NCBI RefSeq assembly: GCF_003253735.1
Contig: NZ_QKYW01000005.1
Coordinates: forward strand, 186,001 to 250,000
Source of the DNA: Pseudomonas sp. URMO17WK12:I2
GTDB taxonomy: Bacteria; Pseudomonadota; Gammaproteobacteria; Pseudomonadales; Pseudomonadaceae
Length of the DNA: 64,000 nt
Reading direction: 5' to 3'
The position numbers and the translations under genes were made by a program. The notes beneath the pieces are model-generated. The model was given only the letters and a program-made list of their open reading frames with translations, was not told the DNA's origin and did not search any database. Shown here piece by piece: positions 1-64,000 of this stretch (within the stretch, counting starts at the first letter, position 1; each line of letters begins with the position of its first letter).

Positions 1-51
1 TCGACCGCGAGTGGCGTCAGGGTCGTTCCCCGGGTTGTTACCGATGTCGAG

Positions 52-381
52 TCAGTCGTCGTTGTCGGCGGCCATCTCTGCGTCATGTGCGATCAAGGCA
101 ACGAGGGCGTTCTGCTGGCGGCGCGACAGCTGTCGAAAACGCTGCAACAGCTCTCGCTCGTGCAGTGACAGTTCGGGACTGTCGAGACGAATGCCGAGTT
201 CATCGTCCAGGGCGCCTTCCTGAAGCATGCTCTGCTCCAGGCGGGCGATGATCTCAGAGTTCATGCTGCGATGGTGTTGGCGAGCCACATCAGCGATGCG
301 TTCACGCATGCCGTCGGGCAACCGAACGACAAATTTGTCAGCCGTACGGCTGGAGTAGATAGCCTGTTTCATAGGGCGCAT
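52..381 (-). CDS. amrZ: AmrZ (AlgZ) ribbon-helix-helix transcription factor
   Basis: 109-residue Arc/MetJ-type ribbon-helix-helix regulator. The N-terminal basic strand ([15 protein letters not shown], about residues 15-30) followed by [14 protein letters not shown] is the DNA-binding fold. The protein matches my memory of P. aeruginosa AmrZ nearly end to end, including the C-terminal [14 protein letters not shown] helix that mediates oligomerisation. AmrZ is a global switch in pseudomonads: it activates alginate and twitching genes and represses fleQ, and so flagellar synthesis. That target, fleQ, is in the same window at 49.6 kb. The ATG at 381 is chosen because it gives the MRPxKQA start seen in the family. 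Monocistronic, transcribed away from phnN. Confidence 0.95.
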
Positions 382-814
382 ACATCAACCAAATTAGTTC
401 AGGGAAACGAAGCTGTAATGGCATATAGCTACGGAAGGTCAGGGTTCTGACCATCTTTCACGCCTGCCGTTCAACGACGTCGGCATTTTGTCTGGTGATC
501 GTACATCACGTACAGCGAATATTTGACGCCAATTACGTGTCGTATTCTGGCCTGAATACCGGCTTTTCGCCAGTACAACTTATCGGAATTGATTCCGATT
601 GCGCGCAGCGTCGCATTTCTTGTGGATGGCAGTGGGCCGCACTTTGCGAATTTCGCTAGTTATCGAGATAAAAATCTCATTTTTATGCAGTTGGGTACGT
701 TGCCACGCCTTGCGCAGACGAACTGGGTATCATCGATGACATCTGCCGATCATCCCGCGCGCAGTCGGGTAGTTCGATGCCGGTGATAATTTTTGGTCGA
801 CGTGAGGTGTTCGC
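382..814. other. amrZ-phnN divergent intergenic region
   Basis: 433 bases without a convincing gene. It carries the promoters of amrZ (minus strand) and phnN (plus strand). Apart from the perfect palindrome at 582-599 and several short AT-rich stretches I recognise no defined operator. A 65-codon open frame at 589-786 has no ribosome binding site or family resemblance and is not called. Confidence 0.5.
582..599. repeat. Perfect 8-bp inverted repeat, possible operator
   Basis: ATCGGAAT-TG-ATTCCGAT is a perfect dyad with a 2-bp centre, in the amrZ-phnN intergenic region about 200 bases from each start codon. It has the size of a dimeric regulator site. I do not recognise the cognate protein. 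Confidence 0.4.
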
Positions 815-1390
815 ATGAGGGAGGGCAGGCTGGTCTACCTGATGGGGCCTTCGGGTGCCGGCAAGGACAGCGTGCTTCAGGGGTTGCAGCAGAGCTTCAC
901 TGGCCGCCGCTTGCGAATTGCGCGCCGCATCATCACGCGATCGGCCGAGGCGGTGGGCGAGGATGCCGTCGGTGTCTCACCGCAGGCCTTCGATGAGCTG
1001 GAATCAGCAGGCGCCTTCGCCATGGCGTGGCGTGCCAATGGATTGGCCTATGGCATCCCCAGGGAAATCGATAGCTGGCTGTTGGGAGGGTATCAGGTGG
1101 TGGTCAATGGATCCCGCGGCTACCTGCACGAAGCACGCAGACGCTATCCGACCTTGTTACCGATTTTGCTCGAGGTCGAGCCCGCCATCCTGAGGGCCAG
1201 GCTCAATGCGCGTGCGCGGGAGAGCGCCGATCAGATCGAGGCAAGGCTGGCACGCAGCGCCGCGTTCACCGATAACCACGCGCTGCGTGGCGATCCGAGC
1301 ATCGTTCGTGTTGATAATTCGGCAAGTCTCGAGACGACGGTGAAGCGGCTGCTCGATATCATCGAAAGCCATCCGGCCAATGGGGCATAA
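815..1390 (+). CDS. phnN: Ribose 1,5-bisphosphate phosphokinase PhnN
   Basis: 191 residues, close to the usual PhnN length. The family phosphorylates ribose 1,5-bisphosphate to PRPP with ATP, the last step feeding C-P lyase products into nucleotide synthesis. A P-loop GPSGAGKDS sits at residues 11-19, and the guanylate-kinase-like fold continues with SRGYLHEARRRYP and the Arg-rich lid (RARLNARARES). The ATG at 815 follows a GAGG ribosome binding site. No other phn gene is present here: upstream is amrZ and downstream are three small unrelated genes. In P. aeruginosa PAO1 the phnC-phnN operon fills this position, so this looks like a survivor of a lost operon. Confidence 0.9.
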   Translation: MREGRLVYLMGPSGAGKDSVLQGLQQSFTGRRLRIARRIITRSAEAVGEDAVGVSPQAFDELESAGAFAMAWRANGLAYGIPREIDSWLLGGYQVVVNGSRGYLHEARRRYPTLLPILLEVEPAILRARLNARARESADQIEARLARSAAFTDNHALRGDPSIVRVDNSASLETTVKRLLDIIESHPANGA

Positions 1391-1409
1391 GCCCAGAATT
1401 AGCTGCTTT

Positions 1410-1595
1410 TTAGCGCAGGACAGGGTCGAACTTGACGCGCTTGCCGATCAGCAGGGCCACTGCCAGCGACACACCGCTCACTGCCAGCGTGACCTTGGCC
1501 GCGGCCATCAGCCACTGGGCTTGATCGGGTACGGCCAGCAATCCGCCGGATACAAACGCGATCAGCAGAAACAATACAGCGGCTTTAGACATCAT
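1410..1595 (-). CDS. Small two-helix membrane protein, unknown function
   Basis: 61 residues with two hydrophobic segments (about residues 5-22 and 30-50) and a short basic tail. I do not recognise a domain. A good ribosome binding site, GAGGAGAG, lies five to six bases before the ATG at 1595. It is the last of three small co-directional genes (1410-2035) that probably form an operon. A similar group of small hypothetical genes lies beside phnN in P. aeruginosa (PA3369-PA3371 region), so conserved position rather than a known domain supports it as real. Convergent with phnN, 19 bases apart. Confidence 0.65.
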   Translation of the reverse strand: MMSKAAVLFLLIAFVSGGLLAVPDQAQWLMAAAKVTLAVSGVSLAVALLIGKRVKFDPVLR

Positions 1596-1624
1596 ATGCT
1601 CTCCTCGCGCGGCAGGGTTGCCAT

Positions 1625-1771
1625 CTAGAAAAAGGGATCGTGGGGGCCATTGTGCTCATCGTTCGGGTTTCGCGGTGGCACCCGGTCCGAGAGTCCGTCG
1701 ATCAGCCAGATGGCGGCACAGGTAATGGTGGCTAGCAGCAGCACGAAACCGGGGAAGAATACGCTCCACAT
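1625..1771 (-). CDS. 48-residue single-helix membrane protein
   Basis: Read directly from the minus strand: ATG complementary to 1769-1771, TAG complementary to 1625-1627, 48 codons. The translation begins MWSVFFPGFVLLLATITC and continues through a hydrophobic helix to about residue 25, then a charged Pro/Asn/His-rich tail ending DPFF. This is one transmembrane helix with a polar C-terminus. It lies 9 bases after the stop of the preceding small gene and 29 bases before the next, consistent with an operon. The ribosome binding site is weak, so translational coupling is likely. Function unknown. Confidence 0.55.
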   Translation of the reverse strand: MWSVFFPGFVLLLATITCAAIWLIDGLSDRVPPRNPNDEHNGPHDPFF

Positions 1772-1780
1772 GATCAGTGC

Positions 1781-2017
1781 TCAGAACGTGAAGCGCTGTT
1801 GTGGACGAGGCTGCCATTCACTGACGCTCAGTGGCTTGGCGGCGAACTGGCCAGGCTCGACATTGGTGGCGTGCTCGAATTGCACCGGGGTGGCGCGCAT
1901 CTGTTGCACCAGCTGCGTGGCAGTTGCCTGTTGCTGATTGTTCTGGAAGTTGGCGAATGCGGCGCCTGCAAGCAAGGTCAGGGCGATGGCGGTGGCCAGG
2001 GCGATGAGGCTGTTCAT
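1781..2017 (-). CDS. Small exported protein, unknown function
   Basis: 78 residues from the ATG at 2017; an in-frame ATG at 2035 would add six residues. The first 22 residues (MNSLIALATAIALTLLAGAA) form a typical signal peptide or N-terminal membrane helix. The remainder is Gln-rich (NNQQQATATQLVQQMRATP) with no family that I recognise. I prefer 2017 because the hydrophobic segment then begins at the N-terminus; neither start has a strong ribosome binding site. First gene of the small three-gene minus-strand group. Confidence 0.5.
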   Translation of the reverse strand: MNSLIALATAIALTLLAGAAFANFQNNQQQATATQLVQQMRATPVQFEHATNVEPGQFAAKPLSVSEWQPRPQQRFTF

Positions 2018-2197
2018 GGGGGTGGGTTCTCGCATTCGAATTCTATGCGAGTGAAATAGCAGTTCCCGTGCCAGGAATTTAATTAAAAAAATCTACTTTA
2101 AAATCAATGGCTTGTAATTGTTTAAGGTGGCTGTTTCCGTGCATCTTGCAAGGTGGTCGAGTTGCCGCATTGCAAAATGCAAGGTAGGCCGGACAGC

Positions 2198-2665
2198 TCA
2201 ATCCAGAGGCAGTTCAGTGGTGCGCTTGACTTCGCTCATCGCGATGCCTGAATGGGCCTCTTGAACGTGGGGTCGTTGCAATAGCTGGTCGCGCAGAAAT
2301 CGCTCGTAACTGGCGATATCCCGCGCTATCACCTTGAGCAGGTAGTCCGAGCTGCCGGCCATGGTGTAGCACTCGATGACTTGAGGGTACCCGGCAATCG
2401 CGCGCTCGAATTCATCCAGGTTGCTGCGCCCGTGGGCCGAGAGTTTGATGCTGACGAATACCGTGATGGTGAAGCCAAGACGTTTGTGGCTGAGCAGCGC
2501 CACCTTGCGCTCGATAAAGCCCTCTTCCTGCAGACGATTGATACGGCGCCAGCAGGGTGATTGGGAGAGTTCGACTTTCTTGGCGATCTCAGCCGCGCTG
2601 AGATCGGCATTGCGTTGCATGAGGCGAAGAATGCGCCGGTCAATGACGCTGAGGGAGTCATGCAT
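2198..2665 (-). CDS. Lrp/AsnC-family transcriptional regulator
   Basis: 155 residues, the usual Lrp length. An N-terminal winged helix-turn-helix (LSAAEIAKKVELSQSPCWRR, residues about 22-41) is followed by the AsnC/RAM ligand-binding domain, visible in the YPQVIECYTMAGSSDYLLKV motif. These proteins form dimers and octamers and sense amino acids. It is divergently transcribed from the indolepyruvate ferredoxin oxidoreductase gene across 198 bases. That is the usual arrangement for an Lrp-type local regulator and its amino-acid catabolic target, so I infer that it controls that gene. Orthology to a named regulator such as BkdR cannot be settled here. Confidence 0.9.
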   Translation of the reverse strand: MHDSLSVIDRRILRLMQRNADLSAAEIAKKVELSQSPCWRRINRLQEEGFIERKVALLSHKRLGFTITVFVSIKLSAHGRSNLDEFERAIAGYPQVIECYTMAGSSDYLLKVIARDIASYERFLRDQLLQRPHVQEAHSGIAMSEVKRTTELPLD

Positions 2666-2863
2666 GTTCGTTTCCCATTCTTGATTATTTTCGAAACGTT
2701 CATGCGCAGTATTGGCATTGACGGCATAAATGGGAAAGAAAAAATCGCCACGCTCCGGTCTATGCTTAAGGCAGTCATCCTCACAGTGATCCTGGTGGAT
2801 GCAGGCAGGTGATTAACCGTGTCACCTGACAGGTCGCTATAAAAACAACAGGAGCGCCGTCTT

Positions 2864-5800
2864 ATGTCTCTGGCCGAAATCCGTCTGGACGACAAATACC
2901 GTCTCGCGACGGGCCATTTGTACCTCACCGGCACCCAGGCGCTGACGCGTCTGCCCATGCTGCAGAAGCAGCGCGATACAGCCGCCGGACTGAATACCGC
3001 CTGCTTCATCTCCGGCTACCGTGGTTCGCCCCTGGGCGGGCTGGACAAGAGCCTGTGGGAGGCTCGAGAGTTTCTGCAGCAGAACGCCATTCACTTCCAG
3101 CCGGGGGTCAACGAGGAGCTCGGGGCCACGGCGGTATGGGGCAGCCAGCAGACCAATCTGTTTCCCGGTGCGCGCTACGACGGCGTATTCGCCATGTGGT
3201 ACGGCAAGGGGCCTGGTGTCGACCGCAGCGGCGACGTGTTCAAGCATGGCAACTCCGCCGGCGTGTCACCCCATGGCGGCGTGCTGGTGCTGGCCGGCGA
3301 CGACCATGGCTGCAAGTCCTCGACCATCGCGCACCAGAGCGAGCACGCCTTTATCGCCGCCTCGATGCCGGTGCTCAACCCGGCCAACGTTCAGGAAATC
3401 CTCGACTACGGCATCATCGGCTGGGAGCTGTCGCGCTACAGCGGCTGCTGGGTGGCGCTGAAAACCATCGCTGAGAACGTCGATTCTTCGGCGGTGGTGG
3501 ATGTCGACCCGCAACGCATCCAGGTCACCCTGCCTGATGACTTCGAGCTGCCAGAAGACGGCGTACATATTCGCTGGCCCGACCCGCCCCTGGCTCAGGA
3601 AAAGCGCCTCAACGTCTACAAGATCTACGCGGCCCGTGCCTTTGCCCGTGCCAATGGTCTCAACAAGGTGATGCTCGACTCGCCCAACCCGCGCCTGGGA
3701 ATCATCACCACCGGCAAGTCCTATCTGGACGTGCGCCAGGCACTCGACGACCTGGGGCTGGACGAGGCGCTCTGTGCGCAGGTTGGTCTGCGTGTGTTGA
3801 AGATCGGCATGAGCTGGCCGCTGGAACCGGTATCGGTGCACGGGTTTGCCGAGGGCCTGGACGAGATTCTCGTCGTCGAGGAAAAGCGCAGCATCATCGA
3901 GGATCAGTTGACCGGGCAGCTCTACAACTGGCCGGTTGGCAAGCGGCCTCGGGTGGTGGGGGAGTTCGACGAGCAAGGCCAGTCATTGCTGCCCAACCTG
4001 GGTGAGCTGACCCCGGCGATGATCGCCCGGGTCATTGCCCGGCGCCTGGCGCCGATCTACACCAGTGCTGCAATCGAGGCGCGCCTGGGCTTTCTCGAAG
4101 CCAAGGAAAAGGCTCTGGCGGCGCGCAGTTACAACACCGTGCGCACACCGCATTTCTGTTCCGGCTGCCCGCACAACAGCTCGACCAAGGTGCCTGAAGG
4201 CAGTCGCGCGATGGGCGGCATCGGCTGCCACTACATGACCCAGTGGATGAATCGCAGCACCGATACCTTCACCCAGATGGGCGGCGAAGGGGTGACCTGG
4301 ATCGGCCAGGCTCCGTTCACCGACACGCCCCATGTGTTCCAGAACCTGGGCGATGGTACCTATTTCCATTCCGGGCACCTGGCGCTGCGCGCCGCCGTGG
4401 CGGCGGGGGTGAACATCACCTACAAGATTCTCTACAACGATGCGGTGGCCATGACCGGCGGGCAGCCCGTAGATGGTGAGCTGCGTGTCGATCAGCTCAG
4501 CCAGCAGGTATTCGCCGAAGGGGTCAAGCGCATCGCGGTGGTCAGCGACGAGCCGGACAAGTACCCGAGTCGCTCGACCTTCGCACCTATCACCAGCTTT
4601 CATCATCGCCGCGAGCTAGACGCCGTGCAGCGCGAGCTGCGCGAGTTCAAGGGCGTGTCGGTGATCATCTACGACCAGACCTGCGCGACCGAGAAACGTC
4701 GCCGCCGCAAGCGCGGCAAGCTGGTCGACCCGGCACGTCGTGCTTTCATCAATGCTGCGGTGTGCGAAGGCTGCGGAGACTGCAGCGTGAAGTCCAACTG
4801 CCTGTCGGTACTGCCGCTGGAAACCGAGTTGGGCCGCAAGCGGGAGATCGACCAGAATGCCTGCAACAAGGATTTCAGCTGCCTGGATGGCTTCTGCCCG
4901 AGCTTCGTCACCGTGCACGGCGGCCAGCTGCGCCAGCCCCAGGCGCTCGGTGCCGGAGCACTGTTCGTGGCCTTGCCGGAGCCGCGGCAACCGTCGCTCG
5001 AACGGCCCTGGAATATCCTGCTACCCGGTGTCGGCGGCAGTGGCGTGACTACCGTGGGTGCGCTGCTGGGTATGGCGGCGCACTTGGAAAGCAAAGGCTG
5101 CACGGTGCTCGACCAGGCTGGCCTGGCGCAGAAGTTCGGTCCGGTGAACACCCATGTGCGCATCGCCGCCCGGCAGGACGATATCTATGCCGTGCGCATC
5201 GCCGCCGGTGAGGCCGACCTGCTGATCGGCTGTGACCTAGTGGTGGCCGCTGGTGAAGACGCGTTGGCCAAGCTCAACGAGAAGGTCTCCCACGCGGTGA
5301 TCAATGAGCACGAAGCTGCCACGGCGGAGTTCACCCGCAATCCCGATGCCCAGGTGCCTGGACCAGCGATGCGACAGGCGTTGATCGATGCCGTCGGTGC
5401 GGAGAAAACCTGGTTCGTCGACGCGACCAACCTGGCCACCCGCCTGCTCGGCGACAGTATCGCCACCAACCTGTTCATGCTCGGCTACGCCTATCAGAAG
5501 GGACTGGTACCCCTCAGCGCACAGGCCATCGACAAAGCTATTGAGCTGAACAACGTGGCGGTCGAGTTCAACCAGCAGGCCTTTCTGTGGGGGCGCCGTG
5601 CCGCCTATGACGCTGCCGCCATCGAGCGCCTGGTGCGTTCGCCGGGGGCGCAGAGCAAGAGTTGCACCACGCTTGATGAGGTCATCGAAGATCGTGTCAT
5701 ACGCCTGACGGCCTATCAGAATGCCCGTTATGCCGAGCGCTATCGCCAGTTGGTCGGTCGCGTCCGCGCCCGTGACAATGATCCGCAGCAGCGGCTGACC

Positions 5801-6331
5801 GAGGCGGTGGCGCGCTATTACTTCAAGCTTCTGGCCTATAAGGACGAGTACGAAGTGGCGCGCCTATACAGCGATGCGGCATTCAGCGAGGCACTGCATG
5901 CGCAGTTCCAGGGTGATTTCCGCCTGCAGTTCCACCTGGCGCCGTCCTGGCTGAGTCGCACCGATCCGGTCACGGGAGAACCCCGCAAACGCAGCTTCGG
6001 CCCCTGGATGCTCGGTGCCTTCAAGGTGCTGGCCAAATTTAGGGTACTGCGAGGCACCTGGCTGGATCCGTTCGGGCATAGCGAGGAGCGCAAGCTGGAG
6101 CACGCGTTGATCGGCGACTACGAGCGCAGCATCGGGCAATTACTTGAGTCGCTCGATGCCGGCAACTACGAAACCGCGCTGGCCATCGCCGAGCTTCCGG
6201 AGCAGATCCGTGGCTATGGCCACGTGAAGGAGAAGGCGGTGCAGCGCATGCGCACGCAGGAGCAACAGTTGCAGGCGCGGCTCATGGGAAGCAAGGCAGT
6301 AGTGGTGAAGCTGTTCGAGCCAGCTGCCTGA
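2864..6331 (+). CDS. Indolepyruvate ferredoxin oxidoreductase, fused alpha/beta type
   Basis: 1155-residue fusion of the 2-oxoacid:ferredoxin oxidoreductase subunits. The family oxidatively decarboxylates aryl or branched 2-oxoacids to acyl-CoA using ThDP and iron-sulfur clusters. Seen in order: an N-terminal pyrimidine-binding domain (GYRGSPLGGLDKS), a ThDP-binding region (CSGCPHNSST then GGEGVTWIGQAPFTD, about residues 430-490), a Cys-rich Fe-S segment (CEGCGDCSVKSNC and CNKDFSCLDGFCPS, about 630-685), the gamma-type domain (GVGGSGVTTVGALLGM, about 720) and a long C-terminal extension. The ATG at 2864 follows an AGGAG ribosome binding site. Such fused proteins are common in aerobic proteobacteria. 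Probable role: catabolism of aromatic or branched amino-acid oxoacids, controlled by the adjacent Lrp regulator. Confidence 0.92.
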   Translation: MSLAEIRLDDKYRLATGHLYLTGTQALTRLPMLQKQRDTAAGLNTACFISGYRGSPLGGLDKSLWEAREFLQQNAIHFQPGVNEELGATAVWGSQQTNLFPGARYDGVFAMWYGKGPGVDRSGDVFKHGNSAGVSPHGGVLVLAGDDHGCKSSTIAHQSEHAFIAASMPVLNPANVQEILDYGIIGWELSRYSGCWVALKTIAENVDSSAVVDVDPQRIQVTLPDDFELPEDGVHIRWPDPPLAQEKRLNVYKIYAARAFARANGLNKVMLDSPNPRLGIITTGKSYLDVRQALDDLGLDEALCAQVGLRVLKIGMSWPLEPVSVHGFAEGLDEILVVEEKRSIIEDQLTGQLYNWPVGKRPRVVGEFDEQGQSLLPNLGELTPAMIARVIARRLAPIYTSAAIEARLGFLEAKEKALAARSYNTVRTPHFCSGCPHNSSTKVPEGSRAMGGIGCHYMTQWMNRSTDTFTQMGGEGVTWIGQAPFTDTPHVFQNLGDGTYFHSGHLALRAAVAAGVNITYKILYNDAVAMTGGQPVDGELRVDQLSQQVFAEGVKRIAVVSDEPDKYPSRSTFAPITSFHHRRELDAVQRELREFKGVSVIIYDQTCATEKRRRRKRGKLVDPARRAFINAAVCEGCGDCSVKSNCLSVLPLETELGRKREIDQNACNKDFSCLDGFCPSFVTVHGGQLRQPQALGAGALFVALPEPRQPSLERPWNILLPGVGGSGVTTVGALLGMAAHLESKGCTVLDQAGLAQKFGPVNTHVRIAARQDDIYAVRIAAGEADLLIGCDLVVAAGEDALAKLNEKVSHAVINEHEAATAEFTRNPDAQVPGPAMRQALIDAVGAEKTWFVDATNLATRLLGDSIATNLFMLGYAYQKGLVPLSAQAIDKAIELNNVAVEFNQQAFLWGRRAAYDAAAIERLVRSPGAQSKSCTTLDEVIEDRVIRLTAYQNARYAERYRQLVGRVRARDNDPQQRLTEAVARYYFKLLAYKDEYEVARLYSDAAFSEALHAQFQGDFRLQFHLAPSWLSRTDPVTGEPRKRSFGPWMLGAFKVLAKFRVLRGTWLDPFGHSEERKLEHALIGDYERSIGQLLESLDAGNYETALAIAELPEQIRGYGHVKEKAVQRMRTQEQQLQARLMGSKAVVVKLFEPAA

Positions 6332-6410
6332 TTGGCTGCGCTGACATGACAAATCCGGCTGCGCTGGGTAACATGCCGGCCGGCGCCCTCAAGGACGCCG
6401 GATCAATCGG

Positions 6411-6485
6411 GTCTCCTTAGTTCAACGGATAGAATAAGCCCCTCCTAAGGGCTAGATGCTGGTTCGATTCCAGCAGGGGACGCCA
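6411..6485 (+). tRNA. tRNA-Arg (anticodon CCT)
   Basis: 75 bases including an encoded CCA. The acceptor stem GTCTCCT pairs with AGGGGAC, the anticodon stem AGCCC/GGGCT encloses loop CTCCTAA (anticodon CCT, reads AGG), and the T arm contains GGTTCGATTCC. It follows the oxidoreductase gene by 79 bases and lies just before the convergent prrF gene. tRNA-Arg(CCT) is a frequent integration site in bacteria, but I see no integrase or att duplication here. Confidence 0.95.
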
Positions 6486-6555
6486 TGATCCACATGCCGC
6501 ATGCGCGATCTCAATAGCGGTCGCGCCACCAGTTTGCGTTAGCCTGAAAAAAAGC

Positions 6556-6671
6556 AAAAAAAGACCCGGCAAAAAGCCGGGTCAATAACCGTGATTAGCC
6601 TGATGAGGAGATAAACTGGAAGCATCCGACCAGGAAGCATTCAGATTATCAAACCAGCCTCGCGGCTGGTG
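6556..6671 (-). ncRNA. prrF: PrrF-type iron-responsive small RNA
   Basis: Minus-strand gene of about 116 nt. The predicted 5' end begins with hairpin ACCAGCC-GCGA-GGCTGGT (about 6653-6670). The conserved PrrF core CTCCTCATCAGGCTAATCAC is at about 6589-6608. It ends in the intrinsic terminator GACCCGGC-AAAAA-GCCGGGTC (6563-6583 on plus) with a U-tract. PrrF RNAs are the Pseudomonas functional counterparts of RyhB: made when iron is scarce, they use Hfq to repress iron-containing proteins such as sodB, acnB and sdh. Size, core and terminator all match the family as I know it. Here the gene is single, unlike the prrF1-prrF2 tandem of P. aeruginosa. Confidence 0.92.
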
Positions 6672-6724
6672 ATGTAGATAATACTCATTCTCGATTGATA
6701 GTCAATAAAAATACTTCTCATTTG
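6672..6724 (-). promoter_or_regulatory. prrF promoter with overlapping Fur-box-like sequence
   Basis: On the minus strand -35 TTGACT (6700-6705) and -10 TATTAT (6678-6683) are 16 bases apart, placing the start near 6670-6671, exactly at the first PrrF hairpin. GAGAATGAGTATTATC (about 6677-6692) overlaps the -10 and resembles half of the Fur consensus. A second partial match, AATGAGAAGTATTTTTATTG, lies upstream at about 6703-6722. This geometry would let Fe-Fur block initiation. Confidence 0.75.
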
Positions 6725-6856
6725 TGTCTTTTGCTCGCCATTGATTTTTTGTGTATTGAAAATCAGCGACTTGCATGACCACAAAATCCGTTTCACGCGT
6801 GTCAACTTCAACGCACTCAGGCTACGCTAGGGGCAATTCCCAGCCTGGTGAGCTAC

Positions 6857-7513
6857 ATGAGCGAAGACAGCGACGACACTTCCCGCCCCGAGCCGTTGAA
6901 TGCCGCTGAAGTGCGCATTCTGGGCTGCCTGATCGAAAAGCAGGCCACCACCCCTGAAGCCTACCCGCTGACCCTGAATGCGTTGGTGCTCGCCTGTAAC
7001 CAGAAAACCAGCCGTGACCCGCTGATGAACCTTAACCCGGGTGCGGTAGGGCAGGGGCTGCGTAACCTGGAGGAGCGCGGTTTGGTACGCCTGGTCATGG
7101 GCAGCCGTGCCGATCGCTGGGAGCATCGGATCGACAAGGCGCTCGAATTGGTGGCGCCGCAGGTGACCTTGCTGGGTCTATTGCTGCTGCGGGGGCCGCA
7201 GACCACCGGTGAGCTGTTGGCGCGCAGCAGCCGTCAGTATGATTTCGACGACACCCAGCAGGTGCAGCACAACCTCGAGCGAATGATCGGCCGACAGCTG
7301 GTGGCCCTGATCGGTCGTCAGGCTGGGCAGCGTGAGGATCGTTATGTCCAGCTGCTCGGTGATCCCGAGCAATTGCAGGCGCAACTGCAGGAGCGGGCGC
7401 AGCGCCAGGAGCCTTCGAGTGGTGGTTCAGCGGAGCGCCTGGAAGCTCTCGAAGCGCGTATCAGAGCCTTGGAGGCGCGCCTGGCGATGCTGGAAAACAA
7501 GGCTGCCGACTGA
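6857..7513 (+). CDS. yceH: YceH-family (DUF480) protein
   Basis: 218 residues from the ATG at 6857 (an in-frame GTG at 6848 would add three). The N-terminal block with [36 protein letters not shown] is the signature of the YceH/DUF480 family, which folds as two winged-helix domains. A Glu/Arg-rich C-terminal tail from about residue 185 ([20 protein letters not shown]) predicts a coiled coil. No biochemical role is firmly established for the family; a DNA-binding or regulatory role is inferred from the fold. Stands alone, between prrF and the palindromic element. Confidence 0.88.
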
Positions 7514-7530
7514 GCCGCTGCCAGTTGCTC

Positions 7531-7696
7531 CTAGGGCGTGTTCACCCTTCCGCACGACCACGCCGGAGCCCGTTTTGCCGCGAGGCAAGGCACGAGCCGC
7601 GAAGTTTAGTGGGCTAAATGAGCCGGCGAGAAACGCAGCATCGCGGCAAAACGGGCCCGGCCCTTCGGGTTGCGCGGCAGTGTGAACACGCCCTAG
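7531..7696. mobile_element. 166-bp palindromic MITE-like element
   Basis: The ends are perfect 15-bp inverted repeats, CTAGGGCGTGTTCAC at 7531-7545 and GTGAACACGCCCTAG at 7682-7696. Inside is a second perfect 16-bp pair, GCCCGTTTTGCCGCGA (7568-7583) and its complement (7641-7656). The centre contains TTTAG-TGGG-CTAAA (7605-7618). All arms share a centre near 7612, so the element is one long imperfect palindrome without a gene. This is the form of a non-autonomous mobile element. No clear target-site duplication is visible outside the CTAG termini. Confidence 0.7.
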
Positions 7697-7845
7697 GGTG
7701 CTTGGAATGAGTGAACTGTGCCCGACGGGCACCATCCATATGGCACAGCGGCAGCTTGGTAGCCTTGGATGCAGGGCGACTCGCCTGGTCGCCCGTCGAA
7801 CATAGGCCTGCTCTCGAAGCCGGTACAAGGAGTTGTTGCAGCCCA

Positions 7846-9174
7846 ATGCGCCTGATCTGGAAATCCTTCAGTTCCCTTTACATCGCCACCGTCCTGATGC
7901 TGCTGGGCTCCGGCCTGCTGAGTACCTATCTGGCGCTGCGCCTGGCCGAATCCGGTGAAGGGGTATGGGCCGGCGCGCTGATGGCTGCCAACTATTTCGG
8001 CCTGGTGCTGGGCGGCAAGATCGGCCACCGGCTGATCGCCCGTGTCGGTCATATTCGCGCTTACGTCGCCTGCGCCGGGGTAGTGACGGCGGCAGTGCTT
8101 GGCCATGGCCTGCTCGACTGGCTGCCTGCGTGGCTGGTACTGCGTGTACTGGTGGGCCTGGGCATGATGTGTCAGTACATGGTGATCGAGAGCTGGCTCA
8201 ACGAGCAGGCGGAAACCAAGCAACGTGGCCTGGTATTCGCCGGGTACATGGCAGCGTCCTATCTAGGGCTGGTGCTCGGTCAGCTGGTGCTGGTGGTGCA
8301 CCCGACCCTGGGGCTGGAGCTGTTGATGCTGGTGGCGCTGGCATTCGCCTTGTGCCTGGTGCCCGTCGCCCTGACTCGTCGCCTGCACCCGGCGGCGTTG
8401 CGCCCCGCGCCGTTGGAAATGCGCTTCTTCTTTCAGCGTGTGCCGTTGTCGCTTACTACCATTGGCGTTGCCGGCCTGATGATCGGCTCCTTCTATGGTC
8501 TGGCACCCCTGTATGCCGCAGAGATGGGGCTGGCGACCGAGCAGATTGGTATTTTCATGGGTTGCTGCATCCTTGCGGGGCTGGTGGTTCAGGCGCCGCT
8601 GGGCTGGCTTTCGGACCGTTTCGACAGGGTCAAGCTGATCCGCGGCATGTCAGCCGCGATGGTGCTGGTAGCGGCGCCTCTGGCCATCGTTTCCGAAGCG
8701 CCTTTGCTGCTTCTGGTGTCGGTGGGTTTCATCGTCAGCATGCTGCAGTTCAGCCTCTATCCCCTGGCCGTGGCGTTCGCCAACGACCACGTCGAGACCG
8801 ATCGGCGAGTGTCGCTGACCGCCATGCTGCTGGTCACCTTCGGCGTCGGCGCCTGTATCGGACCACTGCTGGTTGGCGTATTGATGCGCTTTTTCGGCGC
8901 CAACATGCTGTATGCGTTCTTCTGCGTCTGCGGGCTGTTTCTGGTCTGGCGCGTGCGTTCGAATATCGTCACCCATCTTCACCAGGTCGACGACGCGCCG
9001 CTGCATCACGTGGCCATGCCGGTGAACATGACGGCTTCACCGTTGATTGCGGCGCTTGATCCGCGTGTCGACGAGCAAGACGTGCAGGAGCAGATGCAGG
9101 AGCCCGTGGCAGCCGAGCATGCCGAGGGCGAGGAGAGCGCATCGGAGCCGCCAGCAACGGCTCCTCAGGCTTGA
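7846..9174 (+). CDS. MFS transporter
   Basis: 442 residues from the ATG at 7846; upstream in-frame codons are rejected because they are polar and extend into the region after the palindromic element. About twelve hydrophobic helices are visible. They include the usual MFS loop 2-3 motif in a variant form (GGKIGHRLIARVGHIRAY, about residues 50-67) and a second-half equivalent GWLSDRFDRVKLIRG (about 250-265). After the last helix there is a 60-residue acidic, Ala/Glu-rich tail predicted to be cytoplasmic. Substrate unknown; the family includes sugar and drug exporters. An AAGGAG site lies about 13 bases before the ATG, slightly far. Confidence 0.85.
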   Translation: MRLIWKSFSSLYIATVLMLLGSGLLSTYLALRLAESGEGVWAGALMAANYFGLVLGGKIGHRLIARVGHIRAYVACAGVVTAAVLGHGLLDWLPAWLVLRVLVGLGMMCQYMVIESWLNEQAETKQRGLVFAGYMAASYLGLVLGQLVLVVHPTLGLELLMLVALAFALCLVPVALTRRLHPAALRPAPLEMRFFFQRVPLSLTTIGVAGLMIGSFYGLAPLYAAEMGLATEQIGIFMGCCILAGLVVQAPLGWLSDRFDRVKLIRGMSAAMVLVAAPLAIVSEAPLLLLVSVGFIVSMLQFSLYPLAVAFANDHVETDRRVSLTAMLLVTFGVGACIGPLLVGVLMRFFGANMLYAFFCVCGLFLVWRVRSNIVTHLHQVDDAPLHHVAMPVNMTASPLIAALDPRVDEQDVQEQMQEPVAAEHAEGEESASEPPATAPQA

Positions 9175-9184
9175 TGGTCAGCGA

Positions 9185-9934
9185 CTAGAGAAACGTATCG
9201 CTTTCGAAACGACGGGCTTCGCGCTGTAGCTGGTAAACGAAGCGCTCGATCAGGCGCTGCTGCAAACCGCTGAGATTGTCGAAATGCAGCCCGGCAAAGG
9301 TGACGTCGAGCTTGTCGTCGTAACGGACGTGCCGCAGTTCGATGGCCGTCTCCAGCTTGCCGACCGACAGAGATGCGCAGAAAACCTCGTAGATCTGCCC
9401 AGGCTGCAATTGCTTGCTGACGTCGCCGGCGAAGCGAGTCTTGCAGCCCGATGCCGAGATATCCAGCATCAGGCCCTCGAGTGGCGTGCGCAGGCGGGTT
9501 CCGCCAAGCTGTACCTTGACCTGTTCCGACTGCTTGAGGGCCGCTCGAAAGGCGTTGCGGCGCTGGTGATAAAGCACTTCGCCAGGAATGGCGCCAACGT
9601 AGCAGCGTTCCCCCTGGTGCTCACCCGTACGCATGCCGGTCGGGCAATCCCAGGCGATGCGTACGCCGTCATGCTGCGATTCGACGCTGAAGGCTTCGCC
9701 ATTTTGCAGATAGCGTTCGCCATCGCTGGGCATCATCTCGTCGAGAACCAGCAGGTTACGTTCTCGATCGACCTCGATCACGTAGCTCTGGAAGCGCTGG
9801 TTGCGCTCATGAAACGTAAGGGTAAGTGGGTCATGGTGTTGTTGCAGGAGACGTAGGTTGGCAACGATCTCCACAGGCGCCTTGAGCACCTTGGGGGGCT
9901 GAGGCCCACAGTCCTGAGCGAAGGGGTTGGACAC
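9185..9934 (-). CDS. flgZ: FlgZ, c-di-GMP-binding flagellar brake (YcgR/PilZ)
   Basis: 249 residues from a GTG at 9934, preceded by GGAG; an ATG at 9958 would add eight residues. The N-terminal YcgR domain (about 20-115) is followed by a PilZ domain with both c-di-GMP motifs: RRNAFR (RxxxR, about residue 130) and DISASG (DxSxxG, about 160). YcgR/FlgZ proteins bind c-di-GMP and act on the flagellar motor to reduce swimming. It sits downstream of flgM and flgN in the same direction, as in other pseudomonads, so it is probably expressed with them from the FliA promoter. Confidence 0.92.
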   Translation of the reverse strand: MSNPFAQDCGPQPPKVLKAPVEIVANLRLLQQHHDPLTLTFHERNQRFQSYVIEVDRERNLLVLDEMMPSDGERYLQNGEAFSVESQHDGVRIAWDCPTGMRTGEHQGERCYVGAIPGEVLYHQRRNAFRAALKQSEQVKVQLGGTRLRTPLEGLMLDISASGCKTRFAGDVSKQLQPGQIYEVFCASLSVGKLETAIELRHVRYDDKLDVTFAGLHFDNLSGLQQRLIERFVYQLQREARRFESDTFL

Positions 9935-10014
9935 GGTCCAGTGATCTCCAGGGGGCAAGCTACTGCAGCGTCAGGTGAGGCACTGTGTGCATCACCGCGC
10001 ATCTTGTCGTTATG

Positions 10015-10482
10015 TCAGGCCTGGCTGAGCGGGCGCTTGTTGCCGATCTTAGCGGTACTGCCGCTGCTGTCATAGAGTGACGGTGTTTCGGCGCCGCGCA
10101 GGATGCCGAGCATGCTGGCCGTGGATTTCTGGCTGGAGCGAATCACCCGGCCATTACGCAGGTTGGCTTGCTGGCAGCGCTCGAGCAATTCGCTCAATCG
10201 CTCGCTGATCTGGAGCAGTTCGTCGCCCCTGTCCGACCGCTCGGCAAGCGCTTGCAGGCCCGTACGGTCAGGACTCAACTGCAGACTGACCAGTGCCTGG
10301 GTGCGGTTGCGGCCATGTTGCTCGAGGGTGGCCAGTAGCGGTTGTTTGCTGGCCAGGATTTCCTGCAGTTTGCTCAGGTCATGTTCGCCAAGAGCGTCAT
10401 ATTCGGCGTCGATCAGCTCAAGCAGTTGCTCTGCGTGGCCGATATCCTCGTTGAACAGGTCGAGCAGGGGCGTGATGTTCAT
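10015..10482 (-). CDS. flgN: FlgN, export chaperone for FlgK and FlgL
   Basis: 155 residues, all-helical, with the FlgN pattern of a long N-terminal helical hairpin (LLDLFNEDIGHAEQLLELIDAEYDAL) and a Gln/Asn-rich C-terminal region ending NKRPLSQA. In the cytoplasm FlgN holds the hook-filament junction proteins FlgK and FlgL for type III flagellar export. It lies 102 bases after flgM on the same strand, the standard flgM-flgN order, and is followed by flgZ. Its two clients are encoded at 22.0-25.4 kb in this window. Confidence 0.9.
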   Translation of the reverse strand: MNITPLLDLFNEDIGHAEQLLELIDAEYDALGEHDLSKLQEILASKQPLLATLEQHGRNRTQALVSLQLSPDRTGLQALAERSDRGDELLQISERLSELLERCQQANLRNGRVIRSSQKSTASMLGILRGAETPSLYDSSGSTAKIGNKRPLSQA

Positions 10483-10584
10483 GATTCGGGCTCTCTGGGG
10501 TGAAACCTACCGGCGTGTCTGCTGTAACAGCGGACTGGCGTCAGGTCGGTTTCCGGGCGTCCAACACCCCAGTGCGAGCCGGAA

Positions 10585-10920
10585 CTAGCGCTGGGATTCG
10601 AAATTGAGCAGCTTGCTGGCGACGCGCTGGCTGTCGACCTGGTAGCTGCCGTCAGCGACTGCCTGCTTCAGCTTGGCCACTCGATCGCTATCGACGGCAG
10701 GCTGGTCACGCAGCTTGTCGACGGTTTTCTGCAACTGTTGTGCTTCGCTGCTCAGCTGCACGGACTCGCCGCTCTTGCTGCCTGCAGCTGCCGGCTGAGC
10801 CGCAGCGGTGCTGCCGGCGGCCTTGTTGTCGATGGCTTCGTTCTTGCCGCCCTGGGTGCTGCCTGCACGGGTAGTGCTGGCTGGCGTGGAGCTGTTGAGT
10901 CGGTTGAAGTCGATGACCAT
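10585..10920 (-). CDS. flgM: FlgM, anti-sigma-28 factor
   Basis: 111 residues. A disordered Ser/Thr/Ala/Gly-rich N-terminal half, needed for export, is followed by the helical FliA-binding half ([35 protein letters not shown]... ending with LLNFE). The protein inhibits FliA in the cytoplasm until the hook is complete, then is secreted. The ATG at 10920 follows AGAGG. A FliA promoter 40-66 bases upstream gives the usual feedback loop in which FliA drives its own inhibitor. Confidence 0.92.
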
Positions 10921-10959
10921 GATGCAAAACCTCTAACGGTGTGTGGACGCTTGCCTAGT

Positions 10960-10986
10960 GTGTCGGCTGTGCCCGGAAAAACTTTA
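10960..10986 (-). promoter_or_regulatory. Sigma-28 (FliA) promoter of flgM
   Basis: On the minus strand TAAA (10983-10986), exactly 15 bases, then GCCGACAC (10960-10967), against the consensus TAAA-N15-GCCGATAA. It points to flgM-flgN-flgZ. Confidence 0.85.
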
Positions 10987-11064
10987 GGCAAAAAAAATCG
11001 CGTCGCCCGCACAGTCTAAAGCAGCCTTGTCGGCTCGTCAGCCAGTCCGTTGGTCGAGCCGTTC

Positions 11065-11823
11065 TCACATCGATACCTCCACTTGCCCGGGGCCTACCAC
11101 GCGTGCACGCACCACCCGTTGCGAACGCTGGTTGCGTACGCTGATCTGCTTGCCCACGGCACCATCGGAAAGTGCTTCGCCGGGCATGCGCACGCTGATG
11201 CCGCCGCTGCGTGCGCTGATCACCACCTGATCGCCACGGCGGATGACTTCTGCCTGGCGGATGAAGGTGGGCGACAGCACCTGATCAGGCTGCAGTGGGC
11301 GGGTGGTCTTGCGACCAAGCGCCTGGTCCAGGTCGATCATATAGCCCTGGTTGAGCAGGCCGACGTCGCGCTCGGCAAGCGTGAGGTCACCTTCGCCGAG
11401 TACCCCTTCACGCTTGATCGGACGTACCACGGTGACCACTTCGCGGTAGAGGCGCACCTGGCCGGGGACGAATACGGTCCAGGGTGAGGTGCCGTCACAG
11501 CGCACCCGCACCGTGACCCGACCAACGGGTTCGGCCGGTGTTTCCAGGGTGGTCGTCAACGGCTGATCGCACAGTGGCAGGCGCAGGCGTGGGTCGAGTC
11601 GGTTGATCTGCACCTCGTGGCGCGCCTGAATAGCGCTGCGCTGCAAATAGTCTGCAACCGACTCCTCAAGAAAGCGCTGGGTCTCGCCGATAAGTTGATC
11701 GGGCAGGGTGACGGAGGCAGTTGTCAGCGTGCTATAGCCGAGCGCCAGCAAAGCAGGTAAAACTGCCAGGCAACGAAGGCTCTTGGCCATCGCGCGTCGG
11801 ATAATTGTCATTTGTGCATTCAT
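11065..11823 (-). CDS. flgA: FlgA, periplasmic P-ring assembly chaperone
   Basis: Up to 252 residues. A basic N-terminus and hydrophobic stretch (LRCLAVLPALLALGYSTLTTA) form a signal peptide, and the C-terminal SAF domain (VLGEGDLTLAERDV... VLSPTFIRQAEVIRRGDQVVI) is characteristic. FlgA assists FlgI polymerisation around the rod. The start is uncertain: the sigma-54 site at 11835-11850 would begin transcription near 11824, leaving no leader for the ATG at 11823, so the ATGs at 11811 or 11790 (MAKSLRCL) may be the true ones. None has a clear ribosome binding site. Divergent from cheV. Confidence 0.9.
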   Translation of the reverse strand: MNAQMTIIRRAMAKSLRCLAVLPALLALGYSTLTTASVTLPDQLIGETQRFLEESVADYLQRSAIQARHEVQINRLDPRLRLPLCDQPLTTTLETPAEPVGRVTVRVRCDGTSPWTVFVPGQVRLYREVVTVVRPIKREGVLGEGDLTLAERDVGLLNQGYMIDLDQALGRKTTRPLQPDQVLSPTFIRQAEVIRRGDQVVISARSGGISVRMPGEALSDGAVGKQISVRNQRSQRVVRARVVGPGQVEVSM

Positions 11824-11834
11824 GTCTGGTTCGA

Positions 11835-11850
11835 AGCAAGGCGCGTGCCG
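11835..11850 (-). promoter_or_regulatory. Sigma-54 (RpoN) promoter of flgA
   Basis: Minus strand CGGCAC-GCGCC-TTGCT: the GG and GC are ten bases apart and match TGGCAC-N5-TTGCW at all but one position. It directs transcription into flgA; flagellar class II genes in Pseudomonas use RpoN with FleQ. Confidence 0.85.
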
Positions 11851-11902
11851 CCTGCTACGCTAACCAAATCTGATGTGTTACTGGAATCATGGGAGCCCGT
11901 AC

Positions 11903-12826
11903 ATGGCCGGTGTGATGGATTCGGTCAACCAGCGAACTCAGCTGGTTGGGCAAAATCGCCTCGAACTACTGCTGTTTCGTCTCGACGGCTCTCAGCTGTA
12001 CGGGATCAACGTCTTCAAGGTGAAGGAGGTGTTGCAGTGTCCGAAACTCACCATCATGCCCAAGTCGAGCCCGGTGGTTCGCGGCGTGGCCAATATTCGC
12101 GGCGGCACGATTCCGATCCTGGATCTGTCCATTGCTACTGGCAAGCGTCCGCTGGCTGACCTCAATGGCAGCTTCGTGATCATTACCGAATACAACACCA
12201 AGGTGCAGGGTTTCCTGGTGCGCTCGGTGGAGCGCATCGTCAACATGAACTGGGAAGAGATTCACCCGCCACCCAAGGGCACGGGGCGTGATCATTACCT
12301 GACGGCCGTTACCCGGCTGGATGACAAGCTGGTCGAGATCATCGACGTCGAGAAGATTCTCGCTGAAGTGGCGCCTACCTCCGAGGTGATCTCGGCAGGG
12401 GTGATCGATGACGAAGCGCAGAGCAAGGCAGTCAGCCAACACGTGCTGATCGTTGATGACTCTTCGGTCGCCCGTAAGCAGGTGATGCGCTGCCTGCAGA
12501 CGGTTGGCGTCGAGGTCACGGCGTTGAACGACGGTCGCCAGGCGCTGGAGTTCCTGCGCACGATGGTCGAAGAGGGCAAGGCGCCGGAGCAGGAATTGCT
12601 GATGATCATTTCCGATATCGAGATGCCGGAAATGGACGGCTATACCCTGACCGCGGCGATCCGATCCGATCCGCGCATGCAGAAACTGCACATTCTCCTG
12701 CATACTTCACTGTCCGGGGTATTCAACCAGGCCATGGTGAAGAAAGTGGGCGCCGACGACTTCCTGGCGAAATTCCGTCCGGATGATCTGGCTTCCCGCG
12801 TGGTGGAACGCATCAAGGCGGGTTGA
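11903..12826 (+). CDS. cheV: CheV, CheW-receiver chemotaxis coupling protein
   Basis: 307 residues from the ATG at 11903, which follows GGGAG; the longer frame from 11873 lacks a good site. A CheW domain (about 15-165, LLLFRLDGSQLYGINVFKVKEV) couples receptors to CheA. A response-regulator receiver domain (about 180-305) has the acidic pair VDDSS, phospho-acceptor Asp in IISDIEMPEMDG and the conserved Lys near the C-terminus. It probably works with the neighbouring CheR in adapting chemoreceptor arrays. The pair cheV-cheR between flgA and flgB is typical of many pseudomonads. Confidence 0.93.
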   Translation: MAGVMDSVNQRTQLVGQNRLELLLFRLDGSQLYGINVFKVKEVLQCPKLTIMPKSSPVVRGVANIRGGTIPILDLSIATGKRPLADLNGSFVIITEYNTKVQGFLVRSVERIVNMNWEEIHPPPKGTGRDHYLTAVTRLDDKLVEIIDVEKILAEVAPTSEVISAGVIDDEAQSKAVSQHVLIVDDSSVARKQVMRCLQTVGVEVTALNDGRQALEFLRTMVEEGKAPEQELLMIISDIEMPEMDGYTLTAAIRSDPRMQKLHILLHTSLSGVFNQAMVKKVGADDFLAKFRPDDLASRVVERIKAG

Positions 12827-12930
12827 GAGCATTGCGTTACAAGGGGCTGGCGGGTATCGACAGCCAAGCCGGCGAGCGCTTCACGGAGCGTTCGCCGTAT
12901 CCGATTCAATAGATGGACGAGGCCTCACGA

Positions 12931-13758
12931 GTGTCTTCAGGTAATTTGGATTTTGAGCAATTCCGGATCTTTCTGGAAAAGGCCTGTGGCATCGTGCTGG
13001 GCAGCAACAAGCAGTACCTGGTCTCCAGCCGGCTGAACAAGCTTATGGAGACCGCCGGCATCAAGACCCTGGGCGAGCTGGTGCAGCGTATGCAGAACCA
13101 GCCGCGCAGTGGTTTGCGCGAGCAGGTGGTCGATGCCATGACCACCAACGAAACCCTGTGGTTTCGCGACACCTATCCCTTCGAGGTGCTGAAGAATCGC
13201 GTGTTGCCCGAGCTTATCAAGGCCTACCCCGGGCAGCGGCTGCGTATCTGGTCGGCCGCCTGCTCGTCGGGGCAGGAGCCTTATTCGCTGTCGATGAGCA
13301 TCGATGAGTTCGAGCGCAGCAATATCGGCCAGCTCAAAGCGGGCATCCAGATCGTGGCTACCGACTTGTCGCCCACCATGCTGAACAACTGCAAGTCAGG
13401 CGAATATGACAGCCTGGCCATGGGCAGAGGCCTTGCCCAGGAACGCCTGCAGCGTTATTTCGACCCCAAGGGCCCGGGGCGCTGGGTCGTCAAGCCGGCG
13501 GTCAAGAGCCGGGTGGAATTCCGGCCGCTCAACCTGCTCGACAGTTATGCCAGCCTTGGCAAGTTCGACATCGTGTTCTGCCGCAACGTGCTCATCTATT
13601 TCTCGGCCGAAGTGAAGAAAGACATCCTCACGCGCATTCACGCCATGCTCAAGCCGGGTGGTTATCTGTTTCTCGGTGCATCGGAGGCGCTTAACGGGTT
13701 GCCCGAAAAGTATCAGATGGTGCAGTGCAGCCCTGGCATCATTTACAAGGCCAAGTGA
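12931..13758 (+). CDS. cheR: CheR, chemoreceptor glutamate methyltransferase
   Basis: 275 residues from the GTG at 12931, chosen because GAGG lies eight bases upstream and because the related P. aeruginosa CheR1 begins at the equivalent xSxGNLDFEQF; an ATG at 12913 would add six residues. An N-terminal helical domain is followed by the SAM-binding methyltransferase domain (RIWSAACSSGQEPYSLSM, about residues 101-118) and FDIVFCRNVLIYF (about 215). It methylates receptor glutamates using S-adenosylmethionine, opposing CheB. Separated from cheV by about 100 bases and followed by a strong terminator. Confidence 0.93.
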   Translation: MSSGNLDFEQFRIFLEKACGIVLGSNKQYLVSSRLNKLMETAGIKTLGELVQRMQNQPRSGLREQVVDAMTTNETLWFRDTYPFEVLKNRVLPELIKAYPGQRLRIWSAACSSGQEPYSLSMSIDEFERSNIGQLKAGIQIVATDLSPTMLNNCKSGEYDSLAMGRGLAQERLQRYFDPKGPGRWVVKPAVKSRVEFRPLNLLDSYASLGKFDIVFCRNVLIYFSAEVKKDILTRIHAMLKPGGYLFLGASEALNGLPEKYQMVQCSPGIIYKAK

Positions 13759-13775
13759 TCTATCTGCAGCTTGCA

Positions 13776-13808
13776 AAAACGGGAGGCCTTGGCCTCCCGT
13801 TTTTTTTC
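13776..13808 (+). terminator. Rho-independent terminator after cheR
   Basis: Ten-base-pair stem ACGGGAGGCC-TT-GGCCTCCCGT (13779-13800) followed by a run of T. It closes the cheV-cheR unit before the separate flgB promoter. Confidence 0.9.
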
Positions 13809-13978
13809 GCGTGCGGTTCAGCTGACAGTGTTCTGTCGCCTCTGCGTCAGAAAAGCGGCAAGTCGTCGTCGATATTGCCGCCCCCTCCTTGCCAAGCGGC
13901 GGAAAAGCTTTGCCGCCCGGACGCTGGAAACCACCTGTTTTTCAGCGAACGGCCTGATTTATAAGTAAAAAAATAAAT

Positions 13979-13994
13979 TGGCACGTGCCTTGCT
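13979..13994 (+). promoter_or_regulatory. Sigma-54 promoter of flgBCDE
   Basis: TGGCAC-GTGCC-TTGCT, a full match to the RpoN consensus, 50 bases before the flgB start codon. In P. aeruginosa this operon is activated by FleR with RpoN; both fleR and fleS are in this window. Confidence 0.92.
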
Positions 13995-14043
13995 GTGATC
14001 TTTGTATGAAAACAGGTGAGCCGCTACGGCAAAGGTTCCTGAG

Positions 14044-14454
14044 ATGAGCATCAGTTTCGATAAGGCACTTGGCATCCACGAGAAGGCGTTGGGCTTCCGT
14101 GCCCAGCGTGCCGAGGTATTGGCCAACAACATGGCCAACGCCGACACCCCCAACTACAAGGCCCGCGACCTGGATTTCGCCTCCGTGCTGGCACAGCAGG
14201 CAGCCAAGGGCAGCGGCAATGGCAGTTCGGGGCTGCAGACCACTAATAGCCGACATATCGCAGCAGAAGGCGTGCCAATGGGCGATGCGGCCCTGGCTTA
14301 TCGCATTCCCACGGCGCCATCAATCGACCAGAACACCGTCGATGCACAGGTCGAGCAGGCCAATTACGCCGAGAACGCGGTGGCCTTCCAGACCAGCTTC
14401 ACGCTGCTCAACAGTAAATTCAAAGGGCTCATTAGCGCCCTGCGTGGTGAATAA
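14044..14454 (+). CDS. flgB: FlgB, proximal rod protein
   Basis: 136 residues. The N-terminal rod/hook signature with RAQRAEVLANNMANADTPNYKARDLDF (about residues 20-46) and a C-terminal amphipathic helix (EQANYAENAVAFQTSFTLLNSKF) identify FlgB, which starts the rod at the MS-ring/FliE base. It is exported through the flagellar type III system without a cleaved signal. First gene of the sigma-54 operon flgBCDE; flgC begins 11 bases after its stop. Confidence 0.95.
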   Translation: MSISFDKALGIHEKALGFRAQRAEVLANNMANADTPNYKARDLDFASVLAQQAAKGSGNGSSGLQTTNSRHIAAEGVPMGDAALAYRIPTAPSIDQNTVDAQVEQANYAENAVAFQTSFTLLNSKFKGLISALRGE

Positions 14455-14465
14455 AGGAGCCTGAT

Positions 14466-14909
14466 ATGTCCCTGACCAGTGTGTTCAATATCGCCGGAAC
14501 CGGCATGAGTGCCCAGAGTACGCGCCTCAATACCATTTCCAGCAACATTGCCAACGCCGAAACCGTCTCGTCGAGCATCGACCAGACCTATCGCGCACGC
14601 CATCCGGTGTTCGCCACGGTATTCCAGAATGCGCAGGGCGGTAATAACGGTTCGTTGTTCGCCGATCAGGATCAGTCCGGTGCTGGCGTGCAGGTGATGG
14701 GCATCGTCGAGGATCAGAGCAGTCTGATGGCGCGCTACGAGCCCAATCATCCGGCGGCGAATGAGGAGGGTTACGTGTATTACCCCAACGTCAACGTGGT
14801 CGAGGAGATGGCGGACATGATTTCCGCCAGTCGTGCCTTCCAGACCAACGTGGAAATGATGAATACCGCCAAACAGATGATGCAGCGCGTACTGACCTTG
14901 GGTCAGTGA
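14466..14909 (+). CDS. flgC: FlgC, proximal rod protein
   Basis: 147 residues, normal for FlgC. N-terminal FNIAGTGMSAQSTRLNTISSNIANAETVSS and C-terminal EEMADMISASRAFQTNVEMMNTAKQMMQ are the paired helices of the axial protein family. The central GYVYYPNVNVVEEM is typical of FlgC. Strong AAGGAG ribosome binding site. Assembles on FlgB in the rod; second gene of flgBCDE. Confidence 0.95.
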   Translation: MSLTSVFNIAGTGMSAQSTRLNTISSNIANAETVSSSIDQTYRARHPVFATVFQNAQGGNNGSLFADQDQSGAGVQVMGIVEDQSSLMARYEPNHPAANEEGYVYYPNVNVVEEMADMISASRAFQTNVEMMNTAKQMMQRVLTLGQ

Positions 14910-14923
14910 GCCGGGAGTGAGCG

Positions 14924-15595
14924 ATGAGCACCGTTGATGGCGTAGGCTCCAGTTCCGTACTGGACAAGTATCAGGTCAAGCAGGACAGCACGCAGAACAA
15001 GGAACTGGGCAAGGACCAGTTCCTCAACCTGCTGGTGGCCCAGCTGAACAACCAGAACCCGCTGGAGCCCCAGGGCAACGGCGAGTTCATCGCCCAGCTG
15101 GCGCAGTTCAGCACCGTGGAAGGCGTCGAAAAGCTCAACTCGAGCATGGAGACCATCCTGTCCGGCTATCAGTCCTCTCAGGCACTGCAGGCTTCTTCGC
15201 TGGTTGGGCGCAAGGTGATCGTGCCGGTCGACAAGGCCGTCGTCGACACCAGCGAGAGTTTCAAGGCCAGCGCCGTGCTGCCCACCAGCAGCAGCAACGT
15301 GTACGTCAACGTGTATGACAGTGCCGGAACGGTAGTCAACCGTATCAATCTGGGTGAGCAACAGGCTGGCAATGTCAGCTTCATCTGGGACGGCAAGGAC
15401 TCGAGCGGCAATGTGATGAAGCCGGGTACCTACAAGTTCGAGGCCCAGGCCACCTACGGCAATGAAACCAAGGGGCTCTACACCATGCTGCCGGCCAACG
15501 TCGACAGCGTCACCCTTGGCGGCAACGAATTGATGCTCAACCTGGCGGGGATCGGCAATGTGCCGTTGTCGCAGGTGCAGGTCATTGGTCAGTAA
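14924..15595 (+). CDS. flgD: FlgD, hook-cap scaffold protein
   Basis: 223 residues. The N-terminal QDSTQNKELGKDQFLNLLVAQLNNQNPLEP motif (about 19-48) is the FlgD signature needed for export. The C-terminal half has the Tudor/FNIII-like folds (SFIWDGKDSSGNVMKPGTY). FlgD caps the growing hook and is shed when FlgK arrives. Lies between flgC and flgE as in most pseudomonads. Confidence 0.94.
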   Translation: MSTVDGVGSSSVLDKYQVKQDSTQNKELGKDQFLNLLVAQLNNQNPLEPQGNGEFIAQLAQFSTVEGVEKLNSSMETILSGYQSSQALQASSLVGRKVIVPVDKAVVDTSESFKASAVLPTSSSNVYVNVYDSAGTVVNRINLGEQQAGNVSFIWDGKDSSGNVMKPGTYKFEAQATYGNETKGLYTMLPANVDSVTLGGNELMLNLAGIGNVPLSQVQVIGQ

Positions 15596-15638
15596 CTAAC
15601 AGGCTGTAACTGCCGGGTTTTCGGCAAGGAGAATTTTC

Positions 15639-17120
15639 ATGTCGTTCAATATCGGTCTTAGCGGCCTGCGTGCTGCGACCAGTGACCTCAACGTGACGGG
15701 TAACAACATCGCCAACGCCGGTACTGCCGGCTTCAAGCAGTCACGTGCCGAATTTGCCGACCTGTACGCTTCGTCGATGCTCAGCAGCGGCTCCAACCCG
15801 ATCGGCAGTGGCGTGCTGCTCAGCGATGTGTCCCAGCTGTTCAGCCAGGGCAACATCAACTACACGAAGAATTCGCTGGATCTGGCCATCAACGGCAGCG
15901 GCTTCTTCCGCACCAGCAACAATGGCGATATCAGCTACACCCGTGCCGGCTATTTCGGCACCGACCGTGAAGGCTTCATCGTCAACAACTTCGGGCACAA
16001 CCTGCAGGGTTACGGGGTGGATGCCAATGGCAACCTGCAGAACGGCATCATCGGCAACCTGAAGGTGGAAACCGGCAGCCAGGCGCCGCGCTCGACCAGC
16101 ACCATTACCCAGCCGTTCAACCTGAACTCGACCGAGAGCGTCCCGGTACTGAGGCAGAGCGCCTATGACGGCGCCTACCAGACGGCGTTCAACGGGTCGC
16201 TGTTGCCAGGCACGCCCAATCCTACTCCTGCGCAGATCGCCGCAGCGACCGCCGCGGCTACGCCGGCACAGCTTGCCGCTGCCAATGCGGCGGGTGCTGC
16301 AGCGGGTACCACGGCGGCCAACGCTTCGTTCAATCCGGCGGATCCGACCAGTTACAACCGTTCTACCTCGGTGAACATCTATGACGCCCAGGGCAATGCC
16401 CATTCCTTCACCCAGTATTTCGTGAAGACCGGGGCCAACAACTGGGACGTGAAAATTCTGGTCGACGGCCGTAACCCGCTGAACCCGGCCAATACCCAGC
16501 CGCTTTCGGCCAGCATCAGCTTCGACGCTGCCGGCAAGCTGCAAACCGTCGATCCCGCTCGCCTGAGCACCGGGCTCAGTGTCAACCCGGATGGCTCCAT
16601 CAGCATGAATGGCTGGATTCCGGCGGCGCCCACCAATGCCGAGGGCACCACCTGGGCCGCCAATGGCTCAGAAGCCAGTGCGGCGGTGAAGTTCGACTTC
16701 CGCGGCTCCTCGCAGTACAACAGCACGTTCTCGGTAGCCAAGGTCGTGCAGGACGGCTACAGCACCGGTGAGTTGGCGGGGCTGGAGATTGACGAGACGG
16801 GTGTTCTTTTCGCTCGCTATACCAATGGCCAGACCAAGGTTCAGGGCCAACTGGTGCTGGCCAATTTTGCCAACATGCAGGGCTTGACCCCCGTCGGCAA
16901 GACCGCCTGGGTGCAATCTTCGGAATCCGGCGAGCCGGTGGTTGGCACGCCGAGGAGCGGTACCCTGGGCAGCTTGCAATCTGGCGCGCTGGAGGACTCC
17001 AACGTCGAGTTGTCCGACCAGTTGGTCAACCTGATCGTGGCGCAGCGCAACTACCAGGCCAACGCCAAGACCATCGAAACCGAAAGCGCTATCACGCAGA
17101 CCATCATCAACTTGCGCTGA
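15639..17120 (+). CDS. flgE: FlgE, flagellar hook protein
   Basis: 493 residues, within the size range of Pseudomonas FlgE. N-terminal [28 protein letters not shown] and C-terminal [26 protein letters not shown] helices form the hook core. Between about residues 187 and 232 there is an Ala/Thr/Pro-rich low-complexity stretch ([20 protein letters not shown] and onward) that interrupts a surface domain. Strong AAGGAG ribosome binding site. Last gene of the flgBCDE operon, followed by a perfect inverted repeat and an intrinsic terminator. Confidence 0.95.
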
Positions 17121-17130
17121 TAGCGTCAGG

Positions 17131-17158
17131 GAGTTGTTGCCGGAACCGGCAACAACTC
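17131..17158. repeat. Perfect 13-bp inverted repeat after flgE
   Basis: GAGTTGTTGCCGG-AA-CCGGCAACAACTC with no mismatch, 10 bases after the flgE stop and 17 bases before the terminator hairpin. No T-run follows it. It may be a 3'-end stabilising hairpin or an operator. Confidence 0.75.
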
Positions 17159-17175
17159 GCCGAACGACAAATTAC

Positions 17176-17200
17176 AGGCTCCCTCGGGAGCCTTTTTTAT
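17176..17200 (+). terminator. Terminator of flgBCDE
   Basis: AGGCTCCC-TC-GGGAGCCT (17176-17193) followed by TTTTTATTTT. It separates flgBCDE from the independently promoted flgF operon. Confidence 0.9.
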
Positions 17201-17247
17201 TTTATTAAATCCTTTTAAGTCAAAGACTTACTATTGTTTGCGTGATG

Positions 17248-17263
17248 TGGCATGTGTATTGCT
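17248..17263 (+). promoter_or_regulatory. Sigma-54 promoter of flgF-flgL
   Basis: TGGCAT-GTGTA-TTGCT, correct GG-N10-GC spacing, 51 bases before the flgF start. A FleR/RpoN class III promoter by analogy with P. aeruginosa. Confidence 0.88.
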
Positions 17264-17313
17264 TTTGAGGTGTGGACAGAGTCGCGGGCACGTTGCCCAC
17301 CTCGGAGGAAAAC

Positions 17314-18054
17314 ATGGACAAGATGCTGTACGTCTCCATGACTGGTGCCCACAACAATACGTTGGCCCAGCGTGCCCACGCCAACAATCTGGCGAACATC
17401 TCCACCACCGGTTTTCGCCGTGATTTCGAGCAGGCGCGTTCGATGCCGATTTTCGGCGAGACTCAGCCTTCCCGTGTATTCGCCATGAGCGAGCGACCCG
17501 GCACTGACTTCACGCCGGGTACGCTGCAGGAAACCGGGCGGGACCTGGATGTGGCAATCGGTGGTAAAGGCTGGTTGGCCGTGCAGGCTCCGGATGGCAC
17601 CGAAGCGTACGTGCGGACCGCCAGCCTGAACGTCGACGCCCAGGGCATGCTGCGCACCGGCAATGGCATGCCGGTGATGGGCAATGCCGGGCCGATCGCC
17701 GTGCCGCCGGAGCAGAAGATCGAGATCGGTCAGGACGGCACCATCAGCATCCGTGCCCTGGGCGAGGCGCCCCGTGTACTGGCCGAGGTCGACCGCCTGC
17801 GGCTGGTCAATCCTGATCTCAAGCAAATGGAAAAGGGTACCGATGGGATGATCCGCTTCAACGGCCCGCAGCCGCCAGAAGCTGACGCCACGGTGCAGAT
17901 CACCTCGGGTTTTCTCGAGTCGAGCAACGTCAATGCGGTCGAGGAGATGACCTCGATCCTGGCGCTGTCCCGGCAATTCGAGCTGTCCGTCAAGATGATG
18001 CGCACGGCAGAAGATAATGACACCGCCATGGCGCGCGTCTTGCAAATGAGCTGA
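17314..18054 (+). CDS. flgF: FlgF, proximal rod protein
   Basis: 246 residues from the ATG at 17314, which follows GGAGGAAA; the upstream in-frame ATG at 17272 lies only nine bases after the sigma-54 element, too close for a leader, and is rejected. The N-terminal MDKMLYVSMTGAHNNTLAQRAHANNLANISTTGFR is the FlgF/G rod signature, and the C-terminal VEEMTSILALSRQFELSVKMMRTAEDND helix completes the D0 domain. First gene of flgFGHIJKL. Confidence 0.95.
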   Translation: MDKMLYVSMTGAHNNTLAQRAHANNLANISTTGFRRDFEQARSMPIFGETQPSRVFAMSERPGTDFTPGTLQETGRDLDVAIGGKGWLAVQAPDGTEAYVRTASLNVDAQGMLRTGNGMPVMGNAGPIAVPPEQKIEIGQDGTISIRALGEAPRVLAEVDRLRLVNPDLKQMEKGTDGMIRFNGPQPPEADATVQITSGFLESSNVNAVEEMTSILALSRQFELSVKMMRTAEDNDTAMARVLQMS

Positions 18055-18099
18055 TAACCAACACGCGGTGCCATGAATCCGGCACCCGAGGAGAACGCT

Positions 18100-18885
18100 A
18101 TGCTTCCGGCACTTTGGGTCGCCAAGACGGGCCTGTCTGCTCAGGACATGAACCTGACGACCATTTCCAACAACCTGGCCAACGTGTCCACCACTGGCTT
18201 CAAGCGCGACCGCGCCGAGTTCGAGGACCTGCTGTACCAGATCCGTCGTCAGCCAGGGGGCCAGTCCAGCCAGGACAGCCAGCTGCCGTCCGGCCTGCAG
18301 CTGGGTACCGGTGTGCGTATCAACGGCACCCAGAAGATCTTCACCGCCGGCAGCCTGCAGACCACCGAGCAACCGATGGACATGGCCGTCAATGGTCGTG
18401 GCTTCTTCCAGGTGCTGATGCCCGATGGCACGGTTTCCTACACCCGCGATGGCAGCTTCCACCTGAACTCCAACGGCCAGGTGGTCACTTCCCAGGGCTT
18501 CGCGCTCGAGCCTGCCATCGTGCTGCCTCCGGAGGTGCGTACCTTCACCGTAGGCGAGGACGGCACCGCGTCGGTCACCACTACCGGTAACCCGCAGCCC
18601 CAGGTCGTCGGCAACCTGCAGATCGCCGATTTCATCAACCCGGCGGGCCTGGAGGCGATCGGCAACAACCTGTTCCTGGAAACCGCTTCCAGCGGTGCGC
18701 CGCAGGTCGGTACGCCTGGCCTCAACGGCCTGGGTACGACCCTGCAGAACACCCTGGAGAACTCCAACGTCAGCGTGGTCGAGGAGATGGTCAACATGAT
18801 CACCACCCAGCGCGCCTACGAAATGAACTCCAAGGTCATCTCCACCGCTGACCAGATGCTGTCCTTCGTTACCCAGAACCTTTAA
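18100..18885 (+). CDS. flgG: FlgG, distal rod protein
   Basis: 261 residues from the ATG at 18100 (GAGGAG eight bases before), the normal FlgG length; the frame extends to 18073 without support. N-terminal LPALWVAKTGLSAQDMNLTTISNNLANVSTTGFKRDRAEFEDLLYQ includes the FlgG-specific insertion that sets rod straightness. C-terminal EEMVNMITTQRAYEMNSKVISTADQM is conserved. Builds the distal rod on FlgF. Confidence 0.96.
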   Translation: MLPALWVAKTGLSAQDMNLTTISNNLANVSTTGFKRDRAEFEDLLYQIRRQPGGQSSQDSQLPSGLQLGTGVRINGTQKIFTAGSLQTTEQPMDMAVNGRGFFQVLMPDGTVSYTRDGSFHLNSNGQVVTSQGFALEPAIVLPPEVRTFTVGEDGTASVTTTGNPQPQVVGNLQIADFINPAGLEAIGNNLFLETASSGAPQVGTPGLNGLGTTLQNTLENSNVSVVEEMVNMITTQRAYEMNSKVISTADQMLSFVTQNL

Positions 18886-18945
18886 ATCCCCGGGGTAGGG
18901 CACCGGCCCGCCCCTGATACGCCTGAACGCTGTGAGGTAGTGGTT

Positions 18946-19659
18946 ATGAACCGCTTGGTGTGTGTGTTCTCGATGCTCGGCAGCGTAGTGCTGAGTGGCT
19001 GCGTGGCGCCTGCCGCGAAGCCCAACGATCCCTACTACGCACCCGTTCTGCCGCGCACGCCATTGCCGGCGGCGCAGAACAATGGCTCGATCTTCCAGTC
19101 CGGGTTCGAAAACAACCTGTACGGCGATCGCAAGGCCTTTCGCGTGGGCGACGTGATCACCATCAGCCTCAACGAGCGTACCCAGGCGAGCAAGAACGCT
19201 ACCTCGAAGATCGCCAAGAACAGCAATACCAATATCGGCCTGACCTCGCTGTTCGGTGGCGGGGTGTCGGTCGACAACCCCAGCTCGGGCCTCAACCCGT
19301 TGCAGGCCGAGAACCTCGGGCTCAGCGCCCAGTACGGCGGGCAGCGCAGTACGGACGGTTCTGGTCAGGCGGGGCAGAGCAACAGCCTGACCGGCTCGAT
19401 CACCGTGACCGTGGCCGAAGTGCTGCCCAACGGCCTGCTGGTGGTGCGCGGCGAGAAATGGATGACCCTCAACACCGGCGACGAGCTGGTGCGTATCGCC
19501 GGCCTGGTGCGTTCCGACGACGTGGCCCGTGACAACACCGTGGCCTCGACCCGCATCGCCGATGCGCGCATCACCTATTCCGGTACCGGTGCCTTCGCCG
19601 ATGCCAGCCAGCCGGGCTGGCTGGACCGCTTTTTCGCCAGCCCGCTGTTTCCGTTCTGA
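18946..19659 (+). CDS. flgH: FlgH, L-ring lipoprotein
   Basis: 237 residues from the ATG at 18946. The signal peptide ends in a lipobox VLSGC (Cys about residue 20), so the mature protein is lipidated and anchored in the outer membrane. Domain features of Flg[37 protein letters not shown], and the C-terminal [27 protein letters not shown]. Forms the L-ring bushing around the rod. Confidence 0.95.
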
Positions 19660-19670
19660 GGTCAGTGATC

Positions 19671-20768
19671 ATGCGTAGATGGATCATCAGTGTTGCCGTG
19701 CTGCTGCTGGCTTCGACCGCTCAGGCCGACCGGCTCAAGGACCTGGCCAGCATCCAGGGTGTGCGCAGTAACCAGTTGATCGGCTACGGCCTGGTGGTCG
19801 GCCTCAATGGCAGCGGCGACCAGACCACCCAGACGCCGTTCACCGTGCAGACCTTCAACAACATGATGGCGCAGTTCGGCATCAAGGTGCCGGAAGGTGG
19901 CAACGTGCAGTTGAAGAACGTCGCCGCGGTGTCCATCCATGCCGACCTGCCGCCGTTCGCCAAGCCTGGGCAGACCATCGATATCACCATTTCCTCCATC
20001 GGTAACGCCAAGAGCCTGCGCGGTGGCAGCCTGTTGATGACGCCCCTCAAGGGCATCGACGGCAACACCTACGCCATTGCCCAGGGCAACCTGGTGGTGG
20101 GTGGTTTCGACGCCAGCGGCGCCGATGGTTCGCGCATTACCGTCAACGTGCCGTCGGCCGGGCGCATCCCCGGTGGCGCTACGGTCGAACGCCCGGTGCC
20201 GAGCGGTTTCGATCAGGGCAACACCCTGACCCTGAACCTCAACCGTCCGGATTTCACCACGGCCAAGAACATCGTCGATCACATCAACGAGCTGCTTGGC
20301 CCCGGTGTGGCCCAGGCACTCGATGGCGGTTCGATTCGCGTCAGCGCGCCGCTGGATCCGAGCCAACGGGTCGACTACCTGTCGATTCTGGAAAACCTCG
20401 AGGTCGATGTCGGGCAGGCGGTGGCCAAGGTGATCATCAACTCGCGTACCGGCACCATCGTCATCGGCCAGAACGTGCGGGTGCAGCCTGCCGCCGTGAC
20501 CCACGGCAGCCTGACGGTGACCATTACCGAAGACCCTATCGTCAGCCAGCCGGGCGCGCTGTCCGGTGGCCAGACCGCCGTGGTGCCGCGTTCGCGCGTC
20601 GGTGCCGACGAAGAAAAGAAACCGATGTTCAAGTTCGGCCCCGGAACCACTCTCGACGAGATCGTGCGGGCGGTGAACCAGGTGGGCGCTTCGCCTTCCG
20701 ACCTGATGGCCATCCTGGAGGCGCTCAAGCAAGCCGGCGCCCTGCAGGCTGACCTGATCGTGATTTAA
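19671..20768 (+). CDS. flgI: FlgI, P-ring protein
   Basis: 365 residues from the ATG at 19671; a GTG at 19665 would add two. A Sec signal peptide ([18 protein letters not shown]) is followed by [31 protein letters not shown], the FlgI hallmark. The protein is periplasmic and forms the P-ring around the distal rod at the peptidoglycan, helped by FlgA, encoded at 11 kb. Starts 11 bases after the flgH stop. Confidence 0.96.
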
Positions 20769-20778
20769 GGAACTCGCT

Positions 20779-22002
20779 ATGGATACTCGACTCTCGGCCG
20801 CCGGCACCAGCACCGTCGATAGCGGTGCCTACACCGATCTCAATCGCCTCAACCAGTTCAAGGTTGGTGGCGACAATGAGGAGAACATTCGCAAGGTTGC
20901 GAAGGAGTTCGAGTCGCTGTTCCTCAACGAAATGCTCAAGACCATGCGCTCGGCCAACGAGGTGTTCGGTGAAGGCAACTTCATGAACAGCAACGAGGCC
21001 AAGACCTACCAGGACATGTACGACCAGCAACTGTCGGTAACCATGGCCGGCAACAAGAACGGCATCGGCCTGGCCGACGTGATGGCGCGGCAGATGTCGA
21101 AGATGAAGAACGCCAGCGAGCGGCCCAATCCGTTCGCCCAGGTCGACGCGCCCGTGCCGGCTGCGCCAAGCAAGCCGCTGGCACGTGGCGAGGCGGCTGC
21201 CGATGTGGCGCCGACCCGAATCGAGAAGATCACCGCCGCGGTCGATCCTGAGCGCAACGATATGACGCTGATCAATCAGCGCCGTCTGTCATTGCCGGGC
21301 AAGCTGGCCCAGCGCATCCAGGCCGGTATCGTGCCGGGCGCCGAAGCCGCCACGGCCACTACCGTTGCCAATACACCGGCCGGCGACGCCGTTGGCAAGC
21401 CCCTGGCCAAGGGTGACTGGCTGCCCGCCAAAGCCTACGCCGCACCAGCCGAGCGCAGCCTGAACATCAATGGCAGCGAGGAGATCGCCAACCGCACCTC
21501 GTTCAAATCGGCCAAGGAATTCATGGAAACCATGTTGCCGATGGCCGAGAAGGCTGCGGCCAAGCTGGGTGTCGATCCCACCTACCTGGTGGCTCAGGCA
21601 GCGCTGGAAACCGGCTGGGGCAAATCGATCATCAAACAGGGCGATGGCAGCAGCAGCTACAACCTGTTCGGCATCAAGACCCACAACACCTGGAGTGGGG
21701 ATTCCGCTCGGGTGATGACCACCGAGTACCAGAACGGCAAGCCGGTGAAGGAAGCTGCCTCGTTTCGCTCCTACGAATCCTTCGCCCACAGCTTCGACGA
21801 TTACGTGAGCTTCCTGCAGAGCAACGGGCGGTACGACAAGGCGCTGAGCGCCACTGCCAACCCCGAGCAGTTTGCCCGCGAACTGCAGAAAGCCGGCTAT
21901 GCCACCGATCCGCAGTATGCCCGCAAGGTGTCGCAGATCGCCCGCAAGCTGTCGACCTACCAGATGATCGCGGCCAACGGCGCGCCCTCGAACAAGGGAT
22001 GA
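20779..22002 (+). CDS. flgJ: FlgJ, rod cap and peptidoglycan hydrolase
   Basis: 407 residues with two parts. The N-terminal rod-cap domain (about 35-115) has KVAKEFESLFLNEMLKTMRSAN and TYQDMYDQQLS. A 120-residue linker follows. The C-terminal glucosaminidase-family domain (about 245-400) contains AQAALETGWGKS, with the catalytic Glu near residue 277, and NLFGIKTHNTW. It opens the peptidoglycan so that the rod can pass through the periplasm. The two-domain form is normal for gamma- and betaproteobacteria. Confidence 0.95.
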   Translation: MDTRLSAAGTSTVDSGAYTDLNRLNQFKVGGDNEENIRKVAKEFESLFLNEMLKTMRSANEVFGEGNFMNSNEAKTYQDMYDQQLSVTMAGNKNGIGLADVMARQMSKMKNASERPNPFAQVDAPVPAAPSKPLARGEAAADVAPTRIEKITAAVDPERNDMTLINQRRLSLPGKLAQRIQAGIVPGAEAATATTVANTPAGDAVGKPLAKGDWLPAKAYAAPAERSLNINGSEEIANRTSFKSAKEFMETMLPMAEKAAAKLGVDPTYLVAQAALETGWGKSIIKQGDGSSSYNLFGIKTHNTWSGDSARVMTTEYQNGKPVKEAASFRSYESFAHSFDDYVSFLQSNGRYDKALSATANPEQFARELQKAGYATDPQYARKVSQIARKLSTYQMIAANGAPSNKG

Positions 22003-22008
22003 TGAAGC

Positions 22009-24048
22009 ATGGCTGACTTACTGAACATTGGCCTGTCGGGCTTGGCGGCGAACAAGACTTCGCTGGCGGTTACCGGCCATAACATCACCAATATCAATAC
22101 CCCGGGGTTCTCGCGCCAGGACACCATCCAGGCGACGCGTACGCCGGAGTTCAGCGGTGCCGGCTACATCGGCAGCGGCACCTCACTGGTGGACATTCGC
22201 CGTAGCTACAGTGAGTTTCTCACCACCCAGCTGCGTAGCAGTACCGCGCTGAGCAGCGACGTGAAGGCGTACAAGAGTCAGATCGACCAGCTCGATGCGT
22301 TGCTGGCCGGCTCGACCACGGGTGTCACACCGTCGCTGCAGAAATTCTTCTCTTCATTGCAGACCGCCGCCGAGGATCCGTCCAACCTGCCTGCCCGGCA
22401 GTTGGTGCTGTCCGAGGCAGAAGGCCTGAGCCGGCGTTTCAACACCGTCTACGACCGCCTGAACGAGCAGAACAGCTTCGCCAACAAGCAGATGGGCGCC
22501 GTTACCGAGCAGATCAATCGCCTTTCCAGCTCCATCGCCAGCCTCAATGATTCGATCGCGATTGCGCAATCCAACGGCAGCCAACCCAACGATCTGCTGG
22601 ATGCGCGTGAAGAAGCACTGCGTCAGTTGTCGACCTTCGTGGGCGTCAACGTCGTGGCGCAGAACGACGGTACGCAGAACGTCTTCATCGGTTCCGGTCA
22701 GCCGCTGGTGATCGGCAACAACGCCGCTCGCCTGGAAGTGGTGCCTGGCGCCAACGATCCTAACCGCTCCGAGATCCAGTTCATTGTCGGTGCCTCTCGG
22801 CAAACCATCACGACTCAAGTGACGGGCGGCGAGTTGGGCGGCATTCTGCGTTACCGCGAAGAGGTGCTGGACAAGACCTTCAACTCCCTGGGACGCCTGG
22901 CTCTGTCGATCAGCGATCAGGTCAACAGCCAACTGGGGCAGGGCCTGGACCTGAAGGGGCAGGTGGGTACCAAGCTGTTTGGGGACTTCAACGAAGAGTC
23001 GTTGGCACGCTTGCGCGTGTTGCCGTCCACCACCAATAGCAGCAATGCCTCACCGGTTCTGAACATCAGCAACAGCTCGCTGCTGACCACCAGCGACTAT
23101 CGCCTGGAGTTCGACGGCACCAATTATTCGGCCCGTCGCCTGAGCGACAATCAGCCGATGACCGTGACGCAGAACCCTGCCGGTACCCTTAGTTTTCAGG
23201 ACAGCGCTGGGCGCAACCAGGGGTTTCAGGTCGTGCTCGGCACGCCCGCGCCAGCAGCTGGCGATTCATTCGTGCTGCAGCCAACCCGCATTGGCGCCTC
23301 GACCATGTCGACGGTCCTCGATCAGGCCGATCAGCTGGCCTTCGCGGCGCCGGTTCGCGCCGAGGCCAACCTGCAGAACCGCGGCAATGGCGTGATCAGC
23401 CAGCCGACACTGCAGTCCAATGGCAGCAATATCGATCCTGCAGCCCTGAAGGCGGCGTTTCCACCGATCACGCTGACCTATGATTCCGCAGCTGGCAATT
23501 TTACCGGCCTGCCTGCCGGCGCAACGCTGACCCGCGTCGATAACAAGGGACAGCCGATCACGCCAGCGCCGACGCCTCTGTTCACGCCGGGGCAGCAAAA
23601 TACCTTCCAGTTGACCCTGGTCGACGGCACCAGCGTCAACATGAGCCTCAGCGGCCGCCCGGAAAACGGTGATCGCTTCAATATCGGCTTCAATCAGAAC
23701 GGTGTCTCGGACAACCGCAATGCCCTGGCGCTGGTCGGCCTGCAGAGCAAGCAGGTGGTGGGGGTCGATCCCACCGTAACGGGCATCGCCACCGGCTCCA
23801 GTTTCACCGACAGCTATGGCGATCTGATCGAGCGGGTCGGCACCCTGACTGCCCAGGCACGACAGGATAACGATGCCACCGGTGCTATCCTCAAACAGGC
23901 GCAGGACAACCGTGACTCGCTCTCCGCGGTGAACCTGGACGAAGAGGCAGCCAACCTGATCAAGTTCGAGCAGTACTACAACGCGTCAGCCCAGGTGATT
24001 CAAGTTGCACGCTCTTTGTTCGATACCCTGATCGGGGCATTCAGATAA
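22009..24048 (+). CDS. flgK: FlgK, hook-filament junction protein 1
   Basis: 679 residues. N-terminal LNIGLSGLAANKTSLAVTGHNITNINTPGFSRQDTIQ and C-terminal DEEAANLIKFEQYYNASAQVIQVARSLFDTLIGAF are the D0/D1 helices of HAP1. The central part is long and Asn/Thr/Ser-rich, as in other pseudomonads. First adaptor between hook and filament; its chaperone FlgN is encoded at 10.0 kb. Begins 6 bases after flgJ. Confidence 0.95.
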   Translation: MADLLNIGLSGLAANKTSLAVTGHNITNINTPGFSRQDTIQATRTPEFSGAGYIGSGTSLVDIRRSYSEFLTTQLRSSTALSSDVKAYKSQIDQLDALLAGSTTGVTPSLQKFFSSLQTAAEDPSNLPARQLVLSEAEGLSRRFNTVYDRLNEQNSFANKQMGAVTEQINRLSSSIASLNDSIAIAQSNGSQPNDLLDAREEALRQLSTFVGVNVVAQNDGTQNVFIGSGQPLVIGNNAARLEVVPGANDPNRSEIQFIVGASRQTITTQVTGGELGGILRYREEVLDKTFNSLGRLALSISDQVNSQLGQGLDLKGQVGTKLFGDFNEESLARLRVLPSTTNSSNASPVLNISNSSLLTTSDYRLEFDGTNYSARRLSDNQPMTVTQNPAGTLSFQDSAGRNQGFQVVLGTPAPAAGDSFVLQPTRIGASTMSTVLDQADQLAFAAPVRAEANLQNRGNGVISQPTLQSNGSNIDPAALKAAFPPITLTYDSAAGNFTGLPAGATLTRVDNKGQPITPAPTPLFTPGQQNTFQLTLVDGTSVNMSLSGRPENGDRFNIGFNQNGVSDNRNALALVGLQSKQVVGVDPTVTGIATGSSFTDSYGDLIERVGTLTAQARQDNDATGAILKQAQDNRDSLSAVNLDEEAANLIKFEQYYNASAQVIQVARSLFDTLIGAFR

Positions 24049-24204
24049 TTAGGCTGGGTTTCGGCTCACCTGTGGCCGCTGCTACAGGTTGCCGCTAGAC
24101 GATTTCGGTTTCGACCGCCTGGCGAGGCCCGGCGGTGAACAAATCCCAAAATGGGTGCGGCGCTGGCAAAAAGGCCAGGTACCGCTCGAGAAGGTGAGGC
24201 AGTT

Positions 24205-25449
24205 ATGCGTATTTCCACTCTCCAGGCATTCAACAACGGCGTTCAAGGCCTGCAGCGCAACTACGCCAATGCCATTCGCACCCAGGAGCAGATCAGTACT
24301 GGCAATCGCATTCTCACGCCTGCGGATGACCCGGTTGCATCGGTGCGCCTGCTGCAGCTCGAGCAGCAGCAGAGTGTGCTGACCCAGCATAAGGAAAACC
24401 TGAATGCGGCAGACAACAGCCTCGTTCAGGAGGAAAGCGTTTTGCAGTCGGTAAATACTGTACTTAACAGGGTGCAGGAGCTTGCTGTCACTGCCGGTAA
24501 CGGCGCACTGGCTCCCGAGCAGCGCAAAGCCATCGCCGCGGAGTTGCGTGAGCGTGAAGACGAGCTGCTCGGCCTCATGAATACCAAGAATGCCCGCGGC
24601 GAATACCTGTTCTCGGGGTTTCAAGGCAAGGCCGAGCCGTTCGTTCGCAATGCCGATGGCACTTACAGCTATCAGGGCGATGAAGGGCAGCGCAAGCTGG
24701 AAATTGCCAGCTCGCTCAGCGTACCGATCAGTGATAACGGCAAGAAGGTATTTCAGGACGTTATCAATGCCGGTCGCCTGGATGCGGCCGTTGCTGCCCA
24801 GCCTGGGTCCACCCTGCGTGCCTCCACGCCGCTGGTTCAGGATGAGGTGGCATTCAGCGGGACACCGCGTTTTCCAGATGCGGGCATCGATATCGTTTTC
24901 GGCAATCCCGATGCCAACAGCTATGAGGTGTTTGCAGCTGGAACCACCACGCCGGCACTGGCCACCGGCGCCATGGACGACAAACCCGACGCCAGCGACA
25001 AGATGGTTTTCCGTGGTGTGGTGATCAACTTCGATGGAGCTCCCGCTGCAGGCGATACGGTAACCGTCACATCCGACCCCAACCGACAGAAGCAGGGCGC
25101 GCTCGACACCATCGCCAGCCTGCGCAGATCGCTCGAAGAGTCACCCGCAACGCTGGAGGGCAACCTTCAGATCCGTGACGCCGTGGCACAGGCGATGACC
25201 AACCTGTCCCATGCCAGCATTACCGTCGACGGCACCCGCGGAGACATCGGTGCGCGTCGAAACATTATCGACAGTACGCTGACCAGCAACGAAGATACCG
25301 CCCTCGCTAACAAGTCGGTGCAATCGGAGCTGCGTGAGCTGGACTATCCCGAGGCGCTCTCCCGCCTGTCTTTCCAGACGCTGGTTCTCGAGGCTGCACA
25401 GCAGAGCTACGTGAAAATCAGTAGCCTGAATCTGTTCAATAAACTCTAG
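24205..25449 (+). CDS. flgL: FlgL, hook-filament junction protein 3
   Basis: 414 residues from the ATG at 24205 (GAAGGTGAGG upstream); the frame open to 24151 is rejected. N-terminal MRISTLQAFNNGVQGLQRNYANAIRTQEQISTGNRILTPADDPVAS resembles flagellin, and C-terminal LDYPEALSRLSFQTLVLEAAQQSYVKISSLNLFNKL closes the coiled coil. Second adaptor between hook and flagellin filament. Separated from flgK by 156 bases but without an obvious promoter. Last gene before the sugar island. Confidence 0.95.
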   Translation: MRISTLQAFNNGVQGLQRNYANAIRTQEQISTGNRILTPADDPVASVRLLQLEQQQSVLTQHKENLNAADNSLVQEESVLQSVNTVLNRVQELAVTAGNGALAPEQRKAIAAELREREDELLGLMNTKNARGEYLFSGFQGKAEPFVRNADGTYSYQGDEGQRKLEIASSLSVPISDNGKKVFQDVINAGRLDAAVAAQPGSTLRASTPLVQDEVAFSGTPRFPDAGIDIVFGNPDANSYEVFAAGTTTPALATGAMDDKPDASDKMVFRGVVINFDGAPAAGDTVTVTSDPNRQKQGALDTIASLRRSLEESPATLEGNLQIRDAVAQAMTNLSHASITVDGTRGDIGARRNIIDSTLTSNEDTALANKSVQSELRELDYPEALSRLSFQTLVLEAAQQSYVKISSLNLFNKL

Positions 25450-25597
25450 CCGTGTCATCAGAGATATTGTCCAGGGGGGGACTTTACATTTCACCTTTCC
25501 AGTCGATCAGGCATCGGACCTGTAGAGGTGGTGATAATATTCTCTCTGAATTTTACTTTCTGCTGCACAAGAAAACCGCCGGTTAAGGATCCAACTA

Positions 25598-26368
25598 GTG
25601 AAAACAGTCATTCTGGCCGGCGGATTGGGCACGCGTATCAGCGAAGAGTCTCACCTGCGGCCCAAGCCAATGATCGAGATAGGCGGCAAGCCGATCATCT
25701 GGCACATCATGAAGATCTACTCCCATTACGGCATCAACGACTTCGTGATCTGTCTGGGCTACAAGGGCTACGTGATCAAGGAGTATTTCGCCAACTATTT
25801 CCTGCACATGTCGGACGTGACCTTCGACATGGCGGAAAACCAGATGCACATTCACAACCGCCATGCCGAGCCATGGCGCGTGACCCTGGTCGACACGGGC
25901 GAGAGCACCGCCACGGGCGGCCGCCTTAAACGCGTACGTGAATACCTGGGCGACAAGACCTTCTGTCTGACCTACGGCGACGGCGTCGCCGACATCGACA
26001 TCCCGCAACTGATCGATTTTCACCGCAGCCACAGCAAGCTCGCCACGGTGACGGCCGTGCAGCCGCCTGGGCGCTTCGGCGCGCTGGATATACAGGGTCA
26101 GCAGGTGCAGGGCTTCCAAGAGAAGCCTCAGGGGGATGGTGGCTGGATCAATGGCGGTTTCTTCGTGCTCGAGCCGCAAGTGCTTGACTACATCGAGGGC
26201 GACAGCACCACCTGGGAATACGAGCCAATGCGCCAGTTGTCCGAGCAGGGTCAACTGATGAGCCACCTGCATCGTGGCTTCTGGCAACCGATGGACACCT
26301 TGCGTGACCGGGCGCTGCTCGAAGAGCGCTGGAAAAGCGGCCAGGCGGAGTGGCGTGTATGGCCGTGA
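25598..26368 (+). CDS. rfbF: Glucose-1-phosphate cytidylyltransferase RfbF
   Basis: 256 residues, the normal RfbF length. The enzyme makes CDP-glucose from CTP and glucose 1-phosphate, committing carbon to CDP-dideoxysugars. The nucleotidyltransferase signature AGGLGTRISEESHLRPKPMIEIGGKP lies at residues about 7-32, and YGDGVADID gives the metal-binding Asp. Start codon GTG at 25598, nine bases after AAGGA. It opens a 13-gene unit in which nearly all neighbours overlap or touch, between flgL and the flagellin gene. Confidence 0.94.
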   Translation: MKTVILAGGLGTRISEESHLRPKPMIEIGGKPIIWHIMKIYSHYGINDFVICLGYKGYVIKEYFANYFLHMSDVTFDMAENQMHIHNRHAEPWRVTLVDTGESTATGGRLKRVREYLGDKTFCLTYGDGVADIDIPQLIDFHRSHSKLATVTAVQPPGRFGALDIQGQQVQGFQEKPQGDGGWINGGFFVLEPQVLDYIEGDSTTWEYEPMRQLSEQGQLMSHLHRGFWQPMDTLRDRALLEERWKSGQAEWRVWP

Positions 26369-27426
26369 GTGCGGCGTTCTGGGCAGGTCGACGGGTTCTG
26401 CTGAGCGGGCATACCGGTTTCAAGGGCGGCTGGCTGGCGCTGTGGCTGCAAGAGCTGGGCGCCGAGGTCTTTGGTTACGCATTGCCTGCTCCCGAGGCAC
26501 CCTCTCTGTGGCAGGTCGCGCGCCTGGCGGAGCGCGTGCCCGGTACCCTGGCCGATATCCGTGACGCTCAGCGTGTTGCCGATGCCGTTGCGGCCTTTCG
26601 CCCGGATATCGTCCTGCACCTGGCGGCCCAGCCGCTGGTGCGTGAATCCTACCGTGCGCCTGCTGATACCTACGCCACCAACGTCATGGGCACGCTCAAT
26701 CTGCTGGAAGCGGTGCGTGCAACGCCTTCGGTGCGTGGCGTGCTGGTTGTGACTACAGACAAATGCTACGAGAATCATGAGTGGGTCTGGCCCTATAGGG
26801 AGTCAGATGCACTGGGTGGGTTCGACCCTTACAGCAACAGCAAAGCCTGCGTCGAGCTGATTTGCGCCAGCTACCGAGATTCTTTTTTCCGTGCCACCGG
26901 TGTTGCACTGGCCACTGCGCGTGCCGGCAACGTTCTGGGCGGCGGTGATTGGTCGCCCGAGCGACTGATACCGGACATTTTTCGCGCCTGGCAGGAAGGA
27001 CGCGAGGTGACCCTGCGTTATCCGCATGCGACCCGGCCTTGGCAGCATGTGCTCGATCCGTTGATGGGCTATCTGCAGCTAGCTCAAGGTCTGCTTATCG
27101 ATCCGGAGCATCACGCGAGCGCCTGGAACTTCGGCCCCGACAGCGCCGGTGTGGCTACGGTTGGCGATATCGTCCGACAGCTCGCCGAGCGCTGGCCGGG
27201 TGAGGCGCGCTGGTCGGTGTCACCCGATTCCCAGCCGCATGAAGCCAGCTTGCTGGCGTTGGACTCAAGCAAAGCGCGGCAACTGTTGGGCTGGTCACCA
27301 CGGTGGTCACTGGATGCAACTCTGCAACATACCCTGGACTGGCAGCTGGCCTGGCAAAATGGGCGTGACATGCACACCGTTACCCGCGAGCAGATCGCGG
27401 TTCACCAAGGCGAAACCAATGAGTGA
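26359..27426 (+). CDS. rfbG: CDP-glucose 4,6-dehydratase RfbG
   Basis: 355 residues from the ATG at 26359, overlapping rfbF by ten bases; an in-frame GTG at 26350 is possible. Extended SDR with the NAD-binding [17 protein letters not shown] (about residues 11-27) and the YSNSK catalytic Tyr-Lys pair (about 156). Converts CDP-glucose to CDP-4-keto-6-deoxyglucose. Acts between RfbF and RfbH in the cytoplasm. Confidence 0.94.
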
Positions 27427-28741
27427 CAGCACTGCGCAGCAGTTGCGCCAACAAATTTCCGAACTGGTCGGGCGCTACGCCGAGCTGCAGATGGCGCCCA
27501 AGCCTTTCATTGCCGGGGAGAGCGTGATTCCGCCATCCGGCAAGGTGATCGGCGCAGGCGAGCTACAGTCGATGACCGCAGCCGTACTTGATGGCTGGCT
27601 GACCACTGGCCGCTTCAATGAGGCGTTCGAGAAACGCCTGGCCAAGTACCTAGGTCGGCGCTGCGTACTTACCACCAACTCGGGTTCTTCGGCCAACTTG
27701 CTGGCTTTCTCCGCGCTGACCTCACCGCGTCTCGGTGAGCGGGCGATCAAGAAGGGCGACGAAGTGATCGGCGTCGCCGCCGGCTTTCCAACCACCGTCA
27801 ACCCAATTTTGCAGTTCGGTGCGGTGCCAGTGTTCGTCGATGTGGAGCTGCCCACCTACAATATCGACCCAGCGAAGATCGAAGCTGCAATCGGTCCGAA
27901 AACCAAGGCCATCATGCTTGCGCATACCCTGGGCAACCCCTTCGATCTCGGCGTGGTGCGGGCGCTGTGCGACAAGTACAGCCTATGGCTGATCGAGGAT
28001 TGCTGCGACGCGCTGGGCTCGACCTACCAGGACAAAATGGTGGGCACGTATGGCGATATAGGCACACTGAGCTTTTATCCCGCGCACCACATCACCATGG
28101 GTGAGGGCGGCGCGGTATTCACCAACAACCCGGCGTTGAAACGCATCATCGAGTCGTTCCGTGACTGGGGGCGCGACTGCTACTGCGCACCAGGCGAAGA
28201 CAACACCTGTGGCAAGCGTTTCTGTTGGCAGCTTGGCGACCTACCACAAGGGTATGACCACAAGTACACCTATTCGCATTTGGGGTATAACCTCAAGATT
28301 ACCGATATGCAGGCTGCCTGTGCGTTGGCGCAGATGGATCGGTTGGATGGGTTTATCGCTGCACGAAAGCGTAACTTCGCCTGGCTCAGTGACCGTCTGG
28401 CGGGTTGCGCAGAACTGATCCTGCCGCAAGCCACGTCAGGCAGCGACCCATCATGGTTTGGCTTCCCAATTTCGCTGCGTGACGGGTGCGGTATTGAACG
28501 GGTCGATCTGCTGCGCCGACTCGATGAACAGAAGGTCGGAACGCGTCTGTTGTTCGCGGGCAATCTGACCCGCCAGCCTTACATGCGTAATCAGATTTAT
28601 CGCGTATCCGGCGAATTAAAAGTCACTGACAAAGTGATGAACGACACTTTCTGGATAGGTCTCTGGCCAGGCCTAAGCGAGGCTCATTTGGAGCATGCCG
28701 CCAGCCGGATCGAAGCCTGTTTCGGCCGAGGAAACCCTTGA
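27419..28741 (+). CDS. rfbH: CDP-4-keto-6-deoxyglucose 3-dehydrase RfbH (E1)
   Basis: 440 residues from the ATG at 27419, overlapping rfbG by eight bases. The protein belongs to the DegT/AscC family but is the PMP/[2Fe-2S] dehydrase type, not an aminotransferase: the residue usually Lys is His ([15 protein letters not shown]), and cysteines occur in the exact pattern C-x57-C-x-C-x7-C, from EDCCD to [13 protein letters not shown], known for the cluster of E1. It removes the C3 hydroxyl to yield CDP-4-keto-3,6-dideoxyglucose. E1 needs an electron-supplying reductase (AscD/DdhD type); none is visible in this window. Confidence 0.94.
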
Positions 28742-30270
28742 TGACTACTGCCGCCCCAACTCCCCATGATGCGTTGTTTGATCGACCGCTTTTCGTTCTG
28801 GAAATGGCCAATAACCACATGGGCGACGTGGCCCACGGCATTGCGCTGATCAGAGCCTTCGCAGACGTGTGCCGGCCGTTCCCTTATCGCTTTGCCTTCA
28901 AGCTGCAGTACCGCGATCTGGATACCTTCATTCACCCCGCCATGCGCGGTCGTGACGATGTTAAGTACGTCAAACGTTTTAGCGAAACACGCCTGTCTCG
29001 CGAGCAGTTCGACACCTTGGTGGCGGAAGTTCGTAGCCAGGGTTTCCTGTGCCTTTCCACTCCGTTCGACGAAGCCTCCGTTGCAGTGATCGAAGAGCAA
29101 CAATTGGACGCGATAAAGATTGCCAGTTGCTCGATGAGCGATTGGCCTTTGCTTGAGCGTGTGGTGCAGACCGAGCGCCCACTGATCGTCTCCACGGCAG
29201 GCTCGACCTTGGAAGAGCTGGATCGCCTCGTCAGCTTCCTCACCCATCGCAACAAAAGCTTCGCCATTCTGCATTGTGTGGGTGAGTACCCAACGCCGGA
29301 TGCCAACATGCACCTGTCGCAGGTGGAATTTTTGCGTCGTCGTTATCCGGGGGGGCGTGTGGGTTTCTCCACGCACGAGAATCCGGACAACACCGACATC
29401 GTCAAGATCGCGGTGGCCAAGGGCGCTCGTATCTTTGAAAAACACGTCGGGCTGCCCACCGAGCAACATCCGATCAACGCTTATTCAGCCAGCCCGGAGC
29501 AGGTGCGCCTTTGGCTGGAAGCCGCGCAATATGCTCTGCTGCTCTGTGGTGAGGGCGAGCAGCGTCTGCCGGTGAATGAAGCCGAACGCGCCAGCCTGCG
29601 TTCCCTGCGTCGCGGTGTGTTTGCCCGCCGGCCGATTTCCGCAGGCGAAGTGGTGCATGCCGAAGATGTGTACTTTGCCTTCCCGCCGCAGGATGGCCAG
29701 TACACCGCCAACGACTGGTCCAAGTACGCGACCTTCACCGCTGAAGCCGACATCTCCCAGGATGCGGCGTTGGAACCGAGCAATGCCGGCCGCCGTGATG
29801 TTCGTGACAAGGTTTGGGAAATCGTGCAGCGGGTACGCGCGCAGTTGCAGCACAGTCATGTAGTGGTGCCGGGTCGGGTCGATCTGGAGATTTCCCACCA
29901 CTACGGGCTCGATCGTTTCGACGAGTTTGGCCTGACCATGCTGACGGTGGTCAACCGCAGCTACTGCAAGAAGCTGTTGATGTTGCTGCCGGGCCAGAAA
30001 CACCCCGAGCAATACCACCAGCGCAAGGAAGAGACCTTCCACGTTCTGCAGGGCCAGTTGATTCTGGAGCTGGACGGTGTAGAGCGCCTCTGCCAACCGG
30101 GTGATGTGGTAACCGTCGAGCCTGGCGTGCGCCATGCTTTTCGCAGTGAGGACGGGGCGATCATCGAGGAGCTGTCCTCCACGCATTTCCTCAACGACTC
30201 GTTCTATACCGATGAGGCAATCAATGCCAATCGGGAGCGTAAAACCCTTTTGAGCTATTGGATGGACTGA
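28741..30270 (+). CDS. NeuB-family synthase fused to a cupin domain
   Basis: 509 residues from the ATG at 28741, overlapping the rfbH stop by one base. Residues about 10-260 are a sialic-acid-synthase (NeuB) barrel: LEMANNHMGD, FKLQYRD, STPFDEASV, IKIASCSMSDWPLL, GFSTHENPDNTDI and FEKHVGL all match. Residues about 285-330 form the antifreeze-like/SAF domain (RRGVFARRPISAGEVVHAEDV). Residues about 370-490 form a cupin (YCKKLLMLLPGQKHPEQYHQRKEETFHVLQGQL) similar to cupin sugar isomerases. NeuB enzymes condense phosphoenolpyruvate with a sugar aldehyde to a 2-keto-3-deoxy acid. The C-terminal cupin is not part of ordinary NeuB. The substrate is unknown. Confidence 0.85.
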   Translation: MTTAAPTPHDALFDRPLFVLEMANNHMGDVAHGIALIRAFADVCRPFPYRFAFKLQYRDLDTFIHPAMRGRDDVKYVKRFSETRLSREQFDTLVAEVRSQGFLCLSTPFDEASVAVIEEQQLDAIKIASCSMSDWPLLERVVQTERPLIVSTAGSTLEELDRLVSFLTHRNKSFAILHCVGEYPTPDANMHLSQVEFLRRRYPGGRVGFSTHENPDNTDIVKIAVAKGARIFEKHVGLPTEQHPINAYSASPEQVRLWLEAAQYALLLCGEGEQRLPVNEAERASLRSLRRGVFARRPISAGEVVHAEDVYFAFPPQDGQYTANDWSKYATFTAEADISQDAALEPSNAGRRDVRDKVWEIVQRVRAQLQHSHVVVPGRVDLEISHHYGLDRFDEFGLTMLTVVNRSYCKKLLMLLPGQKHPEQYHQRKEETFHVLQGQLILELDGVERLCQPGDVVTVEPGVRHAFRSEDGAIIEELSSTHFLNDSFYTDEAINANRERKTLLSYWMD

Positions 30271-30271
30271 C

Positions 30272-32101
30272 GTGCCAAACCCTTATCGTGTTGCCGACTA
30301 CATTGCCGATTTCATCGCCGGACTTGGTGTAGGGCATGTCTTTCTGTTGCCAGGCGGCGGCGCCATGCACCTCAACGACGCCGTGGGCAAGCACCCGCAG
30401 TTGGAAGTGGTGGCCTGCCATCACGAGCAGGCTGCGGCGATTGCTGCCGAAGCCTATTGCCGCATCAATGAGAACCTCGGCGTTGCCATGGTCACCACCG
30501 GGCCCGGTGCGACCAATGCGGTAACCGCCGTTGCCGGCGCCTGGATCGAGTCGGTGCCGCTGCTGGTCATTTCGGGCCAGGTCAAGCGTACCGATCTGCT
30601 GCGCGGTGCGCCGCTGCGGCAGAAGGGCGTACAGGAAGTGGATATCGTCAGCGTGGTCAAGCCGATCACCAAGTACGCGGTGACCATCGAGCGGCCAGAG
30701 GATATTCGCCGCGAGCTGGAACGCGCGGTTTTTCTCGCTCGTGATGGCCGTGCAGGGCCGGTATGGATCGATGTGCCGCTGGACGTACAGGGCGCACCCA
30801 TTGATGCGTCAACCCTCGAAGGCTGGAAGAACGATGTTACGCCAGCGGCACCGGTTGATTCGGCGCTGCTGGCGCAGGTGCGTACCTTGCTTGAAGGTGC
30901 ACAACGCCCGTTGATCCTTGCGGGCCACGGTGTGCGCCTGAGCGGCGCTGCGGTAGCTTTCCGTCAATTGGTCGAAGCGCTTGGCGTGCCAGTGGTGGCT
31001 ACTTGGAATGCTATGGATTTGCTGCCTTACGAGCATCCCCTGTATGTGGGTCGTCCAGGTGTAGTAGCCCTGCGCGCACCGAATTTCGCGATCCAGAATG
31101 CCGACCTGCTGATCACGATGGGTTGCCGTCTGGACAATATCATCACCGCTTACGCCCCGCGTGATTTCGCGCGCAACGCACGCAAGGTGGTGGTGGATGT
31201 GGACGCCAACGAGATCGCCAAGCTCGACATGGAGATCGACGTCGCCGTTGCCAGCGATGCCGCTGATTTCGTTACCGCGCTTATGGCCACGTTGGGTGCT
31301 GCCGAATTCCGTCGTCCGCAGTGGTTGGAGCGCTGCGGCAACTGGAAGGCACGTTATGGCGTCAACGAAGGTAAATCATTTCCGGCAACGGGGGCTATCA
31401 GCCACTTCCAGTTCGCCGACGCGATGTCTGACGCGGTGCCGGCCGACACGCTGGTCAGTACCGGCAGTTCTGGCCTCGCGGTAGAGGTTTTCTACACCGT
31501 ATTCCGCAACCGCCCCGGCCAGCGCGTGTTCCTGACGTCGGGTCTAGGTGCGATGGGTTACGGTTTGCCTGCGGCGATTGGTGCCTGCTTCGCCAATGAG
31601 CGTAAGCCGATGGTAGCGGTGGAGAGTGACGGTAGCCTGCAGTTGAATATTCAAGAGCTGGCTACGATGCGCGGCTTCAATTTGCCAATCTGCCTGGTGG
31701 TGATGAACAACGGCGGCTACGCCTCCATTCGCAACACTCAGCGCAATTACTTCGAAAGCCGTTATGTCGGCACCGGGCCCGAGGCTGGTTTGTGGATGCC
31801 GGATTTGGAAGAAGTGGCGCAGGCCTACCACATTCCGTTCAAGCGCATTCGTGACGTCAGCGAACTGGCTCTGGGTCTTGCCGAGACTGTCGCCCAGCCG
31901 CGGCCGATGATAGTGGAAGTGATGCTGATGAAAGATGAGGTATTGAGCCCGAAGGTCGCTGCCATTCCTCAGGCCGATGGCTCGATGACCTCCATGCCGC
32001 TGGAGGACATGAGCCCGCTGCTGCCGCTGGAGCTTCTGGAGGAGGCGATGGGCGGCAATCTAGCTCAGGTATCCCGGCAGATACGGCAGCAGATGCGCTG
32101 A
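30272..32101 (+). CDS. ThDP-dependent acetolactate-synthase-like enzyme
   Basis: 609 residues, GTG start. The three domains of the acetohydroxyacid synthase family are visible: N-terminal PYR domain with the catalytic Glu in CHHEQAAAIAAEAY (about residue 51) and TTGPGATNAVTAVAGAW; a middle domain (about 195-340); and a C-terminal ThDP-Mg domain with ESDGSLQLNIQELATM and MNNGGYASIRNTQ. The location beside rfbFGH suggests a sugar-tailoring carboligase rather than isoleucine/valine synthesis. YerE of Yersinia, a flavin/ThDP enzyme that adds an acetyl unit to C4 of CDP-4-keto-3,6-dideoxyglucose, is the closest known role that fits. That assignment is inference. Confidence 0.85.
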   Translation: MPNPYRVADYIADFIAGLGVGHVFLLPGGGAMHLNDAVGKHPQLEVVACHHEQAAAIAAEAYCRINENLGVAMVTTGPGATNAVTAVAGAWIESVPLLVISGQVKRTDLLRGAPLRQKGVQEVDIVSVVKPITKYAVTIERPEDIRRELERAVFLARDGRAGPVWIDVPLDVQGAPIDASTLEGWKNDVTPAAPVDSALLAQVRTLLEGAQRPLILAGHGVRLSGAAVAFRQLVEALGVPVVATWNAMDLLPYEHPLYVGRPGVVALRAPNFAIQNADLLITMGCRLDNIITAYAPRDFARNARKVVVDVDANEIAKLDMEIDVAVASDAADFVTALMATLGAAEFRRPQWLERCGNWKARYGVNEGKSFPATGAISHFQFADAMSDAVPADTLVSTGSSGLAVEVFYTVFRNRPGQRVFLTSGLGAMGYGLPAAIGACFANERKPMVAVESDGSLQLNIQELATMRGFNLPICLVVMNNGGYASIRNTQRNYFESRYVGTGPEAGLWMPDLEEVAQAYHIPFKRIRDVSELALGLAETVAQPRPMIVEVMLMKDEVLSPKVAAIPQADGSMTSMPLEDMSPLLPLELLEEAMGGNLAQVSRQIRQQMR

Positions 32102-32736
32102 TGAAGACTCATATCCTTTTCGATTTCGACGGCACATTGGTCGATTCCGCGCCGGCCATTCTTGCCTGTTTTTCTAGTGTGCTTGAGGCACACGGGCTGC
32201 AGGCCATGTGCCCCATAGACGCCAGCCTGATCGGGCCGCCCTTGCACCAGACACTGGCGGTACTGAGCGGTAGTGATGACGCGACAATGCTTGGCGCCTT
32301 GAGCGCTACGTTCAAGAACCTTTACGACTCCGAGGCCTGCCTGGAGACGTCTGCTTATGCAGGTTGCCAGGCACTCTTGGAACAGCTGCGCGAGCAGGGC
32401 TTCAGCCTGTGCATCGCGACCAATAAACGTCTGCTGCCCACCCAACGCATCATTGCCGCATTGAGCTGGCAAGGACTTTTCAGCGAAGTATTTGCCAGTG
32501 ACTCTTACCCTGGTCGCTATAGTGACAAGGCAGGCATGATCGCAGCCGCGCTGGAGGATGGCGGTTTTTCTGCACCATCAGCCATCTACATTGGCGATAC
32601 CGTCGCAGACGGTCGCGCCGCGGCTGCGAATGGGGTCGAGTTCTGGCCAGTGGCATGGGGCTACGGTACTTTTGCCAGCCACGAGCAACCGTTGCGTTCG
32701 CCGCAACAACTGCTTGAACGCCTGGGGCTATCGTGA
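32101..32736 (+). CDS. HAD-superfamily hydrolase, PGPase-like
   Basis: 211 residues. HAD motif I DFDGTLVDS (residues 8-16), motif II Thr in CIATNKRLLPTQ (about 106), motif III Lys and IV GDTVADGRAA (about 163). The alpha-helical cap is like that of phosphoglycolate phosphatases. In this setting it may remove the phosphate from the product of the NeuB-like synthase, as NulO-9-phosphate phosphatases do in sialic-acid pathways. Overlaps both neighbours by one to four bases. Confidence 0.85.
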   Translation: MKTHILFDFDGTLVDSAPAILACFSSVLEAHGLQAMCPIDASLIGPPLHQTLAVLSGSDDATMLGALSATFKNLYDSEACLETSAYAGCQALLEQLREQGFSLCIATNKRLLPTQRIIAALSWQGLFSEVFASDSYPGRYSDKAGMIAAALEDGGFSAPSAIYIGDTVADGRAAAANGVEFWPVAWGYGTFASHEQPLRSPQQLLERLGLS

Positions 32737-33758
32737 ACACAGCCAGTACATGCCCCTGCTGCGCATCCATTGAGGCGTTATTGCCAAGCCCGCAATACAC
32801 TGCTTGCCGGTTATGTGGGCATCGTTGGCGTATGCCAGTGGAAGAGGCAGGCTACTATGAGACGTTGGTTGCGCGTAACGATCTGAACACTCCTTGGTTC
32901 AAGCGTAAGATCCGCGAGCGCGTAGCCGCAGTATCTGGCTTGCTGGATACGGGCAAGGAACGCGTGCTCGAAATCGGCTGTGCTGAGGGTGAACTGGGGC
33001 GCGAGATCAAGGCGCGCTTTGCCGTCATCTATGATGGTGTGGAGTTGTCGCAAGATCGAGTGCTAGCAAAGCAAAAGCTGGATCACGTATTCCAAACGCC
33101 GGCCAGCGAGATCGAGGCAACATCATACCAGTTAATCGTTTCCTTCCATGTGCTGGAGCATATCGCTCGACCCGAGCAAGAGCTTGCGGTCTGGTCGAAG
33201 CTTTTGAGTGCGGATGGTCGTGTGCTGATCGAGGTTCCGAACCAAGCTGGACATCCGCTGCTGGCTAGTGATTGCAATACCGAGCACCTGCACCAGTTCA
33301 CCCCGGCGTCGCTAACGCTGTTGCTGGCCCGTTGCGGGTTTACCTGCGATGAGTTGTCCGTAGGGCATTACGAGTCACCGGTCTACTCGGATTCGATCAG
33401 GCTCGTTGCCCGTTTGCAGCCTTCGGTTGAGCGCCGCCAGCAGCTTCTGCAGCAGCGTTTTCGCGACATAACCGGTGGACCGTTTTTGGTCTACGGAATC
33501 GGCGGTGACTACCTCAACTATCTGTCACCGTTGGCCGAGTCGCTGGATATCCGCGCTCTGCTGGATTCATCCGAGACCAAGTGGGGGCAGCGCCTAGGTG
33601 AGCACGTAGTCAGTCCATACGATCCGCAGGCACATGCTGAATTGCCCATCGTCATCTGCTCCATCCGTTTTGCCGCGGACATCCGTAAGCACCTACTCAA
33701 ACTTGGCATTGCAGAGCAGCGTCTTATCGGCCTGGATCGTATCTATGAAGGCTCCTGA
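32733..33758 (+). CDS. SAM-dependent C-methyltransferase-type protein with Zn-finger
   Basis: 341 residues, GTG start. An N-terminal zinc-binding motif CPCC...CRLCGHRW (residues 8-32) is followed by a class I methyltransferase domain (RVLEIGCAEGELGREI, about 74-89; SFHVLEHIARPEQEL). The C-terminal Rossmann-like domain (GPFLVYGIGGDYLNYLSP, about 250) is that of deoxysugar C-methyltransferases (TylC3/NovU type). Such enzymes add methyl groups to carbon next to a keto group of nucleotide-linked sugars. The exact substrate is unknown. A second protein of the same build lies at 36255. Confidence 0.8.
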   Translation: MNTASTCPCCASIEALLPSPQYTACRLCGHRWRMPVEEAGYYETLVARNDLNTPWFKRKIRERVAAVSGLLDTGKERVLEIGCAEGELGREIKARFAVIYDGVELSQDRVLAKQKLDHVFQTPASEIEATSYQLIVSFHVLEHIARPEQELAVWSKLLSADGRVLIEVPNQAGHPLLASDCNTEHLHQFTPASLTLLLARCGFTCDELSVGHYESPVYSDSIRLVARLQPSVERRQQLLQQRFRDITGGPFLVYGIGGDYLNYLSPLAESLDIRALLDSSETKWGQRLGEHVVSPYDPQAHAELPIVICSIRFAADIRKHLLKLGIAEQRLIGLDRIYEGS

Positions 33759-34788
33759 CTCCGTCCTCGCTGCGGATTTGAGCGGTATTCTTTGCGCACC
33801 GCTGCCATGGGAGGCACTGCATGGTCGGCATATCCTGGTTACCGGCGCCTCAGGTTTTATCGGAGGGCATGTAGTTGAAGCACTGGCCTCGCTCAATCGA
33901 AGCCAGCTCAAGGCGAACCTGCATGTCTATGCCCTGGCTCGAGATCTGGAAAAACTGCGTCAGCGCATGCCCTGGCTGGACATTCCTAGAGAAGTGACAC
34001 CTCTGATCCAGGATGTTACCCAGCCCTGCGGCCTTGCTGCACATCTGGATTTCATTATCCATGCCGCCAGCCCTGCCAGCCCTAAGGACTATCTGCAACG
34101 GCCGGTCGATACCATTCGTGCCAATACCGATGGCACCCGGGCACTGCTTGAGCTGGCCCGGGACAAGCAGGCACGTTTTCTGTTTCTCAGCAGCGGCGCG
34201 GTATACGGCGACAATCCTTGGCAAACCGATGCGATCGCGGAAGGTGATTTTGGCCGAGAAGACCCATTGGCTCCACGGGCCTGCTACGGGGAGAGCAAGC
34301 GTTTGGCCGAAACGCTGTGCCAGGCCTACCACGTCCAATACGGCGTGGATGCTAGGATTGCACGGATTTCCCATTGCTATGGGCCGGGTATGCGGCTGGA
34401 CGATGGCCGAGCGATCTCCGATCTGCTTGCCGATGTCCTTAACAACCGGGATATCCAGTTGGATTCCGATGGAAGCGCTTCGCGTCCTTTCTGCTATGTT
34501 TCCGATACCGTGCTCGGGTTGTTCCATATCCTGCTCCGAGGCGAAGCGGGCCATGCCTACAACGTCGGTGAAACGCAGGAAACCAGCATCTTGGAGTTGG
34601 CCGAAAAGTTGATTGCCTCAGCCGGCAAGGCAGGGCAGCTCATAGTCAGGCCGCAGGCGCGCAGTGGCCCTGCACCTGCCGTGAGAAACTCTGGGCATTT
34701 CAATATCGACAAGATTCGCGCTTTAGGGTGGGCGCCACTCACGCCTTTGGATGTGGGTTTGTCCCGACTCTTGCAGGCCAATACATGA
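33745..34788 (+). CDS. NAD-dependent epimerase/dehydratase-family (extended SDR)
   Basis: 347 residues from the ATG at 33745, overlapping the methyltransferase gene by 14 bases; the frame upstream is shadow. Nucleotide-binding VTGASGFIGGH (about 31-41), active-site SSGAVYG and YGESK (Ser-Tyr-Lys, about 153-185), and substrate region AFCY-type motif SRPFCYVSDTV. Similar to UDP-glucuronate decarboxylases and dTDP-sugar epimerases/reductases. In the island it may reduce or epimerise the 4-keto or branched intermediate. Specificity cannot be read from sequence. Confidence 0.85.
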   Translation: MKAPDSVLAADLSGILCAPLPWEALHGRHILVTGASGFIGGHVVEALASLNRSQLKANLHVYALARDLEKLRQRMPWLDIPREVTPLIQDVTQPCGLAAHLDFIIHAASPASPKDYLQRPVDTIRANTDGTRALLELARDKQARFLFLSSGAVYGDNPWQTDAIAEGDFGREDPLAPRACYGESKRLAETLCQAYHVQYGVDARIARISHCYGPGMRLDDGRAISDLLADVLNNRDIQLDSDGSASRPFCYVSDTVLGLFHILLRGEAGHAYNVGETQETSILELAEKLIASAGKAGQLIVRPQARSGPAPAVRNSGHFNIDKIRALGWAPLTPLDVGLSRLLQANT

Positions 34789-36128
34789 CCGCTCCCGATT
34801 CGCGTCCGACACTCATTGGTTACCTCCCCCCGCCCGAGGGCATTAGAAAGACAGGGGCTAACTACCAATATCATTCTCAATTCATCAATATTGGGGATAT
34901 TGTTTACGCCCATGCCGGCGCTATGTTGACCTCAGGGCGTAATTTTGAAGCGTGGAACTTTCGGATGACCGCAGAAGAGGTCAATGAAAGATTTTCCAAG
35001 GTGATATTTTTCATTCCTTGCAGAATGGCGCCGCCTCCGTATGACCAGGATGGTTACCCTTATGCGTACGTCACGGACTTTATCAGGAAACTGAAGATTC
35101 CTTTTTTCAGCCTCGGCGAGTCTATTCAGGCCAGGGAGTACGAATATCAGTCCGGCTTCCACAAGCAGCTTTCTCCTGCTGTGGTTCGCTACCTAAGTGT
35201 GATCGCCGATAGGTCGCTGGTGGTTGGGACCCGCGGTTATTATTCAGCGGACGTGCTGAATAGTCTCGGGATCAAGAATGCCGTTCCTTTAGGCTGCCCA
35301 TCCCTCTACCTGAATGGTCCTTCACTGCCGTCGTCTCTGCTAGAGGTGCCGCACAACCCTGAAAAGGTTACGGTGTGCTACTCGAACTATCAGGGCAATT
35401 GTCATAGCAGGATCGACGATTTTCTACGCCTGGCCAGTCAACACAATTATTACTATGTCGAGCAGGTCTTTGGCCTGCTTGCGCAGGCGCTTTATTATCC
35501 CGGGAAGGTCAACGGGGCTGATATCCATGCAGCGCGGCGGTTCTATAAAGATTTGGTGCCTGTGCTTGCTTTGCTGAGAAATAAACGTATTCGGTATTTT
35601 ACAAACTATAGCCTGTGGAAGGAGTTTCTTGGCGCGATGGATTTTGTGTTTGGCGCCAGGATGCATGGCTTGACGCCAGCGCTGCATGCTGGAAAGCCTG
35701 CCATGTTCATTGCGCACGACTCAAGAGTCAGGGAAATGTGCGAATTTTTCTCATTGCCTTTTGTAGCCGAACATGATCTTCCTGCGGCGGTGGATATCAA
35801 TTTCTTCTTGTCTCGCTGTGATTACTCCGGGACATTGCCGCGTTACCAGGATGCTTATTCCAGCTTTGTTCAGACGCTGCGCCATCTTGGGTTGGACGGA
35901 AATATCGGCGCTGACGGTTCAGTTATCGATCATTGGGAGCCTGAGCCGGACTCGCAAGTGGCGCGCGAGGAGCACGCCCCCCATTATTCATCTCAAGAAA
36001 TATCCAATCTTGAACGGCAGCTTGCTATTTGCGCCGAGATTCCAGATGAGACCTTCGCAAAGCTTGCCCAGATCAAGGATATTTCTCAAGGTTGGTATCT
36101 TTCTCGGTTCAATAGTAGGACGGGCTAA
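34785..36128 (+). CDS. Polysaccharide pyruvyl transferase-family protein
   Basis: 447 residues from the ATG at 34785, overlapping the SDR gene by four bases. Motifs of the WcaK/PssM family: NIGDIVYAHAGAML near the N-terminus (about 32), the central TRGYYSADVLNSLGIKNAVPLGCPSLYLN (about 150-178), and the C-terminal FVFGARMHGLTPALHAGKPAMFIAHDSR (about 285-312). Family members transfer pyruvate ketals to glycans, but many are glycosyltransferase-fold proteins of other function. This gene is visibly more AT-rich than the rest of the island and uses rare Pseudomonas codons, suggesting a separate acquisition. Confidence 0.75.
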   Translation: MTAPDSRPTLIGYLPPPEGIRKTGANYQYHSQFINIGDIVYAHAGAMLTSGRNFEAWNFRMTAEEVNERFSKVIFFIPCRMAPPPYDQDGYPYAYVTDFIRKLKIPFFSLGESIQAREYEYQSGFHKQLSPAVVRYLSVIADRSLVVGTRGYYSADVLNSLGIKNAVPLGCPSLYLNGPSLPSSLLEVPHNPEKVTVCYSNYQGNCHSRIDDFLRLASQHNYYYVEQVFGLLAQALYYPGKVNGADIHAARRFYKDLVPVLALLRNKRIRYFTNYSLWKEFLGAMDFVFGARMHGLTPALHAGKPAMFIAHDSRVREMCEFFSLPFVAEHDLPAAVDINFFLSRCDYSGTLPRYQDAYSSFVQTLRHLGLDGNIGADGSVIDHWEPEPDSQVAREEHAPHYSSQEISNLERQLAICAEIPDETFAKLAQIKDISQGWYLSRFNSRTG

Positions 36129-36254
36129 GGCAGACTTATTGCCCTATATTTGCATTTTCGGCCCTGGCACCAGTTTGTGAAGTTCAAAGCAGATTCGATG
36201 GGTGCCGGCGTGATTGCAAGGCGGCTGAATGGCGGACACAGTGGGTGGCTATAT

Positions 36255-37421
36255 ATGAGAGCTTGTGAAATTTGTAGCGGAAGCCATCTGGAACAACTGC
36301 ACCGTCAGCATTTTCTGTTTCCGGGGCTTTCCCAGGCAGTTCATTACGATGTGGTGGCCTGTCGCGACTGCGGTTTCGCCTACGCCAGCGACATTCCGGA
36401 TCAGTCGGCACTCGATCAGTTCTATCAGAACGTCGAGCATCACCTGCATACCGACCTGCCGTCTGGATTGGCGCAAATTCATAGGCATTTCTTCCACTTC
36501 GTCCAGCAACATATAGACTTGGCAAGCGATGCTCGCATTCTCGATATCGGTTCGGGCATGGGGCATTTTCTTGCACATTTCAAACAGGCAGGCTTCCAGC
36601 GCTTACTTGGTATGGAACCCAGCCCGGCTGCAGCCAAGCTGGCGCACGAAATCTACGGAGTGGAGATCAGAAGCGCGACCATGGATGCTTTCATCACTGA
36701 AGAGCGCTTCCAGCTGATCAGTCTTTGCGGCGTGCTGGAGCATATTGCCGACCTGCGCAGCAGCGTGGCGAAGATTGCGGCGCTGCTGGCGAACGATGGC
36801 TATCTGTTCATCGCGGTTCCCGATGCCGAGGCCTTCGGCAAAACGCCGCCCGCTGAGCCCTTCCTCGAGTTTGCACTGGAACACATCAACTTCTTCAGTG
36901 CTGTCAGCCTGGACAATCTGCTGGCTGCCAACGGCTTCGAGAAAGTCACGGTCATCTCCCAGCACAACGATTTCTACGACAACCATTACCTTCTGTCTAT
37001 GTACCGCAAGACGACCAACGCAGCGAAGCGTTTTACGGTTGATGCTGTGGCGGCTGCCAGCCTGCTCAGCTATATCGAGCTGTCGCGGCAGGTATTGAGC
37101 CCGGTGGAAACGCTGGCTGAGCAACTGGAGGCTAGTGCTGAGCCGGTGTTGATCTGGGGCGCTGGCGCGCTCACTAGCCGGTTGCTCTGCGATACCCGGC
37201 TGGGGAAGGCCAATATCTGCGGTATCGTCGACCGGAACAGGAATCTGCAGGGCAAAACACTGCTCGGTGTAACCATTACCGGCCCCGATGAGCTGGCGCA
37301 GCACCAGGGTGCTACGGTCTTCATTGCCAGTACCACTTACGCTGCAGAGATCCGTGACACACTGATCCAGCAACATGAGTGGCGCGGCAGAATCCTCAGC
37401 CTTGCAAACGGAGCCAGGTAA
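36255..37421 (+). CDS. SAM-dependent C-methyltransferase-type protein with Zn-finger
   Basis: 388 residues from the ATG at 36255. The first zinc pair CEIC (residues 4-7) is combined with CRDCGFAYA; then comes a methyltransferase domain (ARILDIGSGMGHFLAHF, about 93-109; LCGVLEHIADLRSS). The C-terminal Rossmann-like domain (EPVLIWGAGALTSRLLCD, about 296-313, then GIVDRNRNLQGKTLLGV) matches deoxysugar C-methyltransferases. Same three-part build as the 32733 protein but only distantly similar. Separated from the pyruvyl-transferase-like gene by 126 bases, the only sizeable gap inside the island apart from that before the large glycosyltransferase. Confidence 0.8.
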   Translation: MRACEICSGSHLEQLHRQHFLFPGLSQAVHYDVVACRDCGFAYASDIPDQSALDQFYQNVEHHLHTDLPSGLAQIHRHFFHFVQQHIDLASDARILDIGSGMGHFLAHFKQAGFQRLLGMEPSPAAAKLAHEIYGVEIRSATMDAFITEERFQLISLCGVLEHIADLRSSVAKIAALLANDGYLFIAVPDAEAFGKTPPAEPFLEFALEHINFFSAVSLDNLLAANGFEKVTVISQHNDFYDNHYLLSMYRKTTNAAKRFTVDAVAAASLLSYIELSRQVLSPVETLAEQLEASAEPVLIWGAGALTSRLLCDTRLGKANICGIVDRNRNLQGKTLLGVTITGPDELAQHQGATVFIASTTYAAEIRDTLIQQHEWRGRILSLANGAR

Positions 37422-38368
37422 TGCCGATGAACACGCTAACCCACATCCGTGCGGCCTACGAGGCCGGGGAATCTGCCAAGCAGGATTACATCGAAGCCAT
37501 CCACGTACGGCATGCCAACCTGTTCGAGTACCCCGAGTTCATCGCCGGTACCGACGTGGAGTCTCTGCGCATCCTACCGGAGGGCGTCTTCGTCCGCTCT
37601 CGCTCGCAGCAGATCGAGTTGTTGCTGGCCCCTCAGGATCAGCATCTGGTGCCCTGCACCCTGATGAACTTCCGTGCCTATGAAACACTGGAAACCGAGT
37701 TCCTCAAAGCCATCACCCAGGAAAATGGGGTGATTCTGGACATCGGCGCCAACTGCGGCTGGTATGCTCTGGCGCTGGCTCGGCACTGCCCCTCGGCGCG
37801 GATTCATGCCTTCGAACCGATTCCGCATACCCATGAGATTCTCGAGCGCAACATCCACCACAACGGCTTGTTCAACATAGAGGCGCACCGGCTGGCCTTT
37901 TCGAACCAGCAGGCGACGCTGGAGTTTCTCTACACGCCCAATTGTTCCGGCGCCACTTCCCAGGTGCTGGCCGGGCAACCGGGTAGTAGAGAAAACCTGC
38001 AGAAGGTGTCCTGCCCGGCCACGACGCTGGATAGCTTCTGCACGCAGCATGAGTTGGTGCCGCAGATCATCAAATGCGATGTGGAGGGGGGGGAGTTGAT
38101 GGTGATCCAAGGCGGCGAGGCAATGCTCGCTCGCCATAAGCCGGTGATTCTGATCGAGCTGTTGAGAAAGTGGGCTAGGCAGTTCGACTACCACCCCAAC
38201 GAGGTGGTGGAACGGCTTGGTCGTATCGGCTATCAGACCTATACCCTGAGTAAGGAGGGACTGCATCCCTGCCCGGGCATCGACGAGCAAACCCAGGAAA
38301 CCAATTTCGTCTTTGTGCACGAGGAGCAGCACCGTCGGATCTCCGGCCTGCTACGGTCCATGTCATGA
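37421..38368 (+). CDS. FkbM-family methyltransferase
   Basis: 315 residues from the ATG at 37421, overlapping the preceding stop by one base. FkbM/methyltransf_21 motifs: GVILDIGANCGWYALALAR (about 105-123), HAFEPIPHTHEILERNI and LVPQIIKCDVEGGELMVIQGGE (about 217-238). These proteins usually O-methylate sugars or polyketides. A C-terminal 60-residue part after the Rossmann fold is typical. Probable role: O-methylation of the island glycan. Confidence 0.88.
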   Translation: MPMNTLTHIRAAYEAGESAKQDYIEAIHVRHANLFEYPEFIAGTDVESLRILPEGVFVRSRSQQIELLLAPQDQHLVPCTLMNFRAYETLETEFLKAITQENGVILDIGANCGWYALALARHCPSARIHAFEPIPHTHEILERNIHHNGLFNIEAHRLAFSNQQATLEFLYTPNCSGATSQVLAGQPGSRENLQKVSCPATTLDSFCTQHELVPQIIKCDVEGGELMVIQGGEAMLARHKPVILIELLRKWARQFDYHPNEVVERLGRIGYQTYTLSKEGLHPCPGIDEQTQETNFVFVHEEQHRRISGLLRSMS

Positions 38369-39771
38369 GCCCAGCTATACCGCCGTTGACCGTTGCTCTG
38401 CTGACTTACAACCGACTGGACTACCTCAAGCAGTCTCTCGCTGCCGTGCTCGGTCAGAGCTTCGAGGATTTTGAGCTACTGGTTCTCGACAATGGCAGCA
38501 GTGACGGGACAGCGCAGTTCATTCTTGGGCTGCAGGATCCGCGAATCCGTTACGTCAGGAACTCCCGCAATATTTCCACCGTGGAGTTCAACTGCCGTTC
38601 GGCTTACCACCTCGCCCTAGGGCAACGGGTCATCGTCACCCATGACGATGACGTCATGGAGCAAGACATGCTGGAACGGCAGGTGCGCTTCATGGATCGC
38701 CACCCCGAGGTGCGGCTGGTGTGGACGCGGGTCAGCGACATTGATCAGGATGGTCATACACTGGCCGGGAGCAGCATTGTGCCTGACTCGGAGCGAATTT
38801 TTGCGCCCGGGGAATACATCAGCAGTTTCCTCAAAGAGCGGCTGTGGCCGATGCCAAGCGGCGTGATGCTGGAGCGCGCGATACTGCCCAGGCTGTATGC
38901 GGTACACGCGTGCCTCGGCGAGGCGGGGGCGCGCAAGAAAACCCTGGAGACGGCGGGCATCGAGGACGTGCTGATGCCAGCGCGCATCAATCGCCGGCAT
39001 GCCATCGGCTACCTTGATCAGCCCTTGCTGCGCCGCCGGGTGCATACCCAGCAGTTCTCCCACGTGGCAAGTCTATCGCTCCCGGGGGTGGCCCTCTACC
39101 GAGAGCTGAAGCACATTGCCAGGGGGGTTCCCGGATTAGATGCAGAGGTTCTGCATTTCGATGCCTACACGTCTCGCTTCGCTATTCAGGAGGCTATTAC
39201 GACCCAGGCGGGGAGGGCGATTAATAGAGGTGTTCTGAGGAAGATTGGTAAAACCGCCGCTAGCCAGCGAAGCAACATGGAGCTAGCTCCCGACGCTTTT
39301 CTGGCAGGCTTGCCTGTCTTCCTGCTGGCCCAGCTTCTGTCGCTGTGCCAACAGTCGTGCCGACTGGACAAGTTGTCGGCTTCCGGGCACACCAGTGCAA
39401 CCCAGAAACTTCTGGCCTGGACGCGCAAAATCATCGAGACGCCAAGGTCGAGCATTCTGGAGGGCCTTGAGAGGCGCAGGATCATCATCTTTGGCAGTGC
39501 CTTCATCGCCGCGCTGTTGATTCTTGAGGCCGAGAAAAGCGGCTATCAGGTTGTTGCCTGTATCGACTCCAACCTCAACCGTCAGGGCAGAGAAATGCTG
39601 GGCGTATCTATCCAGCCCTTGGCTTGGATGGGTGAACAGGTGGAAGAGGGCGATGTCGTGATCATCAGTTCCGAGCGTGATCATGAACATTACATCGAAG
39701 CACTTATCCGCCAACATCTTAGGGCTGCGGCACGCATCGTGTCCTGGAAGGATTTGATGGAATATGCGTGA
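38365..39771 (+). CDS. Family 2 glycosyltransferase with C-terminal Rossmann-like domain
   Basis: 468 residues. The N-terminal GT-A domain has VALLTYNRLDYLKQSLAAVL (about 10-29), LVLDNGSSDGT and the metal-binding THDDDVM (about 91). The middle is helical. The last 110 residues (RRRIIIFGSAFIAALLILEAEKSGYQVVACIDSNLNRQG) form a separate nucleotide-binding-like domain. It resembles the C-terminal domain of the two methyltransferases in the island. I know no standard GT2 with this tail. Function: probable sugar transfer, with the tail of unknown use. Confidence 0.8.
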   Translation: MSPAIPPLTVALLTYNRLDYLKQSLAAVLGQSFEDFELLVLDNGSSDGTAQFILGLQDPRIRYVRNSRNISTVEFNCRSAYHLALGQRVIVTHDDDVMEQDMLERQVRFMDRHPEVRLVWTRVSDIDQDGHTLAGSSIVPDSERIFAPGEYISSFLKERLWPMPSGVMLERAILPRLYAVHACLGEAGARKKTLETAGIEDVLMPARINRRHAIGYLDQPLLRRRVHTQQFSHVASLSLPGVALYRELKHIARGVPGLDAEVLHFDAYTSRFAIQEAITTQAGRAINRGVLRKIGKTAASQRSNMELAPDAFLAGLPVFLLAQLLSLCQQSCRLDKLSASGHTSATQKLLAWTRKIIETPRSSILEGLERRRIIIFGSAFIAALLILEAEKSGYQVVACIDSNLNRQGREMLGVSIQPLAWMGEQVEEGDVVIISSERDHEHYIEALIRQHLRAAARIVSWKDLMEYA

Positions 39772-39849
39772 CTCAGGGGATACATGCCAGGTGCCGACAG
39801 GCGCCTGTCGCTTGGCGCGAGCGAGCAACAATTTTGGGGAAGTGACCGC

Positions 39850-42800
39850 ATGACGAATTGGACTTTGATCGCAGGTGGACGTTGCATCGGGCAACCTTGG
39901 CGAGTGCTGGTCGCCGGGTTTTGCCTGGACGCCCAGCAGTCATTTCTGCTGTCCGATACGGACTGGCAAGAATTACAGCGGCAATTGCCGCTGCAGCCGC
40001 TAGCGGCCTATGGCTCTGCCAACGGATTGGTGTTCGAGCGGGCTACCGATGTTGCCGAGCAGTGCGATGGTGTGCTGCTTATCGTCCACCTACGTCAAAC
40101 CCAAGTGGTGTTCGACTTGCCATCAGCGGCACGGCGATATCTGCTACTACGTTCTTCCGAGCAATTGCCGGTAATGCAAGGGGATGCGTCGTTCAACAAA
40201 ATTCTTATCCCTGCAAAGGGCGAGCCTGTCAGTAAAATACGGGTCCACGTTGATTATTTGAAACTTCCTGATTCTCACGAGTCCGACCTGGAGGAATGGC
40301 CAGTAACCCGAGATCCGCAAGAGCGCGACTACTCCCGGAACTATCATTGTTCGGCAGACTTCTGGCTTTACAAGGTAACCACCGCCATCGCCGATGATGT
40401 GTCTGCAGTAAGGCATATCGAACCTCTGCTGAGTATCGTTATCCCGACTTACAATTACGGGCGCTATCTCGGTGAATGTGTGCAGTCGGTGCTCGATCAG
40501 GGTGTGGAGAGTATCGAGATACTGGTGTTGGACAATGCCTCCACGGACGACACCTCTGAGGTAATGACTGCATTCGCAGGCAACCCGAAAGTGCGTTACA
40601 TACGTAACCGATACAACTACGGGCCGGGCTACAACTGGCGCAATGGCCTGCGTATCGCTCAGGGGCGATACTTCACGTTTCTTTCGGCAGACGACTATTT
40701 CAATTCTGGCCATCTGTCCCGCCTGCTTCCCGTTCTGGAGCAGAATCCCCACGTCGCAGTTGGCTACACCAGTATTCGCTGGGTCGATGGCCAGGGGCAG
40801 GTGCTGAAACAACCTCGCCATCCGGGATACCGTAATGCGGATTACGTCGGAGGACGTAATGAAGTCGCCGACTTGTTGATACACGATCTTTACATGACGC
40901 CATCTGCGGTGATTTACCGCCGTGAGTCATTTTGTAAGACCTGGAATCCCGGCAATACCTATGGAGCCGGAGATTGGGAAATGGTCGTACAAATGGCTGA
41001 GCGTTACCCTGACTTCGCCTACATTGATATCCCTGGCGTCAGCTACCGCTGGCATGGAGCACAGGAGTCAAGCACCTTCTATGCATCCACCCAGCCATTG
41101 GAAGGGCATCTTGCGATAGTCGAGGGGGTTTTTGAGCGTAACGCACAATCCTTGATCAAGGGACGAGAGCTGGAGGTTTTAGGGCATATTGAAAGGCGAA
41201 TGGAGCTATACCCTCAGGAGCGTGATAAACCATTGGGCGAACGCGCAAAGCTATTGAGCGAGCTGCTATATGCTCAAGCCATGCAAGGCGAGCATCCACT
41301 TTTTTCCATTATCCTCACGACCTACAACCGACCCGATTTGCTCAAGTATGCCTTGACCAGCATCGGTAAGCAGACCCTGGAAGACTTCGAAGTCATTCTT
41401 GTGAATGATCACGGTGAGGGTGTCGAGTCGCTCTTGGGGCAGTACCCCTTCTGTATTACCTATTTGCGTCAGGGCCGTAATACCGGTCCTGCTGCAGCGC
41501 GCAACGCAGCCCAGCGCTTGGCTCGTGGTCACTACCTTGTCTACCTGGATGATGATGACGCTTTTTTACCGGAGCACCTGCAGGTTCTCGCGAACGGGCT
41601 AAGGGAGCATCCGGGTCATGTGGTATACAGCGACGCCTTGTTCATTGCCGAGCGGCTTGAGCACGGAGTACGCCACGTCATCAATCAGGAAAGGCGTTAT
41701 GCCCATGGCGATTACTCACGTGAACGTCTGCTGGTAGATAACTACATTCCGATCAATACCTTTGCCTGGCCCCGCTCCGTAGCCTCGGAGGTAGGCGAGT
41801 TCGACGAGACCTTGCCGGGACTGGAAGACTGGGACTTTCTGCTGCGCCTCGCCGCTCGTCTACCGTTCCACCACCTGCAGCAGGAGACAGTGCAGGTGCG
41901 CATGCGCGCTGAGGAATCCGCTCCCGCTCGCCGTTCTGAGCAGGCACTCAAGGACTATCCGGCGTTGTACCGGGAAATGTATCGACGTCACAGTGACACT
42001 GGCAATAATGCGGTGATTGTAGGTAGGACATTCCAGTTGCAGCGCCTGGGGTGTGACGCCGACATTCCCCGGCCCTTGCCAAGCATGCAGGCATGGCTGC
42101 AGAAGCGAACGTTGTCTCCTCCTCAAAAAAAATTGGTGGACGAGCGGCTTCAAGGACAAGGTGCGACGCCATCCTTCGGTGTCGTGATCCTTGACTTAGG
42201 CGGAGATAATAGAGCATCGGCGCGAACGCTCGCCTCTCTGCAGAGCGCACGCGAAAACTATGAAAAATTACAGGCGCTAGTGCTGACCTGTGGCGACGAA
42301 ACCCTTGGCTCGTCCGCGTTAACTCAGGTTATTGCGGTAGGGGTTGATCAATGGATCGAAGCGCTTAATGAACTGCTGGCTACTTCATCTTTCGATTGGT
42401 GCATCCTAGTTCGCGCCGGTGATGAGCTGACCCCGTCGGGACTGATGATGGCGGGACTGGAGCTGCTGACCGCGCCGGATTGCCGTGCGATCTACTGCGA
42501 TGAGATGTTCCGCCAGGACGGGCAGTTGGCCGCGGCTTTGCGGCCTGCCTTCAACCTCGACTATCTATTGAGTTTCCCGGCGGGAATGGCCAGGCACTGG
42601 CTGTTCCGTCGAGACGTGGTAGTGGCTGCCGGCGGCTTCGACCCTGCTTTCGAGCAGGCGGCAGAGCTGGAGCTGATTCTCAGACTGATCAATGAAGGTG
42701 GCCTCGATGGTCTGGGCCACGTGGCTGAACCCTTGGTGATCACGGAGGCTCCTGCACTTGCCGACAACGCTGCCGAGCAAAGGGTGATTACCCAGCATCT

Positions 42801-44712
42801 GCAGCAGCGCGGGTATCAGAATGCCTTGGTCAGCTCCAGCAAGCCTGGTCGCTACCAGATCGACTATGGGCATGGACAAGCTCCGCTGGTGTCCTTTCTG
42901 ATTCTTCCCGGGGAGCGCCTCGAGCATCTGCAGCGTTGTGTGGAAAGCATTCTCGAAAATACCCGATACGCGAATTACGAGTTGCTGCTGATTCAGAGCT
43001 CTCTGCAGGCTGATGAGGTCGGTGCCTGGCTCAGTGCGCTGGCCTCGCTTGGCGAAGCGCGTATTCGGGTACTGCCTGCTGGGCAGGAGGTGCTGGTGCC
43101 TCAGGCGCTGCTCAATCAGGCTGCCGAGCAGGCGCATGGGGATTACCTGCTGTTGCTGTCGGCCGATACGGCTGCGATCAGCGAGGACTGGCTGGACGAG
43201 CTGGTCAATCACGCACAACGTCCGGAGGTGGCCTGCGTCGGCGCCAAGCTGCTGTCAGCAGACGGGAAAATCGCTCGAGCCAGCCTGATCCTCGGGCTCG
43301 AGGGTCCGGTGGGGCGGCCCTATGTCGGTGAGTCCCTGGATGCGCCGGGTTATATGCAACGCCTGCAGGTGGTGCAGAACAGCAGCGCCGTTGGGCATGA
43401 GTGCTTACTGGTTGCCAAGGCCGTGTTTCTGCAGTTGGGTGGGCTGAGCGAGGAGGGCATGCCGTGGCGCTATGCGGGTGTCGACCTCTGCCTGAAGGCG
43501 CGCCAGGCCGGTTATCTGACCGTGTGGACACCATTCTCGCAGTTGATGCTCGACCCGGTAGATAACACCCGAGGCACTACCGCCGAGCATGACGCCCTGT
43601 ATGCCAGGTGGCTGCCTGTACTGGCCCGCGATCCCGCCTACAACCCAAATTTCTCCCTCTCGCAGCCGGGGGGCTTCAAGCTGGCCGACACGGCGTTGTC
43701 ATGGCGGCCCCTGTCGTCATGGAAGCCAGTACCCACCGTGCTGGCCCATCCGTCCGACAACTATGGCTCAGGGCACTATCGAGTGATTCAACCATTTAGC
43801 GCCTTGCAACAGGCCGGGTTGATCGATGGAGGGCTATCCCCGGGACTGATGCACGTGACGGATCTGGAGCGCTACGACCCGGATGTGATCATTTTGCAGA
43901 AGCAGATCGGCGATGATCGCTTCGATGCGATGCGTCGTATGCAGGCTTTTTCGCGCGCGCTCAAGGTCTATGAACTCGACGATTACCTGCCTAATCTGCC
44001 GGTAAAAAGCATCCACCGGGCGCAGATGCCCAAGGACATCTTGAAGTCCATGCGTCGCGGCCTGGGGTACGTGGACCGTTTTGTCGTGTCGACTCAGGCC
44101 CTGGCCGATGCCTGCAGCGGCTTGCACGGCGATATCCGGGTGATCGAGAACTGCTTGCCGCCTACCTGGTGGAAAGGGCTTGCCACCCCGCGAAGCAGGT
44201 CCGGGAAACCCAGGGTGGGCTGGGCAGGGGGTATTGGGCATACCGGCGACCTGGAAATGATTGCCGATGTCGTGCTGGCCCTGGCCGATGAAGTCGACTG
44301 GGTGTTCATGGGCATGTGTCCCGAGAAGCTGCGGCCTGCCGTCAAGGAGGTTCACGAGGGTGTCGATATCAGTGTCTACCCGCGAGCATTGGCAGCATTG
44401 AACCTGGATCTGGCGGTGGCGCCCCTGGAAGAAAACCTGTTCAACGAGTGCAAGAGCAATCTGCGCCTGCTGGAGTACGGGGCCTGTGGGTTTGCCGTGG
44501 TTTGCAGTGACGTGCGCAGCTATCAGGGAAACCTGCCGGTGACCCGAGTGAAGAATCGTTATCGGGACTGGATGGAAGCCATAAGAATGCATGTGGCCGA
44601 TCGGGATGCAATGGCGCGCGCCGGTGAAGCATTGCACTCGCAGGTCATGCGTGACTGGATGCTGGAGGGCGACAACCTGGTGGCTTGGAAGCGCGCCTGG
44701 TTGCCTGACTGA
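39850..44712 (+). CDS. Giant multi-domain glycosyltransferase (flagellar Fgt-like)
   Basis: About 1620 residues from the ATG at 39850 (GGGGA upstream); an ATG at 39784 is possible. Modules: unknown N-terminal part (1-190); GT2 domain 1 (about 193-430: SIVIPTYNYGRYLGECVQSV, SADDYF); GT2 domain 2 (about 484-730: SIILTTYNRPDLLKYAL, YLDDDDAF); GT2-like domains 3 (about 775-1000) and 4 (about 1010-1270), which lack clear DxD motifs; C-terminal GT-B-like domain (about 1295-1620: PSDNYGSGHYRVIQP, GWAGGIGHTGDLEM, SNLRLLEYGACGFAVVCSDV). Its position next to fliC parallels fgtA of P. aeruginosa and fgt1/2 of P. syringae, which glycosylate flagellin; I infer the same role. Confidence 0.82.
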   Translation: MTNWTLIAGGRCIGQPWRVLVAGFCLDAQQSFLLSDTDWQELQRQLPLQPLAAYGSANGLVFERATDVAEQCDGVLLIVHLRQTQVVFDLPSAARRYLLLRSSEQLPVMQGDASFNKILIPAKGEPVSKIRVHVDYLKLPDSHESDLEEWPVTRDPQERDYSRNYHCSADFWLYKVTTAIADDVSAVRHIEPLLSIVIPTYNYGRYLGECVQSVLDQGVESIEILVLDNASTDDTSEVMTAFAGNPKVRYIRNRYNYGPGYNWRNGLRIAQGRYFTFLSADDYFNSGHLSRLLPVLEQNPHVAVGYTSIRWVDGQGQVLKQPRHPGYRNADYVGGRNEVADLLIHDLYMTPSAVIYRRESFCKTWNPGNTYGAGDWEMVVQMAERYPDFAYIDIPGVSYRWHGAQESSTFYASTQPLEGHLAIVEGVFERNAQSLIKGRELEVLGHIERRMELYPQERDKPLGERAKLLSELLYAQAMQGEHPLFSIILTTYNRPDLLKYALTSIGKQTLEDFEVILVNDHGEGVESLLGQYPFCITYLRQGRNTGPAAARNAAQRLARGHYLVYLDDDDAFLPEHLQVLANGLREHPGHVVYSDALFIAERLEHGVRHVINQERRYAHGDYSRERLLVDNYIPINTFAWPRSVASEVGEFDETLPGLEDWDFLLRLAARLPFHHLQQETVQVRMRAEESAPARRSEQALKDYPALYREMYRRHSDTGNNAVIVGRTFQLQRLGCDADIPRPLPSMQAWLQKRTLSPPQKKLVDERLQGQGATPSFGVVILDLGGDNRASARTLASLQSARENYEKLQALVLTCGDETLGSSALTQVIAVGVDQWIEALNELLATSSFDWCILVRAGDELTPSGLMMAGLELLTAPDCRAIYCDEMFRQDGQLAAALRPAFNLDYLLSFPAGMARHWLFRRDVVVAAGGFDPAFEQAAELELILRLINEGGLDGLGHVAEPLVITEAPALADNAAEQRVITQHLQQRGYQNALVSSSKPGRYQIDYGHGQAPLVSFLILPGERLEHLQRCVESILENTRYANYELLLIQSSLQADEVGAWLSALASLGEARIRVLPAGQEVLVPQALLNQAAEQAHGDYLLLLSADTAAISEDWLDELVNHAQRPEVACVGAKLLSADGKIARASLILGLEGPVGRPYVGESLDAPGYMQRLQVVQNSSAVGHECLLVAKAVFLQLGGLSEEGMPWRYAGVDLCLKARQAGYLTVWTPFSQLMLDPVDNTRGTTAEHDALYARWLPVLARDPAYNPNFSLSQPGGFKLADTALSWRPLSSWKPVPTVLAHPSDNYGSGHYRVIQPFSALQQAGLIDGGLSPGLMHVTDLERYDPDVIILQKQIGDDRFDAMRRMQAFSRALKVYELDDYLPNLPVKSIHRAQMPKDILKSMRRGLGYVDRFVVSTQALADACSGLHGDIRVIENCLPPTWWKGLATPRSRSGKPRVGWAGGIGHTGDLEMIADVVLALADEVDWVFMGMCPEKLRPAVKEVHEGVDISVYPRALAALNLDLAVAPLEENLFNECKSNLRLLEYGACGFAVVCSDVRSYQGNLPVTRVKNRYRDWMEAIRMHVADRDAMARAGEALHSQVMRDWMLEGDNLVAWKRAWLPD

Positions 44713-44762
44713 GGTGTCGACGTCCTGGCGTGGTTTTACTGGCGGGCTTTCTATTGATGGGC

Positions 44763-44789
44763 TCAAGGAATCAAGGCAAGTGCCGATAC
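44763..44789 (+). promoter_or_regulatory. Second sigma-28-like site upstream of fliC
   Basis: TCAA (44763-44766), 15 bases, GCCGATAC (44782-44789), one change from TAAA in the -35. It lies 102 bases upstream of the main fliC promoter in the same direction. Activity unknown. Confidence 0.4.
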
Positions 44790-44864
44790 GCTATTCAGGA
44801 AGAAGTTGAAGGATCATGGCTCCAGGGTTGTCAAGGGAGTCGCAAAAAAATTCAACTTCTCTCC

Positions 44865-44891
44865 TAAAGCTTCGCAGAGTCAGGTCGATAA
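44865..44891 (+). promoter_or_regulatory. Sigma-28 (FliA) promoter of fliC
   Basis: TAAA (44865-44868), exactly 15 bases, GTCGATAA (44884-44891), one mismatch to the FliA consensus. Transcription would begin near 44900, giving a leader of about 85 bases before the flagellin ATG. Confidence 0.9.
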
Positions 44892-44984
44892 AGAGTATGA
44901 AAGCGAACTCAATGTTGCCTGAGCATTGCAGGCCAGAGTCGCAAGCCCAGGCAAACAGTTAGTGTCCGATGGAGGACAAACATC

Positions 44985-46148
44985 ATGGCTTTGACCGTAA
45001 ACACCAACATTGCGTCGTTGAACACTCAGCGCAACCTGAACACCTCGTCCAACGCGCTCAACACCTCCCTGCAGCGTCTGTCGACCGGTTCGCGCATCAA
45101 CAGTGCCAAAGACGATGCGGCTGGCCTGCAAATCGCCAACCGTCTGACCAGCCAGGTCAACGGCCTGAACGTGGCGGTGAAGAACTCCAACGACGGCATC
45201 TCCATGGCGCAGACCGCTGAAGGTGCCTTGCAGCAGTCGACCACCATCCTGCAGCGTATGCGTGACCTGTCCCTGCAATCGGCCAACGGTTCGAACAGCG
45301 AAGGCGAGCGTAAAGCACTGAACTCGGAAGTGACCGAGCTCAAGAAAGAACTGAACCGTATCTCTAACACCACCACCTTCGGTGGCAAGAAACTGCTGGA
45401 TGGCAACTTCGGTACCACCACCTTCCAGGTTGGTAGCGCCGCCAACGAAACCATCAGCGTGAAGATCGACGAAATGAGCACTTCGTCGCTGAAAGGCAAG
45501 TACTACGAGGGCAGCTTGGCTGCTGCCGCTGGCACTGCCAGCGCTTCGGGCACTGTTACCGTTGCTGGCACTGTAAACGGTACTGCTTTCTCGGTTGATG
45601 TAGCTATCGCCAGCGGCTCAACTGCAGTGCAGGTTAGCCAGTCGGTTGCCACCGCCATCAACGATGCCAACATCGGTGTAGGTGCGTTCGTCGACAGTAC
45701 AGGCAAAACTACACTGGTCTCTGGTCAGAACAGTGCCGGTACCGCGAACGCACTGTCTGCACTGAGTGTAAGTGGCACGGTCGCTGGGGTTACAACCAAC
45801 CCGGCGTACACTGCGGCCACAGCTGTCACTGAAGAAGAAATGACCAACATCGACGTCAGCACCGTGCAAGGTGCCCAGGAGTCGGTCATCGTTATCGACC
45901 AGGCGATCTCGGCGATCGACAAGCAACGTGCCGACCTCGGTGCTGTGCAGAACCGCTTCGAGAACACCATTGGTAACCTGCAGAACATCGCAGAGAACGT
46001 TTCGGCTGCACGTGGTCGGATTCAGGATACGGACTTCGCGGCAGAAACTGCGAACCTGACCAAGAACCAGATCCTGCAACAGGCCGGTACCGCGATCCTG
46101 TCCCAGGCCAACCAGCTGCCGCAGGCGGTGCTCAGTCTCCTGCAGTAA
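44985..46148 (+). CDS. fliC: FliC, flagellin
   Basis: 387 residues. Conserved N-terminal D0/D1 ([20 protein letters not shown], then residues 30-51, which equal the flg22 plant-immune epitope exactly) and C-terminal D1/D0 ([19 protein letters not shown] ending LSLLQ). The variable centre (about 175-285) is short and rich in Ser, Thr, Ala and Gly, with no cysteine. It offers many O-glycosylation sites. Polymerises to the filament after export. Strong GGAGG ribosome binding site; own FliA promoter and terminator. Its place directly after the sugar island suggests it is that island's target. Confidence 0.97.
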
Positions 46149-46176
46149 GCCAAATCGGCTAGGCTGCTCTAAACTC

Positions 46177-46209
46177 CGGGGGGAAGTGCATAGCGCTTCT
46201 CCCCGTTTT
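46177..46209 (+). terminator. Terminator of fliC
   Basis: CGGGGGGAAG-TGCATAGCG-CTTCTCCCCG (one G-U pair) followed by TTTTG, 29 bases after the fliC stop. Confidence 0.8.
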
Positions 46210-46228
46210 GCCTTGCGAGGTAAAAGAA

Positions 46229-46606
46229 ATGGATATCGCAGTAAACAGTTTGTCGCCGGTGCTGGCCAAACCTACGGGTTCGCCTGTCTCCGGTGCTTAT
46301 GTCAGAACGGGGAATTCTGCTGAGGCCGGTAATGATAAGCCTGCTGCAAGTCAGAGTCAGGCCCCGGAAGATTCTGAGCAGATTTACGAGCAGGTGGACA
46401 ACGCTGTCACGTCCATCCAGAGTTTTGTGCAGAACATCCGACGTGACCTGAATTTCAGTGTTGATGATTCAAGTGGCAGGGTTGTGGTCAAGGTGACCGA
46501 TCGCGCTTCCGGCGATGTGATTCGTCAATTGCCTTCCGAAGAGGCCTTGCGCCTGGCGGAAAGCCTGGAAGAAGTGCGAAGCCTGCTGTTCAAGGCCGAA
46601 GCCTGA
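46229..46606 (+). CDS. flaG: FlaG family protein
   Basis: 125 residues from the ATG at 46229 (GAGG about eight bases before); the frame open to 46208 is rejected. A disordered Ser/Pro-rich N-terminal half is followed by the FlaG domain (QNIRRDLNFSVDDSSGRVVVKVTDRASGDVIRQLPSEEAL, about 75-114). FlaG affects filament length in several bacteria; the mechanism is not settled. Position between fliC and fliD is standard. Confidence 0.92.
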   Translation: MDIAVNSLSPVLAKPTGSPVSGAYVRTGNSAEAGNDKPAASQSQAPEDSEQIYEQVDNAVTSIQSFVQNIRRDLNFSVDDSSGRVVVKVTDRASGDVIRQLPSEEALRLAESLEEVRSLLFKAEA

Positions 46607-46686
46607 CATGGCGCGGTTTTTGAATATGAACCACAGGATTGCAGAAACTTGCGCAGGAACGTCAACATCGTGACGGAGTAGAATTT

Positions 46687-48105
46687 ATGGCTATTGGTGG
46701 AATTCAGACGGGCATCAACTCAGGGTTGCCGATCGGTGAGCTGGTCAAGGCAATGGTCGATGCGGAAAAGGCACCCAAGGAAGCGCAGCTGGCGCGCCTG
46801 TCGAGTTCGACTACCGTCAAGCTGACCGGTCTGGGCAAGCTCAACACTGCGCTTGGCGAGTTTCAGACCGCGCTGAAGGATCTCAATAGCCCGGCACTGT
46901 TCGAGAAGCGCACCGCCACATCCTCCAATACCAGTGCACTGACGGCCACTGCCGGAAAAACGGCATCGGCTGGCAACTACCAGGTTGAGGTGAAGAGCCT
47001 GGCTTCAGCCAGTAAGGTCGCGACCAAGGCCCTGGACGGTACCTTCCAGAGTGGCGGCAGTGACGAGGTACTGAGCGTCAAGCTTGGTGACGGCGGCACC
47101 GCTGTCGACGTGAAGATCACTGCAGGTTCTGACCTGGCCAGCATTCGTGATCAGCTCAATACCGCGCTCAAGGACAAGGGCGTAACCGTCAGCACTATCA
47201 ACGATCCTGCCACTGGCAAGTCTCGCCTAGTATTCAGTGGCAATCAGACTGGCGACGGCAAGGACGTCATCGTGTCCGGCAGCGGTGATCTGGCCGCGCT
47301 CAGCGTCGATGGTCGGACTAAGCTTGATCCCGCCGATACTCAGGGCGCTGGCTACATCGTCCAGGCGACCAATGCTCAGTTCTCCATCGATGGCCTGGCG
47401 CTCAGCAGCCCCACCAATACGGTCAAGGGGGCGATTGCCGATGTCGATTTCGACTTGCTCGCCACCACCGAGAGCGGCAAGCCTCTGACCCTCAAGGTCG
47501 GTGAGGATAACGCCGGTGTCAAAGCGGGTATCAAGAAGTTCGTCGAGGCCTACAACAAGCTGATCACTACCACCAATGATCTGACTCGAGTCACCAAGGT
47601 TGGCGAGGATGGTACTCCGCTGGTTGGAGGGTTGGTTGGTGACTCGACAGTGCGAAATCTGGTTGGCGGTGTTCGCAACGAATTGGTGAACCCCGTTGGT
47701 GGCGATGGTGTGAGGGTGCTTGCAGATCTGGGCATCACAACCCAGAAGGACGGCACCCTGAAAATCGAGGACACCAAGCTCGATGCGGCGTTGAAAGACA
47801 ACTTCGATGCCGTCGGTTCGTTTTTCCTGGGTGATACCGGTTTGATGAAGCGTCTGGATGGGCAGGTGGCGTCCTACAGCCAGACCGGTGGGATCCTTTC
47901 CCAACGCATGTCGGCGCTGCAGTCCACCGATGCCGACATAAAGAAACAGACCGAGGATCTCAAACTGCGGGTCGACAGCATGCAGAAGCGATTGCTCGCC
48001 CAGTTCAACGCGATGGACTCTCTGGTCGGTCAGTTGAACGGTACCAGCAATCAGCTGCAGAACACGCTGTCCAATCTACCTGGCGTCGTGAGGAAGAATA
48101 ATTAA
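46687..48105 (+). CDS. fliD: FliD, filament cap protein
   Basis: 472 residues from the ATG at 46687 (ACGGAG upstream). N-terminal GIQTGINSGLPIGELVKAMVDAEKAPKEAQLARL is the FliD_N domain, the centre is the FliD_C head, and the C-terminal TDADIKKQTEDLKLRVDSMQKRLLAQFNAMDSLVGQLN is the leg coiled coil. Five to six copies cap the filament and fold incoming flagellin; in pseudomonads FliD also mediates mucin adhesion. In front of fliS, with no gap. Confidence 0.95.
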   Translation: MAIGGIQTGINSGLPIGELVKAMVDAEKAPKEAQLARLSSSTTVKLTGLGKLNTALGEFQTALKDLNSPALFEKRTATSSNTSALTATAGKTASAGNYQVEVKSLASASKVATKALDGTFQSGGSDEVLSVKLGDGGTAVDVKITAGSDLASIRDQLNTALKDKGVTVSTINDPATGKSRLVFSGNQTGDGKDVIVSGSGDLAALSVDGRTKLDPADTQGAGYIVQATNAQFSIDGLALSSPTNTVKGAIADVDFDLLATTESGKPLTLKVGEDNAGVKAGIKKFVEAYNKLITTTNDLTRVTKVGEDGTPLVGGLVGDSTVRNLVGGVRNELVNPVGGDGVRVLADLGITTQKDGTLKIEDTKLDAALKDNFDAVGSFFLGDTGLMKRLDGQVASYSQTGGILSQRMSALQSTDADIKKQTEDLKLRVDSMQKRLLAQFNAMDSLVGQLNGTSNQLQNTLSNLPGVVRKNN

Positions 48106-48492
48106 ATGAGCGATCCCATCGATACCTACAAGAGCGTCAAGACCAGCCAGGTAGTGACGCCTTACCAGGCGGTAAACCTCCTGCTGGACGGAGCCATCGA
48201 GCGAATCTCCCTGGCGCTTCTCGCCCAGCAACAGCAGAACCCCGGTCTACGCGGGGAGGCGGTCAGCGGCACGATCTCCATCATCGCGGTGTTGCAGTCG
48301 AGCCTGGACAAGGATCTCGGCGGTGAGCTGGCGCAGAATCTCGACAATCTGTACGACTACATCAACCGTCGCCTGGTTGGTGTAGCGCTCGACGATACGC
48401 CCCGCCGATTGGAAGAGGTGCAGGAGCTGCTGACGCAGATCCGCGATGCCTGGAAAGCCATCGGTCCTGAGGTCGAACCTGGCGGCGAGTGA
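48106..48492 (+). CDS. fliS: FliS paralogue 1, flagellin export chaperone
   Basis: 128 residues, starting directly after the fliD stop. The FliS pattern is seen in [31 protein letters not shown] (about 8-38) and [19 protein letters not shown] (about 74-92). FliS binds the C-terminal helix of flagellin to keep it unfolded before export. It has diverged from the second copy at 48704, particularly in the N-terminal half. It is co-transcribed with flaG and fliD. Confidence 0.88.
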
Positions 48493-48640
48493 GCGGCCCG
48501 GCGCCTACGGATGACCGTGATGCGCCGCTAGCAAATCGATTGTCGCCATAAGCGGGGCTTGCGCCTAGCTTTGCTTATGGTGTGCGCCGCTCGCACCGTC
48601 TGTCGCGGTGCCCATAGCGACATTGATGATTAATCTTCCC

Positions 48641-48667
48641 TAAAGCTCAGACTCTTCGTGCCGATAC
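48641..48667 (+). promoter_or_regulatory. Sigma-28 (FliA) promoter of the second fliS
   Basis: TAAA (48641-48644), 15 bases, GCCGATAC (48660-48667), one mismatch to consensus, ending 36 bases before the ATG at 48704. It shows that the second fliS and the fliT-like gene can be expressed in the late class with fliC. Confidence 0.85.
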
Positions 48668-48703
48668 ATAAAGTATTCCCGCTGTACACTGGAGTACATC
48701 TGC

Positions 48704-49084
48704 ATGAATGCCATGGCCGCTATGCGTCAGTATCAAAACGTCAACACTCAGGCTCAGGCTGTGGATGCAAGCCCGCATCGCTTGATTCAGATGCTGATGG
48801 AAGGTGGCCTCACTCGCCTTGCGCAGGCGCGCGGTGCCATGGAGCGCGGGCAGTTTGCGATGAAGGGTGAGTTGATCGGCAAGGCCATTGGTATCATTGG
48901 TGGCCTGCGCGCTGGCTTGAACCTCGAAGAAGGCGGGGAGCTGGCGGAGAATCTGGACAACCTCTACGACTACATGAGCCGCCGTTTGCTGGAGGCTAAC
49001 CTGAAGAATAGCGTCGAGCCGCTCGATGAAGTGGCAGACTTGCTGCGCAACGTGAAGACCGGCTGGGATGCAATCGCCCAGTAG
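48704..49084 (+). CDS. fliS: FliS paralogue 2, flagellin export chaperone
   Basis: 126 residues. AAMRQYQNVNTQAQAVDASPHRLIQMLMEGGLTRLAQA (about 5-42) and [17 protein letters not shown] match canonical FliS better than the first copy does. GGAG precedes the ATG. Helical bundle chaperone acting in the cytoplasm on FliC. Has its own FliA promoter. The fliD-fliS-fliS'-fliT order is also found in P. aeruginosa. Confidence 0.92.
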   Translation: MNAMAAMRQYQNVNTQAQAVDASPHRLIQMLMEGGLTRLAQARGAMERGQFAMKGELIGKAIGIIGGLRAGLNLEEGGELAENLDNLYDYMSRRLLEANLKNSVEPLDEVADLLRNVKTGWDAIAQ

Positions 49085-49109
49085 TCGGCATGCTGGAAAG
49101 GAGTTTTCC

Positions 49110-49406
49110 ATGAATACATCTGTTCAGCGTCTCCAGAATACCGGTACGGCCATGCGCCAAGCATTGTCCACCCAGGACTGGTCGGCCATTGGCGAACTGG
49201 ATCTGCAGTGTCGGCAGGCTGTCGAAGATGCCATGGTGGATGCTGCCGGCGACGATGGCGCGTTGCGTGAGCGCATGCAGGAGCTGCTGGATCTCTACAA
49301 GGATCTGGTCGGTGCGTGTCAGGCTGAGCGGCAACGGCTGGCCAACGAACTGGTGCAATTCAACCAGTCACAGCAGGGTGCCAAGGTTTATCAGCTTTTT
49401 GGCTAA
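49110..49406 (+). CDS. FliT-like flagellar chaperone
   Basis: 98 residues from the ATG at 49110 (AAAGGAG upstream). All-helical with two long amphipathic helices (VQRLQNTGTAMRQALSTQDW and RERMQELLDLYKDLVGACQAERQRLANELVQF). This is the size and pattern of FliT, the chaperone of FliD, and the position after fliS agrees. Sequence identity to enterobacterial FliT is too low to be certain. Only 25 bases after fliS, so co-transcribed. Confidence 0.75.
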   Translation: MNTSVQRLQNTGTAMRQALSTQDWSAIGELDLQCRQAVEDAMVDAAGDDGALRERMQELLDLYKDLVGACQAERQRLANELVQFNQSQQGAKVYQLFG

Positions 49407-49470
49407 GTGGCTTAGCAAACCCACCTGACTGTGCTGGGTTGCTCCATTGAGCGTTGCGCCTTTTTCCTCC

Positions 49471-49490
49471 GCTCTCGAATTCTCGAGAGC
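49471..49490. repeat. 8-bp hairpin upstream of fleQ
   Basis: GCTCTCGA-ATTC-TCGAGAGC, perfect stem. No T-run on either strand, so not a clear terminator; it may be the weak end of the fliS-fliT transcript. Confidence 0.4.
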
Positions 49491-49531
49491 CTGCCCCCAG
49501 TGGGCACAGCTACCTTCTTGTAAATATTCAC

Positions 49532-49545
49532 GTCATAAAATTGAC
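49532..49545. promoter_or_regulatory. FleQ-box-like sequence upstream of fleQ
   Basis: GTCATAAAATTGAC agrees with the published FleQ box GTCaNTAAAtTGAC except at position 6. It lies 84 bases before the fleQ start, and its TTGACT could serve as a -35 with TTTACT 17 bases on. Suggests autoregulation by FleQ. Confidence 0.6.
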
Positions 49546-49628
49546 TAAGCGCCAATAATTTACTTTACTGCTGGCTATATGCCGGCGCTTTGGTGGCCGG
49601 TGGCTTTTTCTTTGTGGGCCGAACAATT

Positions 49629-51101
49629 ATGTGGCGTGAAACCAAGCTTCTGCTAATCGACGACAACCTTGAACGTCGCCGTGACCTGTCGGTGATTCTC
49701 AATTTTCTCGGGGAAGATCATCTCGCGTGTGGCAGCGGCGACTGGCGCAAGGTGGTCGAGCAGATCGATTCCAGCAGAAGCATCCTGGGTGTTCTGCTTG
49801 GCGAGGTACAGCTCAAGGGCGGTGCATTGGATCTGCTCAAGGAGTTTGCCGCCTGGGACGAGTACCTGCCCGTGCTGATGCTGCACGAACACGCCACTCA
49901 TGAGTGGCCGGAAGAGTTCCGCCGTCGCGTCTTGGCGACTCTGGAAATGCCGCCCAGTTACAACAAGCTGCTTGATTCCCTGCATCGTGCCCAGGTCTAT
50001 CGCGAGATGTATGACCAGGCCCGCGAGCGCGGCCGGCAGCGTGAGCCCAACCTGTTCCGCAGCCTGGTCGGCACCAGCCGCGCCATCCAGCAGGTCAGGC
50101 AGATGATGCAGCAGGTCGCCGATACCGAAGCCAGCGTGCTGATTCTGGGTGAGTCGGGGACCGGCAAGGAAGTGGTGGCGCGCAACCTGCACTACCACTC
50201 CAAGCGACGCGAAGCGCCTTTTGTGCCGGTCAACTGCGGCGCCATTCCTGCCGAGTTGCTGGAGAGCGAATTGTTCGGCCATGAGAAGGGCGCCTTCACT
50301 GGCGCCATCACCACCCGTGCCGGTCGCTTCGAATTGGCCAACGGCGGCACGCTGTTTCTCGACGAGATCGGTGATATGCCGCTGCCCATGCAGGTCAAGC
50401 TGCTGCGGGTCCTGCAGGAGCGCACTTTCGAGCGCGTGGGCAGCAACAAGACCCAGAATGCCGATGTGCGCATCATTGCGGCTACCCACAAGAACCTCGA
50501 GAGCATGATCGAGGGCGGCAGCTTTCGTGAGGATCTGTACTACCGCCTCAACGTGTTCCCCATCGAGATGGCGCCGCTGCGTGAGCGCATCGAAGATATT
50601 CCGCTGCTGATGAACGAGCTGATCTCGCGCATGGAGCATGAGAAGCGCGGCTCGATCCGCTTCAACTCCGCAGCGATCATGTCGCTGTGCCGCCATGACT
50701 GGGCGGGCAACGTTCGTGAGCTGGCCAACCTGGTCGAGCGCATGGCGATCATGCATCCCTATGGGGTGATCGGCGTGGGCGAGCTGCCGAAGAAATTCCG
50801 CCACGTTGACGATGAAGACGAGCAGCTGGCGGCCAGCCTGCGTGATGAACTGGATGAACGTGCGGTGCTGACCTCGCCGACACCATCGGCGATGTCGCCG
50901 GCGATGCTGCCGGCTGAGGGTCTGGATCTCAAGGATTACCTCGGTAATCTGGAGCAGGGGCTTATCCAGCAGGCACTGGATGATGCCGGTGGTATCGTGG
51001 CCCGCGCTGCCGAGCGCCTGCGCATTCGCCGCACTACGCTGGTCGAGAAGATGCGCAAGTACGGCATGAGTCGCCGTGAAGACGAGGCAGGCGACGACTG
51101 A
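49629..51101 (+). CDS. fleQ: FleQ, master regulator of flagella and biofilm genes
   Basis: 490 residues from the ATG at 49629. The N-terminal receiver-like domain keeps IDDN but has Gly-Glu where a phosphorylatable Asp would be (VLLGEVQL), as in P. aeruginosa FleQ. The AAA+ domain has Walker A GESGTGKE (about 174-181), the sigma-54-binding GAFTGA, Walker [12 protein letters not shown] and an Arg finger region. The C-terminal Fis-type helix-turn-helix is [22 protein letters not shown]. FleQ activates RpoN-dependent class II flagellar genes, including fleSR and flgA, and on binding c-di-GMP shifts toward exopolysaccharide expression. Confidence 0.96.
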
Positions 51102-51240
51102 GTCGCCTGGCCTGCGTGCTGAAGGGTGGGCGCCAGCCCACCAGTTCCCTCCCCTGATAACGCCGCTCCAACAGTCAGTTGATTGACGATCTGCTGTCCA
51201 GTAAATCTCTATAAGTTTGAAAATAAAGGTATTTATTTTC

Positions 51241-51256
51241 GGGCATGAGTATTGCT
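51241..51256 (+). promoter_or_regulatory. Sigma-54 promoter of fleSR
   Basis: GGGCAT-GAGTA-TTGCT with correct GG-N10-GC spacing, 53 bases before the fleS ATG. Expected to be FleQ-activated. Confidence 0.82.
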
Positions 51257-51308
51257 AACTCTCTGCTAAATGATCGCCTTCTGACGGCTCGCCCAGCGAG
51301 AGAGTGCA

Positions 51309-52514
51309 ATGAAACCAAGCCCGCAACGCCCTGTTCCTTTGCATACCTCGTCGCCGGTACAGGCAGAGCGTGGGGATCTGGAGCAGTCGCTGGCCTTGTT
51401 CGAGCAGATGTCGAGCCGGCTGGGTAGCTCCTACAGTCTCCTGGAAAATCGCGTCAATGAACTGACTGGGCAGCTGGCCCAGGTCAGCGAGCAGCGCGTG
51501 CAGGAGTTGAACGAAAAGGAGCGTCTGGCCCATCGCCTGCAAAGCCTGCTGGATCTGCTGCCCGGTGGCGTGGTGGTCATCGATGGCCATGGCGTGGTTC
51601 GCGAAGCCAACCCTGTCGCGCGGGACATGCTCGGCGAGCCGCTTCTGGGGCGTCTGTGGCGTGACGTGATCGCGCAGCGTTTTGCCCCTCGGCGCGATGA
51701 CGGTCATGAGATTTCCCTGGCCGATGGCCGGCGGCTGTCGATTTCCACCCGCTCGCTGCAAGGCGAGCCGGGGCAGTTGGTATTGCTGACCGACCTGACG
51801 GAAACCCGTCGCTTGCAGGATCAGCTGTCACGGCATGAGCGGCTGAGCGCCATGGGGCGGATGGTCGCATCCCTGGCTCACCAGGTTCGTACACCGTTGT
51901 CGGCAGCGCTGCTGTATGCCAGTCACCTGACCGAGCAGGTCTTGCCGGCCGAGCAGCAGCAGCGCTTTGCCGGGCGCCTGAAGGAGCGGTTGCATGAGCT
52001 CGAGCACCAGGTGCGCGACATGCTGGTGTTCGCCCGTGGCGAGCTGCCGCTACCCGATCGACTCAATCCTGTTCAGCTGTTCGACGCGCTCAGGCATGCC
52101 GGTGACTCGCAGGTGCAGGGCGTCAATGTTCGCTGGCAGTGCGACGTGCGGCGTGGCGAGCTGGTCTGCAACCGCGACACGTTGGTGGGGGCGCTGCTGA
52201 ATCTGGTCGAGAATTCGATCCAGGCGGCGGGGCAGGGGGTGCGCCTCAAGGTGCATGCCTACCGCCGTGGCTCCACCTTGCGCCTGTGTATCAGTGATAA
52301 CGGTCCTGGTATCGACGCCCTTACGCTGGCACGCCTGGGCGAGCCGTTTTTCACCACGAAAGCCACCGGTACCGGTCTCGGGCTGGCGGTGGTCAAGGCT
52401 GTTGCCCGTGCTCATCAAGGCGAGTTGCAGCTGCGTTCACGGCCAGGTCGCGGTACCTGTGCCTTGTTGATTCTGCCGCTGATCATCTCGGCGCATCCCA
52501 CTATTCAGGAGTGA
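51309..52514 (+). CDS. fleS: FleS, two-component sensor kinase
   Basis: 401 residues, soluble: no transmembrane segments. A coiled coil (about 20-80) leads to a PAS domain (about 80-180, LLDLLPGGVVVIDGHGVVREANP). The kinase core has H-box SLAHQVRTPLSAALLYASHL with the phosphorylated His, N-box NLVENSIQAA, and G-boxes DNGPGIDA and GTGLGLAV. Together with FleR it activates class III genes (flgBCDE, flgF-L), whose sigma-54 sites are present here. The input signal is unknown. Begins 207 bases after fleQ. Confidence 0.95.
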   Translation: MKPSPQRPVPLHTSSPVQAERGDLEQSLALFEQMSSRLGSSYSLLENRVNELTGQLAQVSEQRVQELNEKERLAHRLQSLLDLLPGGVVVIDGHGVVREANPVARDMLGEPLLGRLWRDVIAQRFAPRRDDGHEISLADGRRLSISTRSLQGEPGQLVLLTDLTETRRLQDQLSRHERLSAMGRMVASLAHQVRTPLSAALLYASHLTEQVLPAEQQQRFAGRLKERLHELEHQVRDMLVFARGELPLPDRLNPVQLFDALRHAGDSQVQGVNVRWQCDVRRGELVCNRDTLVGALLNLVENSIQAAGQGVRLKVHAYRRGSTLRLCISDNGPGIDALTLARLGEPFFTTKATGTGLGLAVVKAVARAHQGELQLRSRPGRGTCALLILPLIISAHPTIQE

Positions 52515-52517
52515 CCC

Positions 52518-53921
52518 ATGGCTGCCAAAGTCCTGCTGGTTGAAGACGATCGTGCGCTGCGCGAAGCCCTGGCTGACACCCTGGAACTCGGTGGCCACGA
52601 TTACCGCGCTGTCGACTGCGCCGAGGCAGCGCTGCTCGCCATTGGCCAGGAACCGTTCGGCCTGGTGGTCAGCGACGTGAACATGCCGGGCATGGATGGT
52701 CACCAGTTGTTATGTGCCATTCGGGAGCGGCAGCCGCAGTTGCCGGTGCTGCTGATGACGGCTTTCGGCGCTGTCGAGCGCGCCGTCGAGGCGATGCGCC
52801 GTGGCGCAGCCGATTACCTGGTCAAGCCATTCGAGCCCAGGACTCTGCTTGCGCTGGTGGCGCGCCATGCGCTCGGGCGGGCCAGCGAGTTGGAGCAGGA
52901 CGGCCCGGTGGCCTGTGAGCCGGCCAGCTTGCAGCTACTCGAGTTGGCGGCGCGGGTCGCTCGCAGCGATTCCACCGTGCTGATCACCGGCGAGTCTGGA
53001 ACCGGCAAGGAAGTGCTGGCGCGTTATCTTCATCAGCAGTCTTCGCGGGCCAGGGGGCCGTTTATCGCCATCAACTGTGCGGCGATCCCGGACAACATGC
53101 TGGAGGCCACCCTGTTCGGCCACGAGAAGGGCGCCTTCACGGGCGCCGTTGCCAGTGCGCCGGGCAAGTTCGAACTGGCCGAGGGCGGTACCATCCTGCT
53201 TGATGAGATCTCCGAAATGCCGCTCGGCCTACAGGCCAAGCTGCTGCGTGTGCTGCAGGAGCGCGAGGTGGAACGGGTCGGTGCCCGCAAGCCCATCAGC
53301 CTGGATATCCGTGTGCTGGCGACCAGTAACCGGGACCTGGCGGCAGAGGTCGCGGCGGGGCGTTTTCGTGAAGACCTGTTCTATCGCCTTTCGGTTTTCC
53401 CCCTGGCCTGGCGACCGCTGCGTGAGCGTCCGGCGGATATCCTGCCCCTGGCCGAGCGGCTGCTGGCCAAGTATGTGAAGAAGATGAACCTGGCACCGCT
53501 GCGCCTTTCGGCCCAGGCGGTTGCCTGCCTGACCAGCCACGCCTGGCCGGGTAACGTGCGCGAGTTGGACAACGCCATCCAGCGCGCGGTCATTCTCCAG
53601 CAAAACGGTGTTATCGAACCCAACGACCTTTGCCTGACCGCGCCGATCGGTTTTGCTCAACCGAGTGTGCAACCCGCACTGGCAGTGGTGCCAAGCATGA
53701 CGATGCCGGTTGTGCCGGAGTCCAGTGTGGCGGATGGTGCATTGGGCGAAGACCTGCGGCGCCGCGAATATCAGGTGATCATCGATATCCTGCGCGCCGA
53801 GCGCGGGCGTCGCAAAGAGGCGGCCGAGCGGCTGGGCATCAGCCCGCGAACCCTGCGCTACAAGCTGGCACAGATGCGTGATGCCGGAATGGATGTCGAG
53901 GCTTATCTGTACGCCAGCTGA
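52518..53921 (+). CDS. fleR: FleR, sigma-54-dependent response regulator
   Basis: 467 residues; starts three bases after the fleS stop with GGAG inside fleS. The receiver domain has EDDR, the phospho-acceptor Asp in LVVSDVNMPGMDG and the conserved Lys in YLVKPFE. The AAA+ domain carries [15 protein letters not shown] and GGTILLDEISE. The C-terminal Fis-like domain is RRKEAAERLGISPRTLRYKL. Partner of FleS. No fliE follows, unlike P. aeruginosa; instead comes repeat-rich DNA. Confidence 0.96.
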   Translation: MAAKVLLVEDDRALREALADTLELGGHDYRAVDCAEAALLAIGQEPFGLVVSDVNMPGMDGHQLLCAIRERQPQLPVLLMTAFGAVERAVEAMRRGAADYLVKPFEPRTLLALVARHALGRASELEQDGPVACEPASLQLLELAARVARSDSTVLITGESGTGKEVLARYLHQQSSRARGPFIAINCAAIPDNMLEATLFGHEKGAFTGAVASAPGKFELAEGGTILLDEISEMPLGLQAKLLRVLQEREVERVGARKPISLDIRVLATSNRDLAAEVAAGRFREDLFYRLSVFPLAWRPLRERPADILPLAERLLAKYVKKMNLAPLRLSAQAVACLTSHAWPGNVRELDNAIQRAVILQQNGVIEPNDLCLTAPIGFAQPSVQPALAVVPSMTMPVVPESSVADGALGEDLRRREYQVIIDILRAERGRRKEAAERLGISPRTLRYKLAQMRDAGMDVEAYLYAS

Positions 53922-53929
53922 ATAGCGGG

Positions 53930-54080
53930 TAGCCCGGGTTGAGCGAAGCGATACCCGGAGCAAGCAGCGCTTCGCGGGCATGGCCCGCTCCCACAAGGCT
54001 GCTGAGTCCGTAGGATGGGTCGGGCCGCGTAGGTGAAACCCATCAAATTGGCGGGTGTGGATTTCCCTCGGTACTACGGA
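53930..54080. repeat. Mosaic of extragenic palindromic (REP-like) repeats
   Basis: Adjacent palindromic pieces: AGCCCGGGTTGAGCGAAGCGATACCCGG-type (53932-53960), GCGGGCATGGCCCGCTCCCACA (REP-like, about 53977-53996) and GTAGGATGGGT...ACCCATC (54010-54046) ending in a TACTACGGA block. Pieces of this kind recur in Pseudomonas chromosomes. No gene is visible in 53922-54138. Confidence 0.6.
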
Positions 54081-54138
54081 TTGCACGGGTTTCGAGGGGC
54101 AATAAAAACCCCGGCCTATTGACCGGGTTTCTTGAGTT

Positions 54139-54434
54139 TGGCTCCGCGACCTGGACTCGACAGCGCAGCTGAACGCGCTTCAGCGCGGCCCCGAAGGGGT
54201 GAGCGCAGCGAATAACCTGGGACGCAGTCCCTGGTGAGAGTCCGGCGGATACAAAAAAGCCCCGGCTTAACCGAGGCTTTCGAATTTGGCTCCGCGACCT
54301 GGACTCGACAGCGCAGCTGAACGCGCTTCAGCGCGGCCCCGAAGGGGGGAGCGCAGCGAATAACCTGGGACGCAGTCCCTGGTGAGAGTCCGGCGGATAC
54401 AAAAAAGCCCCGGCTTAACCAAGGCTTTCGAATT
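54139..54434 (-). repeat. Two 148-bp tandem repeats carrying the tRNA-Asn 3' end
   Basis: Units 54139-54286 and 54287-54434 are nearly identical (two substitutions seen). Each begins (plus strand) with the last 22 bases of tRNA-Asn including CCA, then a hairpin-rich spacer, then the tRNA terminator. The third copy of the 22 bases, at 54435, is the real tRNA gene; spacing is exactly 148 both times. No integrase is nearby. Confidence 0.9.
54403..54430 (-). terminator. Terminator of tRNA-Asn
   Basis: Minus strand AAGCCTTGG-TTAAG-CCGGGGCTT followed by TTTT. The same hairpin occurs once more within the upstream repeat unit (about 54255-54282). Confidence 0.85.
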
Positions 54435-54510
54435 TGGCTCCGCGACCTGGACTCGAACCAGGGACCCAATGATTAACAGTCATTTGCTCTACCGACTGAG
54501 CTATCGCGGA
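54435..54510 (-). tRNA. tRNA-Asn (anticodon GTT)
   Basis: 76 bases with encoded CCA. Acceptor TCCGCGA/TCGCGGA, D arm GCTCAGTCGGTAGAGC, anticodon loop CTGTTAA (GTT), T loop GGTTCGAGTCC. Its 3' end is duplicated twice downstream as part of the 148-bp repeats. Confidence 0.96.
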
Positions 54511-54575
54511 ACGACGACGCGTATCCTACTGATTACGAAGGGGAAGTCAAGCATCTGCCGACTTCCCCTGGCAAC

Positions 54576-55772
54576 TTAGAGAACGGCGGCAATCGCCTTG
54601 GTCACCACCGGCAGGTTACGCGTGTTCAGGGCGGCCACGCAGATGCGGCCGGTGCCGACGGCGTAGATGCCGAACTCGCTACGCAGGCGCTCGACCTGTT
54701 CGGTGGTCAGGCCCGAGTAGGAGAACATGCCGCGTTGCTGCGCGACGAAGCCGAAGTCGCGCTTGGCGTTCAGGTCAGCCAACTGTTCGACCATGGCCAG
54801 GCGCATGGTGCGGATGCGATCACGCATTTCGCCCAGCTCGGTTTCCCACATCACCCGCAGCTCGGGGTTGTTGAGCACGGCCGCGACCACGCTGGCGCCA
54901 TGGGTCGGCGGGTTGGAGTAGTTGGTGCGGATCACCCGCTTGACCTGGGACAGCACGCGGCTGCCTTCTTCCTGGTCGCCAACGACGATGCTCAGGGCAC
55001 CGACGCGTTCGCCATACAGCGAGAACGACTTGGAGAACGAGCTGGAGACGAAGAAGGTCAGGCCAGATTGGGCGAACAAACGTACTGCCGCGGCGTCTTC
55101 TTCAATACCGTCGCCAAAACCCTGGTAGGCGATGTCGAGGAAGGGCACATGCTCGCGTTCGCGCACGATTTCCAGCACCGCTTGCCAGTCTTCGGGCGTC
55201 AGGTCGACGCCGGTCGGGTTGTGGCAGCAGGCGTGCAGCACAACGACGGAACGAGCCGGCAGGTTCTTCAGGTCTTCGAGCAGGCCGCCACGGTTCACGC
55301 CGTTGCTGAAGGCGTCGTAGTAGCGGTAGTTGCGTACCGGGAAACCGGCGGCTTCGAACAGCGCGCGGTGGTTCTCCCAGCTCGGGTCGCTGATCGCCAC
55401 GGTGGCGTCGGGCAGCAGGCGCTTGAGGAAGTCCGCGCCGGTCTTCAGGGCACCGGTGCCGCCAATGGCCTGGGTGGTGATCACGCGGCCTTGCTGGATC
55501 AGCGGCGAGTCGTTGCCCAGCAGCAGCTTCTGCACGGCCTGATCGTAGGCGGCAATGCCTTCGATCGGCAGGTAGCCACGGGGCGCGCGTGCGGCGGTGA
55601 GCGCCGCTTCCGCTTCGACCACGGCGCGCAGCAGCGGGATGCGACCTTCTTCGTTGGTGTAGACACCCACGCCAAGGTTGACCTTGTCAGGGCGTTTATC
55701 GGCGTTGAATGCTTCGTTGAGGCCCAGGATGGGATCGCGCGGAGCCATTTCGACGGCGGAGAACAGACTCAT
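54576..55772 (-). CDS. Aromatic amino acid aminotransferase (TyrB/AspC family)
   Basis: 398 residues, the usual length of class I aspartate/tyrosine aminotransferases. PLP-dependent: Schiff-base Lys in SSSFSKSFSLYGERVGAL (about residue 247), HACCHNPTGVDLT and the substrate-binding Arg near the C-terminus (GRICVAALN). Transfers amino groups between aromatic amino acids or aspartate and 2-oxoglutarate. In P. aeruginosa the neighbour of uvrB is also such an aminotransferase. Divergent from uvrB across 166 bases. Confidence 0.92.
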   Translation of the reverse strand: MSLFSAVEMAPRDPILGLNEAFNADKRPDKVNLGVGVYTNEEGRIPLLRAVVEAEAALTAARAPRGYLPIEGIAAYDQAVQKLLLGNDSPLIQQGRVITTQAIGGTGALKTGADFLKRLLPDATVAISDPSWENHRALFEAAGFPVRNYRYYDAFSNGVNRGGLLEDLKNLPARSVVVLHACCHNPTGVDLTPEDWQAVLEIVREREHVPFLDIAYQGFGDGIEEDAAAVRLFAQSGLTFFVSSSFSKSFSLYGERVGALSIVVGDQEEGSRVLSQVKRVIRTNYSNPPTHGASVVAAVLNNPELRVMWETELGEMRDRIRTMRLAMVEQLADLNAKRDFGFVAQQRGMFSYSGLTTEQVERLRSEFGIYAVGTGRICVAALNTRNLPVVTKAIAAVL

Positions 55773-55938
55773 GGGGGCGGCAGCTCTGTGGTGAGGTGAG
55801 TATCGAGCAACCCGGCAACTGGATTAGGGGTTGCGCAAGCGGGCCGTTAGTATAGCGGCCCATATTCGGTGTCGCGACAGCGTACATCAGGTATGACGCA
55901 CGTGTTGTCGTGGCGTCACAGCCTTTGCAGAGGTATTT

Positions 55939-57950
<2,012 letters not shown>

Positions 57951-57954
<4 letters not shown>

Positions 57955-58466
57955 GTGCAGCAGGTCACCCCAAGGTCTACCTGGCCGGTTTCGACGTGTT
58001 CAGGGAGGATGCCGTCGAGCGGGGCGAGTACCTCAAACGGTTGTGTCGTGCCCAGGGGGTCGAAGGGCTCTATCCGTTCGATAACGAGGTGCCCGAAGGC
58101 CTGGCGGCCGCCGAGCGGGCGGCGCAGATCTGTCAGCTCAACCTGGCAATGATCCGCGCCGCTGATGCCGTGCTGGCCAACCTCGACCCCTTTCGCGGTT
58201 TCGAACCGGATTCCGGCACCGCATTCGAGGTGGGAGCGGCAGTGGCCCTCGGCAAGCCGGTGTGGGCGTACTTCCAGCCCCGGGGAAGCATGCGCCAGTG
58301 GTTGTCCGGCGATGAAGCCGGCCGTGATGCCGAAGGCTATTTCATCGAGGATTTCGGCCTGCCACGCAACCTGATGCTCGCCTGCTCCTGGGCCGGCTGC
58401 AGCGCCAGCGTGGAGGAGGGCGTCGCTGCCCTGCGTCGCTATCTGGATGGCGTCTCTGGCGCCTGA
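57951..58466 (+). CDS. Nucleoside 2-deoxyribosyltransferase-family protein
   Basis: 171 residues; the ATG overlaps the uvrB stop by four bases, so translation is probably coupled. [20 protein letters not shown] (about 7-26) and [29 protein letters not shown] (about 79-107), with the catalytic Glu in TAFE, are the family signature. These enzymes exchange bases on deoxynucleosides or hydrolyse deoxynucleoside monophosphates. A nucleotide-pool cleaning role beside uvrB is possible. Confidence 0.88.
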
Positions 58467-58647
58467 TGCTACGCGGCACTGGTCAGCGGTAGTCCTCCTG
58501 GTTAGCTGGAGCCAGCCGGGGCTGGCCTGTTAATATTCGCACCCTTCGCTTTTCTCGCGTCATCCATGGCGCTTGCGCCGGTCGCTCATGCTACCGCTCG
58601 CAAGCCTGGCCTACGCCATTTTCAGTCTTACTTGCTCGGGACTACCC

Positions 58648-60129
58648 ATGACCACCGTTCGCACTCGTATCGCCCCGTCGCCCACTGGCGACCCTCACGT
58701 CGGCACTGCCTATATCGCGCTGTTCAACCTGTGCTTCGCCAGGCAGCACGGCGGCGAGTTCATCCTGCGTATCGAGGATACCGATCAGGTCCGTTCGACC
58801 CGCGAATCCGAGCAGCAGATCTATGACGCGCTGCGCTGGCTGGGCATCGAATGGAACGAAGGCCCCGATGTGGGTGGTCCATACGGTCCGTATCGGCAGA
58901 GCGAGCGGGGCGAGATCTACCGCAAGTACGCCCTGGAGCTGGTCGAGAAAGGCCATGCCTTCTACTGCTTCTGCACCCCGGAAGAGCTCGAACAGATGCG
59001 TGCCGAGCAGATCGCCCGCGGCGAGACGCCGCGTTATGACGGCCGTGGCCTGCTGCTATCCGAAGAGGAGGTGCAGCGTCGTCTGGCTGCAGGCGAGCCC
59101 CATGTGATTCGCATGAAGGTGCCGAGCGAAGGCATCTGTGTGGTGCCGGACATGCTGCGCGGTGACGTGGAAATCCCGTGGGATCGCATGGACATGCAGG
59201 TGCTGATGAAGACCGATGGCCTGCCGACCTACTTCCTGGCCAACGTGGTCGACGACCACCTGATGAAGATCACCCACGTGCTGCGCGGCGAGGAATGGCT
59301 GCCGTCGGCGCCCAAGCTGATCCTGCTGTACGAATACTTCGGCTGGGAAAAGCCGCAGCTGTGCTACATGCCGCTGCTGCGTAACCCGGACAAGAGCAAG
59401 TTGTCCAAGCGCAAGAACCCGACCTCGATCACCTTCTACGAGCGCATGGGCTTCCTGCCCCAGGCGATGCTCAACTACCTGGGCCGCATGGGCTGGTCGA
59501 TGCCCGATGAGCGCGAGAAATTCACCCTCGACGAGATGATCGCCAACTTCGACGTGCAGCGGGTTTCCCTGGGCGGGCCGATCTTCGACCTGGAGAAGCT
59601 GTCTTGGCTCAACGGCCAGTGGATGCGCGAACTGAGCGTCGAGGAATTTGCCGCCGGTGTGCAGAAGTGGGCCTTCAACAGCGACTACCTGATGCAGATC
59701 GCGCCGCACGTGCAGGGCCGGGTGGAAACCTTCAGCCAGATCGCGCCGCTAGCCGGTTTCTTCTTTGCCGGTGGCGTGCAGCCGGACAAGGCGCTGTTCG
59801 CCCACAAGAAGCTTTCCGACGATCAGGTGCGTCAGCTCATGCAGTTGATCCTCTGGAAGCTCGAAGCGCTGCGCCAGTGGGAGAAGGAGCGCATCACCGC
59901 TTGCATCCAGGCAGTGGTCGAGCACCTGGAGCTGAAGCTGCGTGATGCCATGCCGCTGATGTTCGCCGCCGTCACGGGCCAGGCCAGCTCGGTGTCGGTG
60001 CTCGATGCCATGGAAATTCTCGGCCCGGATCTCACCCGTTTCCGTCTACGCCAGGCCATCGAATTGCTGGGTGGCGTGTCGAAGAAAGAGAACAAGGAGT
60101 GGGAAAAGCTTCTGGCCAGCATCAACTGA
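58648..60129 (+). CDS. gltX: Glutamyl-tRNA synthetase
   Basis: 493 residues from the ATG at 58648; the frame upstream to 58573 is not conserved-looking. Class I signatures: [19 protein letters not shown] (HIGH region, about 8-26) and [10 protein letters not shown] (KMSKS region, about 250). Charges tRNA-Glu; two tRNA-Glu(TTC) genes follow directly downstream. Essential gene. Confidence 0.97.
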
Positions 60130-60210
60130 TCGGAGCCGGTTTCCAGGCCGCCGGTCGCCGTGGCGGGCTGGCAGCCCAGGGTTTGCGTTAAGTGTTTGTT
60201 ATGTCAGCGA

Positions 60211-60238
60211 AAAAAAATTAGCCGCCGACTAATTTTTT
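60211..60238. terminator. Intrinsic terminator after gltX
   Basis: AAAAAATTAG-CCGCCGA-CTAATTTTTT; A/T-flanked and so possibly bidirectional. Lies immediately before the tRNA operon promoter. Confidence 0.65.
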
Positions 60239-60239
60239 G

Positions 60240-60268
60240 TTGACAGGGTGAGGGGGCGCACTTAACAT
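60240..60268 (+). promoter_or_regulatory. Strong sigma-70 promoter of the tRNA-Ala/Glu array
   Basis: TTGACA (60240-60245), 17 bases, TAACAT (60263-60268), followed by a GC-rich discriminator GCGCCCC typical of stringently controlled stable RNA promoters. Confidence 0.85.
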
Positions 60269-60286
60269 GCGCCCCGTCCTCGAGAT

Positions 60287-60362
<76 letters not shown>

Positions 60363-60421
60363 ATCTCGGATGCCACAACCGGTTCTTCGGAACAGGTTGA
60401 GTTGTAAAGAAGGGCATTTGC

Positions 60422-60497
60422 GTCCCCTTCGTCTAGTGGCCTAGGACACCGCCCTTTCACGGCGGTAACAGGGGTTCGAGTCCCCTAGGGGACGCCA
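60422..60497 (+). tRNA. tRNA-Glu (anticodon TTC), copy 1
   Basis: 76 bases with CCA. Acceptor GTCCCCT/AGGGGAC, anticodon stem CCGCC/GGCGG around CTTTCAC (TTC). Identical to copy 2. Its synthetase gene gltX is directly upstream. Confidence 0.96.
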
Positions 60498-60546
60498 TTA
60501 TTTCCAGCTGCAGCGCCTTGGTGCTGCAGCCAGACCGCAAGGTTCT

Positions 60547-60622
<76 letters not shown>

Positions 60623-60669
60623 ATCCACGACAGGCCAGCCTAGCGCTGGCCTTGTTCTTCGAAGGTTTC

Positions 60670-60745
60670 GTCCCCTTCGTCTAGTGGCCTAGGACACCGC
60701 CCTTTCACGGCGGTAACAGGGGTTCGAGTCCCCTAGGGGACGCCA
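60670..60745 (+). tRNA. tRNA-Glu (anticodon TTC), copy 2
   Basis: Same sequence as copy 1. Last tRNA of the array, 25 bases before the terminator. Confidence 0.96.
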
Positions 60746-60770
60746 TTTTTGCCCGCTCTGCGGGATTTTT

Positions 60771-60806
60771 AAGGGTCACTTCTCACGAAGTGGCCCTTTT
60801 GTTTTT
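60771..60806 (+). terminator. Terminator of the tRNA array
   Basis: AAGGGTCACTTC-TCAC-GAAGTGGCCCTT followed by TTGTTTTT. Confidence 0.88.
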
Positions 60807-60915
60807 GTGCGCTCGAAAACTACCGGCTGCCGGCGTATGCGCTGATGCGACTTGCGTTACGGCGGACAAAGCCCCTAAGGTCGAGCCCATTCTGATCGAT
60901 GCAGGAGCCGCTTGC

Positions 60916-60972
60916 ATGAACCCGACTATCAACGCCGCATGGCGCGCGCATGCGCTGGAGCGTCAGTCATGA
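60916..60972 (+). CDS. 18-codon upstream ORF coupled to the thioesterase gene
   Basis: AGGAG at 60903-60907 is followed after eight bases by ATG at 60916. The frame encodes 18 residues (MNPTINAAWRAHALERQS) and its TGA overlaps the thioesterase ATG (ATGA at 60969). This is the arrangement of a translationally coupled leader. The thioesterase also has its own GGAG, so the leader may not be needed. Confidence 0.3.
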   Translation: MNPTINAAWRAHALERQS

Positions 60973-61403
60973 ATTGGGACCGTCCGGATCCGTTCACCAT
61001 CGAGCTGGCGGTGGGTAGCGAGGATATCGACGGCCTCGGGCATGCCAACAACGCGGTTTACGTGACCTGGCTGGAGCGCTGTGCCTGGCGGCATTCGCAG
61101 TCGCTGGGGCTGGATCTGGTCGAGTACCGGCGCCTCGATCGCGCCATGGCGGTGGTGCGTCACGAGATCGACTACCTGAGCAGCGCCTACGAAGGCCAGG
61201 AACTGGTCATGGGAACCTGGATCGTCGAGTCCGACCAGCGCTTGAAGATGGATCGCTGCTTCCAACTGATACGCCCGCAGGATGGCACCACGTTGCTGCG
61301 TGCACGCACCACCTTCGTCTGTATCGAGCTGTCCAGCGGGCGACCCAAGCGCATGCCGGCCGAGTTCGTCGAGGGCTATGGCAAGGCGTTGCTACCCGCC
61401 TGA
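60969..61403 (+). CDS. Hot-dog-fold acyl-CoA thioesterase (4HBT family)
   Basis: 144 residues from the ATG at 60969. The 4-hydroxybenzoyl-CoA-thioesterase/YbgC-type motif DIDGLGHANNAVYVTWLERCAW (about 19-40), with the active-site Asp replaced by His-Ala-Asn-Asn-type sequence, is present, as is VVRHEIDYLSSAYEGQEL. Hydrolyses acyl-CoA; substrate unknown. Convergent with the gene at 61408, with four bases between. Confidence 0.88.
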   Translation: MNWDRPDPFTIELAVGSEDIDGLGHANNAVYVTWLERCAWRHSQSLGLDLVEYRRLDRAMAVVRHEIDYLSSAYEGQELVMGTWIVESDQRLKMDRCFQLIRPQDGTTLLRARTTFVCIELSSGRPKRMPAEFVEGYGKALLPA

Positions 61404-61407
61404 TGCA

Positions 61408-61803
61408 TCATGGCTGCGGGGCGAGAAACAGCTTCTGTTCTTCGTAAACGGCTTGGTAGCTTCGCACCTCACCAGGCTGTAGCAGGATCGACTGGCTGCT
61501 CGCCAGCTCTACCTGGGCGCAGAAACCTTCCCGTGAGGGCGTGAGGACGACGGTCCTTTCGCCGCTGGGCACGTCCAGCGTGACGCTCTCACCGGCTGGT
61601 AGTGCCACCACCAATTGCTCGTCGACGCGCAGCTGCAGGTCGCAGGCGTTGGGCGCGTTGCGGTCGCGGCTGACGATCAGTTTGGCGGTGGCCGCCGGGT
61701 CGATGGGTACGCCCTCGGAGATGGGCGTCACGGCAAAGCTCGCCGTGCTGATCAGCAGCAGGGCGAGCGGTGCGCCGGGCAGGCTAAGTCGGCTCATGGT
61801 CAT
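61408..61803 (-). CDS. Secreted small protein, unknown function
   Basis: 131 residues (129 from the second ATG at 61797). A signal peptide (LSLPGAPLALLLISTASFA, about 6-24) precedes a short beta-rich domain (LQLRVDEQLVVALPAGESVTLDVPSGERTVVLTPSREGFCAQVEL) similar in pattern to periplasmic carbohydrate-binding-like or adhesin-like small domains. Two cysteines could form a disulfide. No named family recognised. Confidence 0.65.
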   Translation of the reverse strand: MTMSRLSLPGAPLALLLISTASFAVTPISEGVPIDPAATAKLIVSRDRNAPNACDLQLRVDEQLVVALPAGESVTLDVPSGERTVVLTPSREGFCAQVELASSQSILLQPGEVRSYQAVYEEQKLFLAPQP

Positions 61804-61954
61804 TCCAGATCGGCATTCGGTAAAGCAATGGACTGCCCGCGATGGCAGGTGTTCAGCTGCCGCGGCGCTGGGCTGAGGCGAGTCGCGCCGCTACACTACG
61901 CGCCGCCTTTCACCGGCATGCAGATGCCGCCACTATCTTTTCGAGAGTATCGCC

Positions 61955-62968
61955 ATGCAGATCGCCCTGGCGCCCATGGAGGGGCTGGTCGATGAAATCC
62001 TCCGCGACGTGCTGACCCGGGTTGGCGGCATCGACTGGTGCGTGACCGAGTTCATCCGCGTCACCGACCGCGTGTTGCCCAGGTCGACCTATCGCAAGCT
62101 GGCGCCGGAGCTGTTCGATGGCGCCAGAACCGCGGCCGGCACGCCACTACGGGTACAGCTGCTCGGCTCGGATCCCAAGTGCCTGGGTGACAACGCTGCG
62201 TATGCCTGTGTGCTCGGTGCGCCGGTGATCGACCTGAATTTTGGCTGCCCGGCCAAGACGGTGAACAAGTCCCGTGGCGGGGCGGTGTTGCTCAAGGAGC
62301 CCGAGCTGTTGCACGCCATCGTGCGTGAGGTGCGCCGTAGCGTGCCTTTGAGCATTCCGGTGACAGCCAAGATGCGCCTGGGCTTCGACCACAAGGATCT
62401 GGCGCTGGACTGCGCACGGGCGCTGGCCGAAGGTGGCGCCGCGCAGATCGTCGTGCATGCGCGCACCAAGGTCGAAGGTTACAAGCCCCCGGCTCATTGG
62501 GAATGGGTGGCGCGGGTGCAGGAAGCGGTTGCCGTGCCGGTGTATGCCAATGGCGATATCTGGTCGCTGGACGACTGGCGGCGTTGCCGTGAAGTGAGCG
62601 GCGCGCAAAACTTCATGCTCGGCCGTGGCGTGGTGGCGCAGCCCGACCTGGCCCGGCAGATAGCGGCGGCAAAGGCCGGCCAGGATGCCGGGGTGATGAC
62701 CTGGGAGGCGCTGCAGCCGCTGCTGGCCGAGTTCTGGCTGCAGGCACGCCGCAAGATTTCGCCGCGTTACGCGCCAGGGCGGCTCAAGCAGTGGCTGGCG
62801 ATGCTCACCCGTACTTATCCGCAGGCAGTCGAACTGTTCGCCCTGGTGCGTCGCGAGACCAACTGCGAGGCTATCGACGCGCTGCTCGGCGTGAGTGTTA
62901 CCCCGGCGGACTTGCAGCGGCTGCATGCGCAAGTGGTCGCTGACGAGGCATTCAGCGACCGCCGCTGA
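61955..62968 (+). CDS. dusC: tRNA-dihydrouridine(16) synthase DusC
   Basis: 337 residues. FMN-dependent Dus signature [21 protein letters not shown] (about 92-112) with the catalytic Cys, N-terminal [17 protein letters not shown] and [15 protein letters not shown]. The [13 protein letters not shown] region is typical of the DusC type that reduces U16 of tRNA. Convergent with the SDR gene; the 3' ends overlap by 17 bases. Confidence 0.9.
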
Positions 62969-63698
62969 CGTCCAGTAGTGAGCCGGTGGTGTAGGAAGCC
63001 CGTTCGCCCGCCAGCCATATGATGGCTTCCGCCACTTCTTCGGCGCGCCCGCCGCGCCCCAGTGGAATGCTGGCCGCCACGCGCGCCACCCGTTGTGGCT
63101 CGCCGCCGCTGGCATGAATCTCGGTGTCGATCACTCCAGGGCGCACGGCGTTGACGCGGATGCCATCGTCGGCGAGTTCCTTGGCCAGGCCCACCGTCAT
63201 GCTGTCGACCGCGCCCTTGGCCGCAGCGTAATCGGTGTACTCCCCCGGCGCGCCGAGCCGCGCGGCAATCGACGACACATTGATGATCGCGCCACCGCGG
63301 CCACCCTGGCGGGTAGACATGCGCGCTATCGCTTCGCGGCTGCACAGGAAGCTGCCATACACGTTGGTGGCGAAGACCCGCTGCCAGCGCTCCAGGCTCA
63401 TCCGTTCCAGGCGCATCTGCTGCTCCAGCATGCCGGCATTGTTGACCAGCACGTCCAGGCGCCCCAGGCGTTCATCGATGTTGGCGAATAGCCGGCGAAC
63501 CTGGGCTTCGTCGGCGACATCGGCCTGCACCGCCAGGGCCTCGCCGCCCAAGGTGATGATCGACTCGACGAGCGCTTCGGCGGCTTCACGATTGCGCTGG
63601 TAATTGACTATCACGCGGTAGCCTTGCCCGGCGGCGAGCCTCGCCGTGGCTGCGCCGATGCCACGACTGGCGCCGGTAATCAACATCACCTTGCTCAT
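62952..63698 (-). CDS. Short-chain dehydrogenase/reductase
   Basis: 248 residues. NAD(P)-binding [20 protein letters not shown] (residues 8-27), NNAG (about 89), the catalytic Ser in [10 protein letters not shown], and YTDYAAAK (Tyr-x3-Lys, about 157-161). Classical SDR resembling FabG and glucose dehydrogenases; substrate unknown. AGGAG precedes the ATG. It is divergent from ibpA and ends inside the dusC 3' end. Confidence 0.92.
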
Positions 63699-63720
63699 CG
63701 AAAAATCTCCTTTTCAGGCC

Positions 63721-63748
63721 CTTGAATTTTTTTCGGGTATCCACATTT
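63721..63748 (+). promoter_or_regulatory. Sigma-32 heat-shock promoter
   Basis: CTTGAA (63721-63726), 14 bases, CCACATTT (63741-63748) against CTTGAAA-N11-16-CCCCATNT. It directs the small heat-shock gene. Confidence 0.75.
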
Positions 63749-63749
63749 T

Positions 63750-63819
63750 TACCACCGTGGGATGCCGAAGCCGGGTCCCGCACCTTATCACTCGCTGACT
63801 ATTCAGGAGATTTACCATG
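63750..63819 (+). promoter_or_regulatory. ROSE-like RNA thermometer in the ibpA leader
   Basis: The last hairpin before the ATG is CTC-G-CTGA-CTAT-TCAG-GAG (63791-63809): seven pairs with one bulged G, enclosing the AGGAG ribosome binding site. A UYGCU-like strand with an unpaired G facing the Shine-Dalgarno is the hallmark of ROSE elements, which melt on heating. Upstream GC-rich bases (63755-63785) can form a first hairpin. Confidence 0.75.
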
Positions 63820-64000
63820 AGCACTGCATTTTCCATGACCCCGCTGTTCCGTCAGTCCATTGGCTTCGACCGTTTCAACGACCTGTTCGAATCGGCGATG
63901 CGCAACGAGACGAGCAGCAGCTACCCGCCCTACAACGTCGAGAAGCATGCCGACGACCAGTACCGGATCGTCATCGCTGCCGCTGGATTCCAGGATGAAG
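63817..64000 (+). CDS. ibpA: Small heat-shock protein Hsp20 (IbpA type), truncated by window
   Basis: First 61 residues of an Hsp20-family chaperone; the gene continues past the window. STAFSMTPLFRQSIGFDRFNDLFESAM and YPPYNVEKHADDQYRIVIAAAGF are the IbpA N-terminus and start of the alpha-crystallin domain. Binds unfolding proteins in the cytoplasm without ATP. Heat-regulated by a sigma-32 promoter and a ROSE-like leader, both visible. Partial entry. Confidence 0.93.
   Translation, partial: MSTAFSMTPLFRQSIGFDRFNDLFESAMRNETSSSYPPYNVEKHADDQYRIVIAAAGFQDE

Follow-up and report, generated by a model that had tools for sequence, protein, structure and literature searches.

Why does the 3' end of a tRNA gene recur at fixed steps downstream of that gene, and does the repeated unit do anything for the cell? 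This question is raised by a tRNA-Asn locus of Pseudomonas in the 64-kb stretch of DNA analysed here (the window). The first-pass annotation had noticed that 22 bases of tRNA-Asn, CCA included, recur twice downstream at 148-base steps, and this is correct. The last 22 nt of the tRNA-Asn (GTT) gene (54435..54510; ARAGORN, and Rfam RF00005 with 71.3 bits) run from the T loop to CCA (54435..54456). An exact repeat search finds them again at 54287..54308 and 54139..54160, making three exact copies at 148-nt steps. All three, like every other feature of the array described below, are on the minus strand. There is no further copy on either strand of the window at up to three mismatches, and the chance expectation for one more exact 22-mer in 64 kb is about 7e-9 (base counts alone).

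In order of transcription, the locus consists of a promoter-like site (TTGACT-16-TAGGAT, 54523..54550, from a consensus scan only), the tRNA-Asn gene, a terminator, a spacer, a tail, a second terminator, a second spacer, the last tail and an outer terminator. Each 148-nt unit comprises a tail, a terminator and a hairpin-rich spacer, and the two full units are identical at 127 of 128 positions when the outer terminator is left out of the comparison. The repeat period delimits 126-nt spacers at 54309..54434 (unit 1, terminator plus hairpin-rich core) and 54161..54286 (unit 2). The intrinsic terminator of unit 1 (54398..54430) is a hairpin with a T run that folds at -15.9 kcal/mol before the T run, and that of unit 2 (54250..54282) folds at -17.9 kcal/mol. 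Both are absent from the output of a simple terminator scan, which gave the outer one only (54103..54127, listed on both strands). It had been claimed that a copy of the terminator accompanies each tail. This holds for the two inner positions and fails at the outermost tail, where the terminator (54110-54127) has a different sequence. Nearby genes are uvrB, aspC (the name used here for the gene of an aromatic amino acid transaminase) and, in convergent orientation, the gene of a response regulator of the sigma-54 type, which we take to be FleR-like.

Could this simply be a tandem duplication of whole tRNA genes? That candidate was rejected because ARAGORN sees a single tRNA at the locus and no complete second gene. 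Rfam reports nothing but tRNA above its threshold there. Elsewhere in the same genome no other tail-only array was found among 57 matches to TCGANTCC-N11-CCA, a pattern limited to tRNAs with this T loop, and the non-Asn tail repeats lying within 300 nt on the same strand are whole tRNA genes. The window also holds a tandem duplication of a whole tRNA pair (Ala-Glu-Ala-Glu, 60287-60745). A covariance model built from Pseudomonas array units (R1) matches unit 1 at 54287-54391 with 127.9 bits, this unit belonging to the model's own alignment, and unit 2 at 54139-54243 with 130 bits. A weak R1 match on the minus strand at 3944-4040 (17.2 bits, E 0.15) is perhaps another dispersed hairpin repeat.

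Distribution, copy number and the question of integration

A scan of a species-level genome collection for pairs of exact Asn tails whose starts are 127-157 nt apart gave 61 contigs of Pseudomonas and Stutzerimonas in which the array lies behind the tRNA-Asn gene linked to aspC. All 61 contigs have two or more tails. They include one MAG titled Gammaproteobacteria and one complete chromosome (L127). Within the genus, 70 of 298 genomes match one unit somewhere, many of them only through the tail and terminator or through a dispersed piece. Two or more tails (up to three mismatches) are present in 27 of the 30 loci fetched from the genus; the other three lie on short or cut contigs (L046, L049) or contain N (L057). 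Of the 90 loci examined, which are not 90 independent species because the two collections overlap, 87 have AspC next to the array. FleR is downstream in only 10 of the 90, many loci ending too soon to tell. A further 20 loci, from 19 genus genomes with shorter matches, have a single tail each (up to five mismatches), and four of these are the Asn-Pro-Lys operon. A decayed array unit with a damaged tail lies behind a tRNA-Asn gene at L140:392-497. Across 185 genomes of the class, R1 finds only the genome studied here and one genome of the same family, whose match is a dispersed repeat without tails.

Assembly error had been named at the outset as what could undo the observation. The recurrence of the array in the 61 contigs and the 27 genus loci means that it is neither an assembly artefact nor the scar of a recent island. 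As far as sequence comparison can tell, the array is shown to be an old attachment of the aspC-adjacent tRNA-Asn gene in Pseudomonas and Stutzerimonas.

How has the array changed over that time? Among 88 arrays with 127 units (tails up to three mismatches; over-long or N-bearing spacers dropped), one extra tail is found in 54, two in 29 and three in 5, and the period ranges from 142 to 160. The median difference between units of one array is 0.031 (44 pairs) versus 0.183 between first units across loci. Loci of the Stutzerimonas kunmingensis group are near-identical (aspC distance 0.007-0.010) and have two or three tails. Repeated unequal crossing-over, the origin first suggested, fits: likeness within an array exceeds likeness between loci, one to three extra tails are carried, and near-identical loci vary. 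Moreover, the variable letter of the tail equals the letter of the host tRNA in 129 of 129 units. In the 10 genomes checked, the two or three tRNA-Asn genes found by pattern share this letter (eight genomes of one type, two of the other). Therefore, the array keeps pace with the tRNA, whether through recombination, through selection or through the two together. Terminator-like sequence is present after 126 of the 129 tails that precede another tail and after 78 of the 89 last tails, and terminators persist while their sequence switches between types. Judged from these alignments, the copies are shown to be homogenised and to vary in number, with tails and terminators maintained. The Asn array of one genome (G254, L184) contains, between its second and third tails, an insertion that we presume from its motifs to be IS66-like.

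The other origin first suggested was a minimal mobile element using the tRNA end. What would support this? The array does have a tRNA gene and a displaced 3' fragment in direct orientation, the combination by which tDNA islands are recognised. It resembles islands of the Islander type (a regenerated tDNA plus a displaced 3' fragment) in its direct downstream fragment and T-loop boundary. It differs from them in having a 126-nt spacer without integrase or other genes. A tDNA-integrated genomic island was rejected because the interval is 126 nt, rather than kilobases, and has no integrase gene. According to the available portion of PMC4383910, Islander rejects candidates that are under 2 kb or lack an integrase, from which we infer that tail arrays would not be listed there. 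Ordinary tDNA islands have the layout seen at two other places of this genome, outside the window, where a different tail recurs at 15.7 kb (G000:C1:586452 and 602125) or 5.1 kb (G000:C3:225434 and 230542) with a phage-integrase domain between or beside the copies.

A related possibility is that the array is a remnant of site-specific integration, its units being att-type duplications in tandem that a tyrosine-recombinase element left behind after recombining at the T loop of tRNA-Asn. In favour of this, the tail starts in the T loop, one of the three crossover sub-sites of tDNA islands given in the available text of PMC4383910, and such arrays are borne by tmRNA genes, which are island targets too (see below). 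Nevertheless, the unit contains no gene. The nearest phage-integrase domain on the contig (PF00589 search only) is at C5:83,672, 156 kb from the array at C5:240,139, and there is none within 150 kb. The site is a single orthologous one across species, the same site and spacer being shared by two genera and diverging slowly. Phages and plasmids have no match over most of the array (the best cover 14% and 18% of the query), and there is no array match among viral contigs. Taken with these observations, an integration remnant is unlikely, and the mobile element first suggested finds no support.

Selection and predicted RNA structure of the spacer

If the array is old, is its spacer free to drift? 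The spacer core differs between loci at a median of 0.108 of sites (0.071 in the part called P2 and 0.125 in the hairpin insert), versus 0.372 at fourfold sites of aspC in the same comparison, which covers 1711 pairs from the 59 of 73 aligned loci with usable aspC. Third, first and second codon positions of aspC differ at 0.359, 0.126 and 0.093. The gap between spacer and fourfold sites indicates selection on the spacer, and as measured by divergence the spacer is shown to be under purifying selection. This bears on the idea that the array is a neutral tandem duplication, maintained by nothing but unequal crossing-over. Such a duplication would show concerted evolution and changes in copy number, as the array does, and some genomes have no array or a decayed unit. 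However, the spacer diverges about as slowly as first and second codon positions, even though homogenisation within arrays leaves divergence between species unslowed, and there are compensatory changes in the spacer. Neutral maintenance is thus distinctly unlikely.

What might selection be acting on? A structure was proposed for the RNA and assessed on 73 distinct first units. In our naming it consists of P1 (GGACUC with GAGUCC of the tail), P2 and the hairpins P3-P6 (54309..54361 in unit 1, from the alignment and repeat matches; part of this region is related to the centre of a dispersed palindromic repeat). The structure pairs 92.8% of cells versus 90.3% in shuffles. Cells with both sides changed number 46 versus 10.0 in shuffles (0 of 500 reach 46), pairs with both sides changed 5 versus 3.0 (7 of 500 reach this), and the covariation score is 0.062 versus 0.022 (0 of 500). 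Further pair types are not above chance (16 versus 16.4; 421 of 500). According to the tool's own warning, the relatedness of sequences inflates significance in such shuffles. The covariation comes mostly from P6 (A-U 46, G-C 15, U-A 12) and P3 (C-G 48, G-C 16). P1 is nearly invariant and has neither both-side changes nor covariation, so its pairing rests on conservation only. P2, whose 3' strand is a direct half T arm (GTCCCAGGTT, 54362..54371 in unit 1, conserved in the alignment), has retained a mismatch at its centre in 62 of the 68 rows that have letters there. A UNCG loop caps P4 in 63 of 73 rows, as expected for RNA read in the direction of the tRNA, which is not decisive because the other DNA strand reads GNA loops. 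Left unconstrained, RNAalifold picks another consensus fold than the proposed one, and folds of single sequences barely beat shuffles (z -0.90, -0.29, -1.54, -0.02 and -1.37). L080, folded singly, does form P1 and P2 along with three hairpins, and its acceptor strand remains outside P1.

Another clue comes from a stretch that faces the tRNA itself. Each spacer in the window holds GGACTCTCACC[A]GGGAC, an inverted repeat (54375..54391 in unit 1 and 54227..54243 in unit 2) that is complementary to the T arm of the tRNA at 15 of 17 positions and whose first six nt can pair with the next tail to form P1. None of 5000 spacer shuffles reaches 15 of 17, for a stretch that was selected post hoc. As for the longest contiguous complement, it is within chance, both to the T arm (183 of 500 shuffles) and to the tail alone (200 of 200). 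Of 98 fetched units with one T-arm type, 94 have A as the bracketed letter of this anti-T-arm and none has T. Of 31 units with the reverse type, 19 have T, 8 a deletion and 4 A. When 72 loci are placed on an aspC tree, three changes of tRNA type are seen, and the letter changed in the same way in a mean of 2.9 of three independent pairs; the sign test gives p 0.25, and three pairs cannot reach significance. This tracking is a lead for pairing with the cell's own tRNA-Asn rather than proof of it.

Likeness to the E. coli tyr-tRNA repeats

The nearest known counterpart is the tyrT/tyrV repeats of E. coli (RtT/RttR, Rfam RF00391). Behind tyrV of E. coli K-12, the terminal 19 nt of tRNA-Tyr, CCA included, recur at 178-nt steps. 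There are four RtT matches: three end at the three further tails, one at each, and the other is upstream of tyrV. In the minimum-energy fold, GGGGAAGGAT of the repeat pairs with ATCCTTCCCC of the tail, a length reached by 7 of 500 shuffles. Both arrays have tandem tRNA tails and a long, hairpin-rich spacer complementary to the tail. They differ in the tRNA, in the period and in the tail copy, which is three nt shorter at its 5' end in E. coli. Moreover, each Pseudomonas unit has an intrinsic terminator, whereas none is seen after the E. coli tails.

Are they one family? This was rejected, as neither a sequence match nor a model match is seen either way and the inserts align within chance. RF00391 is not among the 14 Rfam matches up to E 5 at the array locus and has none in the whole genome, although the E. 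coli control was detected. R1 does not detect RtT at the E. coli locus, and alignments of the E. coli and Pseudomonas hairpin inserts are not significant (85 and 65 of 1000 shuffles). By its layout, the Pseudomonas array is a real and conserved variant of this kind of array, which differs from the E. coli tyr-tRNA/RtT repeats in its tRNA and in the terminator that every unit contains.

The two may also be alike in their building material. About 40-50 nt of the 3' half of the spacer match the central part of a palindromic repeat, roughly 200 bp long, that is dispersed in this genome and the genus (L058-L077 except L061; G000:C1:893974, C4:230765 and C5:150656). That the spacer is a whole such repeat with both terminal arms was rejected, since only the central part is common. 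These MITE-, REP- or BIME-like repeats of Pseudomonas have no tail, P2, anti-T-arm or terminator of the array kind. None of the 19 fetched cases has a tRNA gene within about 400 bp, and two other loci (L187 and L189) have tRNA genes about 1 kb away. In E. coli, rtT resembles dispersed BIMEs, according to the available part of an attenuator survey that cites Bosl and Kersten 1991 for rtT and holds that rtT could play a role in the stringent response (PMC2965389). Both arrays thus combine a tRNA tail with sequence akin to dispersed palindromes.

What, then, does the 148-nt unit do? It may be a conserved tRNA-tail cassette that works like the E. coli tyrT repeats and yields an RtT-like read-through RNA, a proposal built on sequence and analogy that falls just short of an even chance. 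In this scenario, some tRNA-Asn transcripts would read through the first terminator. The spacer would fold into a multi-hairpin RNA able to close on the tail that follows, by a GGACUC/GAGUCC helix from which the acceptor strand and its CCA stay free, and transcription would end at the next terminator. Cleavage at tRNA-like 3' signals might then free an RtT-like small RNA with a tRNA-like end. The anti-T-arm would keep the unit complementary to the T arm of its own tRNA-Asn, and the RNA may act on read-through or misfolded precursors. The array itself could have arisen when a tRNA end was duplicated together with a piece of a dispersed palindromic repeat, and would grow or shrink by unequal recombination. 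Production of tRNA-tail RNAs from the array is plausible by analogy with RtT.

One observation that counts against a read-through RNA is the terminator before every spacer. Perhaps the function is instead exercised in DNA or in termination. The unit would then be a fail-safe terminator with a BIME-like hairpin block that separates the tRNA from convergent genes, its tails only giving the register for recombination. The upkeep of terminators through changes of sequence type speaks for this, as do the two-strand listing of the outer terminator, the convergent regulator gene beside it and the relation of part of the spacer to dispersed palindromic repeats. In addition, BIMEs, which E. coli rtT resembles, are reported as bidirectional terminators and attenuators in the available text of PMC2965389. 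Nevertheless, a conserved P2 and anti-T-arm and exact tails are needless for termination. The neighbour is not the constant either, given how few of the 90 loci have FleR downstream, though many of the 90 are cut short. A termination role is the main rival and somewhat unlikely, while an RNA-level role remains the best bet at a little under one chance in two.

Tail arrays at other tRNA and tmRNA genes

Until now the tyr-tRNA repeats of E. coli seemed an isolated curiosity. Now that their layout is seen at a different tRNA across two genera, with a spacer that changes as slowly as constrained codon positions, and that further arrays are seen at tRNA and tmRNA genes, the function of such repeats can be tested by comparison. 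Such arrays might also give rise to tRNA-tail RNAs and to wrongly drawn island boundaries. The further arrays come from a survey of 274 genomes of the class for a real tRNA tail followed by a tail-like end without the preceding T (not a normal tRNA), at gaps of 106-136 and 76-105. The pattern did not require tail identity, and its reversed control gave 0 among the matches listed. Arrays whose second tail copies the first occur in 6 of 273 other gammaproteobacteria, the genome studied here being left out. They involve tRNA-Gly (L166, second tail 20 of 22 letters), tRNA-Met (L167, initiator-like by our own reading, and L168, with tails at 143-nt steps), tRNA-Lys (L172, L173), tRNA-Pro (L176) and tmRNA (L170, L171), the 3' tail of the last being repeated once downstream with a terminator-like hairpin. 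The candidates L174 and L175 were set aside, as their second tail is not a copy of the first. Among 299 genomes of the phylum seven match. Six are Pseudomonadaceae that have the Asn array, and the seventh (G615) lies outside the class. In it two tRNA-Met genes about 8 kb apart (L177, L183) have tail arrays that begin with the same spacer.

Do these arrays have anything in common beyond their layout? R1 has no match at E up to 1 in L159, L166-L168, L170-L177 or L183, so they are analogous to the Asn array or too diverged to show homology. The start of the surveyed tails in the T loop is partly imposed by the search pattern. Of 10 units tested, two have a hairpin just before the tail copy beyond shuffles (L168, 1 of 200; L170, 0 of 200), that of L170 being very stable and directly before the tmRNA tail copy. 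An anti-tail common to the arrays is not seen, only E. coli Tyr standing out among the 10 units (2 of 200 shuffles). It is possible, though doubtful, that tRNA-tail arrays form a general, uncatalogued class in which unrelated hairpin-rich spacers, some from dispersed palindromic repeats, have repeatedly been joined to tails that start in the T loop, and whose small RNAs, with 3' ends like those of tRNAs, pair and co-evolve with their own tRNA. RtT and the Asn units would be two independent members and the tmRNA arrays a third branch. No description of tail arrays in Pseudomonas is among the literature matches listed, whose coverage leaves out most subscription journals. The Lys-tail units L172 and L173 have GGATTCTCACC or GGGTTCTCACC where the Asn units have GGACTCTCACC. 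In either form the hexamer could pair with GAATCC of the Lys tail, through one G-U pair in the case of L173, and the arrays would then differ by a compensatory change.
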